This document shows positions 1-64,000 of a stretch of DNA of 64,000 bases, one piece after another. Within the stretch, counting starts at the first letter, position 1. Each line of letters begins with the position of its first letter. A program made the translations under genes and the position numbers. The notes under the pieces were generated by a model. That model searched no databases. It had not been told where the DNA came from and worked only from the letters and a program-made list of their open reading frames with translations. Origin of the DNA: Acidaminococcus fermentans DSM 20731 (GTDB lineage: Bacteria > Bacillota > Negativicutes > Acidaminococcales > Acidaminococcaceae); contig NC_013740.1 of NCBI RefSeq assembly GCF_000025305.1, positions 1 through 64,000 on the forward strand, written 5' to 3'.

Positions 1-33
1 AAAAAATCATCCCCTGGAGAAAGGAGGTTTGTC

Positions 34-1194
34 ATGGCCCGAAAAAAAATGGTGGAACTGGACCTGTTTGCGGAACAGGAACCGGCAGCGGAACCGGAAA
101 AAACGGCGCCCGCTGCCCCTCCGGAGAAGAAATCCCCTGCCTCCCTTCCCCAAAAGCCCTTTGTCACCAACCTTTCTCCCCGCTACACCTTTGACAATTT
201 CGTGGTGGGGAATTCCAACCGGTTTGCCAAGGCGGCGGCCATGGCCGTGGCCAACAATCCGGCCTTCGCCTACAACCCCTTCTTCCTGTTCAGCGATTCC
301 GGACTGGGCAAGACCCATCTGATGAACGCCATCGGCAACCAGATCCGGAAGAATCATCCGGACATGAAGATTCTCTACATTTCCAGCGAAACCTTCACCA
401 ATGAGCTGATCGAGAGCGTGGAGCACAACCGGCTGGAAGCCTTCCGGGAAAAATACCGGAGCATCGACGTGCTGCTCATCGACGACATCCAGTTCCTCCG
501 GAACCGGGAATCCACCCAGGAAGAATTTTTCCACACCTTCAACACCCTAGAAAAGGCCAACAAACAGATCATCATCTCCAGCGACCGGCCTCCCGCCGAA
601 CTGGACACCCTGGAAGAGCGGATGATCAGCCGGTTCAATTCCGGTCTCACCGCCGACATCCAGCATCCGGACCTGGAGACCCGGATGGCCATCCTCCAGA
701 ATCTGGCCCATACGGACAAGGTTCCCTTCCCCAATGATGTGATCCTGCTGATTGCCAGCAGCATTACCAGCAATATCCGGGAACTGGAAGGAGCTTACAA
801 CCGTGTCTGCGCTTATTCCACTGTGTCAAAAGAACCCATCACCCTGGAGCTGTGCCGCAGCGCCCTGAAGGAACTGAATCTCCTGGACACCCCCCAGTTC
901 GTCACTGTGGATGCCATCCAGCAGCAGGTGGCGGACCATTTCCGGCTCCACCGTGCTGAACTGATCGAAAAGAAACGGACCCGGCGGGTGGCGGTACCCC
1001 GGATGATCGCCATTTACCTGACCAAGGAAATGGCCGGTCTTTCCCTGAAGAAAATCGGGGAATGTTTCGGGGGCCGGGACCACAGCACCATCATCCACGC
1101 CTGCGAAAAAATCCAGAAAGACCGGCAGGAGGACCCGGAACTGAACCGGGAAATCGATGCCCTGATCCTGGAATTGAAGAATCGGACGCCCTGA
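34..1194 (+). CDS. DnaA paralogue lacking domain I (second DnaA)
   Basis: A 386-residue AAA+ initiator homologue, clearly related to the full-length DnaA encoded about 2.7 kb downstream. After a short Pro/Glu/Ala-rich leader (about residues 1-43) it goes straight into the AAA+ core, with a Walker A of DSGLGKTH near 88-95, Walker B LLIDD near 147-151, an SRF arginine-finger segment and a sensor-II-like IRELEGA. The C-terminus carries a domain IV helix-turn-helix with the DnaA signature CFGGRDHSTIIHACEKI, so it should bind DnaA boxes. DnaA domain I, normally about 80 residues used for self-assembly and helicase recruitment, is absent. The start is set by a strong AAAGGAGG eight bases upstream. 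Whether it initiates, competes with DnaA or regulates it cannot be told from sequence. Confidence 0.9.
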   Translation: MARKKMVELDLFAEQEPAAEPEKTAPAAPPEKKSPASLPQKPFVTNLSPRYTFDNFVVGNSNRFAKAAAMAVANNPAFAYNPFFLFSDSGLGKTHLMNAIGNQIRKNHPDMKILYISSETFTNELIESVEHNRLEAFREKYRSIDVLLIDDIQFLRNRESTQEEFFHTFNTLEKANKQIIISSDRPPAELDTLEERMISRFNSGLTADIQHPDLETRMAILQNLAHTDKVPFPNDVILLIASSITSNIRELEGAYNRVCAYSTVSKEPITLELCRSALKELNLLDTPQFVTVDAIQQQVADHFRLHRAELIEKKRTRRVAVPRMIAIYLTKEMAGLSLKKIGECFGGRDHSTIIHACEKIQKDRQEDPELNREIDALILELKNRTP

Positions 1195-1331
1195 CAGGAT
1201 GATCCGAATCCGGTCTGAAATATTCCATCAGTGTAACCTTCGTCCCTGCTCTCTGTACAGGGACGGAGGTTTTCTTTTTCTCTCCTGCAGGACTTTTCCA
1301 CAGGCTTTCAGCCTTTTCCACACCCTGGAAC

Positions 1332-1415
1332 CCCCATTAAATGGGCTTATCCACATAGTTATCCACACCTGTGGATAACTTTCAGTGGAAAACTCTCCTC
1401 CCTGTGGAAAACCCG
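1332..1415 (+). repeat. DnaA-box module, copy 1
   Basis: First copy of a module that starts CCCCATT..ATGGGCTTATCC and contains two tandem TTATCCACA boxes, an inverted TGTGGATAA and a trailing TGTGGAAAA. It matches 1597-1681 over nearly its whole length, with scattered substitutions. Confidence 0.8.
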
Positions 1416-1480
1416 AAAAGCCCCATTCCATGCCGTTTATGGGATTTTATCCCCAGAGTTATCCACATGTCCACTGGGAG

Positions 1481-1566
1481 TGGGGCTGTTGCATGAGCAA
1501 CAGCCCCGTCAACGGTCAGCTGTCAATTGTCAACGGCCGCTGGCAGCTGACAGTTGACAATCAAAA
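1481..1566. repeat. Hairpin plus GTCAA-type tandem repeat element inside the origin spacer
   Basis: A GGGGCTGTTGC / GCAACAGCCCC stem (1481-1507 region) is followed by near-tandem GTCAACGGTCA, GTCAATTGTCAAC and CAGCTGACAGTTGACAAT segments that form inverted pairs with each other. Related hairpin-plus-GTCAA units recur near 14276, 17066, 29899, 49592, 54592 and 63083. It separates the two DnaA-box modules. Confidence 0.6.
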
Positions 1567-1596
1567 GATATCCACACCCCCCTGCTCTCTCTCCGG

Positions 1597-1681
1597 CCCC
1601 ATTCCATGGGCTTATCCCCAAAGTTATCCACACCTGTGGATAACTTCCGGTGGAAAACTCCCTTCCCTGTGGAAAACCCGG
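1597..1681 (+). repeat. DnaA-box module, copy 2
   Basis: Second copy of the box module at 1332-1415. The first box is degenerate (TTATCCCCA). The central inverted pair TTATCCACA/TGTGGATAA and the trailing TGTGGAAAA are kept. Confidence 0.8.
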
Positions 1682-1738
1682 AATCCCCTGTTCCGCCGCC
1701 TTCTTTCCTCTTTTTCCCGGGAAGTTATGCACAGGAAC

Positions 1739-1767
1739 CGGACAAACTGCCCGGAATATGCTATACT
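1739..1767 (+). promoter_or_regulatory. Probable promoter of the HTH/coiled-coil gene
   Basis: CGGACA and TATACT separated by 17 bases, with an extended TGC before the -10. A DnaA-box variant TTATGCACA (1725-1733) lies just upstream of the -35, so DnaA control is plausible. Confidence 0.55.
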
Positions 1768-1848
1768 ATATCCATACAACCTTTGGAACTCACCGGTTCC
1801 TGTTCCGTACAACGTTGCCGGAACATTGCAGGACACCGGTTGTCTGGA

Positions 1849-1876
1849 AACCGCTGGAACTTCAGCGGTTTTCTTC
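1849..1876 (+). terminator. Terminator-like hairpin in the leader of the HTH/coiled-coil gene
   Basis: AACCGCTG pairs with CAGCGGTT around a six-base loop, and a T-rich TTCTT follows. It lies between the likely promoter (1739-1767) and the start codon at 1916, so it could be an attenuator. The T-tract is weak. Confidence 0.35.
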
Positions 1877-1915
1877 CTGTTCCGGAAATCTACAGCATAT
1901 TGAGGGATGTCCGCC

Positions 1916-2539
1916 ATGATCACCATCAAAGATTACGCCAAACAAAAAGGGGTTTCCTATGAAGCCATCCGCAAACAGATCAAACGGTATGAGAACGAAC
2001 TGGAAGGCCATCTGGTCAAACAGAACCGTTTCCTGATGCTGGATGACGAAGCCGTCCAGTTCCTGGACAGCAAGCGTTCGGAAAACCCCGTCATCGTCTA
2101 TGAACAGAACAAGGATGAAGAACTGGAGCAGCTCCGGCACGAAAACAAGGTGCTGCTGATCCAGATGAATACCGTCCAGGACCAGCTGGGCAAAGTCCAG
2201 CAGAAGCTCATTGCGGAAATGAACACCACCAAACTGCTGACCCAGGAAAAAGTCCATTACCTGGAATACAAGGCCCAGTCCGAACAAAAGGAAATCCAGC
2301 TGAAAGATCTGGCCCGGGCCCGAGATGCCGCCCAGGCCAAAGCCGACCAGCAGGAAGCGGTGCTGCGGCTGAAAGAACAGCAGATCGGCGCCCTGTCCGC
2401 CGCCAAGGAAACGGCGGCCGCCAGCCTGAAAGCCGCTGATGAACGGATCGCCCAGGCGGAAGCCCGGGCCAAAGCGGCGGAAGAAGAAGCCTCCCGGCTG
2501 AAGAACCGCAGTTTCTGGGACCGTCTGTTCAACCGCTGA
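1916..2539 (+). CDS. HTH/coiled-coil DNA-binding protein within the origin region
   Basis: A 207-residue protein of unknown function. The N-terminus (about residues 1-55) looks like a MerR/Rep-type helix-turn-helix (MITIKDYAKQKGVSYEAIRK) followed by a YLSE-like wing. From about residue 65 to 195 it is an almost uninterrupted Gln/Glu/Lys/Ala-rich coiled coil. It ends in an aromatic-basic tail, SFWDRLFNR, that could form a short amphipathic helix. The start at 1916 is preferred over an ATG at 1907 because the GAGGG lies about 9 bases before 1916 and almost touches 1907. The layout resembles plasmid RepX/KfrA-type proteins, known family features rather than proven homology. Its position between two DnaA-box clusters and two dnaA genes suggests a role in origin binding or segregation. 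Confidence 0.8.
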   Translation: MITIKDYAKQKGVSYEAIRKQIKRYENELEGHLVKQNRFLMLDDEAVQFLDSKRSENPVIVYEQNKDEELEQLRHENKVLLIQMNTVQDQLGKVQQKLIAEMNTTKLLTQEKVHYLEYKAQSEQKEIQLKDLARARDAAQAKADQQEAVLRLKEQQIGALSAAKETAAASLKAADERIAQAEARAKAAEEEASRLKNRSFWDRLFNR

Positions 2540-2750
2540 TCCATGCTTCTCAACAGGGAGTTATCCACAGCTGTGGATAACTCCCTGTGTATAACCTGCC
2601 TTTTGTGGATAACCGGAACTGCCCATGGTACGGCCCCGCCGGCAGGAACTGACAGAAAAGTTATCCACACTGTCCACAGGTTTTTCCACAGGAGCGGCCT
2701 GTTTCGTGATATAATGAAGTCTCTATTAAAGAATAAAGGATGGATCGGAT
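2540..2750. other. DnaA-box cluster B and dnaA promoter region
   Basis: This spacer contains a perfect 30-base palindrome (2557-2586) made of two abutting, oppositely oriented TTATCCACA boxes. Further boxes are TGTGTATAA at 2586, TGTGGATAA at 2604, TTATCCACA at 2661 and TTTTCCACA at 2682. The boxes run directly into the dnaA promoter, as expected of an autoregulated initiator gene. Confidence 0.85.
2707..2715 (+). promoter_or_regulatory. Extended -10 promoter of dnaA
   Basis: TGATATAAT is an extended -10 element with no good -35 at 16-18 bases. A TTTTCCACA box (2682-2690) occupies the place of the -35, which suggests direct repression or activation by DnaA. Transcription would start about 30 bases before the ATG at 2751. 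Confidence 0.55.
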
Positions 2751-4139
2751 ATGATGACGAAGAACCTGGCCCAGATTTGGGCCGAAATGCTGGCTGCCCT
2801 GTCCGCCAGTTTTGAAGGCAGAAGCTGGAAAATCTGGCTGGATGCCGCACACCCCCGTACCCTGGAGGAAAATACCCTTTCCCTGGATGTACCCAACGAT
2901 TTCACCAAAAACACCCTTCAGGAAAAATACCTGCCCATCATGGAAGAAAGCCTTTCCCAGATCTGCGGAAAACCCATGAAGGTCCAGATCGATGTGGTGG
3001 AAACCGCCAAGGAAGGGCCCTCCCTGTTCCCGGACGCACCGGCCCAGCCTGCACCGGAACCGGCGGCAGTCCAGCCGGAACCCCAGCCGGCCGCCAAACC
3101 CGCCCAGGAATTCGATTCCCATCTGTCTCCCAAATACACCTTCGACAATTTCATCCGGGGCAAATCCAATGAGGAAGCCTTCAACTTCTCCATGGGGGTG
3201 GCCAACGCGCCGGCCAAAAGCTACAATCCCCTGTTTCTCTACAGCGATCCCGGCCTGGGGAAAACCCACCTGATGAACGCCATCGGCAACTATATCCACA
3301 AGAAATTCCCCCAGATGAAAATCCTCTACACCTCCAGTGAAACCTTCACCAACGAACTGATCGGCGCCATCCAGCACAACACCAACGAAGCCTTCCGGAA
3401 CAAATACCGGAACATCGATGTGCTGCTCATCGACGATATCCAGTTCCTGCGGAAAAAGGAATCCACCCAGGAAGAATTCTTCCATACCTTTGAAGCCCTG
3501 AAACAGGCGGACAAGCAGATCATCATCTCCAGCGACCGGCCGCCCAAAGAACTGGACACCCTGGAAGAACGGCTCACCAGCCGGTTCATGCAGGGGCTGA
3601 TCATCGAAATCAACCATCCTGATTTTGAAACCCGCAGTGCCATCCTCCGGAGCATGGCGGAAAAAGACCATCTGGAATTCCCCCTGGAAGTGATCCAGCT
3701 GATCGCCACCAATGTAAAGACCAACATCCGGGAACTGGAAGGAGCCTATACCAAAGTCCATGCCTTCGCCAACCTGAACCATCAGCCGGTGACCATGGAA
3801 CTGGCCCGGAAAGCCCTGAAGGATCTGGATATGGGCAGTGCCGTGGACAAGGTGATCACCGTGGAAGCCATCCAGGAGCTGGTGGCCTCCCGGTACAAGA
3901 TCCGGGTGGAGGATCTGAAAGCCAAGAAACGGACCCGTTCCATCGCCTATCCCCGGCAGATCGCCATGTATCTCACCCGGGAACTGACGGACCTTTCCCT
4001 GCCCCGGATCGGAGAGTGTTTCGGGGGCCGGGACCACACCACCGTCCTCCATGCCTGCGACAAGATCTCCGAGGACAAGAAAAATGACGCCAATCTGGAG
4101 CGGCAGCTGGCCAAACTGGTGGAAGACCTGAAGAAATGA
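2751..4139 (+). CDS. dnaA: Chromosomal replication initiator DnaA
   Basis: A 462-residue initiator with all four domains. Domain I (about 1-85) includes a SWKIWL core. Domain II is a Pro/Ala/Gln-rich linker (about 90-120). The AAA+ domain has Walker A SDPGLGKTH near 165-173 and Walker B LLIDD, and the domain IV signature is CFGGRDHTTVLHACDKI. It assembles on DnaA boxes in the flanking spacers, opens the duplex and recruits the helicase. Both DnaA proteins here have SDxG where many DnaAs have GGxG at the start of the P-loop, so the two probably share a recent ancestor. Two adjacent ATGs exist at 2751 and 2754; AAAGGATGG lies upstream. It is followed by a third box cluster and dnaN. Confidence 0.97.
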   Translation: MMTKNLAQIWAEMLAALSASFEGRSWKIWLDAAHPRTLEENTLSLDVPNDFTKNTLQEKYLPIMEESLSQICGKPMKVQIDVVETAKEGPSLFPDAPAQPAPEPAAVQPEPQPAAKPAQEFDSHLSPKYTFDNFIRGKSNEEAFNFSMGVANAPAKSYNPLFLYSDPGLGKTHLMNAIGNYIHKKFPQMKILYTSSETFTNELIGAIQHNTNEAFRNKYRNIDVLLIDDIQFLRKKESTQEEFFHTFEALKQADKQIIISSDRPPKELDTLEERLTSRFMQGLIIEINHPDFETRSAILRSMAEKDHLEFPLEVIQLIATNVKTNIRELEGAYTKVHAFANLNHQPVTMELARKALKDLDMGSAVDKVITVEAIQELVASRYKIRVEDLKAKKRTRSIAYPRQIAMYLTRELTDLSLPRIGECFGGRDHTTVLHACDKISEDKKNDANLERQLAKLVEDLKK

Positions 4140-4386
4140 TGCTCCAGTTATCCACAAGTTGTGGATAATCTTGTGTATAACTTGTTGGTAATTTTGTGGA
4201 TAACACGGAAAGTCCCTGAAAAAGTGGATATGTGGATAAGTGAAAACCGGTTATCCACAGAGTTATCCCATCGGTTCCCACAGCCTGGAATGGGCCTGGA
4301 CGGACTTTTCCACATACCCACAGGCCCTACTACGAAGACTACGAATTTTTATAATTTCATCGTTTTAGAAACAAGGAGGTACTGTC
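4140..4386. other. DnaA-box cluster C and probable duplex-unwinding element (oriC)
   Basis: Boxes TTATCCACA or its complement occur at 4148, 4160, 4195, 4231 and 4251, with TGTGTATAA at 4172 and TTTTCCACA at 4306. The last box is followed by TACCCACAGG, a GGCC-rich step, then CTACTACGAAGACTACGA and an AT-rich run (4343-4375). That order of box, GC step, TAC-type trinucleotides and AT tract is the known layout of the Bacillus unwinding region with its DnaA-trio. This makes the dnaA-dnaN spacer the best candidate for the site of initial melting. The dnaN ribosome site (AAGGAGG) ends the region. Confidence 0.75.
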
Positions 4387-5514
4387 ATGCAGTTTTCATG
4401 TGAAAGCAAAGAACTGGCTCAAAGCGTCAATATCGTGAAAAGAGCCATTTCATCCAGCAATAACGCACCGATCTTTTCCGGGATCCATGCCATTCTCCAG
4501 GGAAACACCCTGCAGTTGATTGCCATGGACAATACCTATATGATGAACAAGAAACTGGACGTAAACGGAGAGGAGGACGGCGAACTCCTGATCCCCGCCA
4601 AGGCCATCGGGGATCTGCTGGCCCGTTTCGATCCGGACGAAGTGCTCACCGTCCAGCAACTGCCCGGTGAAAAAGAAATGACCCTGAAAGCCGCCAAAGC
4701 CCGGGGCCAGTACCACATTCCCCTGATGGATCCGGAAGAATATCCGGCCATGCCCCTGCTCCAGGGGGACCGGACCCTGCAGCTCCCGGAAGAAATCATG
4801 GGAAAGCTGATCTCCACCACGGTTTATGCCTGTTCCACCGATGCCAGCCGGCCGCTGTACACCGGGGTCTATCTGGAAAAGTCCGGACAGCATCTGACGG
4901 CTGTCGGGACCAACACCCATCGGCTGGCCATCAAGGAAGTGGAACTGCCGGAAGGGGATGACAGCGAATTTTCCATGCTGATTCCCGCCCGTCTCCTGAA
5001 GGAAATCGGCAGCAACCTGAATGGAGAACTGCCGGAACCGGTGGTCCTGACCCTGAAAGAACGGCAGATCATGGCCCAGGTGGGAAGCTTGACTATTATT
5101 TCAAGCCTGATTGAAGGAAAATTTCCTGATTACAAACGACCCATTCCTCCGTCCTTCAGCAACCGGACGGTTTTCAACCGGGTGGATATGGAAAAAGCCA
5201 TCCAGCGGGTCTCTCTGTTCTCCCAGTCCGATTACAACATTGTCCGGCTGGCCATCGATGCGGACGGAATTACCCTGTCTTCAGCGGTCAGCGACATGGG
5301 CCAGGGGAAGGAAATCATCGCCTGCCAGACGGTGGGAGACAACCTGCCCCTGAACATCGCCTTCAATTCCCGGTACATGACCGATTTCTTCAAGAACTGC
5401 GGCACGGACCGGGTAAGCCTGGAAACCAACCAGTCCCTGTCTCCGGCCCGGCTCATGCCGGAAGGGGATGAGAGCTATACCTATATCCTGACCCCGGTAC
5501 GGGTTATTTTCTAA
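4387..5514 (+). CDS. dnaN: DNA polymerase III sliding clamp beta subunit
   Basis: A 375-residue beta clamp made of three repeated clamp folds. It forms the ring that tethers the replicative polymerase to DNA. The N-terminus MQFSCESKELAQSVNIVKRA and the C-terminal YILTPVRVIF are typical, the latter close to the hydrophobic partner-binding pocket. Length matches the family. The start is set by AAGGAGG with suitable spacing. It overlaps recF by one base (TAATG), indicating translational coupling. Confidence 0.97.
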   Translation: MQFSCESKELAQSVNIVKRAISSSNNAPIFSGIHAILQGNTLQLIAMDNTYMMNKKLDVNGEEDGELLIPAKAIGDLLARFDPDEVLTVQQLPGEKEMTLKAAKARGQYHIPLMDPEEYPAMPLLQGDRTLQLPEEIMGKLISTTVYACSTDASRPLYTGVYLEKSGQHLTAVGTNTHRLAIKEVELPEGDDSEFSMLIPARLLKEIGSNLNGELPEPVVLTLKERQIMAQVGSLTIISSLIEGKFPDYKRPIPPSFSNRTVFNRVDMEKAIQRVSLFSQSDYNIVRLAIDADGITLSSAVSDMGQGKEIIACQTVGDNLPLNIAFNSRYMTDFFKNCGTDRVSLETNQSLSPARLMPEGDESYTYILTPVRVIF

Positions 5515-6650
5515 TGCGGCTGGAAAACCTGCGGCTGCTCCATTTCCGGAACTACGAGCAGGTGTCCATCCCTCTGGGACATAACATAACTATTTTTTAT
5601 GGAGACAATGCCCAGGGGAAAACCAACCTGCTGGAAGGCATCCATACGGCGGCCCGGGGATTTTCCTTCCGGACACGGCATGAGGAGGAACTGCCTTCCT
5701 TTGGGGCGGAGGAATGGGCGGCGGAGCTCCAGTACCGGGACCGGTACGGCTCCAGCCGGCTGCTGGTGAAACGGTATCCGGTACGGGGCCGGATGAAGAA
5801 GGAAAATCTGCTGAACGGGAACCCGGTCACCCCCCGGGAACAGTACGGGCTGGTGAACCTGGTGCTGTTCACTCCGGATGATCTCCAGCTGGTGAAGGGA
5901 GATCCGGCTCTCCGGCGGAAATTCCTGGATATGGAAATCGCCCAGGTCAGTCCGGTGTATTATGACCTGCTGGCCCAATACAACCGGGTGCTCCAGCAGC
6001 GGAACCGGTTCCTGAAACAGTGCCGGGACCGGGAAAAGCTGGAAGAAGCCCAGCTGCTGGTATGGGACGGAGCCCTGGCCCAGCTGGCGGCGGGAATCCT
6101 GGACCACCGTCTCCAGGCTCTTTCCGGGATCCTCCAGGCGGCCCGTCAGGTGTATGACGGCATCACCGGCACCCAGGAAGCCCTGACCCTTTCCTATGTG
6201 CAGAAGCGGGGGGACGGGGAAGAAACCGTAAGGGAAAACCCGGGGCCCGGCGCCTGGGAAGGATTCTACCGGGAACAGCTCCGGCTGCGGCACCGGTTGG
6301 ATTATCTCCGGGGCTACACCAGCCTGGGGCCGCACCGGGACGACCTGGAAATTTTCCATGAAGGCAGGCCTCTCCGGGCCTACGGATCCCAGGGTCAGCA
6401 ACGGACGGCGGCCCTGGCTCTGAAACTGTCCGAACTGGAATTCATCCGGTCCGTCCGGGAAGAATATCCGGTGTTGCTCCTGGATGATGTGCTCAGTGAA
6501 CTGGATCAGCACCGGCGGGAAAAGCTTCTGGGCTTCATCAACGGAACGGTCCAGACTTTCCTGACCGTCAATGACCGGCATCTGGCACCGGTGGACGGAG
6601 ATGTGGCCGCCTACCGGGTACGGGAGGGCCGGCTGGAGGAGACCCCATGA
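5514..6650 (+). CDS. recF: DNA replication and repair protein RecF
   Basis: A 378-residue SMC-like ATPase that helps load RecA at gaps and stalled forks. An N-terminal Walker A (GDNAQGKTNLLE, about residues 29-40) and a C-terminal signature and Walker B segment (LSELDQHRREKLL) are visible. It overlaps dnaN upstream by one base and the dciA-like gene downstream by four (ATGA), so the three are one transcription unit. Confidence 0.96.
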   Translation: MRLENLRLLHFRNYEQVSIPLGHNITIFYGDNAQGKTNLLEGIHTAARGFSFRTRHEEELPSFGAEEWAAELQYRDRYGSSRLLVKRYPVRGRMKKENLLNGNPVTPREQYGLVNLVLFTPDDLQLVKGDPALRRKFLDMEIAQVSPVYYDLLAQYNRVLQQRNRFLKQCRDREKLEEAQLLVWDGALAQLAAGILDHRLQALSGILQAARQVYDGITGTQEALTLSYVQKRGDGEETVRENPGPGAWEGFYREQLRLRHRLDYLRGYTSLGPHRDDLEIFHEGRPLRAYGSQGQQRTAALALKLSELEFIRSVREEYPVLLLDDVLSELDQHRREKLLGFINGTVQTFLTVNDRHLAPVDGDVAAYRVREGRLEETP

Positions 6651-7378
6651 AAGATTCCGAACTCCTGATCCTGAAAGTGATGAAGACCCCCAGAGCCCGG
6701 CAGCAGTTCCTGCTCCACTGGCTGAAAAGCCACTGGGCGGAGATCCTGGGCCATACGGCTGCCAACCATTCCCAGCCCTACCGGCTGGAGGACGGGGTCC
6801 TGTACGTCCATACGGACAACCCCATGTGGTCCAACCAGTTCCACATGATGCAGGGAAAACTGCTGGGACAGCTGAACCGGAAACTGGCCCCCTCCCTCCA
6901 GGGGAGGAAACGGATCATCCGGGAACTGAAGTTCTACCATGGGATCATCCAGGAGGAACTCCGGCCAAGGAGCGAAGAGGGTCCTTTCATGCTCCAGCGG
7001 GATGACAAAAGACGCTGTCCGGTATGCGGTGTCCCCCTGATCGGGACGGAGGAAATCTGCTCCGCCTGCCGGCGGAAACAGCAGGAAGCCCTGCGCCGGG
7101 AAATCCGGAAACAGCTGGATCTCCGGCCCTGGCTCTCCTATGAAGATTGCCGTGAACTGGTGAATTGTGATAGAATAACATTTACTGACGTGAAGGCGGT
7201 GCTGGAAGAATGGGCCCTGAACCGGGCTCTGGACCCCGGATCCACTGCCCGGGAAAAGGCATTTGCCGTGATGCTGGAAACCGGTCTCCGTCCGGAGCAG
7301 CTTCCGGAGGAAACCATCCGGCAGACCCTGGAAAAAGCCAGAAGGAGCCGTTATTATGTACCTGCACGTAGGAAATAA
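6647..7378 (+). CDS. DciA-like (DUF721) protein with C-terminal zinc ribbon
   Basis: A 243-residue protein. The N-terminal part (about 1-105) has the DUF721 pattern, including WAEILGHTAANHSQPYRLEDG and the NPMWSNQFHMMQ segment. That domain is shared with DciA, which operates the replicative helicase DnaB in many bacteria. Residues 124-141 add a CxxC-x10-CxxC zinc ribbon (Cys124, 127, 138, 141), followed by about 100 further residues. This is longer than typical DciA or DUF721 proteins. It sits between recF and remB, overlapping both. A replication role is inferred from family and position. Confidence 0.85.
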   Translation: MKDSELLILKVMKTPRARQQFLLHWLKSHWAEILGHTAANHSQPYRLEDGVLYVHTDNPMWSNQFHMMQGKLLGQLNRKLAPSLQGRKRIIRELKFYHGIIQEELRPRSEEGPFMLQRDDKRRCPVCGVPLIGTEEICSACRRKQQEALRREIRKQLDLRPWLSYEDCRELVNCDRITFTDVKAVLEEWALNRALDPGSTAREKAFAVMLETGLRPEQLPEETIRQTLEKARRSRYYVPARRK

Positions 7379-7583
7379 TTATGTGGTGCGCTGTGACGAG
7401 ATCATCGGGATCTTCGATATCCGGAACAAACGGACCAACATCTACCGTTTTTTCCTGAAACCCAGACTGGGAACGGATCAAGTCATCGACCTGACGGGGG
7501 ATTTCCCTGCGGCCAGCTGTGTGGTGACCCGGGACAAGATCATCCTGTCGGGGATTTCCAGCAGAACACTGCGCAAGCGATAA
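7356..7583 (+). CDS. RemB/YaaB-like (DUF370) small protein
   Basis: A 75-residue protein of the DUF370 family, whose Bacillus members RemA and RemB regulate biofilm and osmoprotection genes as DNA-binding assemblies. The MYLHVGNNYVV start and the IIGIFDIRN segment are characteristic, as is a position between recF and gyrB. It overlaps the end of the preceding gene by 23 bases but has its own AAGGAG ribosome site. The regulatory targets here are unknown. Confidence 0.85.
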   Translation: MYLHVGNNYVVRCDEIIGIFDIRNKRTNIYRFFLKPRLGTDQVIDLTGDFPAASCVVTRDKIILSGISSRTLRKR

Positions 7584-9539
<1,956 letters not shown>

Positions 9540-9549
9540 GGAGCCGCTT

Positions 9550-10245
9550 ATGACCATGGAGATCCAGCTTCCCCAGGGGAAGCTCCAGTGGAGCCGGACG
9601 GGAGGGCCGCTCCTTGTGGTGGTGGCCGGGGGACGGCGTCCGGACCCCCAGTGGCTGCGGAGGGCGGCAGAGGGACTGCCGGTGGCCGCGGCGGACCGGG
9701 GCGCGGACCACTGCCGGGCAGCCGGCCTGGTGCCCGGATTCCTGTACGGGGACCGGGACAGTGCGGCGCCGGGAGCCTGGGAGGAATTTGCCCGGAAGGG
9801 AGCCCGGGTGAAGACCTATCCGGTGAACAAGGACGATACGGACCTGTCCCTGGTGCTCCAGGACATCCCGGGAAACCGGACGGTGCTGGCCACCGGCATC
9901 TGGGGAGGACGGGCGGATCATCTGTTCGGCAACCTGTACACCCTGCTGGCCTATGCCAGAAGGGGTGGCAGTGCTTTCATGGCCGATGACCAGGAAGTGC
10001 TGTGCTACCTGCTGCCGGGAGAGGGGCTGCGGTTTACCTCTGGGAAGAAACGGCCCCGGGCGGTGAGCCTGCTGCCTCTGACACCTTCCTGCCGGGTGAG
10101 CATCACCGGGGTCCGCTGGCCCCTGGACAACGCGGAACTGACCCAGGCCAATCCCTATGCAGTCAGCAATAAGATGACGGAGCCGGCACTGAATGCCTTC
10201 TGCCGGGAGGGCATCGCCGGCGTCTATTTCACCTGGAAGGAGTAG
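9550..10245 (+). CDS. thiN: Thiamine pyrophosphokinase
   Basis: A 231-residue enzyme that transfers pyrophosphate from ATP to thiamine to make thiamine diphosphate. The metal and ATP-binding motifs GDRDS (67-71) and KDDTD (94-98) are present. The first departs slightly from the usual GDFDS. A GTG..GG(R)AD loop follows, and the C-terminal half is the usual beta-sandwich domain. AAGGAG precedes the ATG, ten bases after gyrB. Its place between gyrB and a permease is not functionally explained. Confidence 0.88.
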   Translation: MTMEIQLPQGKLQWSRTGGPLLVVVAGGRRPDPQWLRRAAEGLPVAAADRGADHCRAAGLVPGFLYGDRDSAAPGAWEEFARKGARVKTYPVNKDDTDLSLVLQDIPGNRTVLATGIWGGRADHLFGNLYTLLAYARRGGSAFMADDQEVLCYLLPGEGLRFTSGKKRPRAVSLLPLTPSCRVSITGVRWPLDNAELTQANPYAVSNKMTEPALNAFCREGIAGVYFTWKE

Positions 10246-10250
10246 ATCCC

Positions 10251-11015
10251 ATGCTGGAATTCCATTGGCAGGACCTGATTTTTCTTTTGGCCGCTGGTTT
10301 CATCGGCTCTTTTGTGGATGCAGCGGTGGGCGGCGGGGGCCTGATCACCCTGCCGGCCTTTATGGCCACCGGCATCCCTACCCCCTTTGCCCTGGGGTCC
10401 AACAAGCTGGCCTCCTCCATCGGAGCGGTGACCAGTTTCTTTACCTTTGCCCGGTCCGGGAAAGTGGACCGGAAGATCCTGAAAATGATGCCCCTGTCCT
10501 TCCTGGGCAGTGCGGCCGGGGCCTGCATCGCCTCCCTGCTGCCGGAACACCTGCTCCGGTACATTGTGGTGGCGGCCCTGGTGGGAGTGGCTCTCTATAC
10601 CTATCACCGGAAAAACTGGGACGGGGTCAATGAAATGACCGAAATGACCCGGTCCGTAGTCCTGGGCATTGCCGCCATGGCCTGGTGCCTGGGTATGTAC
10701 GACGGCTTTTTCGGTCCCGGGACAGGTTCGTTCCTGATCTTCGGATTTTTGTATTTCGGTTATAACTTCGTTACCGCCGCCGGGAACACCAAGGCCCTGA
10801 ACCTGGCCAGCAATCTGGGAGGGCTGCTGGCCTTCCTGCTGCTGGGCCGGGTGTATCTGGCCTATGCCCTGCCCATGGGGCTGGTGGAAATCCTGGGCGC
10901 CCGGCTGGGAGCGAAGATTGCCATAAAAAAAGGTGTGGGATACATCCGCACTTTGTACCTGGTCATGACTGTGCTGCTGATCGGCAAGCAGGTCCATGAC
11001 CTTTTCCTGAAATAA
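10251..11015 (+). CDS. TSUP (TauE/SafE, YfcA-like) membrane permease
   Basis: A 254-residue inner-membrane protein with about seven or eight hydrophobic segments. The TSUP hallmark is visible near the N-terminus: GFIGSFVDAAVGGGGLITLP (about 17-36). The second half carries the mirrored GMYDGFFGPGTGSFLIF. The family exports sulfite, sulfoacetate or other sulfur and organic anions; the substrate here cannot be deduced. It begins five bases after thiN and is probably co-transcribed with it and gyrA. Confidence 0.85.
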   Translation: MLEFHWQDLIFLLAAGFIGSFVDAAVGGGGLITLPAFMATGIPTPFALGSNKLASSIGAVTSFFTFARSGKVDRKILKMMPLSFLGSAAGACIASLLPEHLLRYIVVAALVGVALYTYHRKNWDGVNEMTEMTRSVVLGIAAMAWCLGMYDGFFGPGTGSFLIFGFLYFGYNFVTAAGNTKALNLASNLGGLLAFLLLGRVYLAYALPMGLVEILGARLGAKIAIKKGVGYIRTLYLVMTVLLIGKQVHDLFLK

Positions 11016-11054
11016 CAGACGCGTCGGAAAGACGCAGGAAGGAAGCGTGAGAAC

Positions 11055-13550
11055 GTGGATGATCAGCAGAATGACAAGCAGACCATCTCTGCCGGCAAGG
11101 TAATCCCCGTCTATGTGGAAGATGAGATGCAGAAATGCTACATCGACTACGCCATGAGCGTCATCGTCCAGCGGGCCCTGCCGGATGTGCGGGACGGTCT
11201 GAAGCCGGTCCACCGCCGCATCCTCTATGCCATGAACGAGGCAGGGATGCTGCCCAACAAGGCCTATAAAAAAAGCGCCCGTATCGTGGGCGATGTTTTG
11301 GGGAAATACCATCCCCACGGGGATTCTTCGGTCTATGACGCCATTGTGCGTCTGGCCCAGGATTTCTCCACCCGGTATCTGATGGTGGACGGCCACGGGA
11401 ACTTCGGTTCCGTGGACGGAGACCCGGCCGCTGCCATGCGGTACACGGAAGTCCGGATGGGGAAAATCGCCGTGGAGATGCTCCGGGACATTGAAAAAGA
11501 TACAGTGGATTTCATCCCCAACTACGATGAATCCCTGAAGGAACCCACCGTGCTGCCGGCCAAGGTGCCGGCCCTCCTGATCAACGGATCCGCCGGGATC
11601 GCCGTAGGGATGGCCACCAACATTCCGCCCCACAATCTGGGAGAAGTGGTGGATGCCTGCGTGATGCTCATCGACCATCCGGATGCCACGGTGGAACAGC
11701 TGATGACGGCCGTAAAGGGGCCGGATTTCCCCACCGGGGCCAAGATCCTGGGCCTTTCCGGGATCCGCCAGGCCTATACCACAGGACGGGGCGTGGTGAA
11801 GGTACGGGCCAAGACCCATGTGGAACCCATGCCCAAGAACAAGAACCGGATCGTGGTGACGGAAATCCCCTACCAGGTGAACAAGGCCAAGCTCATTGAG
11901 AACATCGCCCATCTGGTCCAGGACAAGACCCTGGAAGGAATCACCGACCTGCGGGATGAATCGGACCGGAAGGGCATGCGCATCGTCATCGAACTGCGCA
12001 GCGATGTGGTTCCTGAGATCATGCTGAACAAGCTGTACAAACACACCCAGCTCCAGGATTCCTTCGGGATCATCATGCTGGCCCTGGTGAACGGCCATCC
12101 CCGGATCCTGAACCTGAAACAGATCCTGGAATATTATCTGGACCACCAGAAGGACGTCATCACCCGGAAATGCCGGTATGAACTGAAAAAAGCCAAAGAA
12201 CGGGCCCATATCCTGGAGGGCTTGAAAATCGCCCTGGATCACCTGGACGAAGTGATCGCCACCATCCGGGCCAGCGCCAACGGGGAAGTGGCCAAGGCCG
12301 CCCTGATGGAAAAATTCGGGCTCAGCGACCGGCAGGCCCAGGCCATCCTGGATATGCGTCTCCAGCGGCTGACCGGCCTGGAACGGCAGAAAATCGAGGA
12401 CGAATACAAAGAAGTCATGGCCACTATCGCCTATCTGGAAGATGTGCTCAGCGATGAACACAAGATCATGGGCATTGCCCGGGAAGACCTGCTGGATGTG
12501 AAGAAACGGTTCGGGGATGCCCGCCGGACTTCCATCGTGCCGGATACCGGGGACCTGGAAACCGAAGACCTGATTGCGGAAGAAGACGTGGTGATCACCA
12601 TCAGCCACCAGAGCTACATCAAGCGCCAGGCACTCACCAACTTCCGGAACCAGAACCGGGGCGGCCGGGGCATCAAGGCCGGCAGCGGCAAGATCGTGAA
12701 GGAAGACAACAAGGTAAAGGGAGACTTCTCGGAACATCTGCTCATGGCCAGCACCCATGACAACATCCTGTTCTTCACCAACCGGGGACGGGTGTACCGG
12801 CAGAAGGGATTCGAGATCCCGGAAGCCAGCCGCACCGCCAAGGGCACTTTCATCCGGAATCTGCTGCCTCTGGAAGAGAACGAAAAAGTCAACGCGGTGA
12901 TCGCCGTAAAGAGCGGCATCAGTGAGGACGAGAAGAAGTTCCTGTTCATGGCCACCAACCTGGGCTATGTGAAGCGGACCAGTGTCAGCGAATTCAAATC
13001 CGCCCGGAAAGGCGGACTCATCGCCATCAACCTGGGCGAAGGGGAAGAACTGATTGATGTGAAGCTGACCAGCGGACACAATGATATCCTGCTGGCCACC
13101 CGGGACGGCTACGCCATCCACTTCCTGGAAGACGATGTGCGGCCCATGGGCCGGACCAGTCATGGGGTGCGGGGCATCAGCCTGCGGCCTCACGACAGCG
13201 TGGTTTCCATGGACAGCTGTGTGGATGATACGGGAGAAGTGCTGACGGTAACCGACAAAGGGCAGGGAAAACGGACGGACATCTCCGAATACCGGGTCCA
13301 GACCCGGGGCGGCAAAGGCATCATCAACCTGAAGGTGACCGACCGGACCGGCCTGATCGTGGGTTCCAAATTCATCAACGAGACCCATGACATCATGCTG
13401 ATCTCTGCAGCGGGGATCATCATCCGGATGAACGCTGCCGATATTTCCACCTACGGACGGAATGCACAGGGCGTCAAGCTCATGGATCTGGAAGCAGGGG
13501 ACAAAGTGGCCGCACTGGCCATCGTGAATACGGTCAGCGAGGACGAGTAA
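11055..13550 (+). CDS. gyrA: DNA gyrase subunit A
   Basis: An 831-residue gyrase cleavage subunit. The catalytic Tyr lies in the [10 protein letters not shown] segment, and the quinolone-resistance region has [19 protein letters not shown] with Ser at the usual position 83 site. The C-terminal beta-pinwheel contains the GyrA-box variant QNRGGRG, which argues for gyrase rather than topoisomerase IV. The start is a GTG with AGGAAGG upstream. It ends just before a strong terminator. Confidence 0.97.
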
Positions 13551-13555
13551 GAAGA

Positions 13556-13593
13556 GGGGGTGTTGCACGTCCTGTGCAACACCCCCTTGCTTT
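13556..13593 (+). terminator. Terminator after gyrA
   Basis: A GGGGGTGTTGCAC / GTGCAACACCCCC stem with a five-base loop, followed by TTGCTTT. It belongs to the recurrent GTTGC/GCAAC stem type of this window. Confidence 0.8.
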
Positions 13594-13599
13594 ATCCCG

Positions 13600-13760
13600 G
13601 AACCCTGTGGATATCCTGTGCACAAAGGAAATCGGAGGACTGGATATTGTGGGGTGAACAGGGATTTGCACTATATCTGGGACTTACCCACAAGGTTATC
13701 CACAGGAAATGTGGATAACCTTGGCGTTTTTGTGGATAAGCCTGTTGATAAGTGGAAAAC
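13600..13760. promoter_or_regulatory. DnaA-box cluster D downstream of gyrA
   Basis: TTATCCACA at 13696 and TGTGGATAA at 13710 form a palindrome, AAGGTTATCCACA/TGTGGATAACCTT, around five bases (13692-13722). Another TGTGGATAA lies at 13731, with weaker matches at about 13604 and 13742. It is 9 kb from oriC and directly upstream of the YbjN-like gene, so it may titrate DnaA or control that gene. Confidence 0.7.
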
Positions 13761-13833
13761 TTGACGGGACAGATCCCAGGACTTATCCTGTAAGTAAAGC
13801 CGGCGGGCCAAACCCGCTGAAGGAGGACATACT

Positions 13834-14274
13834 ATGGCAGAACTGAATCAGAAAGCCGAAAGCTTCAAGCGTTTTGTAGAAAAGAAAGATCCCAAAGCCT
13901 TTGTGGTGGATCCCATCAAAGACGATCCGTTCCATACGGTGGTGTTCCGGTCTCATCTGGATGTGGAAGGTACCCCGCTCCAGCTGATCGTGGTGCTGGA
14001 TGACAGCGCCTTCGGAGTGATCCGGGTCCTCCTGGCGCCCAAAGCCCTGAAGGAAGGGAACAAAGAGGCACTGCTGGAGATGCTGAACCGGTACAACAGC
14101 AACTACAAGGCCTTTAAATTCTACCTGGACAAGGAAGAATCCCTGATCATGGACACCTGCGTGATCTTCCGGGAATCCCAGGTGGACGGGAACATGATGT
14201 ATGGTCTGTTCCAGATGATCAGCAGGGAACTGGACGAGAAGTACAAGGACATCATGAAAACAATCTGGGAATAA
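13834..14274 (+). CDS. YbjN-like small protein of unknown function
   Basis: A 146-residue soluble acidic protein with alternating strand and helix segments, no signal peptide and no cysteine motif. Its pattern (KAFVVDPIKDDPFHTVVFRS; LLEMLNRYNSNYKAFKF) resembles the YbjN / type III chaperone-like fold, a family of uncertain role. A strong AAGGAGG precedes the ATG. The leader carries DnaA boxes, so expression may follow the replication cycle. The family call is tentative. Confidence 0.65.
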   Translation: MAELNQKAESFKRFVEKKDPKAFVVDPIKDDPFHTVVFRSHLDVEGTPLQLIVVLDDSAFGVIRVLLAPKALKEGNKEALLEMLNRYNSNYKAFKFYLDKEESLIMDTCVIFRESQVDGNMMYGLFQMISRELDEKYKDIMKTIWE

Positions 14275-14290
14275 AAGCTGTCAGCTGACA

Positions 14291-14335
14291 AAAAAGGTTT
14301 GCCGTCTGTTTCATGCGGACGGCAAACCTTTTTTT
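14291..14335. terminator. Bidirectional terminator shared by YbjN-like gene and lysR
   Basis: AAAAAGGTTTGCCGTC pairs with GACGGCAAACCTTTTT. The stop codon of the minus-strand LysR gene (14311-14313) lies in the loop, so the last LysR codons double as one arm of the stem. Confidence 0.85.
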
Positions 14336-15189
14336 ACAAAACGGACGAATTCTTCCATGGCCGGATTGAAGTGGAGATCCTTGTTCCAGTCCAGGGTAAT
14401 GTAGGCAGGGCGGAACTGGCGGACGGAAACGGCATGGAGATCCGGTTCCTGCTGGGCGATTTCTTCTGTGAGGAACCCGGCGGCGCCTTCTGACCGGATG
14501 TATTCCAGGATGGTGAACACCTGGGTGGTCTGGTGGAGGATCCAGGGATGGACGCCGCTCTGGGCAAACATATGGCGGATATAGGCGGTCTGGTCGAAGT
14601 GGTCGGAAAACAGCACCAGGGGAATGTTCCGGAGCTCTGTCAGATCCACCGTTTCCCGCCGGGCCAGGGGATGATCCTGGCGGACGAACAGCTTCAGGTA
14701 ACTTTTCCGCAGGAGCAGACAGTGGTTGGGTTCTTCTGGCAGCCGGTTGGTGACACAGAGGGCAAAGTCGATTTCCTGGCGGTCCAGCAGTTCATAGAGC
14801 ACCTTGGTGGTTTCTTCCACGGTTTCGATGGTGATCTGGGGATGGCTTTTCAGGAAAGCCCCGTGGATCTGGGGGAAAATGGTATTGCCCCGCATGGTGG
14901 CAATGCCGATCCGGATCAGGGCTTTGCCGGTGCCCAGGGTCCGGACCACCTGGCACAGATTCCGGTAGTGGTTCTGGAACTGCCGGGCATGCTCCAGCAG
15001 GATCCGGCCCCGGCGGGTGATCTGGATGTTGTTCCGGTTCCGCTGGAACAGGGCCACCCCGCATTCCTCCTCCAGTTCCCGGATGGCTTTGGAAATCCCG
15101 GGTTGGGAAATATGGCATTTTTCCGCCGCCCGGGAAAAACTCCCGCATTCGCAGACGGTGATGAAGTATTCGATCTGGGTGAGTTTCAT
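14311..15189 (-). CDS. LysR-family transcriptional regulator (MleR-like position)
   Basis: A 292-residue LysR regulator. The winged HTH is at residues 1-60 (MKLTQIEYFITVCECGSFSR then AAEKCHISQPGISKAIRELE), followed by a periplasmic-binding-fold effector domain. The start at 15189 has AAGGAG upstream; an in-frame ATG 48 bases earlier is disfavoured. It is divergent from the malic/malolactic enzyme gene, the arrangement of mleR and mleA in lactic bacteria, so malate is a plausible co-inducer. Its 3' end forms part of a terminator. Confidence 0.9.
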   Translation of the reverse strand: MKLTQIEYFITVCECGSFSRAAEKCHISQPGISKAIRELEEECGVALFQRNRNNIQITRRGRILLEHARQFQNHYRNLCQVVRTLGTGKALIRIGIATMRGNTIFPQIHGAFLKSHPQITIETVEETTKVLYELLDRQEIDFALCVTNRLPEEPNHCLLLRKSYLKLFVRQDHPLARRETVDLTELRNIPLVLFSDHFDQTAYIRHMFAQSGVHPWILHQTTQVFTILEYIRSEGAAGFLTEEIAQQEPDLHAVSVRQFRPAYITLDWNKDLHFNPAMEEFVRFVKKGLPSA

Positions 15190-15219
15190 GATGGACTCCT
15201 TGCAACAAATGGTCATATG

Positions 15220-15275
15220 TCCAGTGACCTGTGACAAGAGACCAGTGACAGGGGGGTGAATTTTTTACACCCCTG
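15220..15275. repeat. GTGAC-type tandem repeat plus hairpin
   Basis: Three AGTGAC/TGTGAC near-repeats are followed by a hairpin, GGGGGTGAA / TTTACACCCC. It is very similar to 34157-34213 and related to 35790-35850 and 36715-36776. It lies in the lysR-malic enzyme divergent spacer. Confidence 0.6.
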
Positions 15276-15313
15276 TATTATAACTCAAAGTTTGGGTCAG
15301 AGAAAATAAAATA

Positions 15314-15343
15314 TTGTACTTTTTCTGTTTCAATGGATACAAT
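15314..15343 (+). promoter_or_regulatory. Probable promoter of the malic/malolactic enzyme gene
   Basis: TTGTAC and TACAAT separated by 18 bases. About 40 bases upstream an imperfect dyad, CTCAAAGTTTGGG, could be the LysR site. Confidence 0.5.
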
Positions 15344-15400
15344 AGGCATACGAAAAGACGAAAACAACCTGTCCGTGCAGTGGGAAAGAGAGGAAACATC

Positions 15401-17044
15401 ATGACAACCAGCAAACGTGGGTATGATCTGCTCAATGATCCATTTTTGAATAAAGGAACGGCCTTCACCCGGGAAGAACGGAAGAAATACGGTCTGATCG
15501 GCATCCTGCCGCCCCAGGTGGAAACCATCGAACTCCAGGACCAGCAGGCTTTTGAGAACTTCTGCGAACGGCCCAACAAAGCGGTCCAGCGCCATTATCT
15601 GATGAAACTGTTCAGCCGGAACCGGACCCTGTTCTTCCACCTGTTCTCCCATCATCTGGAAAAACTCATGCCGGTGCTCTATGCTCCCGGGGTGGCGGAA
15701 AGCGTGAAACAGTACAGCGAACTGTTCACCACCCCCCAGAATGCGGTGTATCTGTCCATCGACAATATGGACGATATTGAAGAATCCCTGAAAAACGGGG
15801 CTTCCGGCCGGGACATCCAGCTGATCGTGGTCACTGACGGGGAAAGCATCCTGGGCATCGGGGACTGGGGCACCAACGGGGTGAGCATCTCCACCGGGAA
15901 GATCCTGGTATATACCGCAGCCGCCGGCATCGATCCGGCCAAGGTGCTGCCGGTAGTGCTGGACGCCGGGACCAACCGGCAGAGCCTGATCGATGATCCC
16001 CTTTATCTGGGGCTCCATCATGAACGGATCAGCGATGGACGGTATGATGCCTTTGTGGATGCCTTCCTCCAGACGGCGGAAAAACTCTTCCCCCATCTGT
16101 ACGTCCATTTCGAGGACTTCGGCCGGGAAAACGCCGCCCGTCTCCTGGAACGGTATGAAGACCGGTATGCGGTGTACAACGATGACATCGAAGGCACCGG
16201 GGCGGTGACCCTGGCCGCCATCCTGGGCGGGCTGAAAGCCTCCGGGGAAAAACTCACGGACCAGACCTTCCTGTGCTTCGGAGCCGGTACTTCCGGTATG
16301 GGCATCGTCCGGCAGGTATTCGAGGAAATGAAGCTCCAGGGCCTCAGTGATGAGGAAGCCCGGAGCCGGTTCTACCTGGTGGACCAGCAGGGGCTGCTCT
16401 TTGAGGATACGGAAGGGATGACCCCCCAGCAGAAACCCTATGCCCGGAAACGGAGCGAATTCCCGGCCGGAGCCAGCCTGGACAACCTGGAAGACGTGGT
16501 GAAGGCCATCCATCCCACCATCCTGGTGGGAGCTTCCACGGCAGCCGGGGCCTTTACCCGGGAAATCGTCCAGGAAATGGCGGCCCATACTCCCCGGCCC
16601 ATTATCTTCCCCCTGAGCAATCCGGCGGATCTGGCGGAAGCCAGTGCGGATGATCTGCTCCACTGGACTGACGGGAAAGCGCTGGTGGCCACCGGTACTG
16701 CTTCCCGGAAAGTGGTGTATCACGGGACCATCTTTGAAATCGGCCAGGCCAACAATTCCCTGGTGTTCCCGGGGATGGGACTGGCGGTGGCGGCCTGCCG
16801 GGCCCGGAAGGTTTCTCCCGGGATGCTGGCCGCTGCGGCCCATGCCCTTGCGGATCTGGTGGATATGGAGAAACCTGGGGCTTCCGTACTGCCTCCTGTC
16901 CGGGAAATGGGGAATTTTACCAAGATCCTGGCGGAAAAAGTGGTACGGCAGGCCGTACAGGAAGGACTGAACGGGATCCCGGTGGAAGACCCGAAAGAAG
17001 CCATCGAAGCCATCCAGTGGAAGGCAGAGTACAAGGAATTGTGA
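15401..17044 (+). CDS. NAD-dependent malic / malolactic enzyme
   Basis: A 547-residue malic-enzyme-family protein. Typical motifs are DPFLNKGTAFT near the N-terminus, VVTDGESILGIGDWG, the metal site FEDFGRENAARLLERY, NDDIEGTGAVTLA and the Rossmann loop FGAGTSGMGIV. The YTAAAGIDP segment is closer to malolactic enzymes than to E. coli MaeA (YTACGGISP), and the divergent LysR gene supports that reading. It converts L-malate either to pyruvate, CO2 and NADH or directly to lactate and CO2. Sequence alone does not settle which. AGAGG precedes the ATG; an in-frame start 87 bases upstream lacks a ribosome site. Confidence 0.88.
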   Translation: MTTSKRGYDLLNDPFLNKGTAFTREERKKYGLIGILPPQVETIELQDQQAFENFCERPNKAVQRHYLMKLFSRNRTLFFHLFSHHLEKLMPVLYAPGVAESVKQYSELFTTPQNAVYLSIDNMDDIEESLKNGASGRDIQLIVVTDGESILGIGDWGTNGVSISTGKILVYTAAAGIDPAKVLPVVLDAGTNRQSLIDDPLYLGLHHERISDGRYDAFVDAFLQTAEKLFPHLYVHFEDFGRENAARLLERYEDRYAVYNDDIEGTGAVTLAAILGGLKASGEKLTDQTFLCFGAGTSGMGIVRQVFEEMKLQGLSDEEARSRFYLVDQQGLLFEDTEGMTPQQKPYARKRSEFPAGASLDNLEDVVKAIHPTILVGASTAAGAFTREIVQEMAAHTPRPIIFPLSNPADLAEASADDLLHWTDGKALVATGTASRKVVYHGTIFEIGQANNSLVFPGMGLAVAACRARKVSPGMLAAAAHALADLVDMEKPGASVLPPVREMGNFTKILAEKVVRQAVQEGLNGIPVEDPKEAIEAIQWKAEYKEL

Positions 17045-17066
17045 GAAAGGGGCGGAGCCCCTTTCT
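17045..17066 (+). terminator. Hairpin directly after the malic enzyme stop
   Basis: AAAGGGGC-GGA-GCCCCTTT followed by CT. It acts in series with the stronger terminator at 17097. Confidence 0.6.
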
Positions 17067-17127
17067 GTCAGCGGTCAGCCGCAGGCGTCCGTTGACGGGG
17101 CTGTTGCGCAGGCAACGGCCCCTTTTT
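17066..17127 (+). terminator. GTCA repeat unit and terminator
   Basis: CTGTCAGCGGTCAG..CGTTGACG repeats lead into GGGGCTGTTGC-GCAG-GCAACGGCCCC and TTTTT (17097-17127). It is the same composite unit as in the origin spacer at 1481. Confidence 0.75.
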
Positions 17128-17410
17128 CGTATCCCCAAATGGAGAATACCCTATGATCACCGGTAAAAATTCCCCCTTTCCTTTGTTTTCAGAAAAGGTA
17201 CATTACAGAAAGGCAAAAATCCATACCATATAAACATCTCAAAAAATATACATAAAAGAACTGTACATTTTTAAAAATGGAAACGTTTTTGTAAAAAAGA
17301 ATGTTGCAAAAATGTGAACAAGTGCGTATAATAACTATAGCTTGCAAGGCCGACCGGTCGTTTCACGCGGGTCCCCGGCAAGAAATATGAAGAAAGCAAA
17401 GGTGTTGTTG
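17128..17410. promoter_or_regulatory. AT-rich livJ upstream region with promoter
   Basis: This stretch is strikingly AT-rich against the GC-rich surroundings. It ends in a strong promoter, TTGCAA (17304-17309), a 17-base spacer and TATAAT (17327-17332). The leader to the livJ start is about 75 bases. A-tracts at 17240-17300 could act as an UP element or nucleoid-protein site. No gene was seen. Confidence 0.75.
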
Positions 17411-18589
17411 ATGAAGGCATGGAAAAAAGCGGTCGGCGCGCTGGCGATGACAACTCTCGTGGCGTCTATGTTTACCGGCTGCGGCAAAAAAGATGCAGCG
17501 AAAAAGGACAATGGCAATGAAATCAGAGTCGGTGCTTTGTTCGAATTGACGGGGAATGTGGCCAACTACGGCAAATCCACCTACAAAGGGGTACAGCTGG
17601 CGGTGGATCAGATCAATGCCAAAGGCGGCATCAACGGCAAGAAAATCAAACTGGTGGAAGCGGACAACAAGTCCGAGCCTTCCGAATCCGGGAATGCGGC
17701 CACCAAGCTGATCACCAAGGATAAAGTTTCGGTCATCATCGGGCCGGCCACCAGCGGCTGCGTATCCGCTGCCACCCCGGTGGTCACCAACAGCAAGGTG
17801 CCTCTGATGGCCCCTGTGGCTACCGCACCCGGGATTACCGTGGATGAAAAAGGCAAGGTACGGCCCTTCATCTTCCGTGCCTGCTTCACGGATCCGTTCC
17901 AGGGTAAACTGATGGCCAAATTCGCCGTGGATACCCTGAAACTGAAGAACATTGCGATTTTCTATGATTCTTCCAGTGACTACTCCAAAGGTCTGATGGA
18001 TGTGTTCGGCAAGACCCTGGAAGAAAAAGGCGGCAAGGTTGTGGGCAAGGAAGCCTTCCTGGCCAAGGACCAGGACTTCAAGTCCGCTCTGACCAAACTG
18101 AAAGCCACCAATCCGGAAGCTCTGTACGTACCCGGCTACTATGAAGAAGTTTCCAAGATCATCAAACAGGCCCGTGAAGTTGGGCTGACCTGCCCGATCC
18201 TGGGCAGCGACGGCTGGGATTCTCCGAAACTGGCCCAGATCGCCGGCGGGGAAGCGCTGAACGGCACCTACTTCACCAGTGCTTATTCTGCTCAGGACAA
18301 GGATCCTCATGTCCAGCAGTTCATCAAGGACTACAAGGCCAAGTTCAACGAAGAACCGGATACTTTCGCCATCCATGCCTATGACGGAACCCTGGCTGTG
18401 GCAGAAGCCATCAAACAGGCTGGTACCACCGACGGCACCAAGATTGCGGATGCCCTGAGCAAAATCAAGGACCTGCAGGTAGCCACCGGCAAATACACCC
18501 TGGACAAGGACCACAACCCGGTGTCCGGCGGCATCATCATCGAAATGAAAGACGGCGTACAGACCTTCAAAGAAAAGATTACGCTGTAA
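17411..18589 (+). CDS. livJ: Branched-chain amino acid ABC transporter, substrate-binding lipoprotein
   Basis: A 392-residue type I periplasmic binding protein. The start at 17411 gives a clean lipoprotein signal, MKAWKKAVGALAMTTLVASM, then FTGCGKK with Cys at the lipobox. Upstream TTG and ATG codons would add a charged extension. The mature part begins IRVGALFELTGNVANYG, typical of Leu/Ile/Val-binding proteins. It delivers ligand to LivHM. It is encoded first in the liv operon behind a strong promoter. Specificity for branched-chain amino acids is by family. Confidence 0.92.
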   Translation: MKAWKKAVGALAMTTLVASMFTGCGKKDAAKKDNGNEIRVGALFELTGNVANYGKSTYKGVQLAVDQINAKGGINGKKIKLVEADNKSEPSESGNAATKLITKDKVSVIIGPATSGCVSAATPVVTNSKVPLMAPVATAPGITVDEKGKVRPFIFRACFTDPFQGKLMAKFAVDTLKLKNIAIFYDSSSDYSKGLMDVFGKTLEEKGGKVVGKEAFLAKDQDFKSALTKLKATNPEALYVPGYYEEVSKIIKQAREVGLTCPILGSDGWDSPKLAQIAGGEALNGTYFTSAYSAQDKDPHVQQFIKDYKAKFNEEPDTFAIHAYDGTLAVAEAIKQAGTTDGTKIADALSKIKDLQVATGKYTLDKDHNPVSGGIIIEMKDGVQTFKEKITL

Positions 18590-18605
18590 GAAACACCAAC
18601 CATAC

Positions 18606-18643
18606 GGCGTCGGATCGGTCTCCGGTCTGACGCCAAACTTTTT
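18606..18643 (+). terminator. Hairpin between livJ and livH (possible attenuator)
   Basis: GGCGTC..GACGCC with an inner CGG/CCG pairing, followed by AAACTTTTTC. This is a plausible partial terminator or mRNA-stabilising stem that would raise livJ expression over the permease genes, as seen in many binding-protein operons. Confidence 0.5.
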
Positions 18644-18660
18644 CACAAGGAGGGGTGCTT

Positions 18661-19557
18661 ATGGATACCGGATCCTTTGCCCATCAGTTCATCCAGCAGA
18701 TCGTCAACGGCGTATCCCTGGGCAGTATCTACGCACTGATCGCCCTGGGCTATACCATGATCTACGGGATCATCAAACTCATCAACTTCGCCCATGGCGA
18801 TATTTACATGCTGGGAGCCTACATCGGCTTTGTGGCCATTACCAAAGCCGGACTCCCTTTCCTGCCGGCTCTGATTGTTTCCATGATCGGAGCGGCCCTG
18901 GCCGGGATCATCATTGAACGGATCGCCTACAAACCCATGCGGAATGCGCCCCGGATTGCGGCCCTGATTACGGCCATCGGCGTATCCTTTTTCCTGGAAA
19001 ACGGCATGATCCTGCTGGTGTCTCCACAGCCCCGGACTTTTCCGCCGGTATTTGCTCCCACGGTCTACCATATCGGGGGCATTGTGGTGAACAACCAGCA
19101 GATTATGATCCTGGTCAGTGCCCTGTTGCTGATGCTGGCCCTTACCTACATCGTCAACCGGACCAAGGCCGGGAAGGCCATGCGGGCGGTGAGCTTTGAC
19201 GCGGATGCCGCCAAGCTCATGGGCATCGACACGGACCGGGTGATTTCCACCACCTTTGCCCTGGGTTCTGCACTGGCTGCAGCTGCCGGGGTCCTGGTGG
19301 GGATCTACTACAACTCCATTGATCCCCTCATGGGCATGATGCCCGGGATCAAAGCCTTTATTGCCGCCGTGGTAGGCGGTATCGGGATCCTGCCCGGCGC
19401 CATGCTGGGGGGCATCATCATGGGCCTGGTGGAAGCCATGGTATCCGGCTTCTTTTCTTCCACCTACCGGGATGCGGCGGCTTTCGCCATCCTGATCCTG
19501 ATCCTGCTCTACAAACCTACGGGCCTGTTGGGCAAGAACGTGAAAGAGAAAGTGTAG
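18661..19557 (+). CDS. livH: Branched-chain amino acid ABC transporter permease LivH
   Basis: A 298-residue polytopic permease, about eight hydrophobic segments. The family motif GSIYALIALGYTMIYGIIKL lies near residues 22-41, and INFAHGDIYMLGAYIG follows. A GTG six bases upstream (18655) is too close to the AAGGAGG, so ATG 18661 is chosen. It pairs with LivM in the inner membrane. Confidence 0.94.
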   Translation: MDTGSFAHQFIQQIVNGVSLGSIYALIALGYTMIYGIIKLINFAHGDIYMLGAYIGFVAITKAGLPFLPALIVSMIGAALAGIIIERIAYKPMRNAPRIAALITAIGVSFFLENGMILLVSPQPRTFPPVFAPTVYHIGGIVVNNQQIMILVSALLLMLALTYIVNRTKAGKAMRAVSFDADAAKLMGIDTDRVISTTFALGSALAAAAGVLVGIYYNSIDPLMGMMPGIKAFIAAVVGGIGILPGAMLGGIIMGLVEAMVSGFFSSTYRDAAAFAILILILLYKPTGLLGKNVKEKV

Positions 19558-19566
19558 GTGAATGCC

Positions 19567-20547
19567 ATGAAGAGTTTACGTCAATCGCTCCACAAACAGG
19601 ACCTGCTGGGCCTGGGCATCATGGTGATCCTCTTTGTTGTGTTCTACTTCCTCTTTGACGAAGAGATCCTGGATGACTACTGGGAAACCAACGTGATCCT
19701 GATCCTGATCAACATCATCATGGCGGTGAGCCTGAACCTGATCAACGGGCTTACCGGCCAGTTCTCCATCGGCCATGCCGGGTTCATGGCGGTGGGTGCC
19801 TATACCTCCGCCATCATCACGGTGAAGCTGGGGATGGATTTCCCCATTGCCCTGATCGTAGCCACCGTATCTGCCGCTTTCCTGGGCTTTTTGATCGGCA
19901 TGCCCACCCTGCGGCTGAACGGGGACTATCTGGCCATTGCCACTCTGGGTCTGGGGGAAATCATCCGGATCGCCATCCTGAACATCGATTATGTGGGCGG
20001 GGCTTCCGGGTTCATGGGGATCCCCCGGCTGACAACTTTTCCCATTGCCTTCTGGATCATGGTGTTTGTGGTCTATTTCATCAAGAACTTCAAGAATTCC
20101 GCGGACGGACGGGCCTGTCTGGCCATCCGGGAAAATGAAATCGCGGCGGAGACCATGGGCATCAACACCACCAAGTACAAGGTCATGGCCTTTACCATCG
20201 GGGCCGGATTTGCCGGTACCGCCGGTGCCCTGTTTTCCCATTACTACTACATTGCCCACCCGGCTTCCTTTACCTTCATGCGGTCTTTCGACGTACTGAC
20301 CATGGTGGTGCTGGGCGGTCTGGGCTCCATCAGCGGATCCATTTCCGGTGCCGTGCTGCTGACGGCCATTTCCGCTGCCCTGGCGGATTATCCGGAATGG
20401 CGGATGGTGATCTATTCCATCGTACTGATCGTCCTGATGCTGAACCGGCCACAGGGGATCTTTGGCAACAAGGAACTGAGCCTGAAGATGTTCCAATCTA
20501 TCAAACTGGGAGGTGGGTCTCGTGGCGGAACTGCTCAAAGTGAATAA
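19567..20547 (+). CDS. livM: Branched-chain amino acid ABC transporter permease LivM
   Basis: A 326-residue permease with about nine membrane segments and the family motif NLINGLTGQFSIGHAGFMAV. The transporter coupling loop ENEIAAETMGINTTKYK is visible. A GTG at 19558 is an alternative start; ATG 19567 has AGGTG at better spacing. Its end overlaps livG by 26 bases. Confidence 0.93.
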   Translation: MKSLRQSLHKQDLLGLGIMVILFVVFYFLFDEEILDDYWETNVILILINIIMAVSLNLINGLTGQFSIGHAGFMAVGAYTSAIITVKLGMDFPIALIVATVSAAFLGFLIGMPTLRLNGDYLAIATLGLGEIIRIAILNIDYVGGASGFMGIPRLTTFPIAFWIMVFVVYFIKNFKNSADGRACLAIRENEIAAETMGINTTKYKVMAFTIGAGFAGTAGALFSHYYYIAHPASFTFMRSFDVLTMVVLGGLGSISGSISGAVLLTAISAALADYPEWRMVIYSIVLIVLMLNRPQGIFGNKELSLKMFQSIKLGGGSRGGTAQSE

Positions 20548-21292
20548 TGCGTCCATGATCTTTGGGGGCCTGCGGGCTGTATCCAACCTGACCATGCAGA
20601 TCGACGAAGGGGAACTGATCGGTCTCATCGGGCCCAACGGCGCCGGCAAGACCACGGCCTTCAACATGCTGACCGGGGTGTATGAACCTTCTGAAGGGGA
20701 AATCACCTTCAACGGCCAGCGGATCAACGGGAAGAAACCCTACCAGGTGACCCAGATGGGAATCGCCCGGACCTTCCAGAACATCCGGCTGTTTTCCGAA
20801 CTGTCCGTGCTGGACAATGTGAAAATCGCCTTCAACAACCAGATCCGGTATGGTCTGGCGGAAGCCATCGGCCGGTTCGGCCGGTATTTCAAGGAAGAAG
20901 AGTCCATCGAGGAAAAAGCCCTGGCTCTGCTGAAAATCTTCCATCTGGAAAAACTCCGGGACGAAATGGCCAAGAACCTGCCCTACGGGGAACAGCGGCG
21001 GCTGGAAATCGCCCGGGCCCTGGCCACCTCTCCCAAACTGCTGCTGCTGGATGAACCGGCAGCCGGGATGAACCCCCAGGAAACCAAGGAACTGATGGAA
21101 ATGATCCGGTGGATCAAGAAGGAATTCAATCTGAGCATCCTCCTGATCGAACACGATATGGGACTGGTGATGAATGTCTGCCAGCGGATCTATGTGCTGG
21201 AATACGGCATCTGCATCGCCAACGGCACCCCTGACGAAATCAAGCACAACAAACGGGTCATCAAGGCCTATCTGGGCGAGGAGGTATCCTGA
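20522..21292 (+). CDS. livG: Branched-chain amino acid ABC transporter ATP-binding protein LivG
   Basis: A 256-residue ABC ATPase with Walker A GPNGAGKTT and the signature in LPYGEQRRLEIARAL (variant YGEQ rather than SGGQ, normal for LivG). Walker B is LLLLDEPAAGMNP, and the switch His is in IEHDMG. The GTG at 20522 is preferred to one at 20513 because GGGAGG is then correctly spaced. It overlaps livF by one base (TGATG). Confidence 0.94.
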   Translation: MAELLKVNNASMIFGGLRAVSNLTMQIDEGELIGLIGPNGAGKTTAFNMLTGVYEPSEGEITFNGQRINGKKPYQVTQMGIARTFQNIRLFSELSVLDNVKIAFNNQIRYGLAEAIGRFGRYFKEEESIEEKALALLKIFHLEKLRDEMAKNLPYGEQRRLEIARALATSPKLLLLDEPAAGMNPQETKELMEMIRWIKKEFNLSILLIEHDMGLVMNVCQRIYVLEYGICIANGTPDEIKHNKRVIKAYLGEEVS

Positions 21293-21996
21293 TGCTCACC
21301 ATTAAAAATCTGAATGTCTATTATGGGGCCATCCACGCCGTGAAGGACCTGAACATGGAAGTGGGGGACGGGGAAATCGTCACCCTGATCGGCTCCAACG
21401 GAGCCGGGAAATCCACCACCCTCCACACCATTTCCGGGCTGATCAAGCCCAAAACCGGCAGCATCCTCTACAAAGGAGAAGAAATCGTGGGGGTGCCCGC
21501 CCACAAGCTGGTGGGCCGGGGCCTGGTCCAGGTGCCGGAAGGCCGTCATGTGTTTGCGGAAATGACCGTTATGGAAAACCTGGATATGGGGGCGTATCTC
21601 CGGACAGACAAGGACGGGATCGCCCGGGACAAGGAAAAAGTCTTTGAAAAATTCCCCCGGCTGAAGGAGCGGATCAGCCAGACCGCCGGCACCCTGTCCG
21701 GCGGGGAACAGCAGATGCTGGCCATGGGACGGGCGCTGATGAGCCGTCCCCAGCTGCTGATCCTGGACGAACCCTCCATGGGGCTGGCGCCTCTTCTGGT
21801 ACGGGAAATTTTCTCCATCATCAAGGAAATCAACAGCGAAGGCACAACGGTGCTGCTGGTGGAACAGAACGCCAATATGGCCCTTTCCATTGCGGACCGG
21901 GCCTATGTGCTGGAAACCGGGCGGGTGGTCCTGTCCGGAACGGCTGCCGAACTGGCAGCCAGTGAAGCCGTGCAGAAAGCTTATCTGGGCGGCTGA
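21292..21996 (+). CDS. livF: Branched-chain amino acid ABC transporter ATP-binding protein LivF
   Basis: A 234-residue ABC ATPase with Walker A GSNGAGKST, signature LSGGEQQMLAMGRAL and Walker B LLILDEPSMGLAP. It heterodimerises with LivG to power import. It is coupled to livG by a one-base overlap and followed after 15 bases by the CBS-ACT gene. Confidence 0.95.
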   Translation: MLTIKNLNVYYGAIHAVKDLNMEVGDGEIVTLIGSNGAGKSTTLHTISGLIKPKTGSILYKGEEIVGVPAHKLVGRGLVQVPEGRHVFAEMTVMENLDMGAYLRTDKDGIARDKEKVFEKFPRLKERISQTAGTLSGGEQQMLAMGRALMSRPQLLILDEPSMGLAPLLVREIFSIIKEINSEGTTVLLVEQNANMALSIADRAYVLETGRVVLSGTAAELAASEAVQKAYLGG

Positions 21997-22011
21997 CAAG
22001 GAGGCAGAACC

Positions 22012-22680
22012 ATGCAAGTCAAAGATCTGATGACCAAAGTCGTAAAAGTAGTCACAACGGAACAGTCCCTGCTGGAAATCCGGGAACTGATGCTGAACAA
22101 CAATCTGCGCCGGATCCCTGTAGTGGATGGGGACGGCCATTTGAAAGGCATCGTCACCGACGGGGATGTATCCCGGGCCACACCTTCCGATGCCAGCACC
22201 CTGGACCGGTATGAAGCCAACTATATCCTGGGCAAACTGAAGGCCAAAGACCTGATGACCAAAGCGGTCATCACCGTCAAGGCGGAAGACGGGGTGGAAA
22301 CGGCTGCCTATCTCATGTACAAATTCAAGATCGGAGCACTGCCGGTGGTGGATGCCACCAACAAAGTGGTGGGGATCATTTCCGATACCGACGTGTTCAA
22401 GGCCTTTGTGGATCTGCTGGGTTATGCCAAGACGTCCACCAAGATCACCGTGGATACCCAGGATAAGGTGGGTGTCCTGGCCGAACTGGCGGAAATTTTC
22501 AAAAACCGGGGCGTAAACATCATTTCTGTGGTAACCCGGAAAATCGGGCCCAAACGGGCCGCCATTACGGTACGGGCCGATCTGACCAATGCCATGGACA
22601 TCATCCAGACCATCCGGGATGCCGGGTTCGTGATCACCGACATCTCCACCCTGAAAGTAGATGATGCCCATGAAGAATGA
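22012..22680 (+). CDS. CBS-domain pair with C-terminal ACT domain (AcuB-like)
   Basis: A 222-residue soluble protein. Two CBS motifs (about 1-60 and 75-135; MQVKDLMTKVVKVVTTEQSL and KAKDLMTKAVITVKAEDGVE) are followed by an ACT domain (about 147-220; KITVDTQDKVGVLAELAEIF). CBS pairs bind adenosine nucleotides and ACT domains bind amino acids. A sensor of energy state and branched-chain amino acids for the liv operon is a reasonable inference, because it directly follows livF with AAGGAGG. Confidence 0.85.
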   Translation: MQVKDLMTKVVKVVTTEQSLLEIRELMLNNNLRRIPVVDGDGHLKGIVTDGDVSRATPSDASTLDRYEANYILGKLKAKDLMTKAVITVKAEDGVETAAYLMYKFKIGALPVVDATNKVVGIISDTDVFKAFVDLLGYAKTSTKITVDTQDKVGVLAELAEIFKNRGVNIISVVTRKIGPKRAAITVRADLTNAMDIIQTIRDAGFVITDISTLKVDDAHEE

Positions 22681-22870
22681 AGCTGACTATAAAGTGGGGG
22701 ACATTGTCCGGATGAAGAAGGCCCATCCCTGCGGGTCCTATGAATGGGATGTGCTCCGGGTGGGCATGGACTTCGGCATCAAATGTCGGGGCTGCGGCCA
22801 TTACGTGCTGCTGCCCAGAGCCAAGTTCGAAAAGGCCGTGCGGGAAGTCCTGGTCCATAAGGAAGATTGA
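22661..22870 (+). CDS. DUF951-family small protein
   Basis: A 69-residue protein matching the DUF951 pattern: YKVGDIVRMKKAHPCGSYEW, GMDFGIKCRGCGHYVLLPR. Conserved Cys residues may bind metal. It overlaps the CBS-ACT gene by 20 bases; ATG 22670 is an alternative start. Function unknown. Confidence 0.85.
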   Translation: MMPMKNEADYKVGDIVRMKKAHPCGSYEWDVLRVGMDFGIKCRGCGHYVLLPRAKFEKAVREVLVHKED

Positions 22871-22875
22871 ACAAA

Positions 22876-22911
22876 GAGGGCGTGGAAGGATTCTTTCATG
22901 CCCTCTTGTTT
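22876..22911 (+). terminator. Terminator after the liv/CBS/DUF951 unit
   Basis: GAGGGCGTG / CATGCCCTC stem followed by TTGTTT. A TATAAT with extended TGC at 22917-22922 directly after it may start the next gene. Confidence 0.75.
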
Positions 22912-22958
22912 CATGCTATAATGGTGCGTAAAGCAGAAATTTCCGGAGGTGTTCAGCA

Positions 22959-23687
22959 ATGAAAAAGTGGTTGGGAGCCTGTGTGCTGGGAGTCTGTCTT
23001 ACCGTGCTGCCGATGCCGGCTCTGGCCGTCCACTGGATGTCTCTGGGCAGCAGCGAAGAAGGCGAGATCCTTATGGACCGGGACAGCCTGAAACGGCCGG
23101 CGGATACCTCTCTGACCGTATGGGAGAAGGTCCTGTGGCCCCAGTCCGATGCCCATGGCCGGACGGGAGAGCTCCGTCACCGGGAGTACGACATGAAAGG
23201 CAAAAAGTGGCGGCAGCTGAGCAGTTACCAGCTGGACGCCCGGGGCAGGAAAACGGCCGGGAACCGGAAAATCCAGGAATGGCAGGAATTCCAGCCCATG
23301 ACCAGCCTTTTTACCCGGGCCCGGTACGAATGGGATTATTCCCGGTGGAGAGGACCCTGGGTGTTCATCAAGAGCCTTCCCGGATTGGGGAGGAAATGGT
23401 TCAATCCGGATTCCCTGGAAAAGAAAGGACCCAATACCTACCAGGTATGGGAAAAGACCGTGATGAAGAAACCGGTAAACGGAACCCGGATCCTGGTGTC
23501 CCAGACCCGGTATGATGTAAAGAATGGAAAGGCAAGGACCCTGTATCTGTGCACCTTCGATGACCGGAACAACATGACGGACCATTATGCGGTAAACGAT
23601 GTGTGGAACAAAAAAGGCGATACCTACGGCGAATACATTGGGGATCAGCTGGCTTCCTACTATGCCAGACATCCCCGGAAAAAATAG
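22959..23687 (+). CDS. Secreted protein with two related repeats, unknown function
   Basis: A 242-residue protein with a signal peptide (MKKWLGACVLGVCLTVLPMP then ALAVH, cleavage after ALA near 23). The mature part has two copies of one pattern. Copy 1 runs DRDSLKR..TVWEKV..HREYDMKGKKWRQLSSYQLDARG. Copy 2 runs NPDSLEKK..QVWEKTV..QTRYDVKNGKARTLYLCTFDDRN. It is rich in Trp, Tyr and Arg. The fold resembles small periplasmic or surface-adhesin-E-like proteins of Negativicutes, but this is a guess. GGAGG precedes the ATG. Confidence 0.75.
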   Translation: MKKWLGACVLGVCLTVLPMPALAVHWMSLGSSEEGEILMDRDSLKRPADTSLTVWEKVLWPQSDAHGRTGELRHREYDMKGKKWRQLSSYQLDARGRKTAGNRKIQEWQEFQPMTSLFTRARYEWDYSRWRGPWVFIKSLPGLGRKWFNPDSLEKKGPNTYQVWEKTVMKKPVNGTRILVSQTRYDVKNGKARTLYLCTFDDRNNMTDHYAVNDVWNKKGDTYGEYIGDQLASYYARHPRKK

Positions 23688-23698
23688 AGGAGAAGATC

Positions 23699-24358
23699 AT
23701 GAAAACCTGTCCCAAATGCCATAAAATCTATGAGGATTCCCAGAATTTTTGTTCGGAAGACGGCACCCCCCTGGTGCTGACTCCGGTGAGCCAGACCCTG
23801 CGGGGAGAAACGGAAGCCCCGAATCCGCCGGTACCGGCTGCCCAACCGGAAACCGAACAGCAGGGGCAGCCTGACAGCGGCCAGGGAACCGGTACCCGTG
23901 AGCAGCAGAACTGGCAGCAGCAGAGCCAGAATGGCTGGCAGCAGCAGGGACAGCAGCAACAGCAGTACCAGTACGGTCCCAACGGCAATCCCAGTTTCAG
24001 TGCCCGTTTCCAGGCCAATATCCCCGATGGAAATACCTGGAAGCCCATGTACTTTTCCTTCAACGGCCGGTTGAACCGGGGAACTTATATCTGCCGGTGG
24101 CTGGTACTGCTGCTGGCGGCAGTGCTTATCGGTCTGATCTGCGGTATCCTGCCCTTCCTGGCTCCTTTGGGCTATCTGGCACTTCTGGGGCTTTTTGTGG
24201 CCCAGATTTCCCTGGCAGTCCGCCGCCTCCATGACCGGGGCCATTCCGGGTTCTGGATGTTTGTCTGTGTGGTTCCGGCCCTGAACCTGCTCATGTTCCT
24301 GTACCTGCTGTTTGCGGAAAGCCAGCCCGGTCAGAATGAGTATGGAGTGGCCGAATAA
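23699..24358 (+). CDS. Zinc-ribbon / DUF805 membrane protein
   Basis: A 219-residue protein. The N-terminus is a zinc ribbon, CPKCHKIYEDSQNFCSEDG (three Cys and Asp or His ligands). Then comes a Gln-rich, low-complexity linker (about 50-105), and last a DUF805 domain with NRGTYICRW, membrane segments and RRLHDRGHSGFWM. DUF805 proteins are small inner-membrane proteins of unknown function. The start at 23699 has GAGGAG; a longer frame opening inside the upstream gene is unlikely. Confidence 0.82.
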   Translation: MKTCPKCHKIYEDSQNFCSEDGTPLVLTPVSQTLRGETEAPNPPVPAAQPETEQQGQPDSGQGTGTREQQNWQQQSQNGWQQQGQQQQQYQYGPNGNPSFSARFQANIPDGNTWKPMYFSFNGRLNRGTYICRWLVLLLAAVLIGLICGILPFLAPLGYLALLGLFVAQISLAVRRLHDRGHSGFWMFVCVVPALNLLMFLYLLFAESQPGQNEYGVAE

Positions 24359-24365
24359 AAAGTTG

Positions 24366-24394
24366 TTGACAGGGATTCCCCTTTTTGCTATACT
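24366..24394 (+). promoter_or_regulatory. rRNA operon 1 promoter P1
   Basis: Consensus TTGACA, 17 bases, TATACT, about 280 bases before 16S. Confidence 0.85.
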
Positions 24395-24481
24395 ATACAA
24401 GCTTTCTCCTTGAGAAAGCAACAGACAAAAGGTTTCTCAACAACAGAATGTTTCAACTGAAACATTGAAAGAAAAAAGTTG

Positions 24482-24510
24482 TTGACAAAGAAACGAAAGT
24501 CTGGTATTAT
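24482..24510 (+). promoter_or_regulatory. rRNA operon 1 promoter P2 and leader
   Basis: Consensus TTGACA, 17 bases, TATTAT. The leader that follows has a boxA-like antitermination element (ACTTTGAGAACTGAATA, about 24541) and inverted repeats around 24600-24660 that likely form the 16S processing stem. Confidence 0.88.
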
Positions 24511-24676
24511 ATAGAAGCTGTCACTGAGACAGCGAGACGAACTTTGAGAACTGAATATTGTTGACAGATGTGCGGGTCAAGTCACTTTTAGTGATGAGAT
24601 CGAGTCACCTGGATGAAAACCAGGTTAAAAAATCAGAGCTAGTTTTTCGAGAGCCAAGCGGCTCTTCAAAATATCT

Positions 24677-26233
<1,557 letters not shown>

Positions 26234-26598
26234 CTATGGAGAACCGAAGGAGTCCAAGGACTTACTTCTATTCTCGTCGACGCACATCTGTCAGGAACAA
26301 TATTCGGTTCTCAGGGCTCGTCCCTGAACATGAACCTTGAAAACTTCATAGAAGAGACAAAACAAAGTCTTATCTGATGTGATGATCAGATAAGCACCTC
26401 TGATCTAAATGCGAATTTAGAAACGAGTAACGAGAATACCAGGGAACGTAAGTTCCTTAGTAAACTGAACCAGAAAATTGCGAAGAGAAATTGCTCTGAT
26501 CCGCGAAGCGAGAAAGAGAGCCACCGCAGACTATACTCCAGTATGTCGAGGATGGCGAACGACGAGCGACAAAGGAGCAGACAATTTATCGAAGCAAT
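26234..26598 (+). other. 16S-23S spacer 1 (no tRNA)
   Basis: A 365-base spacer with inverted repeats that would pair into the processing stalks of 16S and 23S. No tRNA-Ile or tRNA-Ala cloverleaf was found, unlike many bacterial spacers. It appears identical to the second copy. Confidence 0.8.
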
Positions 26599-29510
<2,912 letters not shown>

Positions 29511-29735
29511 GAGTCGCCGATTGTTTGCAAGCGGAAGCGCAGCAAAGAATCGTGCCAGCGAACTTACTCAGAAGGATGCGACGAAAAGGAGCATCCGTGA
29601 GTATCCTCTACCGCGAAGCGGCTGAGGCATACGAAATAAGAGAGCAAGTGAGCGAAAGAAGCTCGTAACGTTACGTCCGAAAGAACGTATATGTCTCTTC
29701 ATGAAGTTTTGAGGGCTCATGCCTTCAATTGAAAA

Positions 29736-29853
29736 TCCGGTGGCGATAGCTAAGGGGATCCACCTGTTCCCATGCCGAACACAGCAGTTAAGCCCTTATA
29801 CGCCGAAAGTACTCGACTGGAAACGGTCCGGGAGGATAGGGAGCTGCCGGTTA
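29736..29853 (+). rRNA. rrf: 5S ribosomal RNA (copy 1)
   Basis: About 118 bases with the conserved GGGGATCCACCTGTTCCCAT and CCGAACACAG segments. Ends are estimated. Confidence 0.92.
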
Positions 29854-29860
29854 AGAGAGA

Positions 29861-29890
29861 ACACCTGCATCGAAAGATGCAGGTGTTTTT
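29861..29890 (+). terminator. rRNA operon 1 terminator
   Basis: ACACCTGCATC-GAAA-GATGCAGGTGT followed by TTTT. One base pair is A-T here and G-C in operon 2, a compensatory change. Confidence 0.9.
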
Positions 29891-29921
29891 GTGTATGTCA
29901 CTGGTCAACGGTCACTCGGAC

Positions 29922-30005
29922 CCGTAGGGGCTGCACGCCGGGCAGCCCGTTTGGATGCTGATTGTTTGTGCGTTGGGCGGGGCGCCGGGCCTGCGCCCCC
30001 TACGG
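29922..30005. repeat. Long GC-rich imperfect palindrome after 5S (copy 1)
   Basis: CCGTAGGGGC pairs with GCCCCCTACGG over 84 bases, with internal GCCGGGC complementarity. It is preceded by a GTCAACGGTCA unit (29903). A second copy lies after operon 2 at 62958-63041 with a few substitutions. It marks the 3' end of the duplicated rrn region. Confidence 0.7.
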
Positions 30006-30138
30006 TTTATGCTGTTTCAAAATCAATTGGCAAAAGGGGCGTGTACAAATCCTGTGGGATTTCCGTAAAATTTTGGTATAGAAGACGAAAAGAAGGAGAA
30101 CATGGTACAATAGAAACAAAAATGAGGGGGATGGAAAC

Positions 30139-30339
30139 ATGGGACGGATGCTGATCGGCCTGGGGCTGCTGCTGGTTGTGACAGGTCTTGTGGTGGAATT
30201 GGGCGCACACTTTTTCCCTCTGGGCCATTTGCCCGGAGATATCCATATTACCGGGAAACACGGGAGCTTTTATTTTCCCGTGGTTACCTGCATCGTGGTC
30301 AGTGTGGTGCTGAATCTGCTGTTGCGGTTATTTCATTAA
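30139..30339 (+). CDS. DUF2905-family small membrane protein
   Basis: A 66-residue protein with two hydrophobic helices (about 4-26 and 45-64) around the conserved LPGDIHITGKHGSFYFP. It matches the DUF2905 family of small bacterial membrane proteins of unknown function. GAGGGGG precedes the ATG. Confidence 0.88.
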   Translation: MGRMLIGLGLLLVVTGLVVELGAHFFPLGHLPGDIHITGKHGSFYFPVVTCIVVSVVLNLLLRLFH

Positions 30340-30340
30340 A

Positions 30341-30374
30341 AGGGGCTGTTGATTCATTCAACAGCCCCTTCTTT
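30341..30374. terminator. Bidirectional terminator between DUF2905 and HD genes
   Basis: AGGGGCTGTTGA / TCAACAGCCCCT stem, T-rich on both sides. Confidence 0.8.
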
Positions 30375-30941
30375 CTATCTGTTTTTTATCTTCGCTTCCG
30401 TCCATTGATCCACGGCTTTTTTCAGTTCTTTCAGCCAGGGAGAGAACTGGACGGCTTTTTCCGGGTAGGTGAACTGGAGATCGTATTCCAGGGGCAGCCA
30501 GGTGTCCCGATCCGATTCATTGTGGCTGATCACCGCTTCCAGTTTGTCCAGGGCCTTGTACAGTCTGGCTTCCCGGGTTTCCTGGGCTTCCATCTCTTCC
30601 AGCAGGGCCTGCCATTCCTCCCGGTTTTCTTCCGGAAAGGTGGCCAGCCAGCTGGCCCAGCAATCCTGTTCCACCGCCCGGTTCCGGTCTCCTTTGGCAA
30701 AGGTGGGGATATCCCCGGTAAAGGCTTCTCCCAGGTCGTGGATCAGGCACATCCGGATCACCCGGTCCAGGTCCAGTTCCCGGAATTCCGGTTCCTTGGA
30801 CAACAGAAGGGCCATCAGGGCCATCCGCCAGGAATGGTCCGCCACGCTTTCCTGGCGGCCGGAAGCGGTCCAACAGTGGCGGGTGGCGGTTTTCAGCCGG
30901 CCGGCCCGGGTCAGGATCGCAAGAAACGTTTCAGGGGACAT
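30375..30941 (-). CDS. HD-domain hydrolase (YfbR-like 5'-deoxynucleotidase family)
   Basis: A 188-residue metal-dependent phosphohydrolase. The HD motif is complete: His36 in ADHSW, His68-Asp69 in LIHDLGEAFTGDIP and Asp132 in ALDKLEAV. This is the pattern of the HD_3/YfbR family, which removes phosphate from deoxynucleoside monophosphates. The substrate here is not proven. Its stop abuts a bidirectional terminator. Upstream, 31030-31066 holds direct repeats that might be an operator. Confidence 0.85.
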   Translation of the reverse strand: MSPETFLAILTRAGRLKTATRHCWTASGRQESVADHSWRMALMALLLSKEPEFRELDLDRVIRMCLIHDLGEAFTGDIPTFAKGDRNRAVEQDCWASWLATFPEENREEWQALLEEMEAQETREARLYKALDKLEAVISHNESDRDTWLPLEYDLQFTYPEKAVQFSPWLKELKKAVDQWTEAKIKNR

Positions 30942-31027
30942 GGAACTACTTCCTTTCTTGGTGCAGAGATGGAACCTTTATAGAGCGGAATAGGCAGCAG
31001 GCTCAAAGGGAAGAAGAAAATCACTGT

Positions 31028-31066
31028 ATTATAGTCATAACTAGTATAGTCATGGCTATAATACGC
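31028..31066 (-). promoter_or_regulatory. Direct repeats upstream of the HD gene
   Basis: TATAGTCAT occurs twice 15 bases apart, followed by TATAAT-like sequence on both strands. It is a possible operator and promoter for the HD hydrolase; no convincing -35 is seen. Confidence 0.35.
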
Positions 31067-31089
31067 ATGAGTATATTTTTTGAGAATGG

Positions 31090-31155
31090 ATGGAAAAAGA
31101 GAGGGTTGTTGCATGTGTGCGATTTTCACACGTGCAACAACCCCTTCGTCTTTTT
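31090..31155. terminator. Terminator after ferritin
   Basis: GGGTTGTTGCATGTGTG pairs with CACACGTGCAACAACCC around a short loop. On the minus strand, the ferritin direction, it is followed by CTCTCTTTTTCC. Confidence 0.8.
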
Positions 31156-31156
31156 C

Positions 31157-31669
31157 TCAGGGTACCAGGGTGGGGGCGGCGTAGACCCGGGCCAGGAGTT
31201 CCTGGTTCAGGGCATACAACCCTTTGGGATCGCTGCCGAACAGTTCAAATTTCTTGATCAGGTCGCTGACGTTCTTTTCTTCTTCGCCCTGTTCTTTGAC
31301 GAACCAGTCGAAGAACTGCATGGTCCGGTAATCTTTGGCTTTGTCGGCGGCGGCGTAGATTTTGTTGATGCAGCCGGTGATGAACTGTTCATGTTTCAGG
31401 GCGGCCTTCAGGGCATCGTCCAGTTTCTTGCAGGTCATGTCCGGTTTGTCGATGGTGCCGAAGACCACGGGAACATCGTTGTTCTGCAGGTAGGTGCGCA
31501 TAAGCATGGCGTGGTCCCGTTCTTCCTGGGCCTGGATATCGAACCAGTGGGCGAAACCGTCCAGTCCCTTTTCCTGATAATAGTTGGCGAAATCCAGATA
31601 CAGGTAGGCGGAATAGAATTCCTTGGTGACCTGTTCGTTGATCAGGTCTCTGACTTTATTGTCCAGCAT
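31157..31669 (-). CDS. ftnA: Ferritin
   Basis: A 170-residue non-haem ferritin that oxidises and stores iron in a 24-mer. The ferroxidase ligands are in place: Glu17, Glu50 and His53 (EERDH), Glu94, Gln127 and Glu130. The start at 31669 has AAGGAGG seven bases upstream; earlier in-frame codons would add ten residues over the ribosome site. It is a monocistronic gene ending in its own terminator. Confidence 0.93.
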   Translation of the reverse strand: MLDNKVRDLINEQVTKEFYSAYLYLDFANYYQEKGLDGFAHWFDIQAQEERDHAMLMRTYLQNNDVPVVFGTIDKPDMTCKKLDDALKAALKHEQFITGCINKIYAAADKAKDYRTMQFFDWFVKEQGEEEKNVSDLIKKFELFGSDPKGLYALNQELLARVYAAPTLVP

Positions 31670-31732
31670 GGATAAAACCTCCTTTTTCATTCCTACCATT
31701 ATAGCAGGTTTGGCGGAGGGCGGCGAAAAAAC

Positions 31733-31761
31733 TTGACAGGGTTTCCCCGGTTGGGTATGCT
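31733..31761 (+). promoter_or_regulatory. Promoter of the Nudix gene
   Basis: TTGACA, 17 bases, TATGCT, about 30 bases before the ATG. Confidence 0.7.
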
Positions 31762-31790
31762 AACCCTGTATCAACAAAGGAGGAAATCCC

Positions 31791-32318
31791 ATGCATTTTG
31801 AATATTGCCCCACCTGCGGCAGCCATCTCCAGTCCAAACCGGCGGGGGATGAGGGGCCGGTCCCTTTCTGCCCTGTATGCCAGCGGTACTGGTTCGATTT
31901 TTTCTACAGCTGCATCATCATCCTGCTGTGCAATGAACAGGACGAAGTGGTCCTGTGCAAACAGCCCCACCTGTCCCAGGAATACGAAAGCATCACCTCC
32001 GGGTTCATCATGCCGGGGGAAACTGCAGAAGAAACGGCCCACCGGGAAGTCCGGGAAGAACTGGGCCTGACCCTGGAACGGATGATCCCGGAAGGCACCT
32101 ACTGGTTCAGCAAGGGACAGATGCTCATGCACGGCTTTTTGGGCTTTGTCCGGAAGCAGCCTTTCCGGCTGTCCCAGGAAGTCACCTCCGCCCACTGGGT
32201 CCCCATCCTGGACCTGCCCCAAACTGCCTATCCGGAAACCCCGGAAAATGTGATCTACCCTCTGTGGCGGAAGCTGCTGGCCATGAAAGGGCTGGAAGAA
32301 CCGAAGAAAAGGAAATGA
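31791..32318 (+). CDS. Nudix hydrolase with N-terminal zinc ribbon
   Basis: A 175-residue protein. Four cysteines (Cys6, 9, 27, 30) form a zinc ribbon, followed by a Nudix domain. Its box is complete: Gly71, Glu77, Arg85, Glu86, Glu89, Glu90, Gly92 (GFIMPGETAEETAHREVREE). The layout resembles the NudC (NADH pyrophosphatase) C-terminal half. The NudC SQPWPFPQS motif is not seen, so the substrate is open. Confidence 0.85.
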   Translation: MHFEYCPTCGSHLQSKPAGDEGPVPFCPVCQRYWFDFFYSCIIILLCNEQDEVVLCKQPHLSQEYESITSGFIMPGETAEETAHREVREELGLTLERMIPEGTYWFSKGQMLMHGFLGFVRKQPFRLSQEVTSAHWVPILDLPQTAYPETPENVIYPLWRKLLAMKGLEEPKKRK

Positions 32319-32506
32319 TAAAACAATAATTTTAACAAAAGTTCGGAAATAAACGGAATATGTATACAGTATTTTCCCGACAGAAACATGGATTTTCCAT
32401 AGGAATTTGCTTATAATGAAACTGTGCTTTTTCTCATAAGCGTTCTGCCATTATTTCTTTAATGTACTGGAAAAAGCCAATTTCTCAAGGAAAGGATGTT
32501 GTTACT

Positions 32507-34051
32507 ATGACTGCAGGGACACAGGAAAAAACGAAGAAAAGTCTTATGGACCGTTTCCTGAACGCGGTGGAAGTGGCCGGCAACAAACTGCCGGATCCGG
32601 CAACCCTGTTCATTATCCTGGCGGTGATCGTCATTATCCTGTCAGCGATTTTCGGAAGCATGGGGGTATCGGCTGTCCATCCGGGCACGGGCAAGGAAAT
32701 CAAAGTGGTCAACCTGCTGACCGTGGATGGATTCCGGATGATGTGGAGCAAGGCCGTGACCAACTTTTCCACCTTCGCTCCTCTGGGTATGGTGCTGGTT
32801 TGTGTGCTGGGGGCCGGTGTGGCTGAAAAAAGCGGGTTCCTGGCAGCCTTCATGCAGAAGATGCTGGGGGATGCGGCTCCGGCTCTGGTGACCTGGGTGA
32901 TCATTTTCATCGGCATCAACGGCAACGTGGCCGGGGATGCGGCCTTTGTGGTGCTGCCGCCGGTGGCCGGGGTGATCTACCTGAGCATGGGGCGCCATCC
33001 GCTCCTGGGGGTCTTTACCGCCTTTGCCAGTGTGGCTGCCGGGTTCTGTGCCAATGTGATGCTGGGGATGAGTGATTCCCTGGCCTACGGGTTTACGGAA
33101 GCCGCCGCCAAGCTCATCGATCCCAGCTATCAGCAGACGCCGGCCATCAACTATTATTTCCTGGTGGTATCCTGTTTCCTGCTGAGCTTTGTAGGGACCT
33201 TCGTAACGGAAAAAATCATGGCGCCCCGGTTTGCCGGTGTGGACCTGAGCAAGTATGAAATCGACAAATCCCTGACGGAAATGACGCCCCGGAACAAGGC
33301 GGCGGTGAACAAGGCCATTGTGGCCACCCTGATTACCCTGGTGGTCATTGCCCTGCTGTGCGTGGGGGCTGACCCCATCCTGGGGGATCCCAAGACCCAC
33401 TCCATCATGAACGTGAAATCTCCCTTCATGACCGGCATCATCCTGATGGTGACCCTGGTGCTGTTTGTGCCCGGGGCGGTGTACGGCTTCGCTTCCGGCA
33501 AGTATAAAAACGACAAGGATATGTTTGCGGACATTTCCCAGGCTTTCAAGGATATTTCTTCCTACATCCTGCTGTGCTTCTTCTGTTCCCAGTTCACCAG
33601 TTATTTCGGCTGGTCCAAGCTGGGGCTGGTGCTGGCCATCAAAGGGGCTGCGGGACTGAAGGCCATGAACTTCACCGGGCTTCCGCTGATCATCGGTCTG
33701 GTGATCGTATCCTGCATCGTGAACATCTTCATCGGCTCCGCTTCCGCCAAGTGGGCCATCCTGGCACCGGTGATGGTGCCCATGATGATGCTCATGGGGT
33801 TTGACCCGGCTCTGACCCAGGTGGCCTACCGGATTGGGGACTCCCTGACCAACCCGCTGTCTCCCCTGTTCTATTATTTCCCTCTGATGCTGGGATTTGC
33901 CCGGAAGTATGAAAAGGACACCGGGATGGGCACCATCATCGCCAATATGCTGCCCTATTCCATCTGCTTTGCCATTGCCTGGCTGATTCTGCTGGCAGCC
34001 TGGGTGGTACTGGATCTGCCCCTGGGCCCCGGCGGCGGGATTTATCTGTAA
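32507..34051 (+). CDS. AbgT-family transporter (p-aminobenzoyl-glutamate type)
   Basis: A 514-residue inner-membrane protein with about 12 hydrophobic segments. The family pattern is clear: NKLPDPATLFIILA near the N-terminus, NGNVAGDAAFVVLPPVAGVI and GSASAKWAILAPVMVPM. AbgT proteins import p-aminobenzoyl-glutamate or export antifolates. Downstream M20 genes suggest uptake followed by hydrolysis to release glutamate, though terminators separate the two. The start at 32507 is set by AAAGGATG; an upstream ATG adds 15 residues without a ribosome site. TATAAT at 32412 may be its -10. Confidence 0.87.
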   Translation: MTAGTQEKTKKSLMDRFLNAVEVAGNKLPDPATLFIILAVIVIILSAIFGSMGVSAVHPGTGKEIKVVNLLTVDGFRMMWSKAVTNFSTFAPLGMVLVCVLGAGVAEKSGFLAAFMQKMLGDAAPALVTWVIIFIGINGNVAGDAAFVVLPPVAGVIYLSMGRHPLLGVFTAFASVAAGFCANVMLGMSDSLAYGFTEAAAKLIDPSYQQTPAINYYFLVVSCFLLSFVGTFVTEKIMAPRFAGVDLSKYEIDKSLTEMTPRNKAAVNKAIVATLITLVVIALLCVGADPILGDPKTHSIMNVKSPFMTGIILMVTLVLFVPGAVYGFASGKYKNDKDMFADISQAFKDISSYILLCFFCSQFTSYFGWSKLGLVLAIKGAAGLKAMNFTGLPLIIGLVIVSCIVNIFIGSASAKWAILAPVMVPMMMLMGFDPALTQVAYRIGDSLTNPLSPLFYYFPLMLGFARKYEKDTGMGTIIANMLPYSICFAIAWLILLAAWVVLDLPLGPGGGIYL

Positions 34052-34063
34052 GGGTATTTGGAA

Positions 34064-34148
34064 GGAACCCGGGTCGCGGGTTCCCTCAATGGAAAACGCA
34101 GCCGGAGGCTGCGTTTCTGTTCCAGGGCAAACGCCAGCCGCGTTTGCC
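34064..34148 (+). terminator. Three consecutive hairpins after the AbgT gene
   Basis: The stems are GGAACCC/GGGTTCC (34064-34084), AAACGCAGCC/GGCTGCGTTT (34094-34116, the best terminator) and GGCAAACG/CGTTTGCC (34126-34148). A repeat element follows immediately. Together they should isolate the transporter from the M20 genes. Confidence 0.7.
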
Positions 34149-34156
34149 TGTCTCCG

Positions 34157-34213
34157 TCCAGTGTCCAGTGACAAGAGAACAGTGACCGGGGGTGTGATTT
34201 TTTCACATCCTCC
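34157..34213. repeat. GTGAC-type tandem repeat plus hairpin
   Basis: Nearly the same sequence as 15220-15275: CCAGTG repeats, AAGAGAACAGTGAC, then a GGTGTGA / TCACATCC hairpin. Confidence 0.65.
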
Positions 34214-34237
34214 CGTTTATAGAAAGGACAAACGCTT

Positions 34238-34615
34238 ATGAGTTTACGGAAGGATAAAGCAAAGGAAATCGATTTTACCATCACCGTCCATGGGGTTTCG
34301 GCCCACGGTTCCACGCCCCATCTGGGGAAGGATGCCATTGTGGCGGCTTCGGCGGTGGTCCAGGCGGCCCAGACCCTGGTGAGCCGGGTGAACAATCCCC
34401 TCCGTCCCCTGGTCCTGGGGTTTGAAAGCGTCAGGGCCGGGAAACAGTTCAACATCGTCTGCGACAAGGTCCAGCTGACCGGCTGTCTCCAGGCCTACGA
34501 CGACGAACTGCTCATGGACATGGCGGACAAACTGAAGAAACTGGCCCGGCGGACGGCGGAAACTTTTGACTGCCGCAGCGAAATGGCCCTGCTGCCGGAA
34601 GGGGGCGCCTGCTGA
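34238..34615 (+). CDS. Solitary M20 peptidase dimerisation (lid) domain
   Basis: A 125-residue protein equal to just the lid/dimerisation domain of an M20D amidohydrolase. It has TITVHGVSAHGSTPHLGKDA (about 14-33) with the conserved lid His23, and ends at the boundary where the polypeptide would return to the catalytic domain. Both metal-binding halves are absent. It has its own AAAGGAC ribosome site and overlaps the next M20 gene by one base (TGATG), so it is translated in step with it. It may be the decayed remnant of a former M20 gene whose 5' part was replaced by the repeat-rich sequence upstream, or a functional accessory subunit. Confidence 0.7.
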   Translation: MSLRKDKAKEIDFTITVHGVSAHGSTPHLGKDAIVAASAVVQAAQTLVSRVNNPLRPLVLGFESVRAGKQFNIVCDKVQLTGCLQAYDDELLMDMADKLKKLARRTAETFDCRSEMALLPEGGAC

Positions 34616-35790
34616 TGGACGTAAAGGCCCTGGCGGCTGACGAAAAAGCGTACATCCTGGAACAGCGGCACTGGCTCCATGCCCATCCGGAACTGGGGCG
34701 GGAAGAAAAAAACACCACCGCCCACATTGCGGCGGAACTGGAAAGAATGGGGATCCCGGTCCAGACTTTCCCGGATATCACCGGCTGCATCGGCACCATC
34801 CAGGGGACCAAGGGGCCGGGAAAGACACTGATGCTCCGGGCGGACATCGATGCCCTGCCCATCCAGGAGGCGGATCTGACCAAAACCTATGCCTCCCAGA
34901 ATCCCGGGGTCATGCATGCCTGCGGGCACGACTGCCATACGGCCATGCTCCTGGGAGCGGCCAAAATCCTCAGCGCCCACCGGGATGCCTTTCCAGGCAA
35001 GGTGAAACTGCTGTTCCAAATGGGGGAAGAAATCGGCACCGAGTCCCGTCATTATGTGGAAAAGGGTTGCCTGGATGATGTGGACGCCATTTTCGGCATG
35101 CATATCTGGGCCCTGCTGGATGCCGGGACCGCCAATCTGGAAGACAGGGAACGGATGGCCTGCAGCGACCGGTTCACCCTTACCCTTACCGGGAAAACGG
35201 CCCTTTCCGATGCCCCGGAACAGGGAGCGGATCCCCTGGCGGCGGCTGCCTCCGTGGTCATGGGGCTCCAGCAGCTGGTGAGCCGGCAGAACGACCCGGA
35301 AAACACCTTTGTGCTCACGGTGGGGATGATGAACAGCGAAGGGAACAAAGGAGAGCTGGCCCGGTCCGTCCAGCTGGTGGGCACCACCCGGACCTTCAAC
35401 AAGGCTTTCCGGAAGACCCTGCCGGAGAAAATCGAAAAAGTGGCCCGGGCCTTTGGGGAAGGGCTGGGGTGCCAGGTGGACTGCACCTATTTCTTTGGGC
35501 CCGCCCCTCTTATCAACGAACACCGGAATCTGAACGATTGCGGGCGGAAAGCGGTGGCCCGGATTATGGGGGACAAAGCCCTGGTTCCCATGGAAAAGCA
35601 GATGGGGGCGGAAGATTTTTCCGTGTTCATGGAAAAGGTCCCCGGGGTGTTTCTGTTCCTGGGAGCCAGGAACAAAGAAAAGGGCATCTGCTGCGTCCAT
35701 CACCATCCCGGATTTGAAGTGGACGAAGACGTGCTGCCCAACGGGACGGGAATCGAGGTCCAGTTTGCGCTGGAGTATTTGAATGGATGA
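34615..35790 (+). CDS. M20 amidohydrolase (AbgB/HipO-like)
   Basis: A 391-residue metal-dependent amidohydrolase. Metal-site motifs are HAHPELG (22-28), RADIDALPI (75-83), HACGHDCH (101-108), GEE (137-139) and His163. The C-terminal AEDFSVF matches the family. Likely substrates are N-acyl or aminobenzoyl amino acids. The lid domain is present, but its conserved GxxxHxSxP reads GKTALSDAP (193-201), with Leu197 in place of His. That His reaches into the partner subunit in related enzymes. The solitary lid protein translated just upstream retains His at the aligned position. Confidence 0.85.
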   Translation: MDVKALAADEKAYILEQRHWLHAHPELGREEKNTTAHIAAELERMGIPVQTFPDITGCIGTIQGTKGPGKTLMLRADIDALPIQEADLTKTYASQNPGVMHACGHDCHTAMLLGAAKILSAHRDAFPGKVKLLFQMGEEIGTESRHYVEKGCLDDVDAIFGMHIWALLDAGTANLEDRERMACSDRFTLTLTGKTALSDAPEQGADPLAAAASVVMGLQQLVSRQNDPENTFVLTVGMMNSEGNKGELARSVQLVGTTRTFNKAFRKTLPEKIEKVARAFGEGLGCQVDCTYFFGPAPLINEHRNLNDCGRKAVARIMGDKALVPMEKQMGAEDFSVFMEKVPGVFLFLGARNKEKGICCVHHHPGFEVDEDVLPNGTGIEVQFALEYLNG

Positions 35791-35850
35791 GGGTCGCGGC
35801 CCGGGACTCGTGACCCGTGACCGGGGATGTGAATTCTTTCACACCCCCCC
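35790..35850. repeat. GTGAC-type tandem repeat plus hairpin
   Basis: CTCGTGACCCGTGACC repeats precede GGGGATGTGAA / TTCACACCCC. Related to 15220 and 34157. The hairpin and following T-run act as a terminator for the M20 gene. Confidence 0.6.
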
Positions 35851-35867
35851 TTTTTTCGTGGTATAAT
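35823..35867 (+). promoter_or_regulatory. Terminator fused to the murI promoter
   Basis: GGGGATGTGAA / TTCACACCCC followed by TTTTTT ends the M20 transcript. TTCACA within its 3' arm (35838-35843), 18 bases before TATAAT (35862-35867), could be the -35 of murI. Confidence 0.5.
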
Positions 35868-35918
35868 ATATTTTCCTGAAGTGGTTCAACGGTATTTACA
35901 CAAGCAAGGAGGGGTTCC

Positions 35919-36713
35919 ATGAACAGACTAGATCCCATTGGTGTTATCGATTCCGGGGTGGGGGGACTGACGGTCCTGAAGTGGCTCCAGGAGAAGATGC
36001 CCCATGAACGGTTCATTTTCATCGGGGATACGGCCCGTACTCCCTACGGCAACCGGTCCCGGGAAGAAATCCAGGGATTTGTGGGAGAAATGACCGCCTG
36101 GCTGAACCGGCGGAACATCAAACAGCTGGTGGTGGCCTGCAACACCATTACGGTACTGGGCACCGACGTGATCAAAAACGGGTATGATTTCTCCGTCATC
36201 GGCATGAAAAAAGGGGCCCATATGGTGGAAGGGGTCACCCGAAACAAAAAAGTGGGATTCCTGGCCACGGATTTCACGGTGGCTTCCGGGGCCCACAAAA
36301 AGGAAATCCAGGAAATGGATCCGGAAATCCAGGTGTTCGGCCAGGGTTGTCCCAAATTCGTCCCGCTCATTGAAGGGGAACAGTTCGGCAGTCCGGAACT
36401 GGCGGCGGCCATCAAAGAATATACGGATAAACTGAAGGAATATGATGTGGATACGGTGATGCTCTCCTGTACCCATTATCCCTTTGTGGAAAAGGAAATC
36501 CGGGAAGCCTTCGGGCCCGGGGTCACCATCCTGGATCCGGCGGAACGGACGGTCCAGGCGGCCATGGAAGACCTGAAGCAGCGGCGGCTGAACCGGGAAA
36601 CCGGCCTGGGCCGGGCGGAAGTGTGTTTCACCGCCGACCTGGAACGGGGCAAGCGCCTGGCAGCCCGGATGCTGGATATGAACCAGTGTGATTTCCGGCT
36701 GATCCATTTGTGA
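35919..36713 (+). CDS. murI: Glutamate racemase
   Basis: A 264-residue racemase that supplies D-glutamate for peptidoglycan. Motifs are IDSGVGGLTVLK near the start, the catalytic Cys74 in ACNTIT (usually CNTAT) and Cys184-His186 in SCTHYP. The GDTARTPYG loop is typical. A strong AAGGAGG precedes the ATG. Confidence 0.94.
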   Translation: MNRLDPIGVIDSGVGGLTVLKWLQEKMPHERFIFIGDTARTPYGNRSREEIQGFVGEMTAWLNRRNIKQLVVACNTITVLGTDVIKNGYDFSVIGMKKGAHMVEGVTRNKKVGFLATDFTVASGAHKKEIQEMDPEIQVFGQGCPKFVPLIEGEQFGSPELAAAIKEYTDKLKEYDVDTVMLSCTHYPFVEKEIREAFGPGVTILDPAERTVQAAMEDLKQRRLNRETGLGRAEVCFTADLERGKRLAARMLDMNQCDFRLIHL

Positions 36714-36714
36714 G

Positions 36715-36776
36715 AGAGGGGGATTCACACCTCCGGCCGCGGGCTGCGACCCGCGACCAGAGCTCTCTTTCCCCCC
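36715..36776. repeat. Divergent hairpin/repeat after murI
   Basis: GATTCACACCTCC followed by CGCGGGCTGCGACCCGCGACC and an AGAGAG/CTCTCT outer pairing. It shares the TTCACACC core with the GTGAC repeat family and probably terminates murI. Confidence 0.45.
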
Positions 36777-36805
36777 TTGAACAATCCCCGGAGATATGGT
36801 ATAAT
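36777..36805 (+). promoter_or_regulatory. tRNA-Thr promoter
   Basis: TTGAAC, 17 bases, TATAAT, 14 bases before the tRNA. Confidence 0.8.
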
Positions 36806-36818
36806 TCTCCTGTTCAAT

Positions 36819-36894
36819 GCTACTGTAGCTCAGCTGGTAGAGCATCTCATTCGTAATGAGAGGGTCGTAGGTTCGAATCCTATCAGTAGCTCCA
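36819..36894 (+). tRNA. tRNA-Thr (anticodon CGU)
   Basis: A 76-base cloverleaf: acceptor GCTACTG/CAGTAGC, D arm AGCTCAGCTGGTAGAGC, anticodon stem TCTCA/TGAGA with loop TTCGTAA, T arm GGTTCGAATC and encoded CCA. It reads ACG codons. Confidence 0.95.
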
Positions 36895-36904
36895 GATGCC
36901 ATAC

Positions 36905-36933
36905 AAGCCCGTCACTTTGGTGGCGGGCTTTTT
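36905..36933 (+). terminator. Terminator after tRNA-Thr
   Basis: AAGCCCGTCAC / GTGGCGGGCTT stem followed by TTTT. Confidence 0.85.
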
Positions 36934-36999
36934 TGCGTTTGACATCTTTCCCAAAATTCGGCATAATGAAAAATAAACTGTTCCGGAGGTGCTCCTGCT

Positions 37000-37914
37000 G
37001 TGGCCCAAATCCTGCTGCCCCTGTTCCTGTTCTGCGTGTCCCTGCTGCCGGCGGCCTATCTCCGCTATTACCCTTTTCGGTCCATTGTACGGCCTTCCAC
37101 CCGCCATTTCCTGCTGTGCGGGCATTTGTACATTTTCCTGTTCGAATTTGTCCTGCTGGCCGGTCTTTTTGGCCGGGGGCTCATGAAATTTGAAACCGGC
37201 ACCTTCCAGTTCCTGTATTATTTCTGCTATCTGCCCTATCTGCTGCTGCTGGTGTTCACCGTCCGGCCTTTCTGGCTCCGGCATCTGTTCGTACTGGGGC
37301 TCCAGGCCATTTACATGATCCTTATCCATACCCTGTGTCTGGAAATCTTCAAATTGTTCCTGCCGGAGGCCTGGCATACCAACCGGGTCCTGCCCTATTT
37401 CTCTCTGTATCTGGGGCTGTTCCTGCTGGGGATGCCCCTGGCCCTGAAGGTATTGGGAAAACTGTTTACCCGGGAACAGCTTACATCCCCCCGGCCTGCT
37501 TTCTGGACCTGGCTGGGGCCCATTCCGCTCCTGCTGTGCTACTACCATGCCAATCAGGGCTATTTCATCCTGGATCCGGAGATCCTGTTCCATCCTTTTT
37601 TCCAGTTGTATATCCTGATTACCCTGGGGATGCTGGTGAGTGTGGCTTTGCTGCTGGTCCGGTCTCTTCAGGGAGGGCTTCGGCAGACCCAGACCATGCT
37701 CCAGGTGAAGGAACAGAATCTCCGGCTCCAGGGTCAGCTGAATGTCCTGAACGATTACGCGGCCGCGCTCCGGAAAGAACAGCAGGAACTGGCCATCCTC
37801 CGGCATGACAGCCGGCATCAGCTGCGCCTTCTGGGGGAATTGGCGGAGAACGGTCAGTTTGGGGAAGCGGAAAAGCATCTGCTGAAGCTGCGGAAAGAGG
37901 TGGCGGATAAATGA
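37000..37914 (+). CDS. Membrane sensor with phospho-acceptor His but no ATPase domain
   Basis: A 304-residue protein with about seven membrane segments (residues 1-220), a coiled-coil linker (about 222-262) and a short helix-hairpin, ILRHDSRHQLRLLGELAENG (266-285). This is the acceptor box of AgrC/LytS-type histidine kinases, with His269 as expected acceptor. It stops about 35 residues later with no HATPase domain. The start is a GTG with GGAGG ten bases upstream. It overlaps the next gene by four bases (ATGA). It is likely one half of a two-protein sensor, with the ATPase supplied by the neighbour. Confidence 0.75.
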   Translation: MAQILLPLFLFCVSLLPAAYLRYYPFRSIVRPSTRHFLLCGHLYIFLFEFVLLAGLFGRGLMKFETGTFQFLYYFCYLPYLLLLVFTVRPFWLRHLFVLGLQAIYMILIHTLCLEIFKLFLPEAWHTNRVLPYFSLYLGLFLLGMPLALKVLGKLFTREQLTSPRPAFWTWLGPIPLLLCYYHANQGYFILDPEILFHPFFQLYILITLGMLVSVALLLVRSLQGGLRQTQTMLQVKEQNLRLQGQLNVLNDYAAALRKEQQELAILRHDSRHQLRLLGELAENGQFGEAEKHLLKLRKEVADK

Positions 37915-39260
37915 GCCCGCTTTTTGAAACCATTTTGGGCCCGTTGGTCTTTGTGCTGATCTTCCAGCCCTTTTACCTGCTCCAGATCCTTCCCTTCTGG
38001 AATTTTCTGGAGCCTGACCGGAAAAAATTCATCCGGAACGGCTGGCTGCTCCTGTTTTTCCTGGACGTGGGGCTGACCATGGGACTGGTCCGGTCCGGTG
38101 TTTTTTCTTCCATTCCCCGGGCCTACTGGGCCTGCGGCTATATCATCTGGATTCCCCAGTTCCTGCTGAGTTTTTTGACCACCCGGAAGTACTGGGTGGG
38201 GCATCTGTTCATCCTCTCTTTCCGGGTCCTGCTTTCCAGCTGTTTTTATACTTTTCTCTGGCACTTTTTTCTGTATTTCTGGCCGGAAAGCGCCTTTTCT
38301 TCCATGTATTTCTGGCAGATTTTATTCTATGGAGCAGAATGCCTGCTGATTTTCCCCTTTGTTCTCCGGTTCCTGACCCGGACCTTCAGCCATTTCCGGG
38401 AGGCTGCGGCCCGTCGGTACTGGCGGCTGACGGCCCTGATCCCCATGGTGCTGGCAGGAGAAACCCTGTATGTGAGCGTGTACGATTCCCAGGAACGGTA
38501 TTTCGATCTGCTGGAAGCCCGGATCCTTCTGCTGCTGATAACGGTGCTGATCATGGCCAGTATCCGCACGGCCCAACAGGAAGTTTATGACGAAATCAGC
38601 GCCCGGGAAGAAAAACACCAGCTGGAGCAGCAGGTGGTGTCCGCGGCCAACTATGTAAAAATGTCCCGGGAATCCCGGCAGCGGCTGGAAGCCATCTACC
38701 GGGAAAAACGGGACCATCTGGATCAGCTGCTGGACCTGGTCCGGCGGAAGGACCGGGTGGGCGTGCTGACTTATATCGAAGAACTGGGAGAAGAATTCAA
38801 CAGCACCAAACTGCCCCAGTACTGCCGGAATCCCCTGATCAATGCGGCCCTGACCGTGTATCTCTCCCGGGCACGGGAAGAAGGAATCCCCACCACCGTT
38901 TCCGTGGACCTGCCCCAGGATCTTATCTGTAGCGGGGATCTTTCTATTGTCCTTTCCAACCTGGTGGAAAATGCCCTGATTGCCAGCGAAAAGCAGCCGG
39001 AGGACCGGCGGAATATCACGGTGTTGGCCCTGCGCCATGGGGATATGCTGAACATCCTGGTGAAAAACATGTTCGATGCGCCGGTGCAACTGGGCGAGGA
39101 CGGACTTCCGGTGACTCACGTGAAGGGCCACGGCATCGGCATGAAATCCCTGGCCCGGTTCCGGGATAAATACGGAGCCAGTGTCCTGTGCCAGCAGAAA
39201 GAAGGCTGGTTCCTTACCTACCTCCAGCTGGACATGCGGGCGAAAGGAGTGGGAGATTAA
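37911..39260 (+). CDS. Membrane histidine kinase with ATPase domain but degenerate His box
   Basis: A 449-residue protein built like its upstream neighbour: about six or seven membrane segments (1-215), a coiled coil, then a kinase core. The ATP-binding domain (about 335-440) has the N box SNLVENALIAS (Asn350, Asn354) and the glycine box GHGIGMKSL (406-414). It therefore belongs to the AgrC/CitA-like HATPase group. At the acceptor box it reads YREKRDHLDQLLDL (263-276), which aligns without gaps to RHDSRHQLRLLGEL of the neighbour but has Arg264-Glu265 in place of His-Asp. It probably phosphorylates the partner's His rather than its own. Confidence 0.8.
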   Translation: MSPLFETILGPLVFVLIFQPFYLLQILPFWNFLEPDRKKFIRNGWLLLFFLDVGLTMGLVRSGVFSSIPRAYWACGYIIWIPQFLLSFLTTRKYWVGHLFILSFRVLLSSCFYTFLWHFFLYFWPESAFSSMYFWQILFYGAECLLIFPFVLRFLTRTFSHFREAAARRYWRLTALIPMVLAGETLYVSVYDSQERYFDLLEARILLLLITVLIMASIRTAQQEVYDEISAREEKHQLEQQVVSAANYVKMSRESRQRLEAIYREKRDHLDQLLDLVRRKDRVGVLTYIEELGEEFNSTKLPQYCRNPLINAALTVYLSRAREEGIPTTVSVDLPQDLICSGDLSIVLSNLVENALIASEKQPEDRRNITVLALRHGDMLNILVKNMFDAPVQLGEDGLPVTHVKGHGIGMKSLARFRDKYGASVLCQQKEGWFLTYLQLDMRAKGVGD

Positions 39261-39293
39261 AAGGACTGTTGCCTGTGCAACAGCCCTTTATTT
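39260..39293. terminator. Bidirectional terminator between kinase and response regulator
   Basis: AAAGGACTGTTGC / GCAACAGCCCTTT stem. The response-regulator stop codon (39288-39290) lies inside it. Confidence 0.75.
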
Positions 39294-40016
39294 CGGTGCA
39301 AACATGAACTGGAAATACTGTTCCTGGAAATCCCGGTATTTCCGCTTGCCCAGGGGAATCTGGTGGCCCTGGATCTCCACGTAGTCGGTTTTGATCATGT
39401 GGATGGCGGAAAGGTTCACCAGGTAGCCTTTGTTGGGAGATACGAACTGGCCCGGAGCAATCTTGTCCAGATCCGTCTTCATTTCCTGGCCGGATTTCCG
39501 GGTTTCCAGGGTACTCCCGTCAGCCAGGTACACTTCCAGTACATGGCCGTGGCTTTCCAGGAAGAGAATCTGGGCGATTTCCTCCACCCGGACGCCCCCT
39601 CCCACCAGCCGGAAAATGACCTTGGCGCTGTTCCGCTGGCGGATGTAGGCAATGGCACGGTCCATGGCCTTGGAGAACTGGGCCTGGGTAAAGGGCTTCA
39701 GAAGATAATCCGTGGCTTTCACCTCAAAAGCTTCTACGGCGAATTCGTCGCTGGTGGTGAGGAAAATGATCTCCGCCCGGCTGTGGTGGTCCCGGAGTTC
39801 CCGGGCCACGTCGGTGCCCAAAATCCCGGGCATGCACACATCCAGAAGTACGATATCGAAGAAATCCCCTTTGTCCACCGCTTCTATAAAAGCGAAGGCG
39901 TTTTCAAAAGTCTGATAGTCTACATGCTCTTTGCGGTTCTGGAAGTATTTCTCTGAAGCTTCCCGGATCTTCTGGATCTGGTCGGCCTGGTCATCACAAA
40001 TGGCAATGTGCAGCAT
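39288..40016 (-). CDS. LytTR-family response regulator
   Basis: A 242-residue AgrA/LytR-type regulator. The receiver domain (1-120) has the acidic pair CDD at 7-9, the phospho-acceptor Asp59 in LLDVCMPG, a Thr in LTTSDE and Lys in DYLLKPF. The C-terminal LytTR DNA-binding domain (about 138-240) has FLESHGHVLEVYLADG and FVSPNKGYLVNLSAIHMI. AAGGAGG precedes ATG 40016. It converges on the two sensor genes, so it is the expected partner. The gene faces the large adhesin across a 548-base spacer, a candidate target. Confidence 0.92.
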   Translation of the reverse strand: MLHIAICDDQADQIQKIREASEKYFQNRKEHVDYQTFENAFAFIEAVDKGDFFDIVLLDVCMPGILGTDVARELRDHHSRAEIIFLTTSDEFAVEAFEVKATDYLLKPFTQAQFSKAMDRAIAYIRQRNSAKVIFRLVGGGVRVEEIAQILFLESHGHVLEVYLADGSTLETRKSGQEMKTDLDKIAPGQFVSPNKGYLVNLSAIHMIKTDYVEIQGHQIPLGKRKYRDFQEQYFQFMFAPK

Positions 40017-40564
40017 GATCGGTTCCCCTCCTTCAGCTCTATTCATCTCCATTATACACAAACTTCAAAATCCCTTTTTAAAATCGTCCTGAAAGGGCGG
40101 TTTTTTTTCATAAAGAGAAGACCCGGATATCTTCCTCAAAGGAACAAATTATCAGAAAAATACGAAGAAACATTTTATGCCAAAAAAACGCCCTTTCATG
40201 GAATTTGTAAATTTTTCCCATTTTGGCGTGTTATAGTTTAGACAACCAATCAAGTGTCTGGCGAAAACTCCACTGGACTACCGCGGAAGGAATGTTGGAA
40301 ACCCGGAAAAATTCTCTGAAAACATGAATTTCCATCTAAATAAAAAATGGAAAATTCCGTAAATACGTATTGTGGATACAAACGAATATCTGCATGAAAA
40401 GGAATATACCGGAGAAAAAATAAAAAATCCTGAAAAGCAAGGGAATCAGGTGAAAAATATCTTGAAAACAAATCGGATGTCCGGAAGCGCGCACTGAGGC
40501 ATCCAACCAGATAATGCATGAAAATCCATCAGAAAGGCTTGAACAAGAAAAGGGGTGTGGCTTT
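40017..40564. other. AT-rich spacer between response regulator and adhesin
   Basis: A 548-base stretch, clearly more AT-rich than its surroundings, with no coding sequence recognised. It must hold divergent promoters. TATAGT at 40232 and ATTATA (minus -10) at 40051 are seen without convincing -35 elements, as expected of activator-dependent promoters. LytTR-type direct repeats were looked for but none was clear. Confidence 0.5.
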
Positions 40565-43500
40565 ATGAACAAGATCTACAAGGTGATCTGGAACAAAACA
40601 CGGGGTATGTACATGGTGGTTTCCGAACTGGCCAAAGGCCAGTCCAAGGACGGACGCCGGGCCGTGGGTCGGAAAAAAGTGGCACAGACCGCTGCGGCTC
40701 TGGCCGTATTCTTCAGCATTGTCTCTATGGGAGGGACGTCTTTTGCGGCGGATACCACGAAGGTCGACTCGTCGACTTCCGGTACGGCGGTAGAAGTTTA
40801 TACCAAAGACGGAACGGATAGCAAAGCGGCTGAACTGGATACCCGCATCACCAATGTGAAGGAATATCTGGAAAAACAGACTTCCGCCACTTATGTGAGT
40901 AAAGCTGATGCCGCCGTACAGGACGGAGCCATCGTCAAAGCAGATAAGACCATCGGTGAGAATGTAACCAACCTGGATGCTGCTCTGGCCAAGGAAACCG
41001 CCGCCCGGATCGGTGCCGATAAAGCCCAGGACAAGGTGATCCAGGCTGTCAATGACAATCTGGTGCAGAGTGTCACTACCATCAACAAGAATGTGGCTGA
41101 TGGATTCACTGCCTTGAACCAGGCAGATGCCAAGGAAGCTGCAGCCCGGGAAGCGAAAGACAATGAACTGAACGAACGGATTACGAACGAAGCCAATGAA
41201 ATCCACAAAACGACGAATCAACTGCAGGGTGATCTCGCTACGGAAACGGCTGCCCGTGAAGCTGGCGATACAGCGCTGAATATCCGGATTACCAATGTGA
41301 AGGCATATCTGGAACAACAGACTTCCGACAAGTATGTGAGCAAGGCCGATGCCGCCGTACAGGATGGGGCCATCGTGAAAGCCAATAAGACCATCGGCGA
41401 AAACGTGACCAACCTGGATGCCGCCCTGGCCAGCGAAACCGCAGCCCGGATCGGTGCGGACAAGGCCCAGGACAAGGTGATCCAGACGGTTAATGACAAT
41501 CTGGTGCAGAGTGTCAATACCATAAACCAGAATATGGCTGCTGGATTCAACGCCCTGAGTCAGGCGGATGCCAATGAACTGGCCGGCCGTGTGGCAGCGG
41601 ATACCGAATTGGCGAAAGCGGTGAACAATGGATTGAGCCTGGACCAGGACAATGTACTGCAAAAGAACACCACCAGTGTGGAAGAGGATGGGACAGTCAC
41701 CACTTCCAAAGAAGCGGCAACGACTCTGGTGATGAACAAAGATGGTAACAACCAGATTACCCTCAGTGAAAACGGGATCAAAGTGGGCCTGAACAGCACC
41801 GTCCAGGATGCCAAGGGATTCTATGCCGGCGGCGATAATGCCGAGGCGGCCAAGGCCGCTCTCAATGCGGACGGCAGCATCAAAGGCGCCGATGGTGCCT
41901 TTGCTGTGGATACCAGCGGCAACGTGACTTCTGGTAACGTGACATCTACCGGGACGGTACAGGGAACTACCCTGACTGATGGAAAAGGTGCGTCCATGAG
42001 CAATGGCGTCGTGACAGGCAAGACGCTGACCGATGGCACCGCTTCTCTTAGCAACGGCAACCTGACGGGAGCTCATAACATTACGGCTGACGGAACCATT
42101 ACCGGGGCGACCCTGACCGATGGCAAAGCCACCATCAGCAATGGCAATATCAAAACCAACGGCGGATTCATCCAGACCGGTGGCGGCAACGTAAACACCC
42201 AGGGCGGCGAAGTCCGTACCAATGGGGGCAAGGTGGCCACTTCCGGCGGTGAAATCAACACCGGATCCGGAGCCATTAAGACCGTAGGCGGCGATATCCT
42301 GACAGCCGGCGGCAAACTGAACACCAGCGGCGGCGACATTGCAGCAGGGACCGGGAACATTTCCGGCCAGAATATTACAGCCAGCGGAGTGCTGCGCGGT
42401 GACAGCCTTACCGTAGCCAAAGGGATGACCGGGCACAGCCTGACCCTGACCGGCGGAGACCTGGATGCAGGAGCCGGGACCATCAAGACTACTGGCAAAG
42501 TACAGGCAGGAACGCTGGAAACCACTGGCGATGCCACCATTGGCGGCGACCTGGATGTAAAAGGTGACCTTTCTGTAGAAGGCAAATTCAATGCCAATAC
42601 CCTGTCCAGTAAACTGGATGAAAACAACTATACCACCATCAACGGTGGAAAGACTCAGTCCATGAATCTGAAGATGGATGCGGCAACGGGTGAAACTAAG
42701 GCCAGTGCCTCTACCTTCGATGAAAAAGGCAGCAATACCTGGGCGAAAGATGATGATTCCATCGGCAAGAGCACTGTTACTGCCGACAGCATCAGCCAGA
42801 AACTTTCGAATACTGGCGATAACCCGACGGCGTATGCAGAATCCACTATGAGCCAGGGTACGGACAACAAGTACACCATGACTGATACCGTAAAGGACGG
42901 GGACAAGACCAACGTGGCCTTCCAGTCTGCAACGGAATCCAGCGATGTAATCACCGAAGGCTCCGGAGATTCCGCCAAGACTTCCACCTTCCGGCAGAAA
43001 ATCGATCAGATCCTCCAGGAAATCAGAACTTCTGATGAAATTTATTCCAAGATCGATCAAACTGTGAATAAAATGAATAGCACGGTGAGGGACGGCGCCA
43101 ACAGCACCTCGGTAGAACAGGGGACTCAGAATATCACTCATACGGCGGAACAGGGAACCATTTCCAATATCGCCAAAGACCTGGTGAACACAGCCACCGG
43201 AAACATGCTCAATACGATTGGCGGCGAAATGAAGACCACTGTCACCGGCGATGTGACGGAAGATTACAAAGCCAACCTGGATACCAAGGTCGGGGGCAAT
43301 GAAACCCGTACCGTGGAAGGCACCTTGACGGAAATGGTAACTGGTGATGTAACGGAAGACTACAAAGCCAACCTGAGCACCACGGTAGGCGGAAACCAGA
43401 CCACGACCGTAACCGGTGACAGCAGCCTGACGGCGGAAAACATCACCAACGAAGCGAAGAACAAGATTACCAACAAGGCTATCGATGTAGAAACCGATGC

Positions 43501-45937
43501 TACCAGTTCCATCGTACAGAAAGTGACGAATGATGCCGGTTCCAATACTTCTACCCAGCTGTCTTATCAGACTAAAGAAGAAATGAGCCAGGCTGATGGC
43601 AAGACTGCTTCCTATCTCCGGGGTGCAGCCGAAGAAAAATCCCAGCTGATTGATGGTAGCCAGAAGACCACCATCGACACCATTGCCGGTCAGACCAATA
43701 CCAACATTACGGATGGAACCAATACATCCAACGACCTGCAGAAAGCAGATCAGATCGCTTCCTCCGTAACCGACGGCACCAATACCACCGTGGTGAACCA
43801 GAATGCCGGAAGCCTCGCTTCCTCCATTACCGACGGGACCAAGGCCAACAACACCAACAGCACCGTAGACAAATCGGAACAGCTGATCAAAGCCAGCGAT
43901 ACCCAGTACAGCGCTACGTCTAAGACAGCTACTAAGATGGAAGATGCCCTGGTAAGCGGCGGCAGTGTCATCGACGTTATCAAGAACCTGGACGATGCAG
44001 CCAACCCGTTCATCGGCAGCGCCGTAACGGATGGCACCAACAGCACTGGCATTACCCAGACGGCAAAAGATATCACCAACACGGCTAAGAACGGTACGAT
44101 CGCCAATGAGGCCAAGGATATCACCAACAACGCTGCGGAAAACATGACCAACACCGTTGGCAAAGATCTGACCACCACTGTCGGTGGCGAAATGAAGACC
44201 ACTGTCACTGGTGATGTGACGGAAGACTACAAAGCCAACCTGAGCACCACGGTAGGCGGAAACCAGACCACGACCGTAACCGGTGACAGCAGCCTCTCTG
44301 CCAAGAACATCACCAATACGGCAACGGAAAAACTGTCCAACGCTGCGGCAGAAATCGAAAACAGCGCTTCTACCTCTATCACCGACAAAGTAGGCGCCAA
44401 TGTAGAGCGGACCATGACCACCAAGAAGATTTCCGAATCTGTGAAGGATGGTACCAAGAGCAACTCCTTCAGCAAGACCGCTGAAAAGGATATCAACATC
44501 ATCACCGATGGCACCAATACCAGCACTTTGAGCCAGCTGGCCGACAGTGTAAATACATCCCTCAAGAACGGAACCCAGTCGCTCAACAATACGAAGACCG
44601 TGACCGAGGATGTAACCAAGGTGACTGACAAGAACACCGGTGCCTTCTCCAGCAGCAGCCAGAAGGCCGATGCCATGACCAACACTGTGAAGAACGGCAG
44701 CAAGAGCAATACTGTAACGGAAACGGCTGCCACTTCTGAACAGAAACTGGTCAGCGGGAACATCATCGACATCCTGAAGGATGCGGAAAACGGGTATGTG
44801 AATACCACCGTTACCAGCAGTGATGGAGCGTCCAGCACCAGTGTGCAGCAGGGGACTGCTGACATCACCAACACCGCCAAACAGGGGACCATCACCAACG
44901 AGGCCAAGGACCTGGTGAACAAGGCAGCTGAAAACATCACCAATACGGCTGGGAACCGGATCCAGGACAAAGTGGGCACGACGACCGTAACCACCACCGA
45001 TGGACTGACCAAACTGACCAACGAAGCCGGGAATCACAAGACCCAGATGGATTATGCAGAAGTGCTGCAAAATCTGTCCGTGGGCGGCAACGCTGCCGTA
45101 GCCGGCAATGTGACGGCCAGCTCCTACAAGGTAGCTGACAAGACCTACATCGACCAGAACGGCATCAACGCCAACAACCAGAAGGTGACCAACGTGGCTG
45201 ACGGCGAAGTGGCTGAAGGCAGCACCGATGCTGTGAACGGCGGCCAGCTCCATGCCACCAACCAGAGAGTCTCCACGGTGGAGAACCGGATGGACGGTGT
45301 GGAAAACCGCGTAGACCGGGTGGAAAACCGGGTGGACAACCTGGACAACCGGATCGACAAGGTGGGCGCAAGTGCAGCCGCTATGGCCAACCTGCACCCC
45401 ATGGACTTCGATGAGGATTCCAAGGTCAGCGTGGCAGCGGCTGTGGGCAGCTACCGCAGCGAAACCGCCGGTGCCCTGGGTGTGTTCTACCGGCCGACGG
45501 ACCGCGTCATGCTGAACGTTTCCACCAGCTTCGGCAACGGGGAAAACATGGTCGGCGGCGGCGTATCCTTCAAGCTGGGCAAGAGCAGCAAACGGCTGCA
45601 GCAGGCAGAAGCCACCAATGCGGCCCTGTCCAAACAGGTGACCAACCTGCAGAACCGGCTGGATGCCCTGCTGGGTGTGCTGAACCCGAACCTGTCCAAG
45701 GCATTCCCGGATGTACCGGCCAACCACTGGGCCTACGAAGCCGTAAGCCGGCTGGCAGGCAACGACATCATCCAGGGATACGAAGATGGCAAGTATCACG
45801 GCGAACGGACCATGAGCCGGTATGAAATGGCGGAAATCATCTACAACGCCCTGTCCAAGGGTGCCAAGGCGGAAGCCAAGCTGGTAGAAGAATTCCGGCC
45901 CGAACTCCAGGCAATGGCTGCTCAAAGAAAAGCGTAA
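40565..45937 (+). CDS. Trimeric autotransporter adhesin (YadA-like) with C-terminal SLH domain
   Basis: A 1,790-residue surface fibre. The N-terminus is an extended signal peptide (ESPR): MNKIYKVIWNKTRG..VVSELAKG, then a hydrophobic core ending SFAADT near 61. A long passenger follows. It has coiled-coil repeats (two copies of an ITNVK..SKADAAVQDGAIV module at about 92-180 and 238-325). A G/T/N-rich beta-type head lies near 420-680. A stalk with repeated GDVTEDYKANL and TDGTNTS segments runs near 830-1500. The YadA anchor barrel (about 1600-1677) is followed by a coiled coil and an SLH domain (about 1713-1770; AFPDVPANHWAYEAVSRLA). The SLH domain would be periplasmic and could tie the barrel to peptidoglycan, as in OmpM of Negativicutes. 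The start at 40565 has AGGGGTG; an upstream ATG lacks the ESPR pattern. Confidence 0.9.
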   Translation: MNKIYKVIWNKTRGMYMVVSELAKGQSKDGRRAVGRKKVAQTAAALAVFFSIVSMGGTSFAADTTKVDSSTSGTAVEVYTKDGTDSKAAELDTRITNVKEYLEKQTSATYVSKADAAVQDGAIVKADKTIGENVTNLDAALAKETAARIGADKAQDKVIQAVNDNLVQSVTTINKNVADGFTALNQADAKEAAAREAKDNELNERITNEANEIHKTTNQLQGDLATETAAREAGDTALNIRITNVKAYLEQQTSDKYVSKADAAVQDGAIVKANKTIGENVTNLDAALASETAARIGADKAQDKVIQTVNDNLVQSVNTINQNMAAGFNALSQADANELAGRVAADTELAKAVNNGLSLDQDNVLQKNTTSVEEDGTVTTSKEAATTLVMNKDGNNQITLSENGIKVGLNSTVQDAKGFYAGGDNAEAAKAALNADGSIKGADGAFAVDTSGNVTSGNVTSTGTVQGTTLTDGKGASMSNGVVTGKTLTDGTASLSNGNLTGAHNITADGTITGATLTDGKATISNGNIKTNGGFIQTGGGNVNTQGGEVRTNGGKVATSGGEINTGSGAIKTVGGDILTAGGKLNTSGGDIAAGTGNISGQNITASGVLRGDSLTVAKGMTGHSLTLTGGDLDAGAGTIKTTGKVQAGTLETTGDATIGGDLDVKGDLSVEGKFNANTLSSKLDENNYTTINGGKTQSMNLKMDAATGETKASASTFDEKGSNTWAKDDDSIGKSTVTADSISQKLSNTGDNPTAYAESTMSQGTDNKYTMTDTVKDGDKTNVAFQSATESSDVITEGSGDSAKTSTFRQKIDQILQEIRTSDEIYSKIDQTVNKMNSTVRDGANSTSVEQGTQNITHTAEQGTISNIAKDLVNTATGNMLNTIGGEMKTTVTGDVTEDYKANLDTKVGGNETRTVEGTLTEMVTGDVTEDYKANLSTTVGGNQTTTVTGDSSLTAENITNEAKNKITNKAIDVETDATSSIVQKVTNDAGSNTSTQLSYQTKEEMSQADGKTASYLRGAAEEKSQLIDGSQKTTIDTIAGQTNTNITDGTNTSNDLQKADQIASSVTDGTNTTVVNQNAGSLASSITDGTKANNTNSTVDKSEQLIKASDTQYSATSKTATKMEDALVSGGSVIDVIKNLDDAANPFIGSAVTDGTNSTGITQTAKDITNTAKNGTIANEAKDITNNAAENMTNTVGKDLTTTVGGEMKTTVTGDVTEDYKANLSTTVGGNQTTTVTGDSSLSAKNITNTATEKLSNAAAEIENSASTSITDKVGANVERTMTTKKISESVKDGTKSNSFSKTAEKDINIITDGTNTSTLSQLADSVNTSLKNGTQSLNNTKTVTEDVTKVTDKNTGAFSSSSQKADAMTNTVKNGSKSNTVTETAATSEQKLVSGNIIDILKDAENGYVNTTVTSSDGASSTSVQQGTADITNTAKQGTITNEAKDLVNKAAENITNTAGNRIQDKVGTTTVTTTDGLTKLTNEAGNHKTQMDYAEVLQNLSVGGNAAVAGNVTASSYKVADKTYIDQNGINANNQKVTNVADGEVAEGSTDAVNGGQLHATNQRVSTVENRMDGVENRVDRVENRVDNLDNRIDKVGASAAAMANLHPMDFDEDSKVSVAAAVGSYRSETAGALGVFYRPTDRVMLNVSTSFGNGENMVGGGVSFKLGKSSKRLQQAEATNAALSKQVTNLQNRLDALLGVLNPNLSKAFPDVPANHWAYEAVSRLAGNDIIQGYEDGKYHGERTMSRYEMAEIIYNALSKGAKAEAKLVEEFRPELQAMAAQRKA

Positions 45938-45985
45938 CCATCTCCCCAGATGCTACCCACACCCCCTTTGAGCATACCATACAGC

Positions 45986-46024
45986 AAAACAACCCCCTCG
46001 CAGCGATGCGAGGGGGTTGTTTTT
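45986..46024. terminator. Bidirectional terminator between adhesin and mnmA
   Basis: AAACAACCCCCTCGCA / TGCGAGGGGGTTGTTTTT, a long stem T-rich on both sides. Confidence 0.85.
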
Positions 46025-46038
46025 ACAGCATTTTCTAT

Positions 46039-47109
46039 TTATTCGATCGTTCCGCCGCCCAGGACCACTTCTCCGTCGTACAGTACGGCGGCCTGGCCGG
46101 GGGTGATGGCCCTCTGGGGTTCATCGAACTGGATGGTGAACGTATCTTTCCCGGTGGGGGTCACGGTGGCGGGCTGGGCGTCCTGACGATACCGCACCTT
46201 CACCTGGCAGCGTACGGGGCCTGCCGGCACTTCACCGCTGATCCAGTTGGCCTCGCCCACGCTGGCTTTCCGGCTGAACAGGGCCTCGCTGGGTCCCACC
46301 ACGATGGCGTTCTTTTTGGGGTCGATCTTCACCACGTACAGGGGGAAATCCGGCTGGTTCAGGCCCAGATGTTTGTGCTGGCCCAGGGTGTAATAAATGA
46401 TGCCCCTGTGCTGGCCGATCACGTTGCCTTCAAGGTCCAGGAAAGGGCCCGGCTGGGGCCTGTAATCCAGGATCCGCTGGACGGCATCGGTGTATTGCCC
46501 GTTGGGCACGAAGCAGATATCCTGGCTGTCGGGTTTGTGGGAGTTGATGAATCCGTTCTCCTCGGCGATCTCCCGGGTATGGGTCTTGTGGTATCCGCCC
46601 AGGGGGAAACAGGTATGGGCCAGCTGCTCCTGGGTCAGGTTGTACAATACATAGCTCTGGTCCTTTTTCGGGTCCAGGGCTTTCAGCAATTCGTATTTGC
46701 CGGTCGTTTCATTTTTCCGGATGCGGGCGTAGTGGCCGGTGACCACGCAGTCGCAGCCCAGCTCCCGGGCCCGCTGGTACAGGGCTCCGAATTTCAGGAA
46801 TTTGTTGCAGTCGATGCAGGGGTTGGGAGTATGGCCCAGGGTGTAGCTGCGGGCAAATTTTTCCATGACATCGTGTTTGAATTCCTCGGTGTAGTTAAAT
46901 ACGTAAAAGGGCATGCCCAGCCGGGCGCAGACGCTGCGGGCATCTTCCACATCGCTGAGGCTGCAGCAGGTTTTGGTGCTGCAGTACCCTGCATCCGGGT
47001 TGTTGTACAGTTTCATGTTGCAGCCGATGCAGTCGTACCCTGCATCCTGCATCAGTTTAGCGGAAACGGAGCTGTCCACCCCGCCGCTCATGGCAATGAG
47101 AGCTTTCAT
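46039..47109 (-). CDS. mnmA: tRNA-specific 2-thiouridylase
   Basis: A 356-residue enzyme that thiolates U34 of Lys, Glu and Gln tRNAs. The PP-loop SGGVDSS is at residues 8-14. The catalytic cysteines are in NPCIDCNKFLKFG and DICFVPNG, and GHYARI is typical. The start at 47109 has AAAGGATC; a long upstream extension on the same frame overlaps the desulfurase gene and is rejected. It follows the cysteine desulfurase gene by 11 bases; the desulfurase presumably supplies its sulfur. Confidence 0.94.
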   Translation of the reverse strand: MKALIAMSGGVDSSVSAKLMQDAGYDCIGCNMKLYNNPDAGYCSTKTCCSLSDVEDARSVCARLGMPFYVFNYTEEFKHDVMEKFARSYTLGHTPNPCIDCNKFLKFGALYQRARELGCDCVVTGHYARIRKNETTGKYELLKALDPKKDQSYVLYNLTQEQLAHTCFPLGGYHKTHTREIAEENGFINSHKPDSQDICFVPNGQYTDAVQRILDYRPQPGPFLDLEGNVIGQHRGIIYYTLGQHKHLGLNQPDFPLYVVKIDPKKNAIVVGPSEALFSRKASVGEANWISGEVPAGPVRCQVKVRYRQDAQPATVTPTGKDTFTIQFDEPQRAITPGQAAVLYDGEVVLGGGTIE

Positions 47110-47120
47110 GATGATCCTTT

Positions 47121-48272
47121 CTATGCTTGCTGATGGAGCTTCCGCAGTCGGGCCACTTCCCGGGTCACGGTTTCCACGATGAAATGGACCTGCTCCAGGG
47201 TGATGTCGTCGCCCAGGGAGAAACGGAGGGAGCATCTGGCTTCTTCCGGGGTGCAGCCCAGGGCCAGGAGCACATGGCTGGGTTCCGGTGAACCGGAGGC
47301 ACAGGCGGACCCGGCGGAAACACAGATCCCGGCCATGCCCAGCACTGGCAGCAGGGCTTCGGCGGGGACTCCGTCGAAGGCCATATTCAGATGGCCGGGG
47401 AGCCGGGGCACCTGGCCGCTGTGGACCCGGGTGCCGGGGAGGGTCAGGAGCTGCTGTTCCAGGGCATCCCGGGCGGCGGCCATCCGGGATGCATTGGCCT
47501 CCAGGTTCCGGATGGCTTCTTCCAGGGCGGCGGCCATGCCTACGATGCCGGGGACGTTTTCTGTTCCTGCCCGTTTGCCCCGTTCCTGTTCTCCTCCGAA
47601 AATCAGGCTTTCCAGTTCAATGCCTCGCCGTGCAAAAAGGATACCAACCCCTTTCGGTCCATGGAATTTATGGGCGGAACCGGAAAGGAAGTCGATGTCC
47701 GTATCCTTCAGGGTCAGGGGGATGTGCCCCAGGGCCTGGACGGCGTCGGTGTGGAACAGGGCTCCCCGGGCGTGGGCCATGGCAGCCAGCCGGGCAATGG
47801 GCTGGATGGCGCCGGTTTCGTTGTTGGCGGCCATAATGGACACCAGGGCGGTTTCCGGGGTCAGGGCCTGTTCCAGGGCGGCCGGTTCCACCTGGCCTTC
47901 CCGGTTCACCGGCAGCAGGGTCACGGTAAAGCCTTCCGCCTGGAGGGCTTCCAGGGTGTGGAGGATGGCGTGGTGTTCGATGGCGCTGGAGATCAGATGG
48001 GTGCGGCCCTGCTTTTTTCCCCAGGTGGCAGCGGTGCGAAGGATCTGGTTATCAGCCTCACTGCCCCCGGAAGTAAAGGTGATCTCGCCGGGACGGCAGC
48101 CCAGGAGCCCGGCGATGGTTTCCCGGGAGCCGATCAGAGCCCGGGAGGCTTCCTGCCCCAGGGGATAGGTGCTGGAGGGGTTGCCGTACTGTTCTGTAAA
48201 ATAAGGCAGCATGGCCTCCAGGACCTTGGGCAGGACCCGGGTGGTGGCTGCGTTGTCGGCATAGACGAACAT
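47121..48272 (-). CDS. Cysteine desulfurase (IscS/NifS family)
   Basis: A 383-residue PLP enzyme that moves sulfur from cysteine to acceptors. PLP Lys202 is in SGSAHKFHGPKG, the active Cys324 in SAGSACASGSPEPSH and the PLP contact His in IEHHA. The flexible loop length matches IscS-like group I enzymes. The absence of an adjacent iscU and the tight linkage to mnmA suggest a role dedicated to tRNA thiolation. AAGGAG precedes the ATG. Confidence 0.93.
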   Translation of the reverse strand: MFVYADNAATTRVLPKVLEAMLPYFTEQYGNPSSTYPLGQEASRALIGSRETIAGLLGCRPGEITFTSGGSEADNQILRTAATWGKKQGRTHLISSAIEHHAILHTLEALQAEGFTVTLLPVNREGQVEPAALEQALTPETALVSIMAANNETGAIQPIARLAAMAHARGALFHTDAVQALGHIPLTLKDTDIDFLSGSAHKFHGPKGVGILFARRGIELESLIFGGEQERGKRAGTENVPGIVGMAAALEEAIRNLEANASRMAAARDALEQQLLTLPGTRVHSGQVPRLPGHLNMAFDGVPAEALLPVLGMAGICVSAGSACASGSPEPSHVLLALGCTPEEARCSLRFSLGDDITLEQVHFIVETVTREVARLRKLHQQA

Positions 48273-48411
48273 GGTGGTGCTCCTTTGTGAATTGATATCC
48301 TATCATTATACTACAGGTTGGAGAGAGAGGGAACCCATCCACGTTCCCCGCCCCTTTCAGGGGACGGACAAGCCCTTCGGGCAAAATCCTGCAGTTGTCC
48401 TTCTTTTTTTC

Positions 48412-48440
48412 TTGCATTTATTTCTTCTTCATGCTATACT
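48412..48440 (+). promoter_or_regulatory. Promoter of the rpsF-ssb-rpsR operon
   Basis: TTGCAT, 17 bases, TATACT. The leader to rpsF is about 70 bases. No further structure was recognised. Confidence 0.75.
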
Positions 48441-48516
48441 TTTAAGGCTGTATATATTATATATACTTCTTCTGCCCTCATGGTAGAGGAGCAAATCCAA
48501 AGGAGGAGGTGATTTC

Positions 48517-48801
48517 GTGAATAACTACGAAGTCATGTACATCGTTAAACCGGTAGAAGAGGACGCTTTCAACGCTGTTGTAAAGAAGTTCGATGACCTG
48601 CTGGTGGCTAACGGCGCTACGATCGAAAAAACCGATAAGTGGGGCAAAAAACGTTTGGCATATGCTATTCAGGACTTCAATGATGGTCTGTATGTTCTGA
48701 CCACGTTTGCCGCTGAACCTGCAGCCGTAAAGGAACTGGACCGTGTGATGAAGATTACTGACGATATCCTGCGTCACATGATCATTCGCAAAGGCGAATA
48801 A
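48517..48801 (+). CDS. rpsF: 30S ribosomal protein S6
   Basis: A 94-residue S6, with NNYEVMYIVKPVEED at the N-terminus and the S18-contact strand GKKRLAYAIQ. The start codon is GTG behind AAGGAGGAGGTGA, an unusually strong ribosome site. First gene of the classical rpsF-ssb-rpsR operon. Confidence 0.96.
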   Translation: MNNYEVMYIVKPVEEDAFNAVVKKFDDLLVANGATIEKTDKWGKKRLAYAIQDFNDGLYVLTTFAAEPAAVKELDRVMKITDDILRHMIIRKGE

Positions 48802-48814
48802 GGAGGCTGGGTGT

Positions 48815-49258
48815 ATGAATCGCATTATCTTGTTGGGCCGTCTCGTACGGGATCCGGAAGTCCGGGTTACACCTACGGAAAAAACGGTCTGCACCTTTAC
48901 TCTGGCAGTTGACCGTCCCTTCGCTTCGAAGAACGGCCAGCGGGAAGCGGATTTTATCAACATTGTAACGTGGAATAAAACCGCTGAATTATGTGGGAAC
49001 AGTTTGACCAAGGGTCAGAGAGCTCTGGTGGAAGGGCGTCTGCAGATCCGCAGCTACGATGGCAAGGACGGGAACAAGCATTACATGACGGAAGTCATTG
49101 CGGACCGTGTGGAATTCATCGAGCGGAAGGGCTCCGGCAATCCTGCCGCAGGCCAGCAGAATCCTCCATCCCAGAATCAGTCCTCTCAGGGCGGCTCCGC
49201 CGGTCCCATGGGTGGCTTTGGCTCTGAAGTAGGTTTTGACGAAGAGATCCCATTCTAA
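48815..49258 (+). CDS. ssb: Single-stranded DNA-binding protein
   Basis: A 147-residue SSB with an OB fold (about 1-105; NRIILLGRLVRDPEVR, FINIVTWNKTAELC), a Gln/Gly/Ser-rich linker and the acidic tip DEEIPF that recruits partners. It lies between rpsF and rpsR, as in most Firmicutes. Confidence 0.96.
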   Translation: MNRIILLGRLVRDPEVRVTPTEKTVCTFTLAVDRPFASKNGQREADFINIVTWNKTAELCGNSLTKGQRALVEGRLQIRSYDGKDGNKHYMTEVIADRVEFIERKGSGNPAAGQQNPPSQNQSSQGGSAGPMGGFGSEVGFDEEIPF

Positions 49259-49279
49259 AAGGGAGGATAGAGAATAGCT

Positions 49280-49516
49280 ATGATGAAGCGTGAAAGAGGA
49301 AATCGGAGACCCAGAAGAAAAGTCTGCTCCTTCTGCGTCGACAAAGTCCAGGAAATCGATTATAAAGATGCCGCCAAGCTGCGGAAGTTCATCACCGAAC
49401 GGGGCAAGATCCTGCCTCGCCGGATTTCCGGCACCTGTGCAAAACATCAGCGTCAGCTGACCATTGCCATCAAACGTGCCAGAAACGTTGCACTGCTGCC
49501 GTTTACGGCTGAATAA
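49280..49516 (+). CDS. rpsR: 30S ribosomal protein S18
   Basis: A 78-residue S18 with the expected basic N-terminus and [21 protein letters not shown] Cys pair at the N-terminal side (KVCSFC) suggests a zinc-binding (C+) version. Two ATGs are adjacent. It is followed by a strong terminator. Confidence 0.95.
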
Positions 49517-49525
49517 GCTGGATGC

Positions 49526-49560
49526 AAAAGACAGATCCTTCGGGGTCTGTCTTTTTTTTG
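49526..49560 (+). terminator. Terminator after rpsR
   Basis: AAAAGACAGATCC-TTCG-GGGTCTGTCTTTTT, a stable tetraloop stem with a long T-run. Confidence 0.9.
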
Positions 49561-49665
49561 CCAAATATTGTAGAATAGTAGGGAAACGCTCCCTTGGCTG
49601 TCAATGGCCAATGGCCGAAGGAAGCCGGCTGCGCCGGCATTATCTTTTCATGGAGGAATATCGCT

Positions 49666-50622
49666 TTGCATTACCATAAAACGTCTTCGCTGGTGGAATC
49701 CGGCATCCTGGCGGCGGTGGCCGTCCTTTTCACCCTGGTGGGGAATTACATCCCGGTGCTGGACATCATCGTCAGCATCCTGTGGCCCCTGCCCATCATC
49801 CTGTGCGGCCGGCGGAACGGGCTGAAATGGAGCATCCTGTGCCTGCTGGTCACCGGTTGTGTGGTGGCGGTGCTGCTGTCCCCGCTCCAGGCTCTGACCC
49901 AGTGCGTGATCCTGGGGCTCATCGGCCTTTTTATGGGCTATGCCATGGAAAAACAGATGTCGCCCACCCAGACCCTGCTCATGGGGAGCCTGGGAGCCCT
50001 GCTGTCCACGGTGCTCAGCGCTCTGGCGGCGTATTTCTTCATGCACGTGAATGTGATCGAAGTGTTCTTCCAGTCCATCGACGAATCGGTGAACATGAGC
50101 AGCGAGATCTTCCAGACCCTGGGGATGAAGGGGATGACCGATGTCCAGCTGGCCCAGCTGAAAAAGATGTTCGAGCTGATCCTGCCGGCGGGGGTGCTGC
50201 TCAGCGCGCCCATTACCGCCATTGCCAACTACTGGGCGGCCCGGAAGATCCTGGGACGGATGGGGGATTACTACCCCTGGTTCCCGCCCTTTTCCCTGTG
50301 GCAGCTGCCCAAATGGCTGCTGCTGCCCTACGGCATCGGGATGATGCTGATCTTCTTTGGCCAGAACTATCAGGATTCCCTGGTGTACCGGGGCGGGTAC
50401 ACCCTGTATATGATGATGAACATGCTGCTCCTGGTCCAGGGGCTGAGCCTGATCCGCTGGTATGTGGAATACCGTCACTATCCCCGGATCCTGCTGCCCC
50501 TGAGTCTGCTGCTGACCTTTACCCTGCCCATCGCCTCCCAGCTGGTGGTGGTGCTGGGGGCCTATGAAATGGTCTTCGATCTGCGGAAAATCCGGAAACC
50601 GGGAGCCAACAAGCCTGAATAG
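49666..50622 (+). CDS. DUF2232 membrane protein (YybS-like)
   Basis: A 318-residue protein with about eight hydrophobic segments, matching the DUF2232 family (YybS of Bacillus). It is usually encoded just upstream of gdpP and rplI, as here. The start is TTG at 49666, with GGAGG nine bases upstream; an in-frame ATG 72 bases earlier falls in a repeat-like spacer and lacks a ribosome site. Function unknown. Confidence 0.82.
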   Translation: MHYHKTSSLVESGILAAVAVLFTLVGNYIPVLDIIVSILWPLPIILCGRRNGLKWSILCLLVTGCVVAVLLSPLQALTQCVILGLIGLFMGYAMEKQMSPTQTLLMGSLGALLSTVLSALAAYFFMHVNVIEVFFQSIDESVNMSSEIFQTLGMKGMTDVQLAQLKKMFELILPAGVLLSAPITAIANYWAARKILGRMGDYYPWFPPFSLWQLPKWLLLPYGIGMMLIFFGQNYQDSLVYRGGYTLYMMMNMLLLVQGLSLIRWYVEYRHYPRILLPLSLLLTFTLPIASQLVVVLGAYEMVFDLRKIRKPGANKPE

Positions 50623-50633
50623 AGGGGGAGACT

Positions 50634-52682
50634 ATGGACGACAAATCACGCCGGAACCTGTGGCAGTCGGTGCGCATCGGGGTGGCCCTGCTGGGGTCCG
50701 TCCTGGTGATCTACGGGATTGCGGTGAACCAGGCCATCTGCACGGCCATTGGGTTTATTTCGGTGCTGCTGGTCTATTATCTGACCTTCCGGAGCAACCG
50801 GCTCCGGGAAGCCTGGTTCAACCATTCCATGACCACGGTGGTCCGGAACATCGAACGGGCCAACAATTACGCTTCCCAGCGGATCCCCATCGGCATCGGG
50901 GTGTTCGACAAGGAAGGCCATCTCCAGTGGCGGAACCGGCTGTTCAATGAATTCATCGCGGTGGATGTGCCCCTGGCTACGCCTTTTGAAAAGGTGATGC
51001 CGCCGCCGGACAACAATTTTGCCACCCTGCGGCTCCGGGATGCGGACAAACAGATCAAGATCGGGGACCGGATCTACAAGATGCTGGTCCGGCGGATCCA
51101 GATCACGGACAATCCGGAGGAGGATACGGGCCTGGCCCTGTACCTGACGGATATCACCGACCGGGAACGGCAGAAAAAACGGTATGAGGAAGAACGGCCG
51201 GTGGTGGCCTATGTCCAGTTCGACAACTATGATGACGCCATGAAGGGCCTGAACGAAAATGAACGGGCCAGCCTGATCGTGGATGTGACCAAAGCCATCG
51301 GCGGCTGGGTGGAAGATGTCCATGGATATTTCCAGAAATATACGGAAGACATGTTTGTGGTGGGCATGAGCCGGAAGGGGCTTACGGATACCATCAGCAA
51401 GAAATTCCAGGTGCTGGACCGGGTCCGGGAAATCAAAAGCGGGAACCGGGTCAGCCCCACCATCAGTATCGGGGTGGCGGCGGATGGCCGGAACCTGGCG
51501 GAACTGAGCCAGAAGGCCCAGGCGGCCCTGGACCTGGCGCTGGGCCGGGGCGGGGACCAGGCGGTGGTCCAGCTGGGAGACGATATGAGCTTCTACGGGG
51601 CCCGGGGTTCCGTCCAGGCCAAGAATACCCGGGTACGGGCCCGGATCGTGGCCCAGGCCATCCATGAACTGATGGTCGGTGCGGACCAGGTGTTCATCAT
51701 GGGCCATGTGAATGAAGACTACGATGCCCTGGGGGCGGCCATCGGGGTGGCCAAAATGGCCCTGACCCTGAACAAAAGCTGCTGCATCGTGGCCAGCGGC
51801 CAGGGGCCTTCCCTGAAGAAACTGGAAACGGTATCCAAGGACCAGAGTGACCGGTACCTGTCCCTGTTCGTCACGGAGGAAGAAGCACTGAAACGGATTT
51901 CCTCCGGCAGCATCCTGGTGCTGGTGGATCATCACCGGGCCATGCTCAGCGCATCGCCCAAAATCCTCCAGTCCATCCGCCGGCGGATCATCATCGATCA
52001 TCACCGGCGGGCGGAAGACGCCATTACCGATGTGATGCTCCAGTATATGGAACCGTCCACTTCCTCCACCTGTGAGATGGTGACGGAAATCCTCCAGTAT
52101 TTTGAAAACAAGCTGCAGCTTTCGGAAGTGGAAGCCACGGCCCTGTATGCAGGGATCCTGGTGGACACCAAGAATTTTGCGGTACAGACCGGGGAACGGA
52201 CCTTCGAAGCGGCAGCCTTCCTGCGCCGGAACGGGGCGGATCCCCATATGGTTTCCCTGCTGTTCAAGGATGATGAACATACGGTGCTCACCCGGGCCCG
52301 GATCATCACCGAGATGAAACAGCCCCTGCCCGGGCTGGCTGTGGCGGTGCACCGGTGTTCCTGCCAGGACAAGGACACGCCGGTGATCGTGGCCCAGGCG
52401 GCGGATGAACTGCTGACCATGGATGACATCCGGGCCAGTGTGGTTTTCAGCCAGAACGAGAATGGAGTCAGCATCAGCGCCCGCAGTGACGGATCCGTCA
52501 ATGTGCAGGTGATGATGGAAGAACTTGGCGGCGGCGGCCATCAGACCGTTGCCGGGGTCCAGGTGAAGGGCGTGACGGCGGAAGAACTGATGCCGAAGGT
52601 CCTTGAACTGGCCAAAGAACAAATGAAGGAGAGCGATACAGATGAAAGTAATCCTGCTGCAGGACATCAAGAAATTGGGTAA
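50634..52682 (+). CDS. gdpP: Cyclic-di-AMP phosphodiesterase GdpP
   Basis: A 682-residue membrane enzyme that hydrolyses c-di-AMP. Two N-terminal helices (about 13-55) are followed by a PAS-like region (about 85-175) and a degenerate GGDEF domain (about 180-310). A DHH/DHHA1 phosphodiesterase follows, with HVNEDYDALGAAIG, VDHHRAM, DHHRRAED and GGGGHQTVAG. The order matches the family. It overlaps rplI by 41 bases, linking c-di-AMP turnover to a ribosomal protein gene. Confidence 0.94.
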   Translation: MDDKSRRNLWQSVRIGVALLGSVLVIYGIAVNQAICTAIGFISVLLVYYLTFRSNRLREAWFNHSMTTVVRNIERANNYASQRIPIGIGVFDKEGHLQWRNRLFNEFIAVDVPLATPFEKVMPPPDNNFATLRLRDADKQIKIGDRIYKMLVRRIQITDNPEEDTGLALYLTDITDRERQKKRYEEERPVVAYVQFDNYDDAMKGLNENERASLIVDVTKAIGGWVEDVHGYFQKYTEDMFVVGMSRKGLTDTISKKFQVLDRVREIKSGNRVSPTISIGVAADGRNLAELSQKAQAALDLALGRGGDQAVVQLGDDMSFYGARGSVQAKNTRVRARIVAQAIHELMVGADQVFIMGHVNEDYDALGAAIGVAKMALTLNKSCCIVASGQGPSLKKLETVSKDQSDRYLSLFVTEEEALKRISSGSILVLVDHHRAMLSASPKILQSIRRRIIIDHHRRAEDAITDVMLQYMEPSTSSTCEMVTEILQYFENKLQLSEVEATALYAGILVDTKNFAVQTGERTFEAAAFLRRNGADPHMVSLLFKDDEHTVLTRARIITEMKQPLPGLAVAVHRCSCQDKDTPVIVAQAADELLTMDDIRASVVFSQNENGVSISARSDGSVNVQVMMEELGGGGHQTVAGVQVKGVTAEELMPKVLELAKEQMKESDTDESNPAAGHQEIG

Positions 52683-53094
52683 AAAAGGCGATATCATCGA
52701 AACGGCGGAAGGCTATGGCCGGAACTATCTGATTCCCCGGGGCATGGCGGAAGAAGCTACTTCCCGGAACCTGAACCAGGCCAAACAGGATATGCAGGTG
52801 GCCAAACACCGGGCTGCCCAGGCCCATGACGAAGCGGTGGTCCTGGCGGCCCAGCTGGAAAAAGTCACCCTGCACATGAAGGTGAAGGTGGGGGCCAACG
52901 GCAAGCTGTTCGGTTCCATTGCTTCCAAGGATGTGGCGGATGCCCTGCTGACTCAGACCGGCATGGAAGGGGTTGACCGGCGGAAAATCGAGATCCCGGA
53001 AACCATCAAGAGCCCGGGGGTATATACCGCTACGGCCAAACTGCTGCCGGATGTGTCTGCCAAATTCAAAGTGGTTGTAGAAACGGAAGAATAA
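52642..53094 (+). CDS. rplI: 50S ribosomal protein L9
   Basis: A 150-residue L9: N-terminal MKVILLQDIKKLGKKGDIIE, the RNA-binding GYGRNYLIPRGMA, a long connecting helix and a C-terminal domain. It begins inside the 3' end of gdpP in another frame. A GAAGGAGAG ribosome site lies in gdpP coding sequence. Confidence 0.95.
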   Translation: MKVILLQDIKKLGKKGDIIETAEGYGRNYLIPRGMAEEATSRNLNQAKQDMQVAKHRAAQAHDEAVVLAAQLEKVTLHMKVKVGANGKLFGSIASKDVADALLTQTGMEGVDRRKIEIPETIKSPGVYTATAKLLPDVSAKFKVVVETEE

Positions 53095-53101
53095 CAGAAC
53101 A

Positions 53102-53209
53102 AACCCACCACCAGCCTACGGCTGGTCCCCTCCCTTGAAAAGGGCGGATAGACAGATCAACCGCTGTCTTGAGAGGGGGACTGCTGCCTTGGGGCAACGG
53201 TGGTGGGTT
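53102..53209 (+). repeat. Nested palindromic element upstream of dnaB
   Basis: Outer arms AACCCACCACC (53102-53112) and GGTGGTGGGTT (53199-53209) enclose inner arms GTCCCCTC and GAGAGGGGGAC plus smaller stems (AGCC..GGCT). The 108-base unit would fold into one branched RNA or DNA structure, followed by CTCTTTC. It resembles a dispersed intergenic repeat and fills the rplI-dnaB gap. No second copy was seen in this window. Confidence 0.6.
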
Positions 53210-53235
53210 CTCTTTCAGGAAAGGAGGCCTGTCCT

Positions 53236-54567
53236 TTGGAAGAACGTATCCCACCCCAGAATATCGAGGCGGAACAAAGTGTGCTGGGAGCCATGCTGAT
53301 CAGCCGGGAAGCCATCGACAAGGCGGGAGAAATCCTCAATGAGGATGATTTTTACCGTCCGGACGACCGGACCATCTTTTCGGCCATTATGGATCTCCAC
53401 AGCCGCAATGAGGCGGTGGACCTGGTCACCGTCACGGAAGAGCTGCGGAGGCTGGGAAAACTGGATGCCATCGGGGGCACAGCGGCCATTACGGCCCTGA
53501 GCAATGCGGTGCCCACGGCAGCCAATGTGGTGTACCATGCCAAGATTGTGGAGGAAAAATCTCTCCGCCGGCAGCTGATCAATTCCGCAACGGAAGTGGC
53601 GGCCAGCGGCTATGAGGAAGACCAGGACATTGCCCAGACCATCGACCAGGCGGAACAGAAAATCCTGGCGGTGGCCAACCGGAAACATTCCGGGGGCGTG
53701 GTGAAGATCAAGGACATTGTGAAAAGCGCCATGGCCCGGATCGAAGAGCTGTATGACACTAAGGATGCCTTCACCGGTCTGCCCACCGGGTTTACGGATT
53801 TCGACAAGATGACCAGCGGTCTCCAGCCTTCGGATCTGATCATCGTGGCGGCCCGTCCTTCCATGGGGAAATCCTCCCTGGTGCTGAATATTGCGGAACA
53901 TGTGGCGTTGGATGGGGGCAAATCCGTGGCCTTCTTTTCCCTGGAAATGAGCAAGGAGCAGCTGGTCCAGCGGCTTCTGTGCTCCCAGGCCCGGATCGAC
54001 GCCTCCCGGCTGCGGATCGGCCAGCTCCAGGAAAGCGAATGGCCCAACCTGGTCAGTGCGGCGGACAAGCTCAGTGCCGCCAAGATCATGTTGGACGATA
54101 CCCCGGGGATGACGGCACTGGAAATGCGGTCCAAGGCCCGGCGGTGGAAAAATGAAAACGGCCTGGATCTGATCATCGTGGACTATCTGCAGCTGATGCA
54201 GGGATCTTCCAAACGGGCCAGCGACAACCGGCAGCAGGAAATGAGTGACATCTCCCGGTCCCTGAAGGGACTGGCCCGGGAACTGAATGTGCCGGTGATC
54301 GCCCTGTCCCAGCTGAGCCGGAGCGTGGAACAGCGGACCAGCAAACGGCCCATGCTCAGTGACCTGCGGGAATCCGGGGCCCTGGAACAGGATGCGGATA
54401 TCGTTTGCTTCATCTACCGGGACGATTATTACAACCAGGATACGGAACAGAAGAATGTGGCGGAACTGATCGTGGCCAAGCACCGGAATGGTCCGGTGGG
54501 CACGGTGCCGCTGTATTTCCGGAAAGACATTACCCGGTTCGAGGACCTGAGCCGGCGGCCGGAATGA
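53236..54567 (+). CDS. dnaB: Replicative DNA helicase DnaB
   Basis: A 443-residue hexameric helicase. The N-terminal domain starts PPQNIEAEQSVLGAML. The RecA-like domain has Walker A ARPSMGKSS, LICSQARIDA-type segments, Walker B LIIVDYLQLM and DLRESGALEQDAD. The start is TTG at 53236, eight bases after AAGGAGG. An upstream GTG at 53200 lies in the palindromic element. It presumably works with the DciA-like protein at 6647, since no dnaC- or dnaI-type loader gene was seen in this window. Confidence 0.95.
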   Translation: MEERIPPQNIEAEQSVLGAMLISREAIDKAGEILNEDDFYRPDDRTIFSAIMDLHSRNEAVDLVTVTEELRRLGKLDAIGGTAAITALSNAVPTAANVVYHAKIVEEKSLRRQLINSATEVAASGYEEDQDIAQTIDQAEQKILAVANRKHSGGVVKIKDIVKSAMARIEELYDTKDAFTGLPTGFTDFDKMTSGLQPSDLIIVAARPSMGKSSLVLNIAEHVALDGGKSVAFFSLEMSKEQLVQRLLCSQARIDASRLRIGQLQESEWPNLVSAADKLSAAKIMLDDTPGMTALEMRSKARRWKNENGLDLIIVDYLQLMQGSSKRASDNRQQEMSDISRSLKGLARELNVPVIALSQLSRSVEQRTSKRPMLSDLRESGALEQDADIVCFIYRDDYYNQDTEQKNVAELIVAKHRNGPVGTVPLYFRKDITRFEDLSRRPE

Positions 54568-54591
54568 ATGGGGCTGCCATACAGCAGCCGT

Positions 54592-54645
54592 TTGTCAATT
54601 GTCAATTGCTGAAGGAGGGCAGCCGGGTTGCGGCTGCCTTTTATT
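54592..54645 (+). terminator. GTCAATT repeat and terminator after dnaB
   Basis: Two tandem GTCAATT units precede GGCAGCCG-GGTTG-CGGCTGCC and TTTTATT (54618-54645). This is again a GTCAA repeat joined to a terminator. Confidence 0.75.
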
Positions 54646-54666
54646 GCAAACAAAATATTCTTATCG

Positions 54667-54695
54667 TTGCGAAGCGTTCGGCAAAATGATACAAT
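54667..54695 (+). promoter_or_regulatory. Promoter of purB
   Basis: TTGCGA, 17 bases, TACAAT. Confidence 0.55.
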
Positions 54696-54763
54696 AAAAA
54701 GACAGCGGGAACGGTGTGTTCCCTCGTTATGCCATTTTTTGTAAAACCTAAGGAGGAAGTATT

Positions 54764-56056
54764 GTGATTCCACGTTATACCAGTAAAGAAATGGGTTCCA
54801 TCTGGACGGAAGAAAACGAAGACCGCAACATTGTCAAAGTTGAAGTCACGGCCTGCGAAGCCATGAACAAACTGGGCATTGTACCGGATGATGCGCTCCA
54901 TGACATCCAAACCAAGGCGGACTTCGATCTGGACCGGGTCCACGAAATCGAAAAGACCACCAACCATGACATCATTTCTCTGCTTACTTCTGTGGCTGAA
55001 CACGTCGGCGATGCTTCCAAATATATCCATAAAGGCCTGACCTCCAACGACGTGAAGGATACGGCTATGGGGCTCATGATGAAACATTCCGCGGAAATCC
55101 TGATCCGGGAAGAAAAAGAACTCCATGAAATCCTGAAAAGCCAGGCCCAGAAATACCGGCATACCCTGTGCGTGGGCCGTACCCACGGGATCCATGCGGA
55201 ACCCATGACCTTTGGCCTGAAGTTCCTGCTGTGGATGTCTGAAACCGAACGGAACATCGAACGGCTGGAAATGGCCAAGAAATACATCTCTGTAGGCAAG
55301 CTCAGCGGTGCCATCGGGACCTATTCCAACATCGACCCGTTTGTGGAAAAATACGTCTGTGAAAAACTGGGCCTGACGCCTGTGCCCATTGCCAACCAGG
55401 TTGTCCAGAGAGATCGGCATGCCTTCTATCTGAGCACCATCGCCGTGTGCGGCGCCACCCTGGAGAAGATGGCCACGGAAGTCCGTCATCTCCAGCGTAC
55501 GGAAGTCCGGGAAGCGGAAGAATATTTTGCTCCCGGCCAGAAGGGCTCTTCCGCCATGCCTCACAAACGGAACCCCATCACCTGCGAAAAAGTCTGCGGT
55601 ATGGCCCGTGTGCTCCGGGGCAATGCGGAAGCCGCCATTGAAAACGTGGCCCTGTGGCATGAACGGGATATCTCCCATTCTTCCGTGGAACGGATCATCA
55701 TCCCGGATTCCACCATCCTGCTGGATCATATGCTCCGGAAGATGAAGGATATCATGGGCAAGATGCTGGTGTATCCGGAAGCCATGCTTCGGGATCTGAA
55801 CCTGACCGGCGGCCTGATTTACAGCCAGAACCTGCTGATCGCCCTGGTGAGCAAAGGCGTGCTCCGGGAAGACGCCTACAAGTGGGTGCAGCGGAACGCC
55901 ATGGCCCGCTGGATGGAAGGTGCCGACTTCAAGACCAACGTGGAAGCGGATCCGGATATCGACAAGTACCTGACCAAGGAAGAAGTGGAAGCCTGCTTCG
56001 AACCGAAACATATGCTGAAGCATGTGGACGAAATCTACGCACGGTTTGGAATGTAA
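54764..56056 (+). CDS. purB: Adenylosuccinate lyase
   Basis: A 430-residue fumarase/aspartase-superfamily enzyme acting twice in purine synthesis. Signature GSSAMPHKRNPITCEK lies near 262-277. The catalytic His is in TTNHDIIS or GRTHGIHAEP. The start is GTG with AAGGAGG upstream. purA follows after 20 bases, completing the IMP-to-AMP branch. Confidence 0.95.
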   Translation: MIPRYTSKEMGSIWTEENEDRNIVKVEVTACEAMNKLGIVPDDALHDIQTKADFDLDRVHEIEKTTNHDIISLLTSVAEHVGDASKYIHKGLTSNDVKDTAMGLMMKHSAEILIREEKELHEILKSQAQKYRHTLCVGRTHGIHAEPMTFGLKFLLWMSETERNIERLEMAKKYISVGKLSGAIGTYSNIDPFVEKYVCEKLGLTPVPIANQVVQRDRHAFYLSTIAVCGATLEKMATEVRHLQRTEVREAEEYFAPGQKGSSAMPHKRNPITCEKVCGMARVLRGNAEAAIENVALWHERDISHSSVERIIIPDSTILLDHMLRKMKDIMGKMLVYPEAMLRDLNLTGGLIYSQNLLIALVSKGVLREDAYKWVQRNAMARWMEGADFKTNVEADPDIDKYLTKEEVEACFEPKHMLKHVDEIYARFGM

Positions 56057-56076
56057 CCTGAAAGAAGGAGAAATCT

Positions 56077-57366
56077 ATGTCATCTGTTGTTGTAATCGGT
56101 TCCCAGTGGGGGGACGAAGGCAAAGGAAAGATCGTTGACTATCTGGCCCAGCAGGCTGATGCGGTGGTCCGCTATTCCGGCGGCTCCAATGCCGGTCATA
56201 CGGTGGTGGTCAATGACGTTTCCTACAAACTGCGTCTGCTGCCCAGCGGCATCCTGTATCGGGACAAGACCTGCATCCTGGGCAACGGGGTTGTGATCAA
56301 TCCCCGTGTGGTGCTCCAGGAAATCGCCGAAATGAAGGCCAAAGGGGTGGACACCAGCAATCTGCTGATCAGCGACCGGGCCCATGTGGTGTTCCCGTAC
56401 CATGAAAAACAGGACGAACTCCAGGAAGCAGCCCTGGGGGATGCCAAGATCGGCACCACCAAAGGCGGCATCGGCCCCTGCTATATGGACAAATACGCCC
56501 GTACCGGGATCCGGGTCTGCGACCTGATGAACAAAGACATCCTGGCGGAAAAACTGAAACGGAACCTGGCGGCAAAGAATGCCCTGTTCACCAAAGTGTA
56601 CGGCGCTGAACCTCTGGAATATGAACCCATGCTGAAGGCGTATCTGGGGTATGCGGAAGAACTGCGGCCCCATGTAACTGATACCAGCGTGGCGCTGGGG
56701 AACATTTTCGATGCCAACAAGAAAGTCCTGTTCGAAGGGGCCCAGGCCACCTTCCTGGACATCGACTACGGCACCTATCCCTATGTGACCAGCTCCAACC
56801 CCACCGCCGGCAATGCGGCTACGGGCAGCGGCGTAGGGCCCCGGTTCATCGACCATGTGGTGGGGGTTGTGAAAGCCTATACCACCCGGGTAGGGGAAGG
56901 TCCCTTTGTGTGCGAACTGTTCGATACCGACGGCCCGGGAACCTATCTGCGGAACACCGGCCATGAATTCGGCACTGTTACCGGGCGGCCCCGCCGCTGC
57001 GGCTGGCTGGATGCCTTCATGGTGAAATATGCGGCCCGGCTGAACTCCATGGATGCCCTGGCCATTACCCGTCTGGATATCCTGGACGGGCTGGATGAAA
57101 TCAAGATGTGCACCGGGTGGACCATCGACGGGGAACCCATCCAGCATATCCCGGCAGATCTGAGCATCCTGGCCAAAGCCCAGCCGGTCTATGAGACCTT
57201 CAAGGGCTGGAAGAAGGATATTTCCGGCGTCCGGTCCTATGGGGACCTGCCCAAGGAAGCCCAGGCCTATCTGGCCCGTCTCAGCGAAGTGGTGGGCGTG
57301 GAAATCGGCATTGTGTCCGTAGGCCCCAACCGGGATCAGACCTTCTGCCTGAAGGAATTCTTCTGA
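56077..57366 (+). CDS. purA: Adenylosuccinate synthetase
   Basis: A 429-residue GTP-dependent enzyme forming adenylosuccinate from IMP and aspartate. The P-loop GSQWGDEGKGKIVD is near the start, and GGSNAGHTVV and GPCYMDKYARTGIRVCDL are typical. AAGGAG precedes the ATG. It ends just before a terminator that overlaps the second rRNA promoter. Confidence 0.96.
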   Translation: MSSVVVIGSQWGDEGKGKIVDYLAQQADAVVRYSGGSNAGHTVVVNDVSYKLRLLPSGILYRDKTCILGNGVVINPRVVLQEIAEMKAKGVDTSNLLISDRAHVVFPYHEKQDELQEAALGDAKIGTTKGGIGPCYMDKYARTGIRVCDLMNKDILAEKLKRNLAAKNALFTKVYGAEPLEYEPMLKAYLGYAEELRPHVTDTSVALGNIFDANKKVLFEGAQATFLDIDYGTYPYVTSSNPTAGNAATGSGVGPRFIDHVVGVVKAYTTRVGEGPFVCELFDTDGPGTYLRNTGHEFGTVTGRPRRCGWLDAFMVKYAARLNSMDALAITRLDILDGLDEIKMCTGWTIDGEPIQHIPADLSILAKAQPVYETFKGWKKDISGVRSYGDLPKEAQAYLARLSEVVGVEIGIVSVGPNRDQTFCLKEFF

Positions 57367-57381
57367 TTGAGAAAAAAATAA

Positions 57382-57421
57382 AAAAAGGCGAAGAAAACCC
57401 TTGCGTTTTCTTCGCCTTTTT
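57382..57421 (+). terminator. purA terminator overlapping rrn promoter P1
   Basis: A perfect 17-base-pair stem, AAAAAGGCGAAGAAAAC / GTTTTCTTCGCCTTTTT, with a six-base loop. Confidence 0.92.
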
Positions 57422-57429
57422 GCTATACT
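57401..57429 (+). promoter_or_regulatory. rRNA operon 2 promoter P1 (weak -35)
   Basis: TTGCGT, 17 bases, TATACT. The -35 lies in the loop and 3' arm of the purA terminator. Operon 1 has consensus TTGACA at the same place. P1 of operon 2 may therefore be weaker or coupled to purA termination. Confidence 0.6.
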
Positions 57430-57516
57430 ATACAAGCTTTCTCCTTGAGAAAGCAACAGACAGAAGGTTTCTCAACAACAGAATGTTTCAACTGAAACAT
57501 TGAAAGAAAAAAGTTG

Positions 57517-57545
57517 TTGACAAAGAAACGAAAGTCTGGTATTAT
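57517..57545 (+). promoter_or_regulatory. rRNA operon 2 promoter P2 and leader
   Basis: TTGACA, 17 bases, TATTAT, identical to operon 1 P2. The leader repeats the boxA-like element, with a few substitutions near 57650-57690. Confidence 0.88.
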
Positions 57546-57711
57546 ATAGAAGCTGTCACTGAGACAGCGAGACGAACTTTGAGAACTGAATATTGTTGAC
57601 AGATGTGCGGGTCAAGTCACTTTTAGTGATGAGATCGAGTCACCTGGATGACAACCAGGTTAAAAAATCAAAGCTAGTTTTTCAAGAGCCAAGCGGCTCT
57701 TCAAAATATCT

Positions 57712-59268
<1,557 letters not shown>

Positions 59269-59633
59269 CTATGGAGAACCGAAGGAGTCCAAGGACTTAC
59301 TTCTATTCTCGTCGACGCACATCTGTCAGGAACAATATTCGGTTCTCAGGGCTCGTCCCTGAACATGAACCTTGAAAACTTCATAGAAGAGACAAAACAA
59401 AGTCTTATCTGATGTGATGATCAGATAAGCACCTCTGATCTAAATGCGAATTTAGAAACGAGTAACGAGAATACCAGGGAACGTAAGTTCCTTAGTAAAC
59501 TGAACCAGAAAATTGCGAAGAGAAATTGCTCTGATCCGCGAAGCGAGAAAGAGAGCCACCGCAGACTATACTCCAGTATGTCGAGGATGGCGAACGACGA
59601 GCGACAAAGGAGCAGACAATTTATCGAAGCAAT
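59269..59633 (+). other. 16S-23S spacer 2 (no tRNA)
   Basis: Appears identical to the spacer of operon 1. No tRNA seen. Confidence 0.8.
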
Positions 59634-62546
<2,913 letters not shown>

Positions 62547-62771
62547 GAGTCGCCGATTGTTTGCAAGCGGAAGCGCAGCAAAGAATCGTGCCAGCGAACT
62601 TACTCAGAAGGATGCGACGAATAGGAGCATCCGTGAGTATCCTCTACCGCAAAGCGGCTGAGGCATACGAAATAAGAGAGCAAGTGAGCGAAAGAAGCTC
62701 GTAACGTTACGTCCGAAAGAACGTATATGTCTCTTCATGAAGTTTTGAGGGCTCATGCCTTCAATTGAAAA

Positions 62772-62889
62772 TCCGGTGGCGATAGCTAAGGGGATCCACC
62801 TGTTCCCATGCCGAACACAGCAGTTAAGCCCTTATACGCCGAAAGTACTCGACTGGAAACGGTCCGGGAGGATAGGGAGCTGCCGGTTA
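62772..62889 (+). rRNA. rrf: 5S ribosomal RNA (copy 2)
   Basis: No difference from copy 1 was noticed. Confidence 0.92.
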
Positions 62890-62895
62890 AGAGAG

Positions 62896-62923
62896 AACGC
62901 CTGCATCGAAGGATGCAGGCGTT
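62896..62923 (+). terminator. rRNA operon 2 terminator
   Basis: AACGCCTGCATC-GAAG-GATGCAGGCGTT. The stem differs from operon 1 by a compensated base pair; the T-tract is interrupted (TTCTT). Confidence 0.85.
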
Positions 62924-62957
62924 CTTGTGTATGTCATTGGTCAACGGTCACTCGGAA

Positions 62958-63041
62958 CCGTAGGGGCTGCACGCCGGGCAGCTCGTTTGGATGCTGATTG
63001 TTTGTGCGTTGGGCGGGGCGCCGGGCCTGCGCCCCCTACGG
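62958..63041. repeat. Long GC-rich imperfect palindrome after 5S (copy 2)
   Basis: Second copy of 29922-30005. Similarity between the rrn regions ends shortly after it, near 63073. Confidence 0.7.
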
Positions 63042-63082
63042 ATTGTGCCATTTCAAAATCAATTGGCAAAATTGATTTCCTT

Positions 63083-63152
63083 CGGCAGTTGACAGCTGAC
63101 CGTTGACAGCTGTCAAAAAAGGTGCTGCACGGCCTGTGCAGCACCTTTTTTT
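63083..63152. terminator. GTTGACAGCTG repeat unit and bidirectional terminator
   Basis: GCAGTTGACAGCTGACCGTTGACAGC-type repeats adjoin AAAAAAGGTGCTGCAC-GGCCT-GTGCAGCACCTTTTTTT (63115-63152). It terminates gltS on the minus strand and any read-through on plus. Confidence 0.8.
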
Positions 63153-63154
63153 AT

Positions 63155-64000
63155 TTACTTCGGCATGACAAAGAACTTGATGAAGGCAATGGTCTGGGGC
63201 TGGTAGATCACATCCACCAGGAAGGCGCCTACGATGGGGACGATCATGAAGGCTTTCCGGCTCATGCCGTATTTGTCCTTCACGGCGGTCATGTTCACAA
63301 TGGCGGAAGGGGTAGCTCCCAGTCCGTGGCCGCAGAGACCGGCACACATGACCGCAGCATCATAGTTGCCGCCCAGGAGCCGGAAAATCACGAACCGGCA
63401 GGCCAGGACCATGAACACCACCTGGGCCGCCACAACCAGTACAACGCCGCCCAGCAGGCCGGACAGCTCCCACAGACGGAGGGTCATCAGGGCAATGGCC
63501 AGGTACAGGTTCAGCATTACATCCCCGATGCCGTCCACCAGGGAGAAATTGAAGTTGTAGAAATGGTATTTCTCATTCAGGTTCCGGAGGATCACGGCGG
63601 TGAACATGGCTCCTACATAGGTGGGGAAGCTCATGTGGATCAGTTTGCCAATCCAGCCGGAGATCATGGAACCGATGGCCATGCAGCACAGGATAGCCGT
63701 TACATTCTTGATGATGTCCAGGGAACTGAGTTTTTCCCGGGAGGAGGCATTGACGTTTTCCACGTCCGTATCGAAGTTCTCACTGGTATCCGGTTTCAGA
63801 TCATACTTCTCGATGAGCATCCTGGCCACCGGTCCTCCCACCAGTACGGCGGAAATCAGACCAAAGGTGGCAGCTGCCATGCCCACTTCCAGACCGGCCG
63901 GGTAGCCCATGGATACGAAGGTCTTCCCATAGGCCGCGGCGGCTCCGTGGCCGCCGATCATGGAAATGGCGCTGGCCAGCAGGGCATAGGGAGCTTCAAT
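63155..64000 (-). CDS. gltS: Sodium/glutamate symporter GltS (5' end beyond window)
   Basis: At least 281 residues of a polytopic inner-membrane transporter. The reading frame stays open to the window edge, so an ATG at 63961 is internal. Motifs include MIGGHGAAAAYGKTF and the mirrored AGLCGHGLGATPSAIVNMTA, the paired re-entrant loops of the GltS family. Several hydrophobic helices lie between. It would import glutamate with sodium, fitting a glutamate-fermenting organism. Confidence 0.92.
   Translation of the reverse strand: MEAPYALLASAISMIGGHGAAAAYGKTFVSMGYPAGLEVGMAAATFGLISAVLVGGPVARMLIEKYDLKPDTSENFDTDVENVNASSREKLSSLDIIKNVTAILCCMAIGSMISGWIGKLIHMSFPTYVGAMFTAVILRNLNEKYHFYNFNFSLVDGIGDVMLNLYLAIALMTLRLWELSGLLGGVVLVVAAQVVFMVLACRFVIFRLLGGNYDAAVMCAGLCGHGLGATPSAIVNMTAVKDKYGMSRKAFMIVPIVGAFLVDVIYQPQTIAFIKFFVMPK

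Follow-up and report, generated by a model that had tools for sequence, protein, structure and literature searches.

The DNA analyzed here, referred to as the window, spans bases 1-64000 of NC_013740.1, the single, circular contig (2,329,769 bp) of Acidaminococcus (A.) fermentans DSM 20731. The locus at its beginning is composed of a gene for a short DnaA (dnaA_S), a gene for an HTH/coiled-coil protein (HTHcc), a gene for a full-length DnaA (dnaA_L) and dnaN, where all genes from dnaA_S to gyrA are found on the plus strand (Table 1). Open reading frames and domain calls bear out the order, coordinates and shared strand given for the first four genes in an earlier note on this DNA. A search of the whole genome yielded two dnaA matches; a third AAA+ match was only distant.

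Table 1. Features of the A. fermentans origin region, in positions of the window.
Feature	Position	Strand	Remarks
RBS of dnaA_S	7 nt 5' of ATG	+	GAAAGGAGG
dnaA_S (short DnaA, 386 aa)	34..1194	+	domains III (AAA+) and IV (DNA-binding) present, domain I absent
Five-box module A1	1359..1467		boxes at +0, +11, +25, +44, +100; extra box at 1347
Five-box module A2	1624..1733		directly upstream of HTHcc promoter
Promoter-like site of HTHcc	1739..1767	+	extended -10 TGCTATACT; consensus match only; conserved in four genomes
Operator- or centromere-like element	1775..1848		TACAACCTTTGGAAC; palindrome ACAACGTTG at 1809; inverted GTTGT at 1839
HTHcc (HTH/coiled-coil gene, 210 aa)	1907..2539	+	predicted MerR-type winged HTH, long coiled coil, C-terminal SFWDRLFNR
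Five-box module B	2561..2669		upstream of dnaA_L; further box at 2682
dnaA_L (full-length DnaA, 462 aa)	2751..4139	+	domain I present; divergent GKSNEEAFNFS motif in AAA+ domain
Cluster C boxes	4148..4314		offsets 0, 12, 24, 47, 83, 103, 158
BUS-like unwinding region	4306..4370	+	TTTTCCACA-TACCCACA-GGCC-CTACTACGAAGACTACGAA-TTTTTATAATTT
dnaN	4387..5514	+	then recF, dciA, gyrB, gyrA

The presence of two dnaA genes in this organism has been published previously, i.e., the core observation is correct but not new. According to the portion of Gao 2015 (PMC4403523) drawn on here, both genes and the box clusters were described, the configuration was called "unique", two bipartite origins were proposed and a duplication was suggested; the locus and coordinates of this double dnaA/double oriC (also in DoriC) are identical to those in Table 1. 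That portion of the text is silent on the gene for the HTH/coiled-coil protein, the absence of domain I from the short DnaA, the occurrence of the locus in related genomes, the arrangement of boxes in modules and the restriction of unwinding to one region. New relative to that report are the four box-bearing spacers, the single unwinding region, the distribution, the divergence of the two proteins and the plasmid kinship of HTHcc.

Among 59 genomes of the family, dnaA_S is found in exactly four, HTHcc is found in the same four, and the gene order is constant. The earlier note had suggested a comparison of synteny across Acidaminococcus and its relatives; the arrangement is syntenic, intact and selected in these four of the nine genus genomes, but it is not general, because the other five and the rest of the family harbor a single dnaA at the origin. 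The remaining family genomes with a match have one dnaA each, except G055 and G032, the assemblies of which are fragmented and in part contaminated; here, each second match resides on a contig of its own. In G055 this second dnaA (40% identical) is followed by a dnaN only 26% identical to the one here, on a short contig (contig 129, L056, 7.5 kb), and is probably a contaminant. Pairwise dN/dS values among the four genomes (dnaA_S, 0.08-0.18; dnaA_L, 0.09-0.25; HTHcc, 0.06-0.16) are similar to those of the neighboring dnaN (0.07-0.15) and recF (0.11-0.16), and both dnaA_S and HTHcc are under purifying selection. That the locus is a chance insertion or a decaying duplicate, as its restriction to four of nine genus genomes could suggest, is so improbable that it can be set aside, because the arrangement is conserved, with intact reading frames, constant order, dN/dS far below 0.3 in every pair and conserved module spacing.

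In trees of DnaA built on domains III-IV, the S copies and the L copies each form one clade with 100/100 support, nested with the single-dnaA members of the genus (96-99/95-96). In both clades the stem is long (0.38-0.58) and the crown short, and the branching order of the species is repeated identically in the two. The tree thus places the duplication inside the genus Acidaminococcus; acquisition of dnaA_S by horizontal transfer from a distant donor was ruled out by the same tree. All three arrangements of the single-dnaA relative G001, S and L are statistically allowed, such that duplication before or after the split of G001 both fit. Presumably, a unit composed of a five-box module (described below) and dnaA was duplicated in tandem within one Acidaminococcus lineage, after which the copies would have specialized.

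Matches to the DnaA-box sequence TTWTNCACA are found 38 times in the window, as compared to 3.7 expected from shuffles (0 of 100 reach 38), and 24 of these are located at 1294-4314. A further cluster (cluster 0) resides just upstream of base 1, i.e., at the other end of the contig (genome about 2329570-2329746); it was missed in the earlier note because the edge of the window hid this region. The three clusters described there are real and far above chance, but the box-bearing spacers number four, and the spacer between dnaA_S and HTHcc (spacer A), taken as one cluster, contains two copies of a five-box module. In this module, the boxes are located at offsets 0, 11, 25, 43-45 and 100-114, a spacing that is near-fixed in the 21 modules compared. 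The module precedes dnaA in single-dnaA members of the genus, and genomes with two dnaA genes carry it four times, once 5' of dnaA_S, twice in the spacer that separates dnaA_S from HTHcc and once 5' of dnaA_L. Module B corresponds to the module preceding dnaA in single-dnaA relatives, while the layout of cluster C is that of the dnaA-dnaN spacer of G001 and unlike the five-box module. Between modules A1 and A2 an imperfect inverted repeat, GTCAGCTGTCAATTGTCAAC...CAGCTGACAGTTGACAATC, is found at 1510-1563, a position at which G003 and G008 hold other inserts.

The boxes themselves fall into classes. In the three S-side modules, box 4 is TTTTCCACA in 12 of 12 cases and box 3 is TTTTCCAC[ATC] in 11 of 12, and module B has TTATCCACA and TTAT[AG]CACA in all four genomes, where it should be noted that this comparison is post hoc. 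The split is compatible with each DnaA protein having preferred sites of its own, although the TTTTCCACA common to the S-side modules may merely reflect copying of one module into the others. Distant from the origin spacers, a smaller trio of DnaA boxes (+,-,-) is found at 13696-13739, just 3' of gyrA, and groups of boxes likewise reside 3' of gyrA in the relatives G006 (L045) and G001 (L042).

A sequence of the unwinding type, i.e., box-box-GC-CTACTA followed by an AT-rich stretch, is found only in the dnaA-dnaN spacer (cluster C), within which lie also the most AT-rich 40 bp of the origin region; no BUS-like sequence was found in clusters 0 and A. The GC-skew minimum is located at about 5.5 kb. 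Under the strict BUS rule (PMC8287927), three or more NAN trios follow the DnaA box(es) at a distance of no more than 16 bp. Applied to the box at 4306-4314, it identified a 12-bp spacer and then CTA CTA CGA AGA CTA CGA, i.e., two consecutive trios only; G001 fails likewise, whereas the relatives G002, G005, G007 and G020 pass, and the trios of the A. fermentans spacer are thus degenerate. In the bipartite oriC of Bacillus (B.) subtilis (PMC8287927, PMC6669920), boxes similarly precede dnaA and a sequence of the unwinding type separates dnaA from dnaN, but the A. fermentans origin differs in having four upstream modules, two dnaA genes and degenerate trios.

Because the unwinding-type sequence is restricted to the dnaA-dnaN spacer, our reading of the sequence is that of a single origin with an enlarged upstream half rather than two origins. 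The term "composite origin" used in the earlier note should be corrected, in that the four modules are copies of the element found 5' of dnaA where relatives have a single dnaA, and there is one unwinding spacer. Two working origins side by side, one for each dnaA, as listed in DoriC and proposed in Gao 2015, would account for the box clusters that flank both dnaA genes; yet clusters 0 and A lack the BUS-like sequence, the modules in them copy nothing but the upstream element, and the dnaA-dnaN-type layout is found once, which makes this proposal very unlikely.

Both proteins are recognizable as DnaA, with TIGR00362 scores of 492 and 546 bits at a cut-off of 344, and in the AAA+ domain of both the Walker A and B motifs, the Arg finger R285 and the sensor-2 R334 are intact. 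Domain I (PF11638) is found in DnaA_L, but none is present in DnaA_S in any of the four carrying genomes; the start of DnaA_S coincides with the domain I/II border and has a good ribosome-binding site. Because domain I is missing, DnaA_S is described here as a DnaA paralogue, not a complete DnaA. In this respect it resembles Hda (HdaA), a DnaA-related AAA+ protein without domain I and with a short, possibly clamp-binding N-terminal motif (ELDLF in DnaA_S), but unlike Hda, DnaA_S retains domain IV (a Bac_DnaA_C match), and its score against the Hda family TIGR03420 is 101.8 bits, below the cut-off of 194.8. Domain II has a short xLF motif with acidic residues after it in 21 of 25 full-length DnaAs of the family (the corresponding positions in the window are 34-78 and 3012-3035); in DnaA_S this motif is the ELDLF at the extreme N-terminus and resembles the clamp-binding QLDLF. 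The clamp-linked regulator YabA is absent from the nine genus genomes.

Of the base-contact set R399, P423, D433, H434 and T435, all residues are kept in DnaA_L, while DnaA_S has P423K and T435S. The changes P423K and R424K (E. coli numbering) are fixed in all four genomes, and a Ser at the T435 position is also found in several relatives. Residue P423 is among those reported to contact bases (PMC5043019, PMC7561715), but P423K may not alter recognition, because DnaA of H. pylori has a Leu at this position without a clear change in specificity (PMC5043019). The ancestral GNSNRFAxAA motif of the AAA+ domain is retained in DnaA_S; in DnaA_L it is replaced by GKSNEEAFNFS in 4/4 genomes, with N145K, R148E, F149E, A152N and A153F as fixed changes (residue of the relatives first, E. 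coli numbering). The divergence is complementary: DnaA_S lost domain I and altered a base contact, DnaA_L altered GNSNRFA, and the box classes seem to have diverged alongside.

As regards the biochemical roles of DnaA_S, DnaA_L and HTHcc, all of which we infer, the chromosome origin would open in the dnaA-dnaN spacer, its upstream half having been enlarged in one Acidaminococcus lineage. DnaA_L, with domain I and canonical box contacts, would be the main initiator at this spacer. DnaA_S would most likely be a regulatory partner, which would occupy its own modules, enriched in TTTTCCACA, repress promoters linked to these modules and enter mixed oligomers with DnaA_L. Because E. coli DnaA without domain I is still able to unwind DNA (PMC5448010), DnaA_S may open DNA, but it cannot engage in domain I contacts; lacking this domain it would tune initiation, as a brake more likely than an activator.

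The five-box module sits 5' of genes and its boxes may, for this reason, serve mainly transcription. In one alternative, DnaA_S would be a transcription factor or titrating protein only, acting outside the initiation complex, and the modules would be autoregulated promoters. DnaA is a known autorepressor, and modules 0, A2 and B each precede a gene with an adjacent promoter-like sequence. However, the Arg finger, sensor 2 and the nucleotide-binding residues of the AAA+ domain, which are needless for a pure DNA binder, are kept in DnaA_S, and we consider such a restricted role rather unlikely.

The main rival, and the more surprising outcome, is a split initiator, in which neither DnaA is enough and the origin would open only when both are present in one filament; DnaA_L would contribute domain I and standard box binding, and DnaA_S the intact GNSNRFA motif. 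Consistent with such a division, each copy altered a region that is kept by the other copy and by the single-dnaA relatives, and both stems are accelerated while both crowns are constrained. On the other hand, DnaA_L keeps every catalytic residue checked and may thus act alone, and on balance mutual dependence of the two proteins is unlikely. Our preferred reading remains that of DnaA_L as the main initiator and DnaA_S as its regulatory partner.

The HTHcc protein yielded no match to any curated family. Its closest relatives are located on small plasmids. One relative, with 42% identity (E 1e-17), is found on the Rep_3 plasmid pRGI00142, where its gene adjoins the Rep_3 gene; another adjoins a Rep_3 gene on pRJF2, and a third is located beside a Mob relaxase on the small contig L079. 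Further relatives are found on one Clostridium MAG contig and one viral contig, and others, with different tails, on Butyrivibrio contigs that are chromosomal in appearance. On pRGI00142 the relative directly precedes a gene for a D12-class adenine methyltransferase (L061 5251-6069). An origin as a phage gene was considered and rejected, with no match in phage records and one relative in the viral contig collection.

The N-terminal domain is predicted (AF2) to fold as helix-helix-wing-helix, i.e., a MerR-type winged HTH, in a model made from nine relatives; a first model from four sequences gave no useful fold match. For this domain, the best VIA match is the DNA-binding domain of pSK1 Par bound to centromere DNA (8csh, Z 8.1, rmsd 1.3, 53/53 residues), with MerR proteins and RacA next, within 1 Z of pSK1 Par. 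The coiled coil is predicted as one helix of 144 residues (65-208, pLDDT mostly over 90), and the C-terminal SFWDRLFNR is invariant in the four genomes, with a hydrophobic moment of the tail of 0.45 (rank 23 of 200 stretches). This plan is like that of Streptococcus RocS and pSK1 Par, which have an N-terminal winged HTH, a coiled coil and a short C-terminal amphipathic stretch (PMC11500499); the tail of HTHcc may correspond to this stretch as a putative membrane-binding helix. In contrast to these proteins, HTHcc has a longer coiled coil and resides inside oriC between two dnaA genes, and DUF536 (PF04394) gave no match in HTHcc or in the nine genus genomes (E 0.1); because DUF536 is missing, HTHcc is not classed as a member of this group. 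RacA of B. subtilis also has a MerR-type winged HTH (5i44, Z 7.4) followed by a coiled coil, but its gene is not found between dnaA copies. The binding site and context of RacA differ from those of HTHcc.

The palindrome ACAACGTTG is located between the promoter and the start of HTHcc, within a conserved leader in which no known RNA or riboswitch was found. The same palindrome is found upstream of the homologues in pRGI00142, L080 (twice) and L084, with a variant upstream of the L079 homologue. With no motif preset, the 10-mer ACAACGTTGT is common to 4 of 8 upstream regions (0 of 1000 dinucleotide shuffles reach 4), where the two-dnaA cassette was represented by G003 and the copy in the window differs in the last base; it lies upstream of both plasmid and viral-contig relatives. 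Because the palindrome is shared with plasmid relatives, the HTHcc gene and its site appear to have traveled together.

The plasmid-borne relatives and the partition-protein-like predicted fold of HTHcc speak for tethering or partition no less than for a control of initiation, and the "dedicated regulators" of the earlier note remain an inference. The HTHcc gene would be a captured plasmid par-like locus, the product of which probably binds the palindrome in its own leader and controls its own expression, while the coiled coil and the putatively amphipathic tail would tether the origin to the membrane or nucleoid. As ParB and a perfect parS are found in the same genome, HTHcc would add to ParB/parS rather than replace it, and a role in partition would be partly redundant. 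The perfect parS is located at genome 2307842-2307857, about 22 kb upstream of the origin, and parB at 2304231-2304752. Alternatively, HTHcc would be an ordinary local MerR-fold regulator unrelated to partition, which arrived with a plasmid remnant and has no target other than itself or dnaA_L. The Z scores of MerR regulators and Par differ by less than 1, DUF536 is absent and the leader site has one perfect copy only in the genome; but the winged HTH, 144-residue helix and FWxRLF tail fit Par/RocS-type proteins better than MerR sensors, as do the plasmid relatives that adjoin rep genes. An ordinary regulator is possible, although on the improbable side.

The anatomy of the locus, its conservation, the duplication within the genus, the complementary divergence, the plasmid kinship and the shared palindrome are shown by the analysis. 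The scheme built on them, a duplicated, specialized initiator pair and a captured plasmid par-like locus at one origin that is opened in the dnaA-dnaN spacer, is about as likely as not. A stronger version, in which the initiator is split into two co-evolved DnaAs, each with its own class of boxes, and the two genes enclose a partition locus of plasmid origin (gene and palindrome) that still works, is doubtful. To our knowledge, DnaA is almost always encoded by one gene, and it is mainly laboratory mutation that has taken its parts apart. A natural duplication within a genus of gut bacteria, with close single-copy relatives as controls, allows a direct comparison of what domain I, the AAA+ motif and the box classes do, i.e., it is a natural test of one starter protein split in two and of a plasmid upkeep gene settling in a chromosome origin, where HTHcc connects plasmid maintenance systems with the origin.

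Two identical parS-like sites, TGTTTCAACTGAAACA (2 mismatches), are found at 24449-24464 and 57484-57499, 33 kb apart, both in stretches of similar strong GC skew that are perhaps duplicated (rRNA?) regions. Just upstream of the origin (L004 8860-8935), short imperfect tandem repeats of ACTAGTCTCTAGTC separate a long PAS/GGDEF/EAL-like gene from a glutamine-amidotransferase-like gene.

Follow-up and report, generated by a model that had tools for sequence, protein, structure and literature searches.

Two overlapping genes in the gut bacterium Acidaminococcus fermentans DSM 20731 raise the question of how a membrane kinase works when the acceptor histidine and the ATPase lie on separate proteins. 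Histidine kinases are commonly regarded as homodimers, and the number of acceptors and ATPases per dimer, like the choice between cis and trans phosphorylation, is usually settled with engineered mutants. The window analysed here is a stretch of 64,000 nucleotides with which the one contig of 2,329,769 bases (NC_013740.1) begins. A sequence-only reading of the window had proposed that the two proteins, here called P1 and P2, carry complementary losses, form an obligate heteromer that phosphorylates in trans, and signal to a convergent LytTR regulator, an arrangement that it did not know as a described system.

P1, the acceptor subunit, is encoded at 37000–37914 on the forward strand (start GTG at 37000, stop TGA at 37912–37914, 304 aa) and combines a multi-pass membrane domain with a DHp hairpin. 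A sigma-70-like promoter for the operon, TTGACA-17-CATAAT (36939–36967, forward strand), is putative and rests on a consensus match only (11/12); it sits behind a tRNA-Thr gene and the terminator of that gene (36905–36930). The claim that P1 has an acceptor box and no ATPase is borne out alike by the translation, by Pfam and NCBIfam, and by AlphaFold. The box, RHDSRHQL, occupies residues 268–275 (codons at 37801–37824, forward strand; His269 at 37804–37806) and includes Arg268-His269-Asp270, and the chain stops 35 residues past His269. No Pfam or NCBIfam family was found in P1 above cut-off, and an ATPase domain is absent; proteins of this type, matching no family, pass as unknown membrane proteins, an annotation that can now be corrected. 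The AlphaFold model of P1, made with 36 sequences (mean pLDDT 89), has transmembrane helices, a long continuous helix (residues 199–283) bearing His269 and a closing helix (residues 287–303), with nothing beyond. As far as a predicted structure can do so, the model shows an intact DHp hairpin without anything behind it. In an alignment of 36 P1 relatives only three columns are invariant, of which His269 is one; both R268 and H269 are invariant. A comparison of the P1 membrane domain with solved structures gave no convincing match.

P2, the ATPase subunit, is encoded at 37911–39260 on the forward strand (start ATG at 37911, stop at 39258–39260, 449 aa). Its start and the P1 stop share the four bases ATGA (37911–37914), an overlap that had been described correctly. 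P2 consists of a multi-pass membrane domain, a DHp region and a GHKL ATPase of the HATPase_c_5 family (PF14501, E 7.8e-11), the only match to that family above cut-off in the genome. Across 41 relatives there is no variation in the N-box (Asn350/Asn354) or the G-box (Gly408/Gly410), in agreement with the earlier statement that the ATPase is complete. The stretch aligned to the P1 acceptor box reads YREKRDHL (residues 263–270, codons at 38697–38720, forward strand), with Arg264 for His and Glu265 for Asp, also as had been stated. The histidine within YREKRDHL was considered as an alternative acceptor and rejected, since the orthologue in genome G001 has YQEKRELL and the residue is not conserved. 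The AlphaFold model of P2, made with 41 sequences (mean pLDDT 84), includes the ATPase fold, and its best matches among solved structures are to Staphylococcus aureus AgrC: 4bxi, the ATP-binding domain (Z 16.3, rmsd 2.4 over 131 residues), and 6e95 (Z 15.9, rmsd 7.2 over 226 residues). A PDB sequence search with the P1 and P2 profiles gave no match. The resemblance between the multi-helix membrane domains of the two proteins, noted earlier, extends through the DHp regions and reflects homology (23% identity over P2 residues 6–276, E 3.6e-14).

Of nine Acidaminococcus genomes, six have the P1-P2 pair, and the LytTR regulator is present in exactly those six; both are missing in the other three. 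Further pairs were found by scanning genome contigs with a P1 profile, in Mitsuokella multacida, in M. jalaludinii and in one Selenomonadaceae metagenome-assembled genome (MAG). That scan recovers close P1 relatives only, and it is the sole coverage of classes outside Negativicutes; within this scope it gave matches in Acidaminococcus, Mitsuokella and the Selenomonadaceae MAG and none elsewhere. The Acidaminococcus and Mitsuokella pairs and that of the MAG have the same gene layout, the same 4-base overlap and a convergent regulator. Across the nine orthologous pairs, from two families, mean conservation of the acceptor box is 0.98 in P1; the matching stretch of P2 scores 0.68, lower than the remaining P2 DHp (0.74). 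The dN/dS values (0.21–0.33 for P1, 0.13–0.33 for P2) show that the pair is kept under purifying selection. A frameshifted or pseudogenised single kinase was rejected as an explanation for the locus because a complete membrane domain, that of P2 itself, stands between the two halves and because relatives keep the layout, and conservation and dN/dS point the same way; the absence of a frameshift artefact, asserted earlier, therefore stands. Apparent frameshifts do occur within P2 in four other genomes: L046:6814-8295 (G006, draft), L047:5211-6558 (G008, draft), L074:2904-4281 (G062) and L220 (G336). Sequencing error, decay and phase variation cannot be told apart in these cases.

A broader survey covered 380 Negativicutes genomes, which were searched with two profiles, one for the kinase family and one for P1-type proteins. 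About 120 loci were retrieved, every family member was aligned, and the acceptor His, N-box and G-box were scored. Because the loci were picked from match lists ordered by rank, the counts do not amount to a census, and P2 genes that were frameshifted or cut by a contig end were scored from their pieces (L046, L047, L074, L147, L203, L207, L208 and L220). With the window included, complementary pairs number 46, in 42 genomes and four families. Outside the window, 45 of the 56 evaluable tandem pairs combine one member that has the His without a working ATPase with another that lacks the His and has an intact ATPase; the His member has no ATPase domain at all in 41 of the 56 and retains a decayed one in four. 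The remaining tandem pairs lack one His only (three pairs), lack one ATPase only (two), are intact (two) or fall elsewhere (four). Among pair members, loss of the His and loss of the ATPase are nearly exclusive (Fisher p = 5e-18), although relatedness inflates this value, the pairs not being independent. By comparison, 59 of 60 single-kinase loci have both His and ATPase boxes, and the last is truncated by a contig end. Relatives that are complete on their own, which the earlier reading had named as a possible refutation, were thus looked for and found, but they occur in different genomes, where they are one-protein systems. Each P1 at the surveyed loci adjoins a P2.

These data establish that the arrangement is recurrent in Negativicutes and is not unique to the window. 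The question whether the two losses always co-occur, raised by the earlier reading, is answered positively for the window and for those 45 pairs, but not without exception. Four loci, L106 (G267), L217 (G177), L122 (G218) and L216 (G220), are tandems with a full pseudokinase that lacks both the His and a working N-box. At L106 and L217 the member with the ATPase also lacks the His, leaving no recognisable acceptor in the pair. Because of L106 and L217, and of the five pairs that lack only one function, complementarity is a rule and not a law.

Evidence on the origin of the split came from a tree built on the membrane domain only, with the trait-defining columns left out; it is a quick tree with some long branches. 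For each half-type the tree implies between 11 and 13 changes, and at least nine are forced by well supported branches, which indicates that the split arose several times. Gene order also varies, with P1-P2 in the window and in many Selenomonadaceae, P2-P1 in G036 and others, and regulator-P1-P2 in G062. The window's own branch of the tree holds three genomes of family f33 (G332, G334 and G336) in which the His partner has a decayed ATPase domain (L219, L220 and L218 are the loci with such partners); this state plausibly represents the step that preceded the state of the window. At the far end are shrunken His partners of about 100 residues, with one membrane helix and a DHp hairpin carrying RHDLRHH, which adjoin His-less GHKL kinases in Selenomonadaceae (L162, L222–L226 and L234); L225, the only one of these scanned, has no Pfam match. 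Fused single kinases next to a LytTR regulator are found in genus g17 (L048–L050). The best explanation for P1 and P2 is a duplicated ordinary kinase whose two copies underwent opposite losses. More broadly, we consider it probable that duplication and complementary decay gave rise repeatedly, within Negativicutes, to obligate heteromeric membrane kinases whose acceptor and ATPase reside on separate but homologous receptors, down to acceptors of one helix and a DHp; these would be the first natural membrane DHp/ATPase splits to be described as a family in which the intermediate stages can still be seen. Evolution appears to have produced the heteromer on many occasions. The intermediates form a series: both copies complete, one function lost, the domain decayed, the domain gone, and the membrane domain nearly gone. 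Such a series lends itself to testing complementary degeneration of paired receptors, heteromer specificity, and switch-like responses of the kind modelled for CheA3/CheA4.

Comparison with known systems narrows what is new about the pair. In Mycobacterium tuberculosis, Rv0600c and Rv0601c consist of an ATPase part plus an acceptor part, and their regulator is of another type than the window's. These two kinase genes, from a different phylum, are said to cooperate with one regulator, TcrA (PMC9274095). A precedent in logic is CheA3/CheA4 of Rhodobacter sphaeroides, a split chemotaxis kinase made up of CheA4, which has no P1 acceptor domain, and CheA3, which has no dimerisation and kinase domains; neither autophosphorylates alone, while the mixture does (PMC3591291). 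As in that system, the acceptor and ATPase in the window are on separate proteins, and the losses are reciprocal and linked; unlike the window pair, CheA3/CheA4 has no paired membrane sensor domains and is not AgrC-type. The same study notes an ATPase domain to be missing from 3.66% of HisKA proteins, and 1.7% as possibly split and bifunctional (PMC3591291). In Synechocystis, Hik36/Hik43 (PilL-N/PilL-C) is likewise a kinase split into acceptor and ATPase proteins, with contact shown by two-hybrid analysis (PMC7656254), but it is CheA-type, its genes are far apart, and it has no membrane sensor pair. The window system resembles AgrC-type GHKL kinases (HPK10) in its multi-pass membrane domain, RHD box, HATPase_c_5 domain and adjacent LytTR regulator. 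It differs from AgrC, a homodimer whose single type of chain holds both acceptor and ATPase, in that the RHD box is only in P1 and the ATPase only in P2. No description of heterodimeric or split GHKL kinases in Negativicutes, or of membrane sensor pairs with reciprocal loss or their repeated origin, was found in the literature searched, which was open-access only. Split kinases are therefore already known, while membrane pairs like P1-P2 are without a description that we could find; the earlier remark that no description of such a system was known to its author survives only in this narrower form, since the idea of a split kinase is established and the arrangement recurs within the class.

The reading that best fits these observations, which upholds the earlier interpretation and which we hold with considerable though not complete confidence, is that P1 and P2 are two halves of one AgrC-type (GHKL, HATPase_c_5) membrane kinase. 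Contacts between the homologous membrane domains and between the DHp helices would join P1 to P2, with a mixed DHp bundle as the result, and within this inferred complex the ATPase of P2 would phosphorylate His269 of P1 in trans. Phosphorylated P1 would then hand its phosphate to the Asp in the LytTR regulator encoded convergently, and this regulator would in turn probably control the adjacent adhesin gene; the complex, the trans phosphorylation, the phosphotransfer and the target are all inferred. The acceptor box of P1 needs phosphorylating and P2 is an adjacent, co-conserved ATPase without an acceptor, and a heteromer is therefore the simplest reading. Given that related bacteria evolved the same division of labour repeatedly, the two proteins most likely work only as a pair, although an obligate heteromer remains an inference.

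In principle, P1 could receive its phosphate from a different cellular kinase, in which case P2 might be a regulator resembling DivL. Heteromeric kinases in which one member is inactive or inhibits the other are known, as in RetS/GacS and in DivL, a pseudokinase that steers its active partner CckA (PMC12189002). The genome also offers a candidate for the additional kinase, a 423-aa frame with a weak match to HATPase_c_5 (E 4e-4, below cut-off), but it is unlinked to the P1-P2 locus. Moreover, the invariant N and G boxes of P2 are unlike those of a decayed pseudokinase, and P1 is next to a P2 at every surveyed locus where it occurs. The partners CckA and GacS are complete kinases, unlike P1, and neither DivL nor RetS/GacS shows reciprocal loss; a complete-kinase partner, which a DivL-like system would have, is lacking here, as P2 has lost the acceptor but P1 has no ATPase. 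We regard this explanation as improbable. Somewhat less so, though still unlikely, is a role for P1 as a Spo0B-like membrane phosphotransferase or phosphatase for the LytTR regulator, with P2 as its signal-gated ATPase partner. There is a weak match to Pfam SPOB_a in the DHp of one Selenomonadaceae P1 (E 0.0027, below cut-off), the single-pass partners of about 100 residues resemble bare acceptor modules, and a free acceptor protein can act as a phosphatase, as in the case of CheA3 (PMC3591291). However, P1 would still need a source of phosphate, and the sole conserved ATPase is that of P2, which is acceptor-less in every complementary pair; a separate phosphatase also leaves the repeated loss of the P2 His unexplained. 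The two roles are compatible, and free P1 may also be a phosphatase.

The possibility that the two genes have no joint function, and that the locus is merely a duplicate in decay or an artefact of assembly, can be given very little credence. While the apparent P2 frameshifts in the two draft relatives (G006 and G008) speak for such an explanation, it is difficult to reconcile with dN/dS values of 0.13–0.33 in both genes, with a layout and box shared by nine species of two families, or with several independent origins. The half-kinase reading of P1 and P2 remains the preferred one.

The regulator to which the pair would signal lies convergent with P2 at 39288–40019 on the reverse strand, an orientation that the sequence-only reading had also given, and has a receiver and a LytTR domain (Pfam Response_reg 6.4e-19, LytTR 3.4e-8). 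Divergent from it, at 40559–45937 on the forward strand, is a gene for a YadA-type trimeric autotransporter adhesin (Pfam ESPR 5.9e-18, YadA anchor 7.3e-13, SLH 6.8e-9). An ESPR gene adjoins the system in four other Acidaminococcus genomes and in the Selenomonadaceae MAG (L043, L044, L045, L047 and L069/L114), and also lies beside the fused kinases L048 and L050. Because of this association in relatives and with fused kinases, the adhesin gene is likely the target of the regulator, although regulation itself is inferred. No convincing direct repeats matching the LytTR consensus were found upstream of the adhesin gene.

An inverted repeat, conserved in relatives, occupies part of the region that separates the divergently oriented genes for regulator and adhesin. 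Arm A (40077–40114) is predicted from folding to form a terminator-like hairpin in the forward direction (fold z -4.1), and this hairpin recurs in a relative, G003. Arm B (40174–40211, reverse strand) is an inverted copy of GAAAGGGCG-TTTTTTT-CAT, without the left stem. Even when up to 2 mismatches are allowed, no third site of the motif exists in the genome, and its restriction to two genomic sites led to a first reading as the operator of the regulator. That reading is no longer regarded as settled, as arm A is terminator-like; since one arm is such a hairpin, the repeat could be an attenuator instead of an operator.

A separate observation concerns a gene pair upstream of P1. A free-standing M20_dimer domain of 125 aa (34238–34615, forward strand; PF07687, 2.9e-10), with HGSTPH intact, lies directly 5' of an M20 peptidase gene (34615–35790, forward strand), and both are next to an AbgT transporter. 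The lid region of the peptidase itself, TGKTALSDAPEQ, is unrecognised as M20_dimer. Here, too, neighbouring genes may have undergone complementary loss, which would make a second case, and a 148-aa counterpart is found in G008 (L047:9807-10253).
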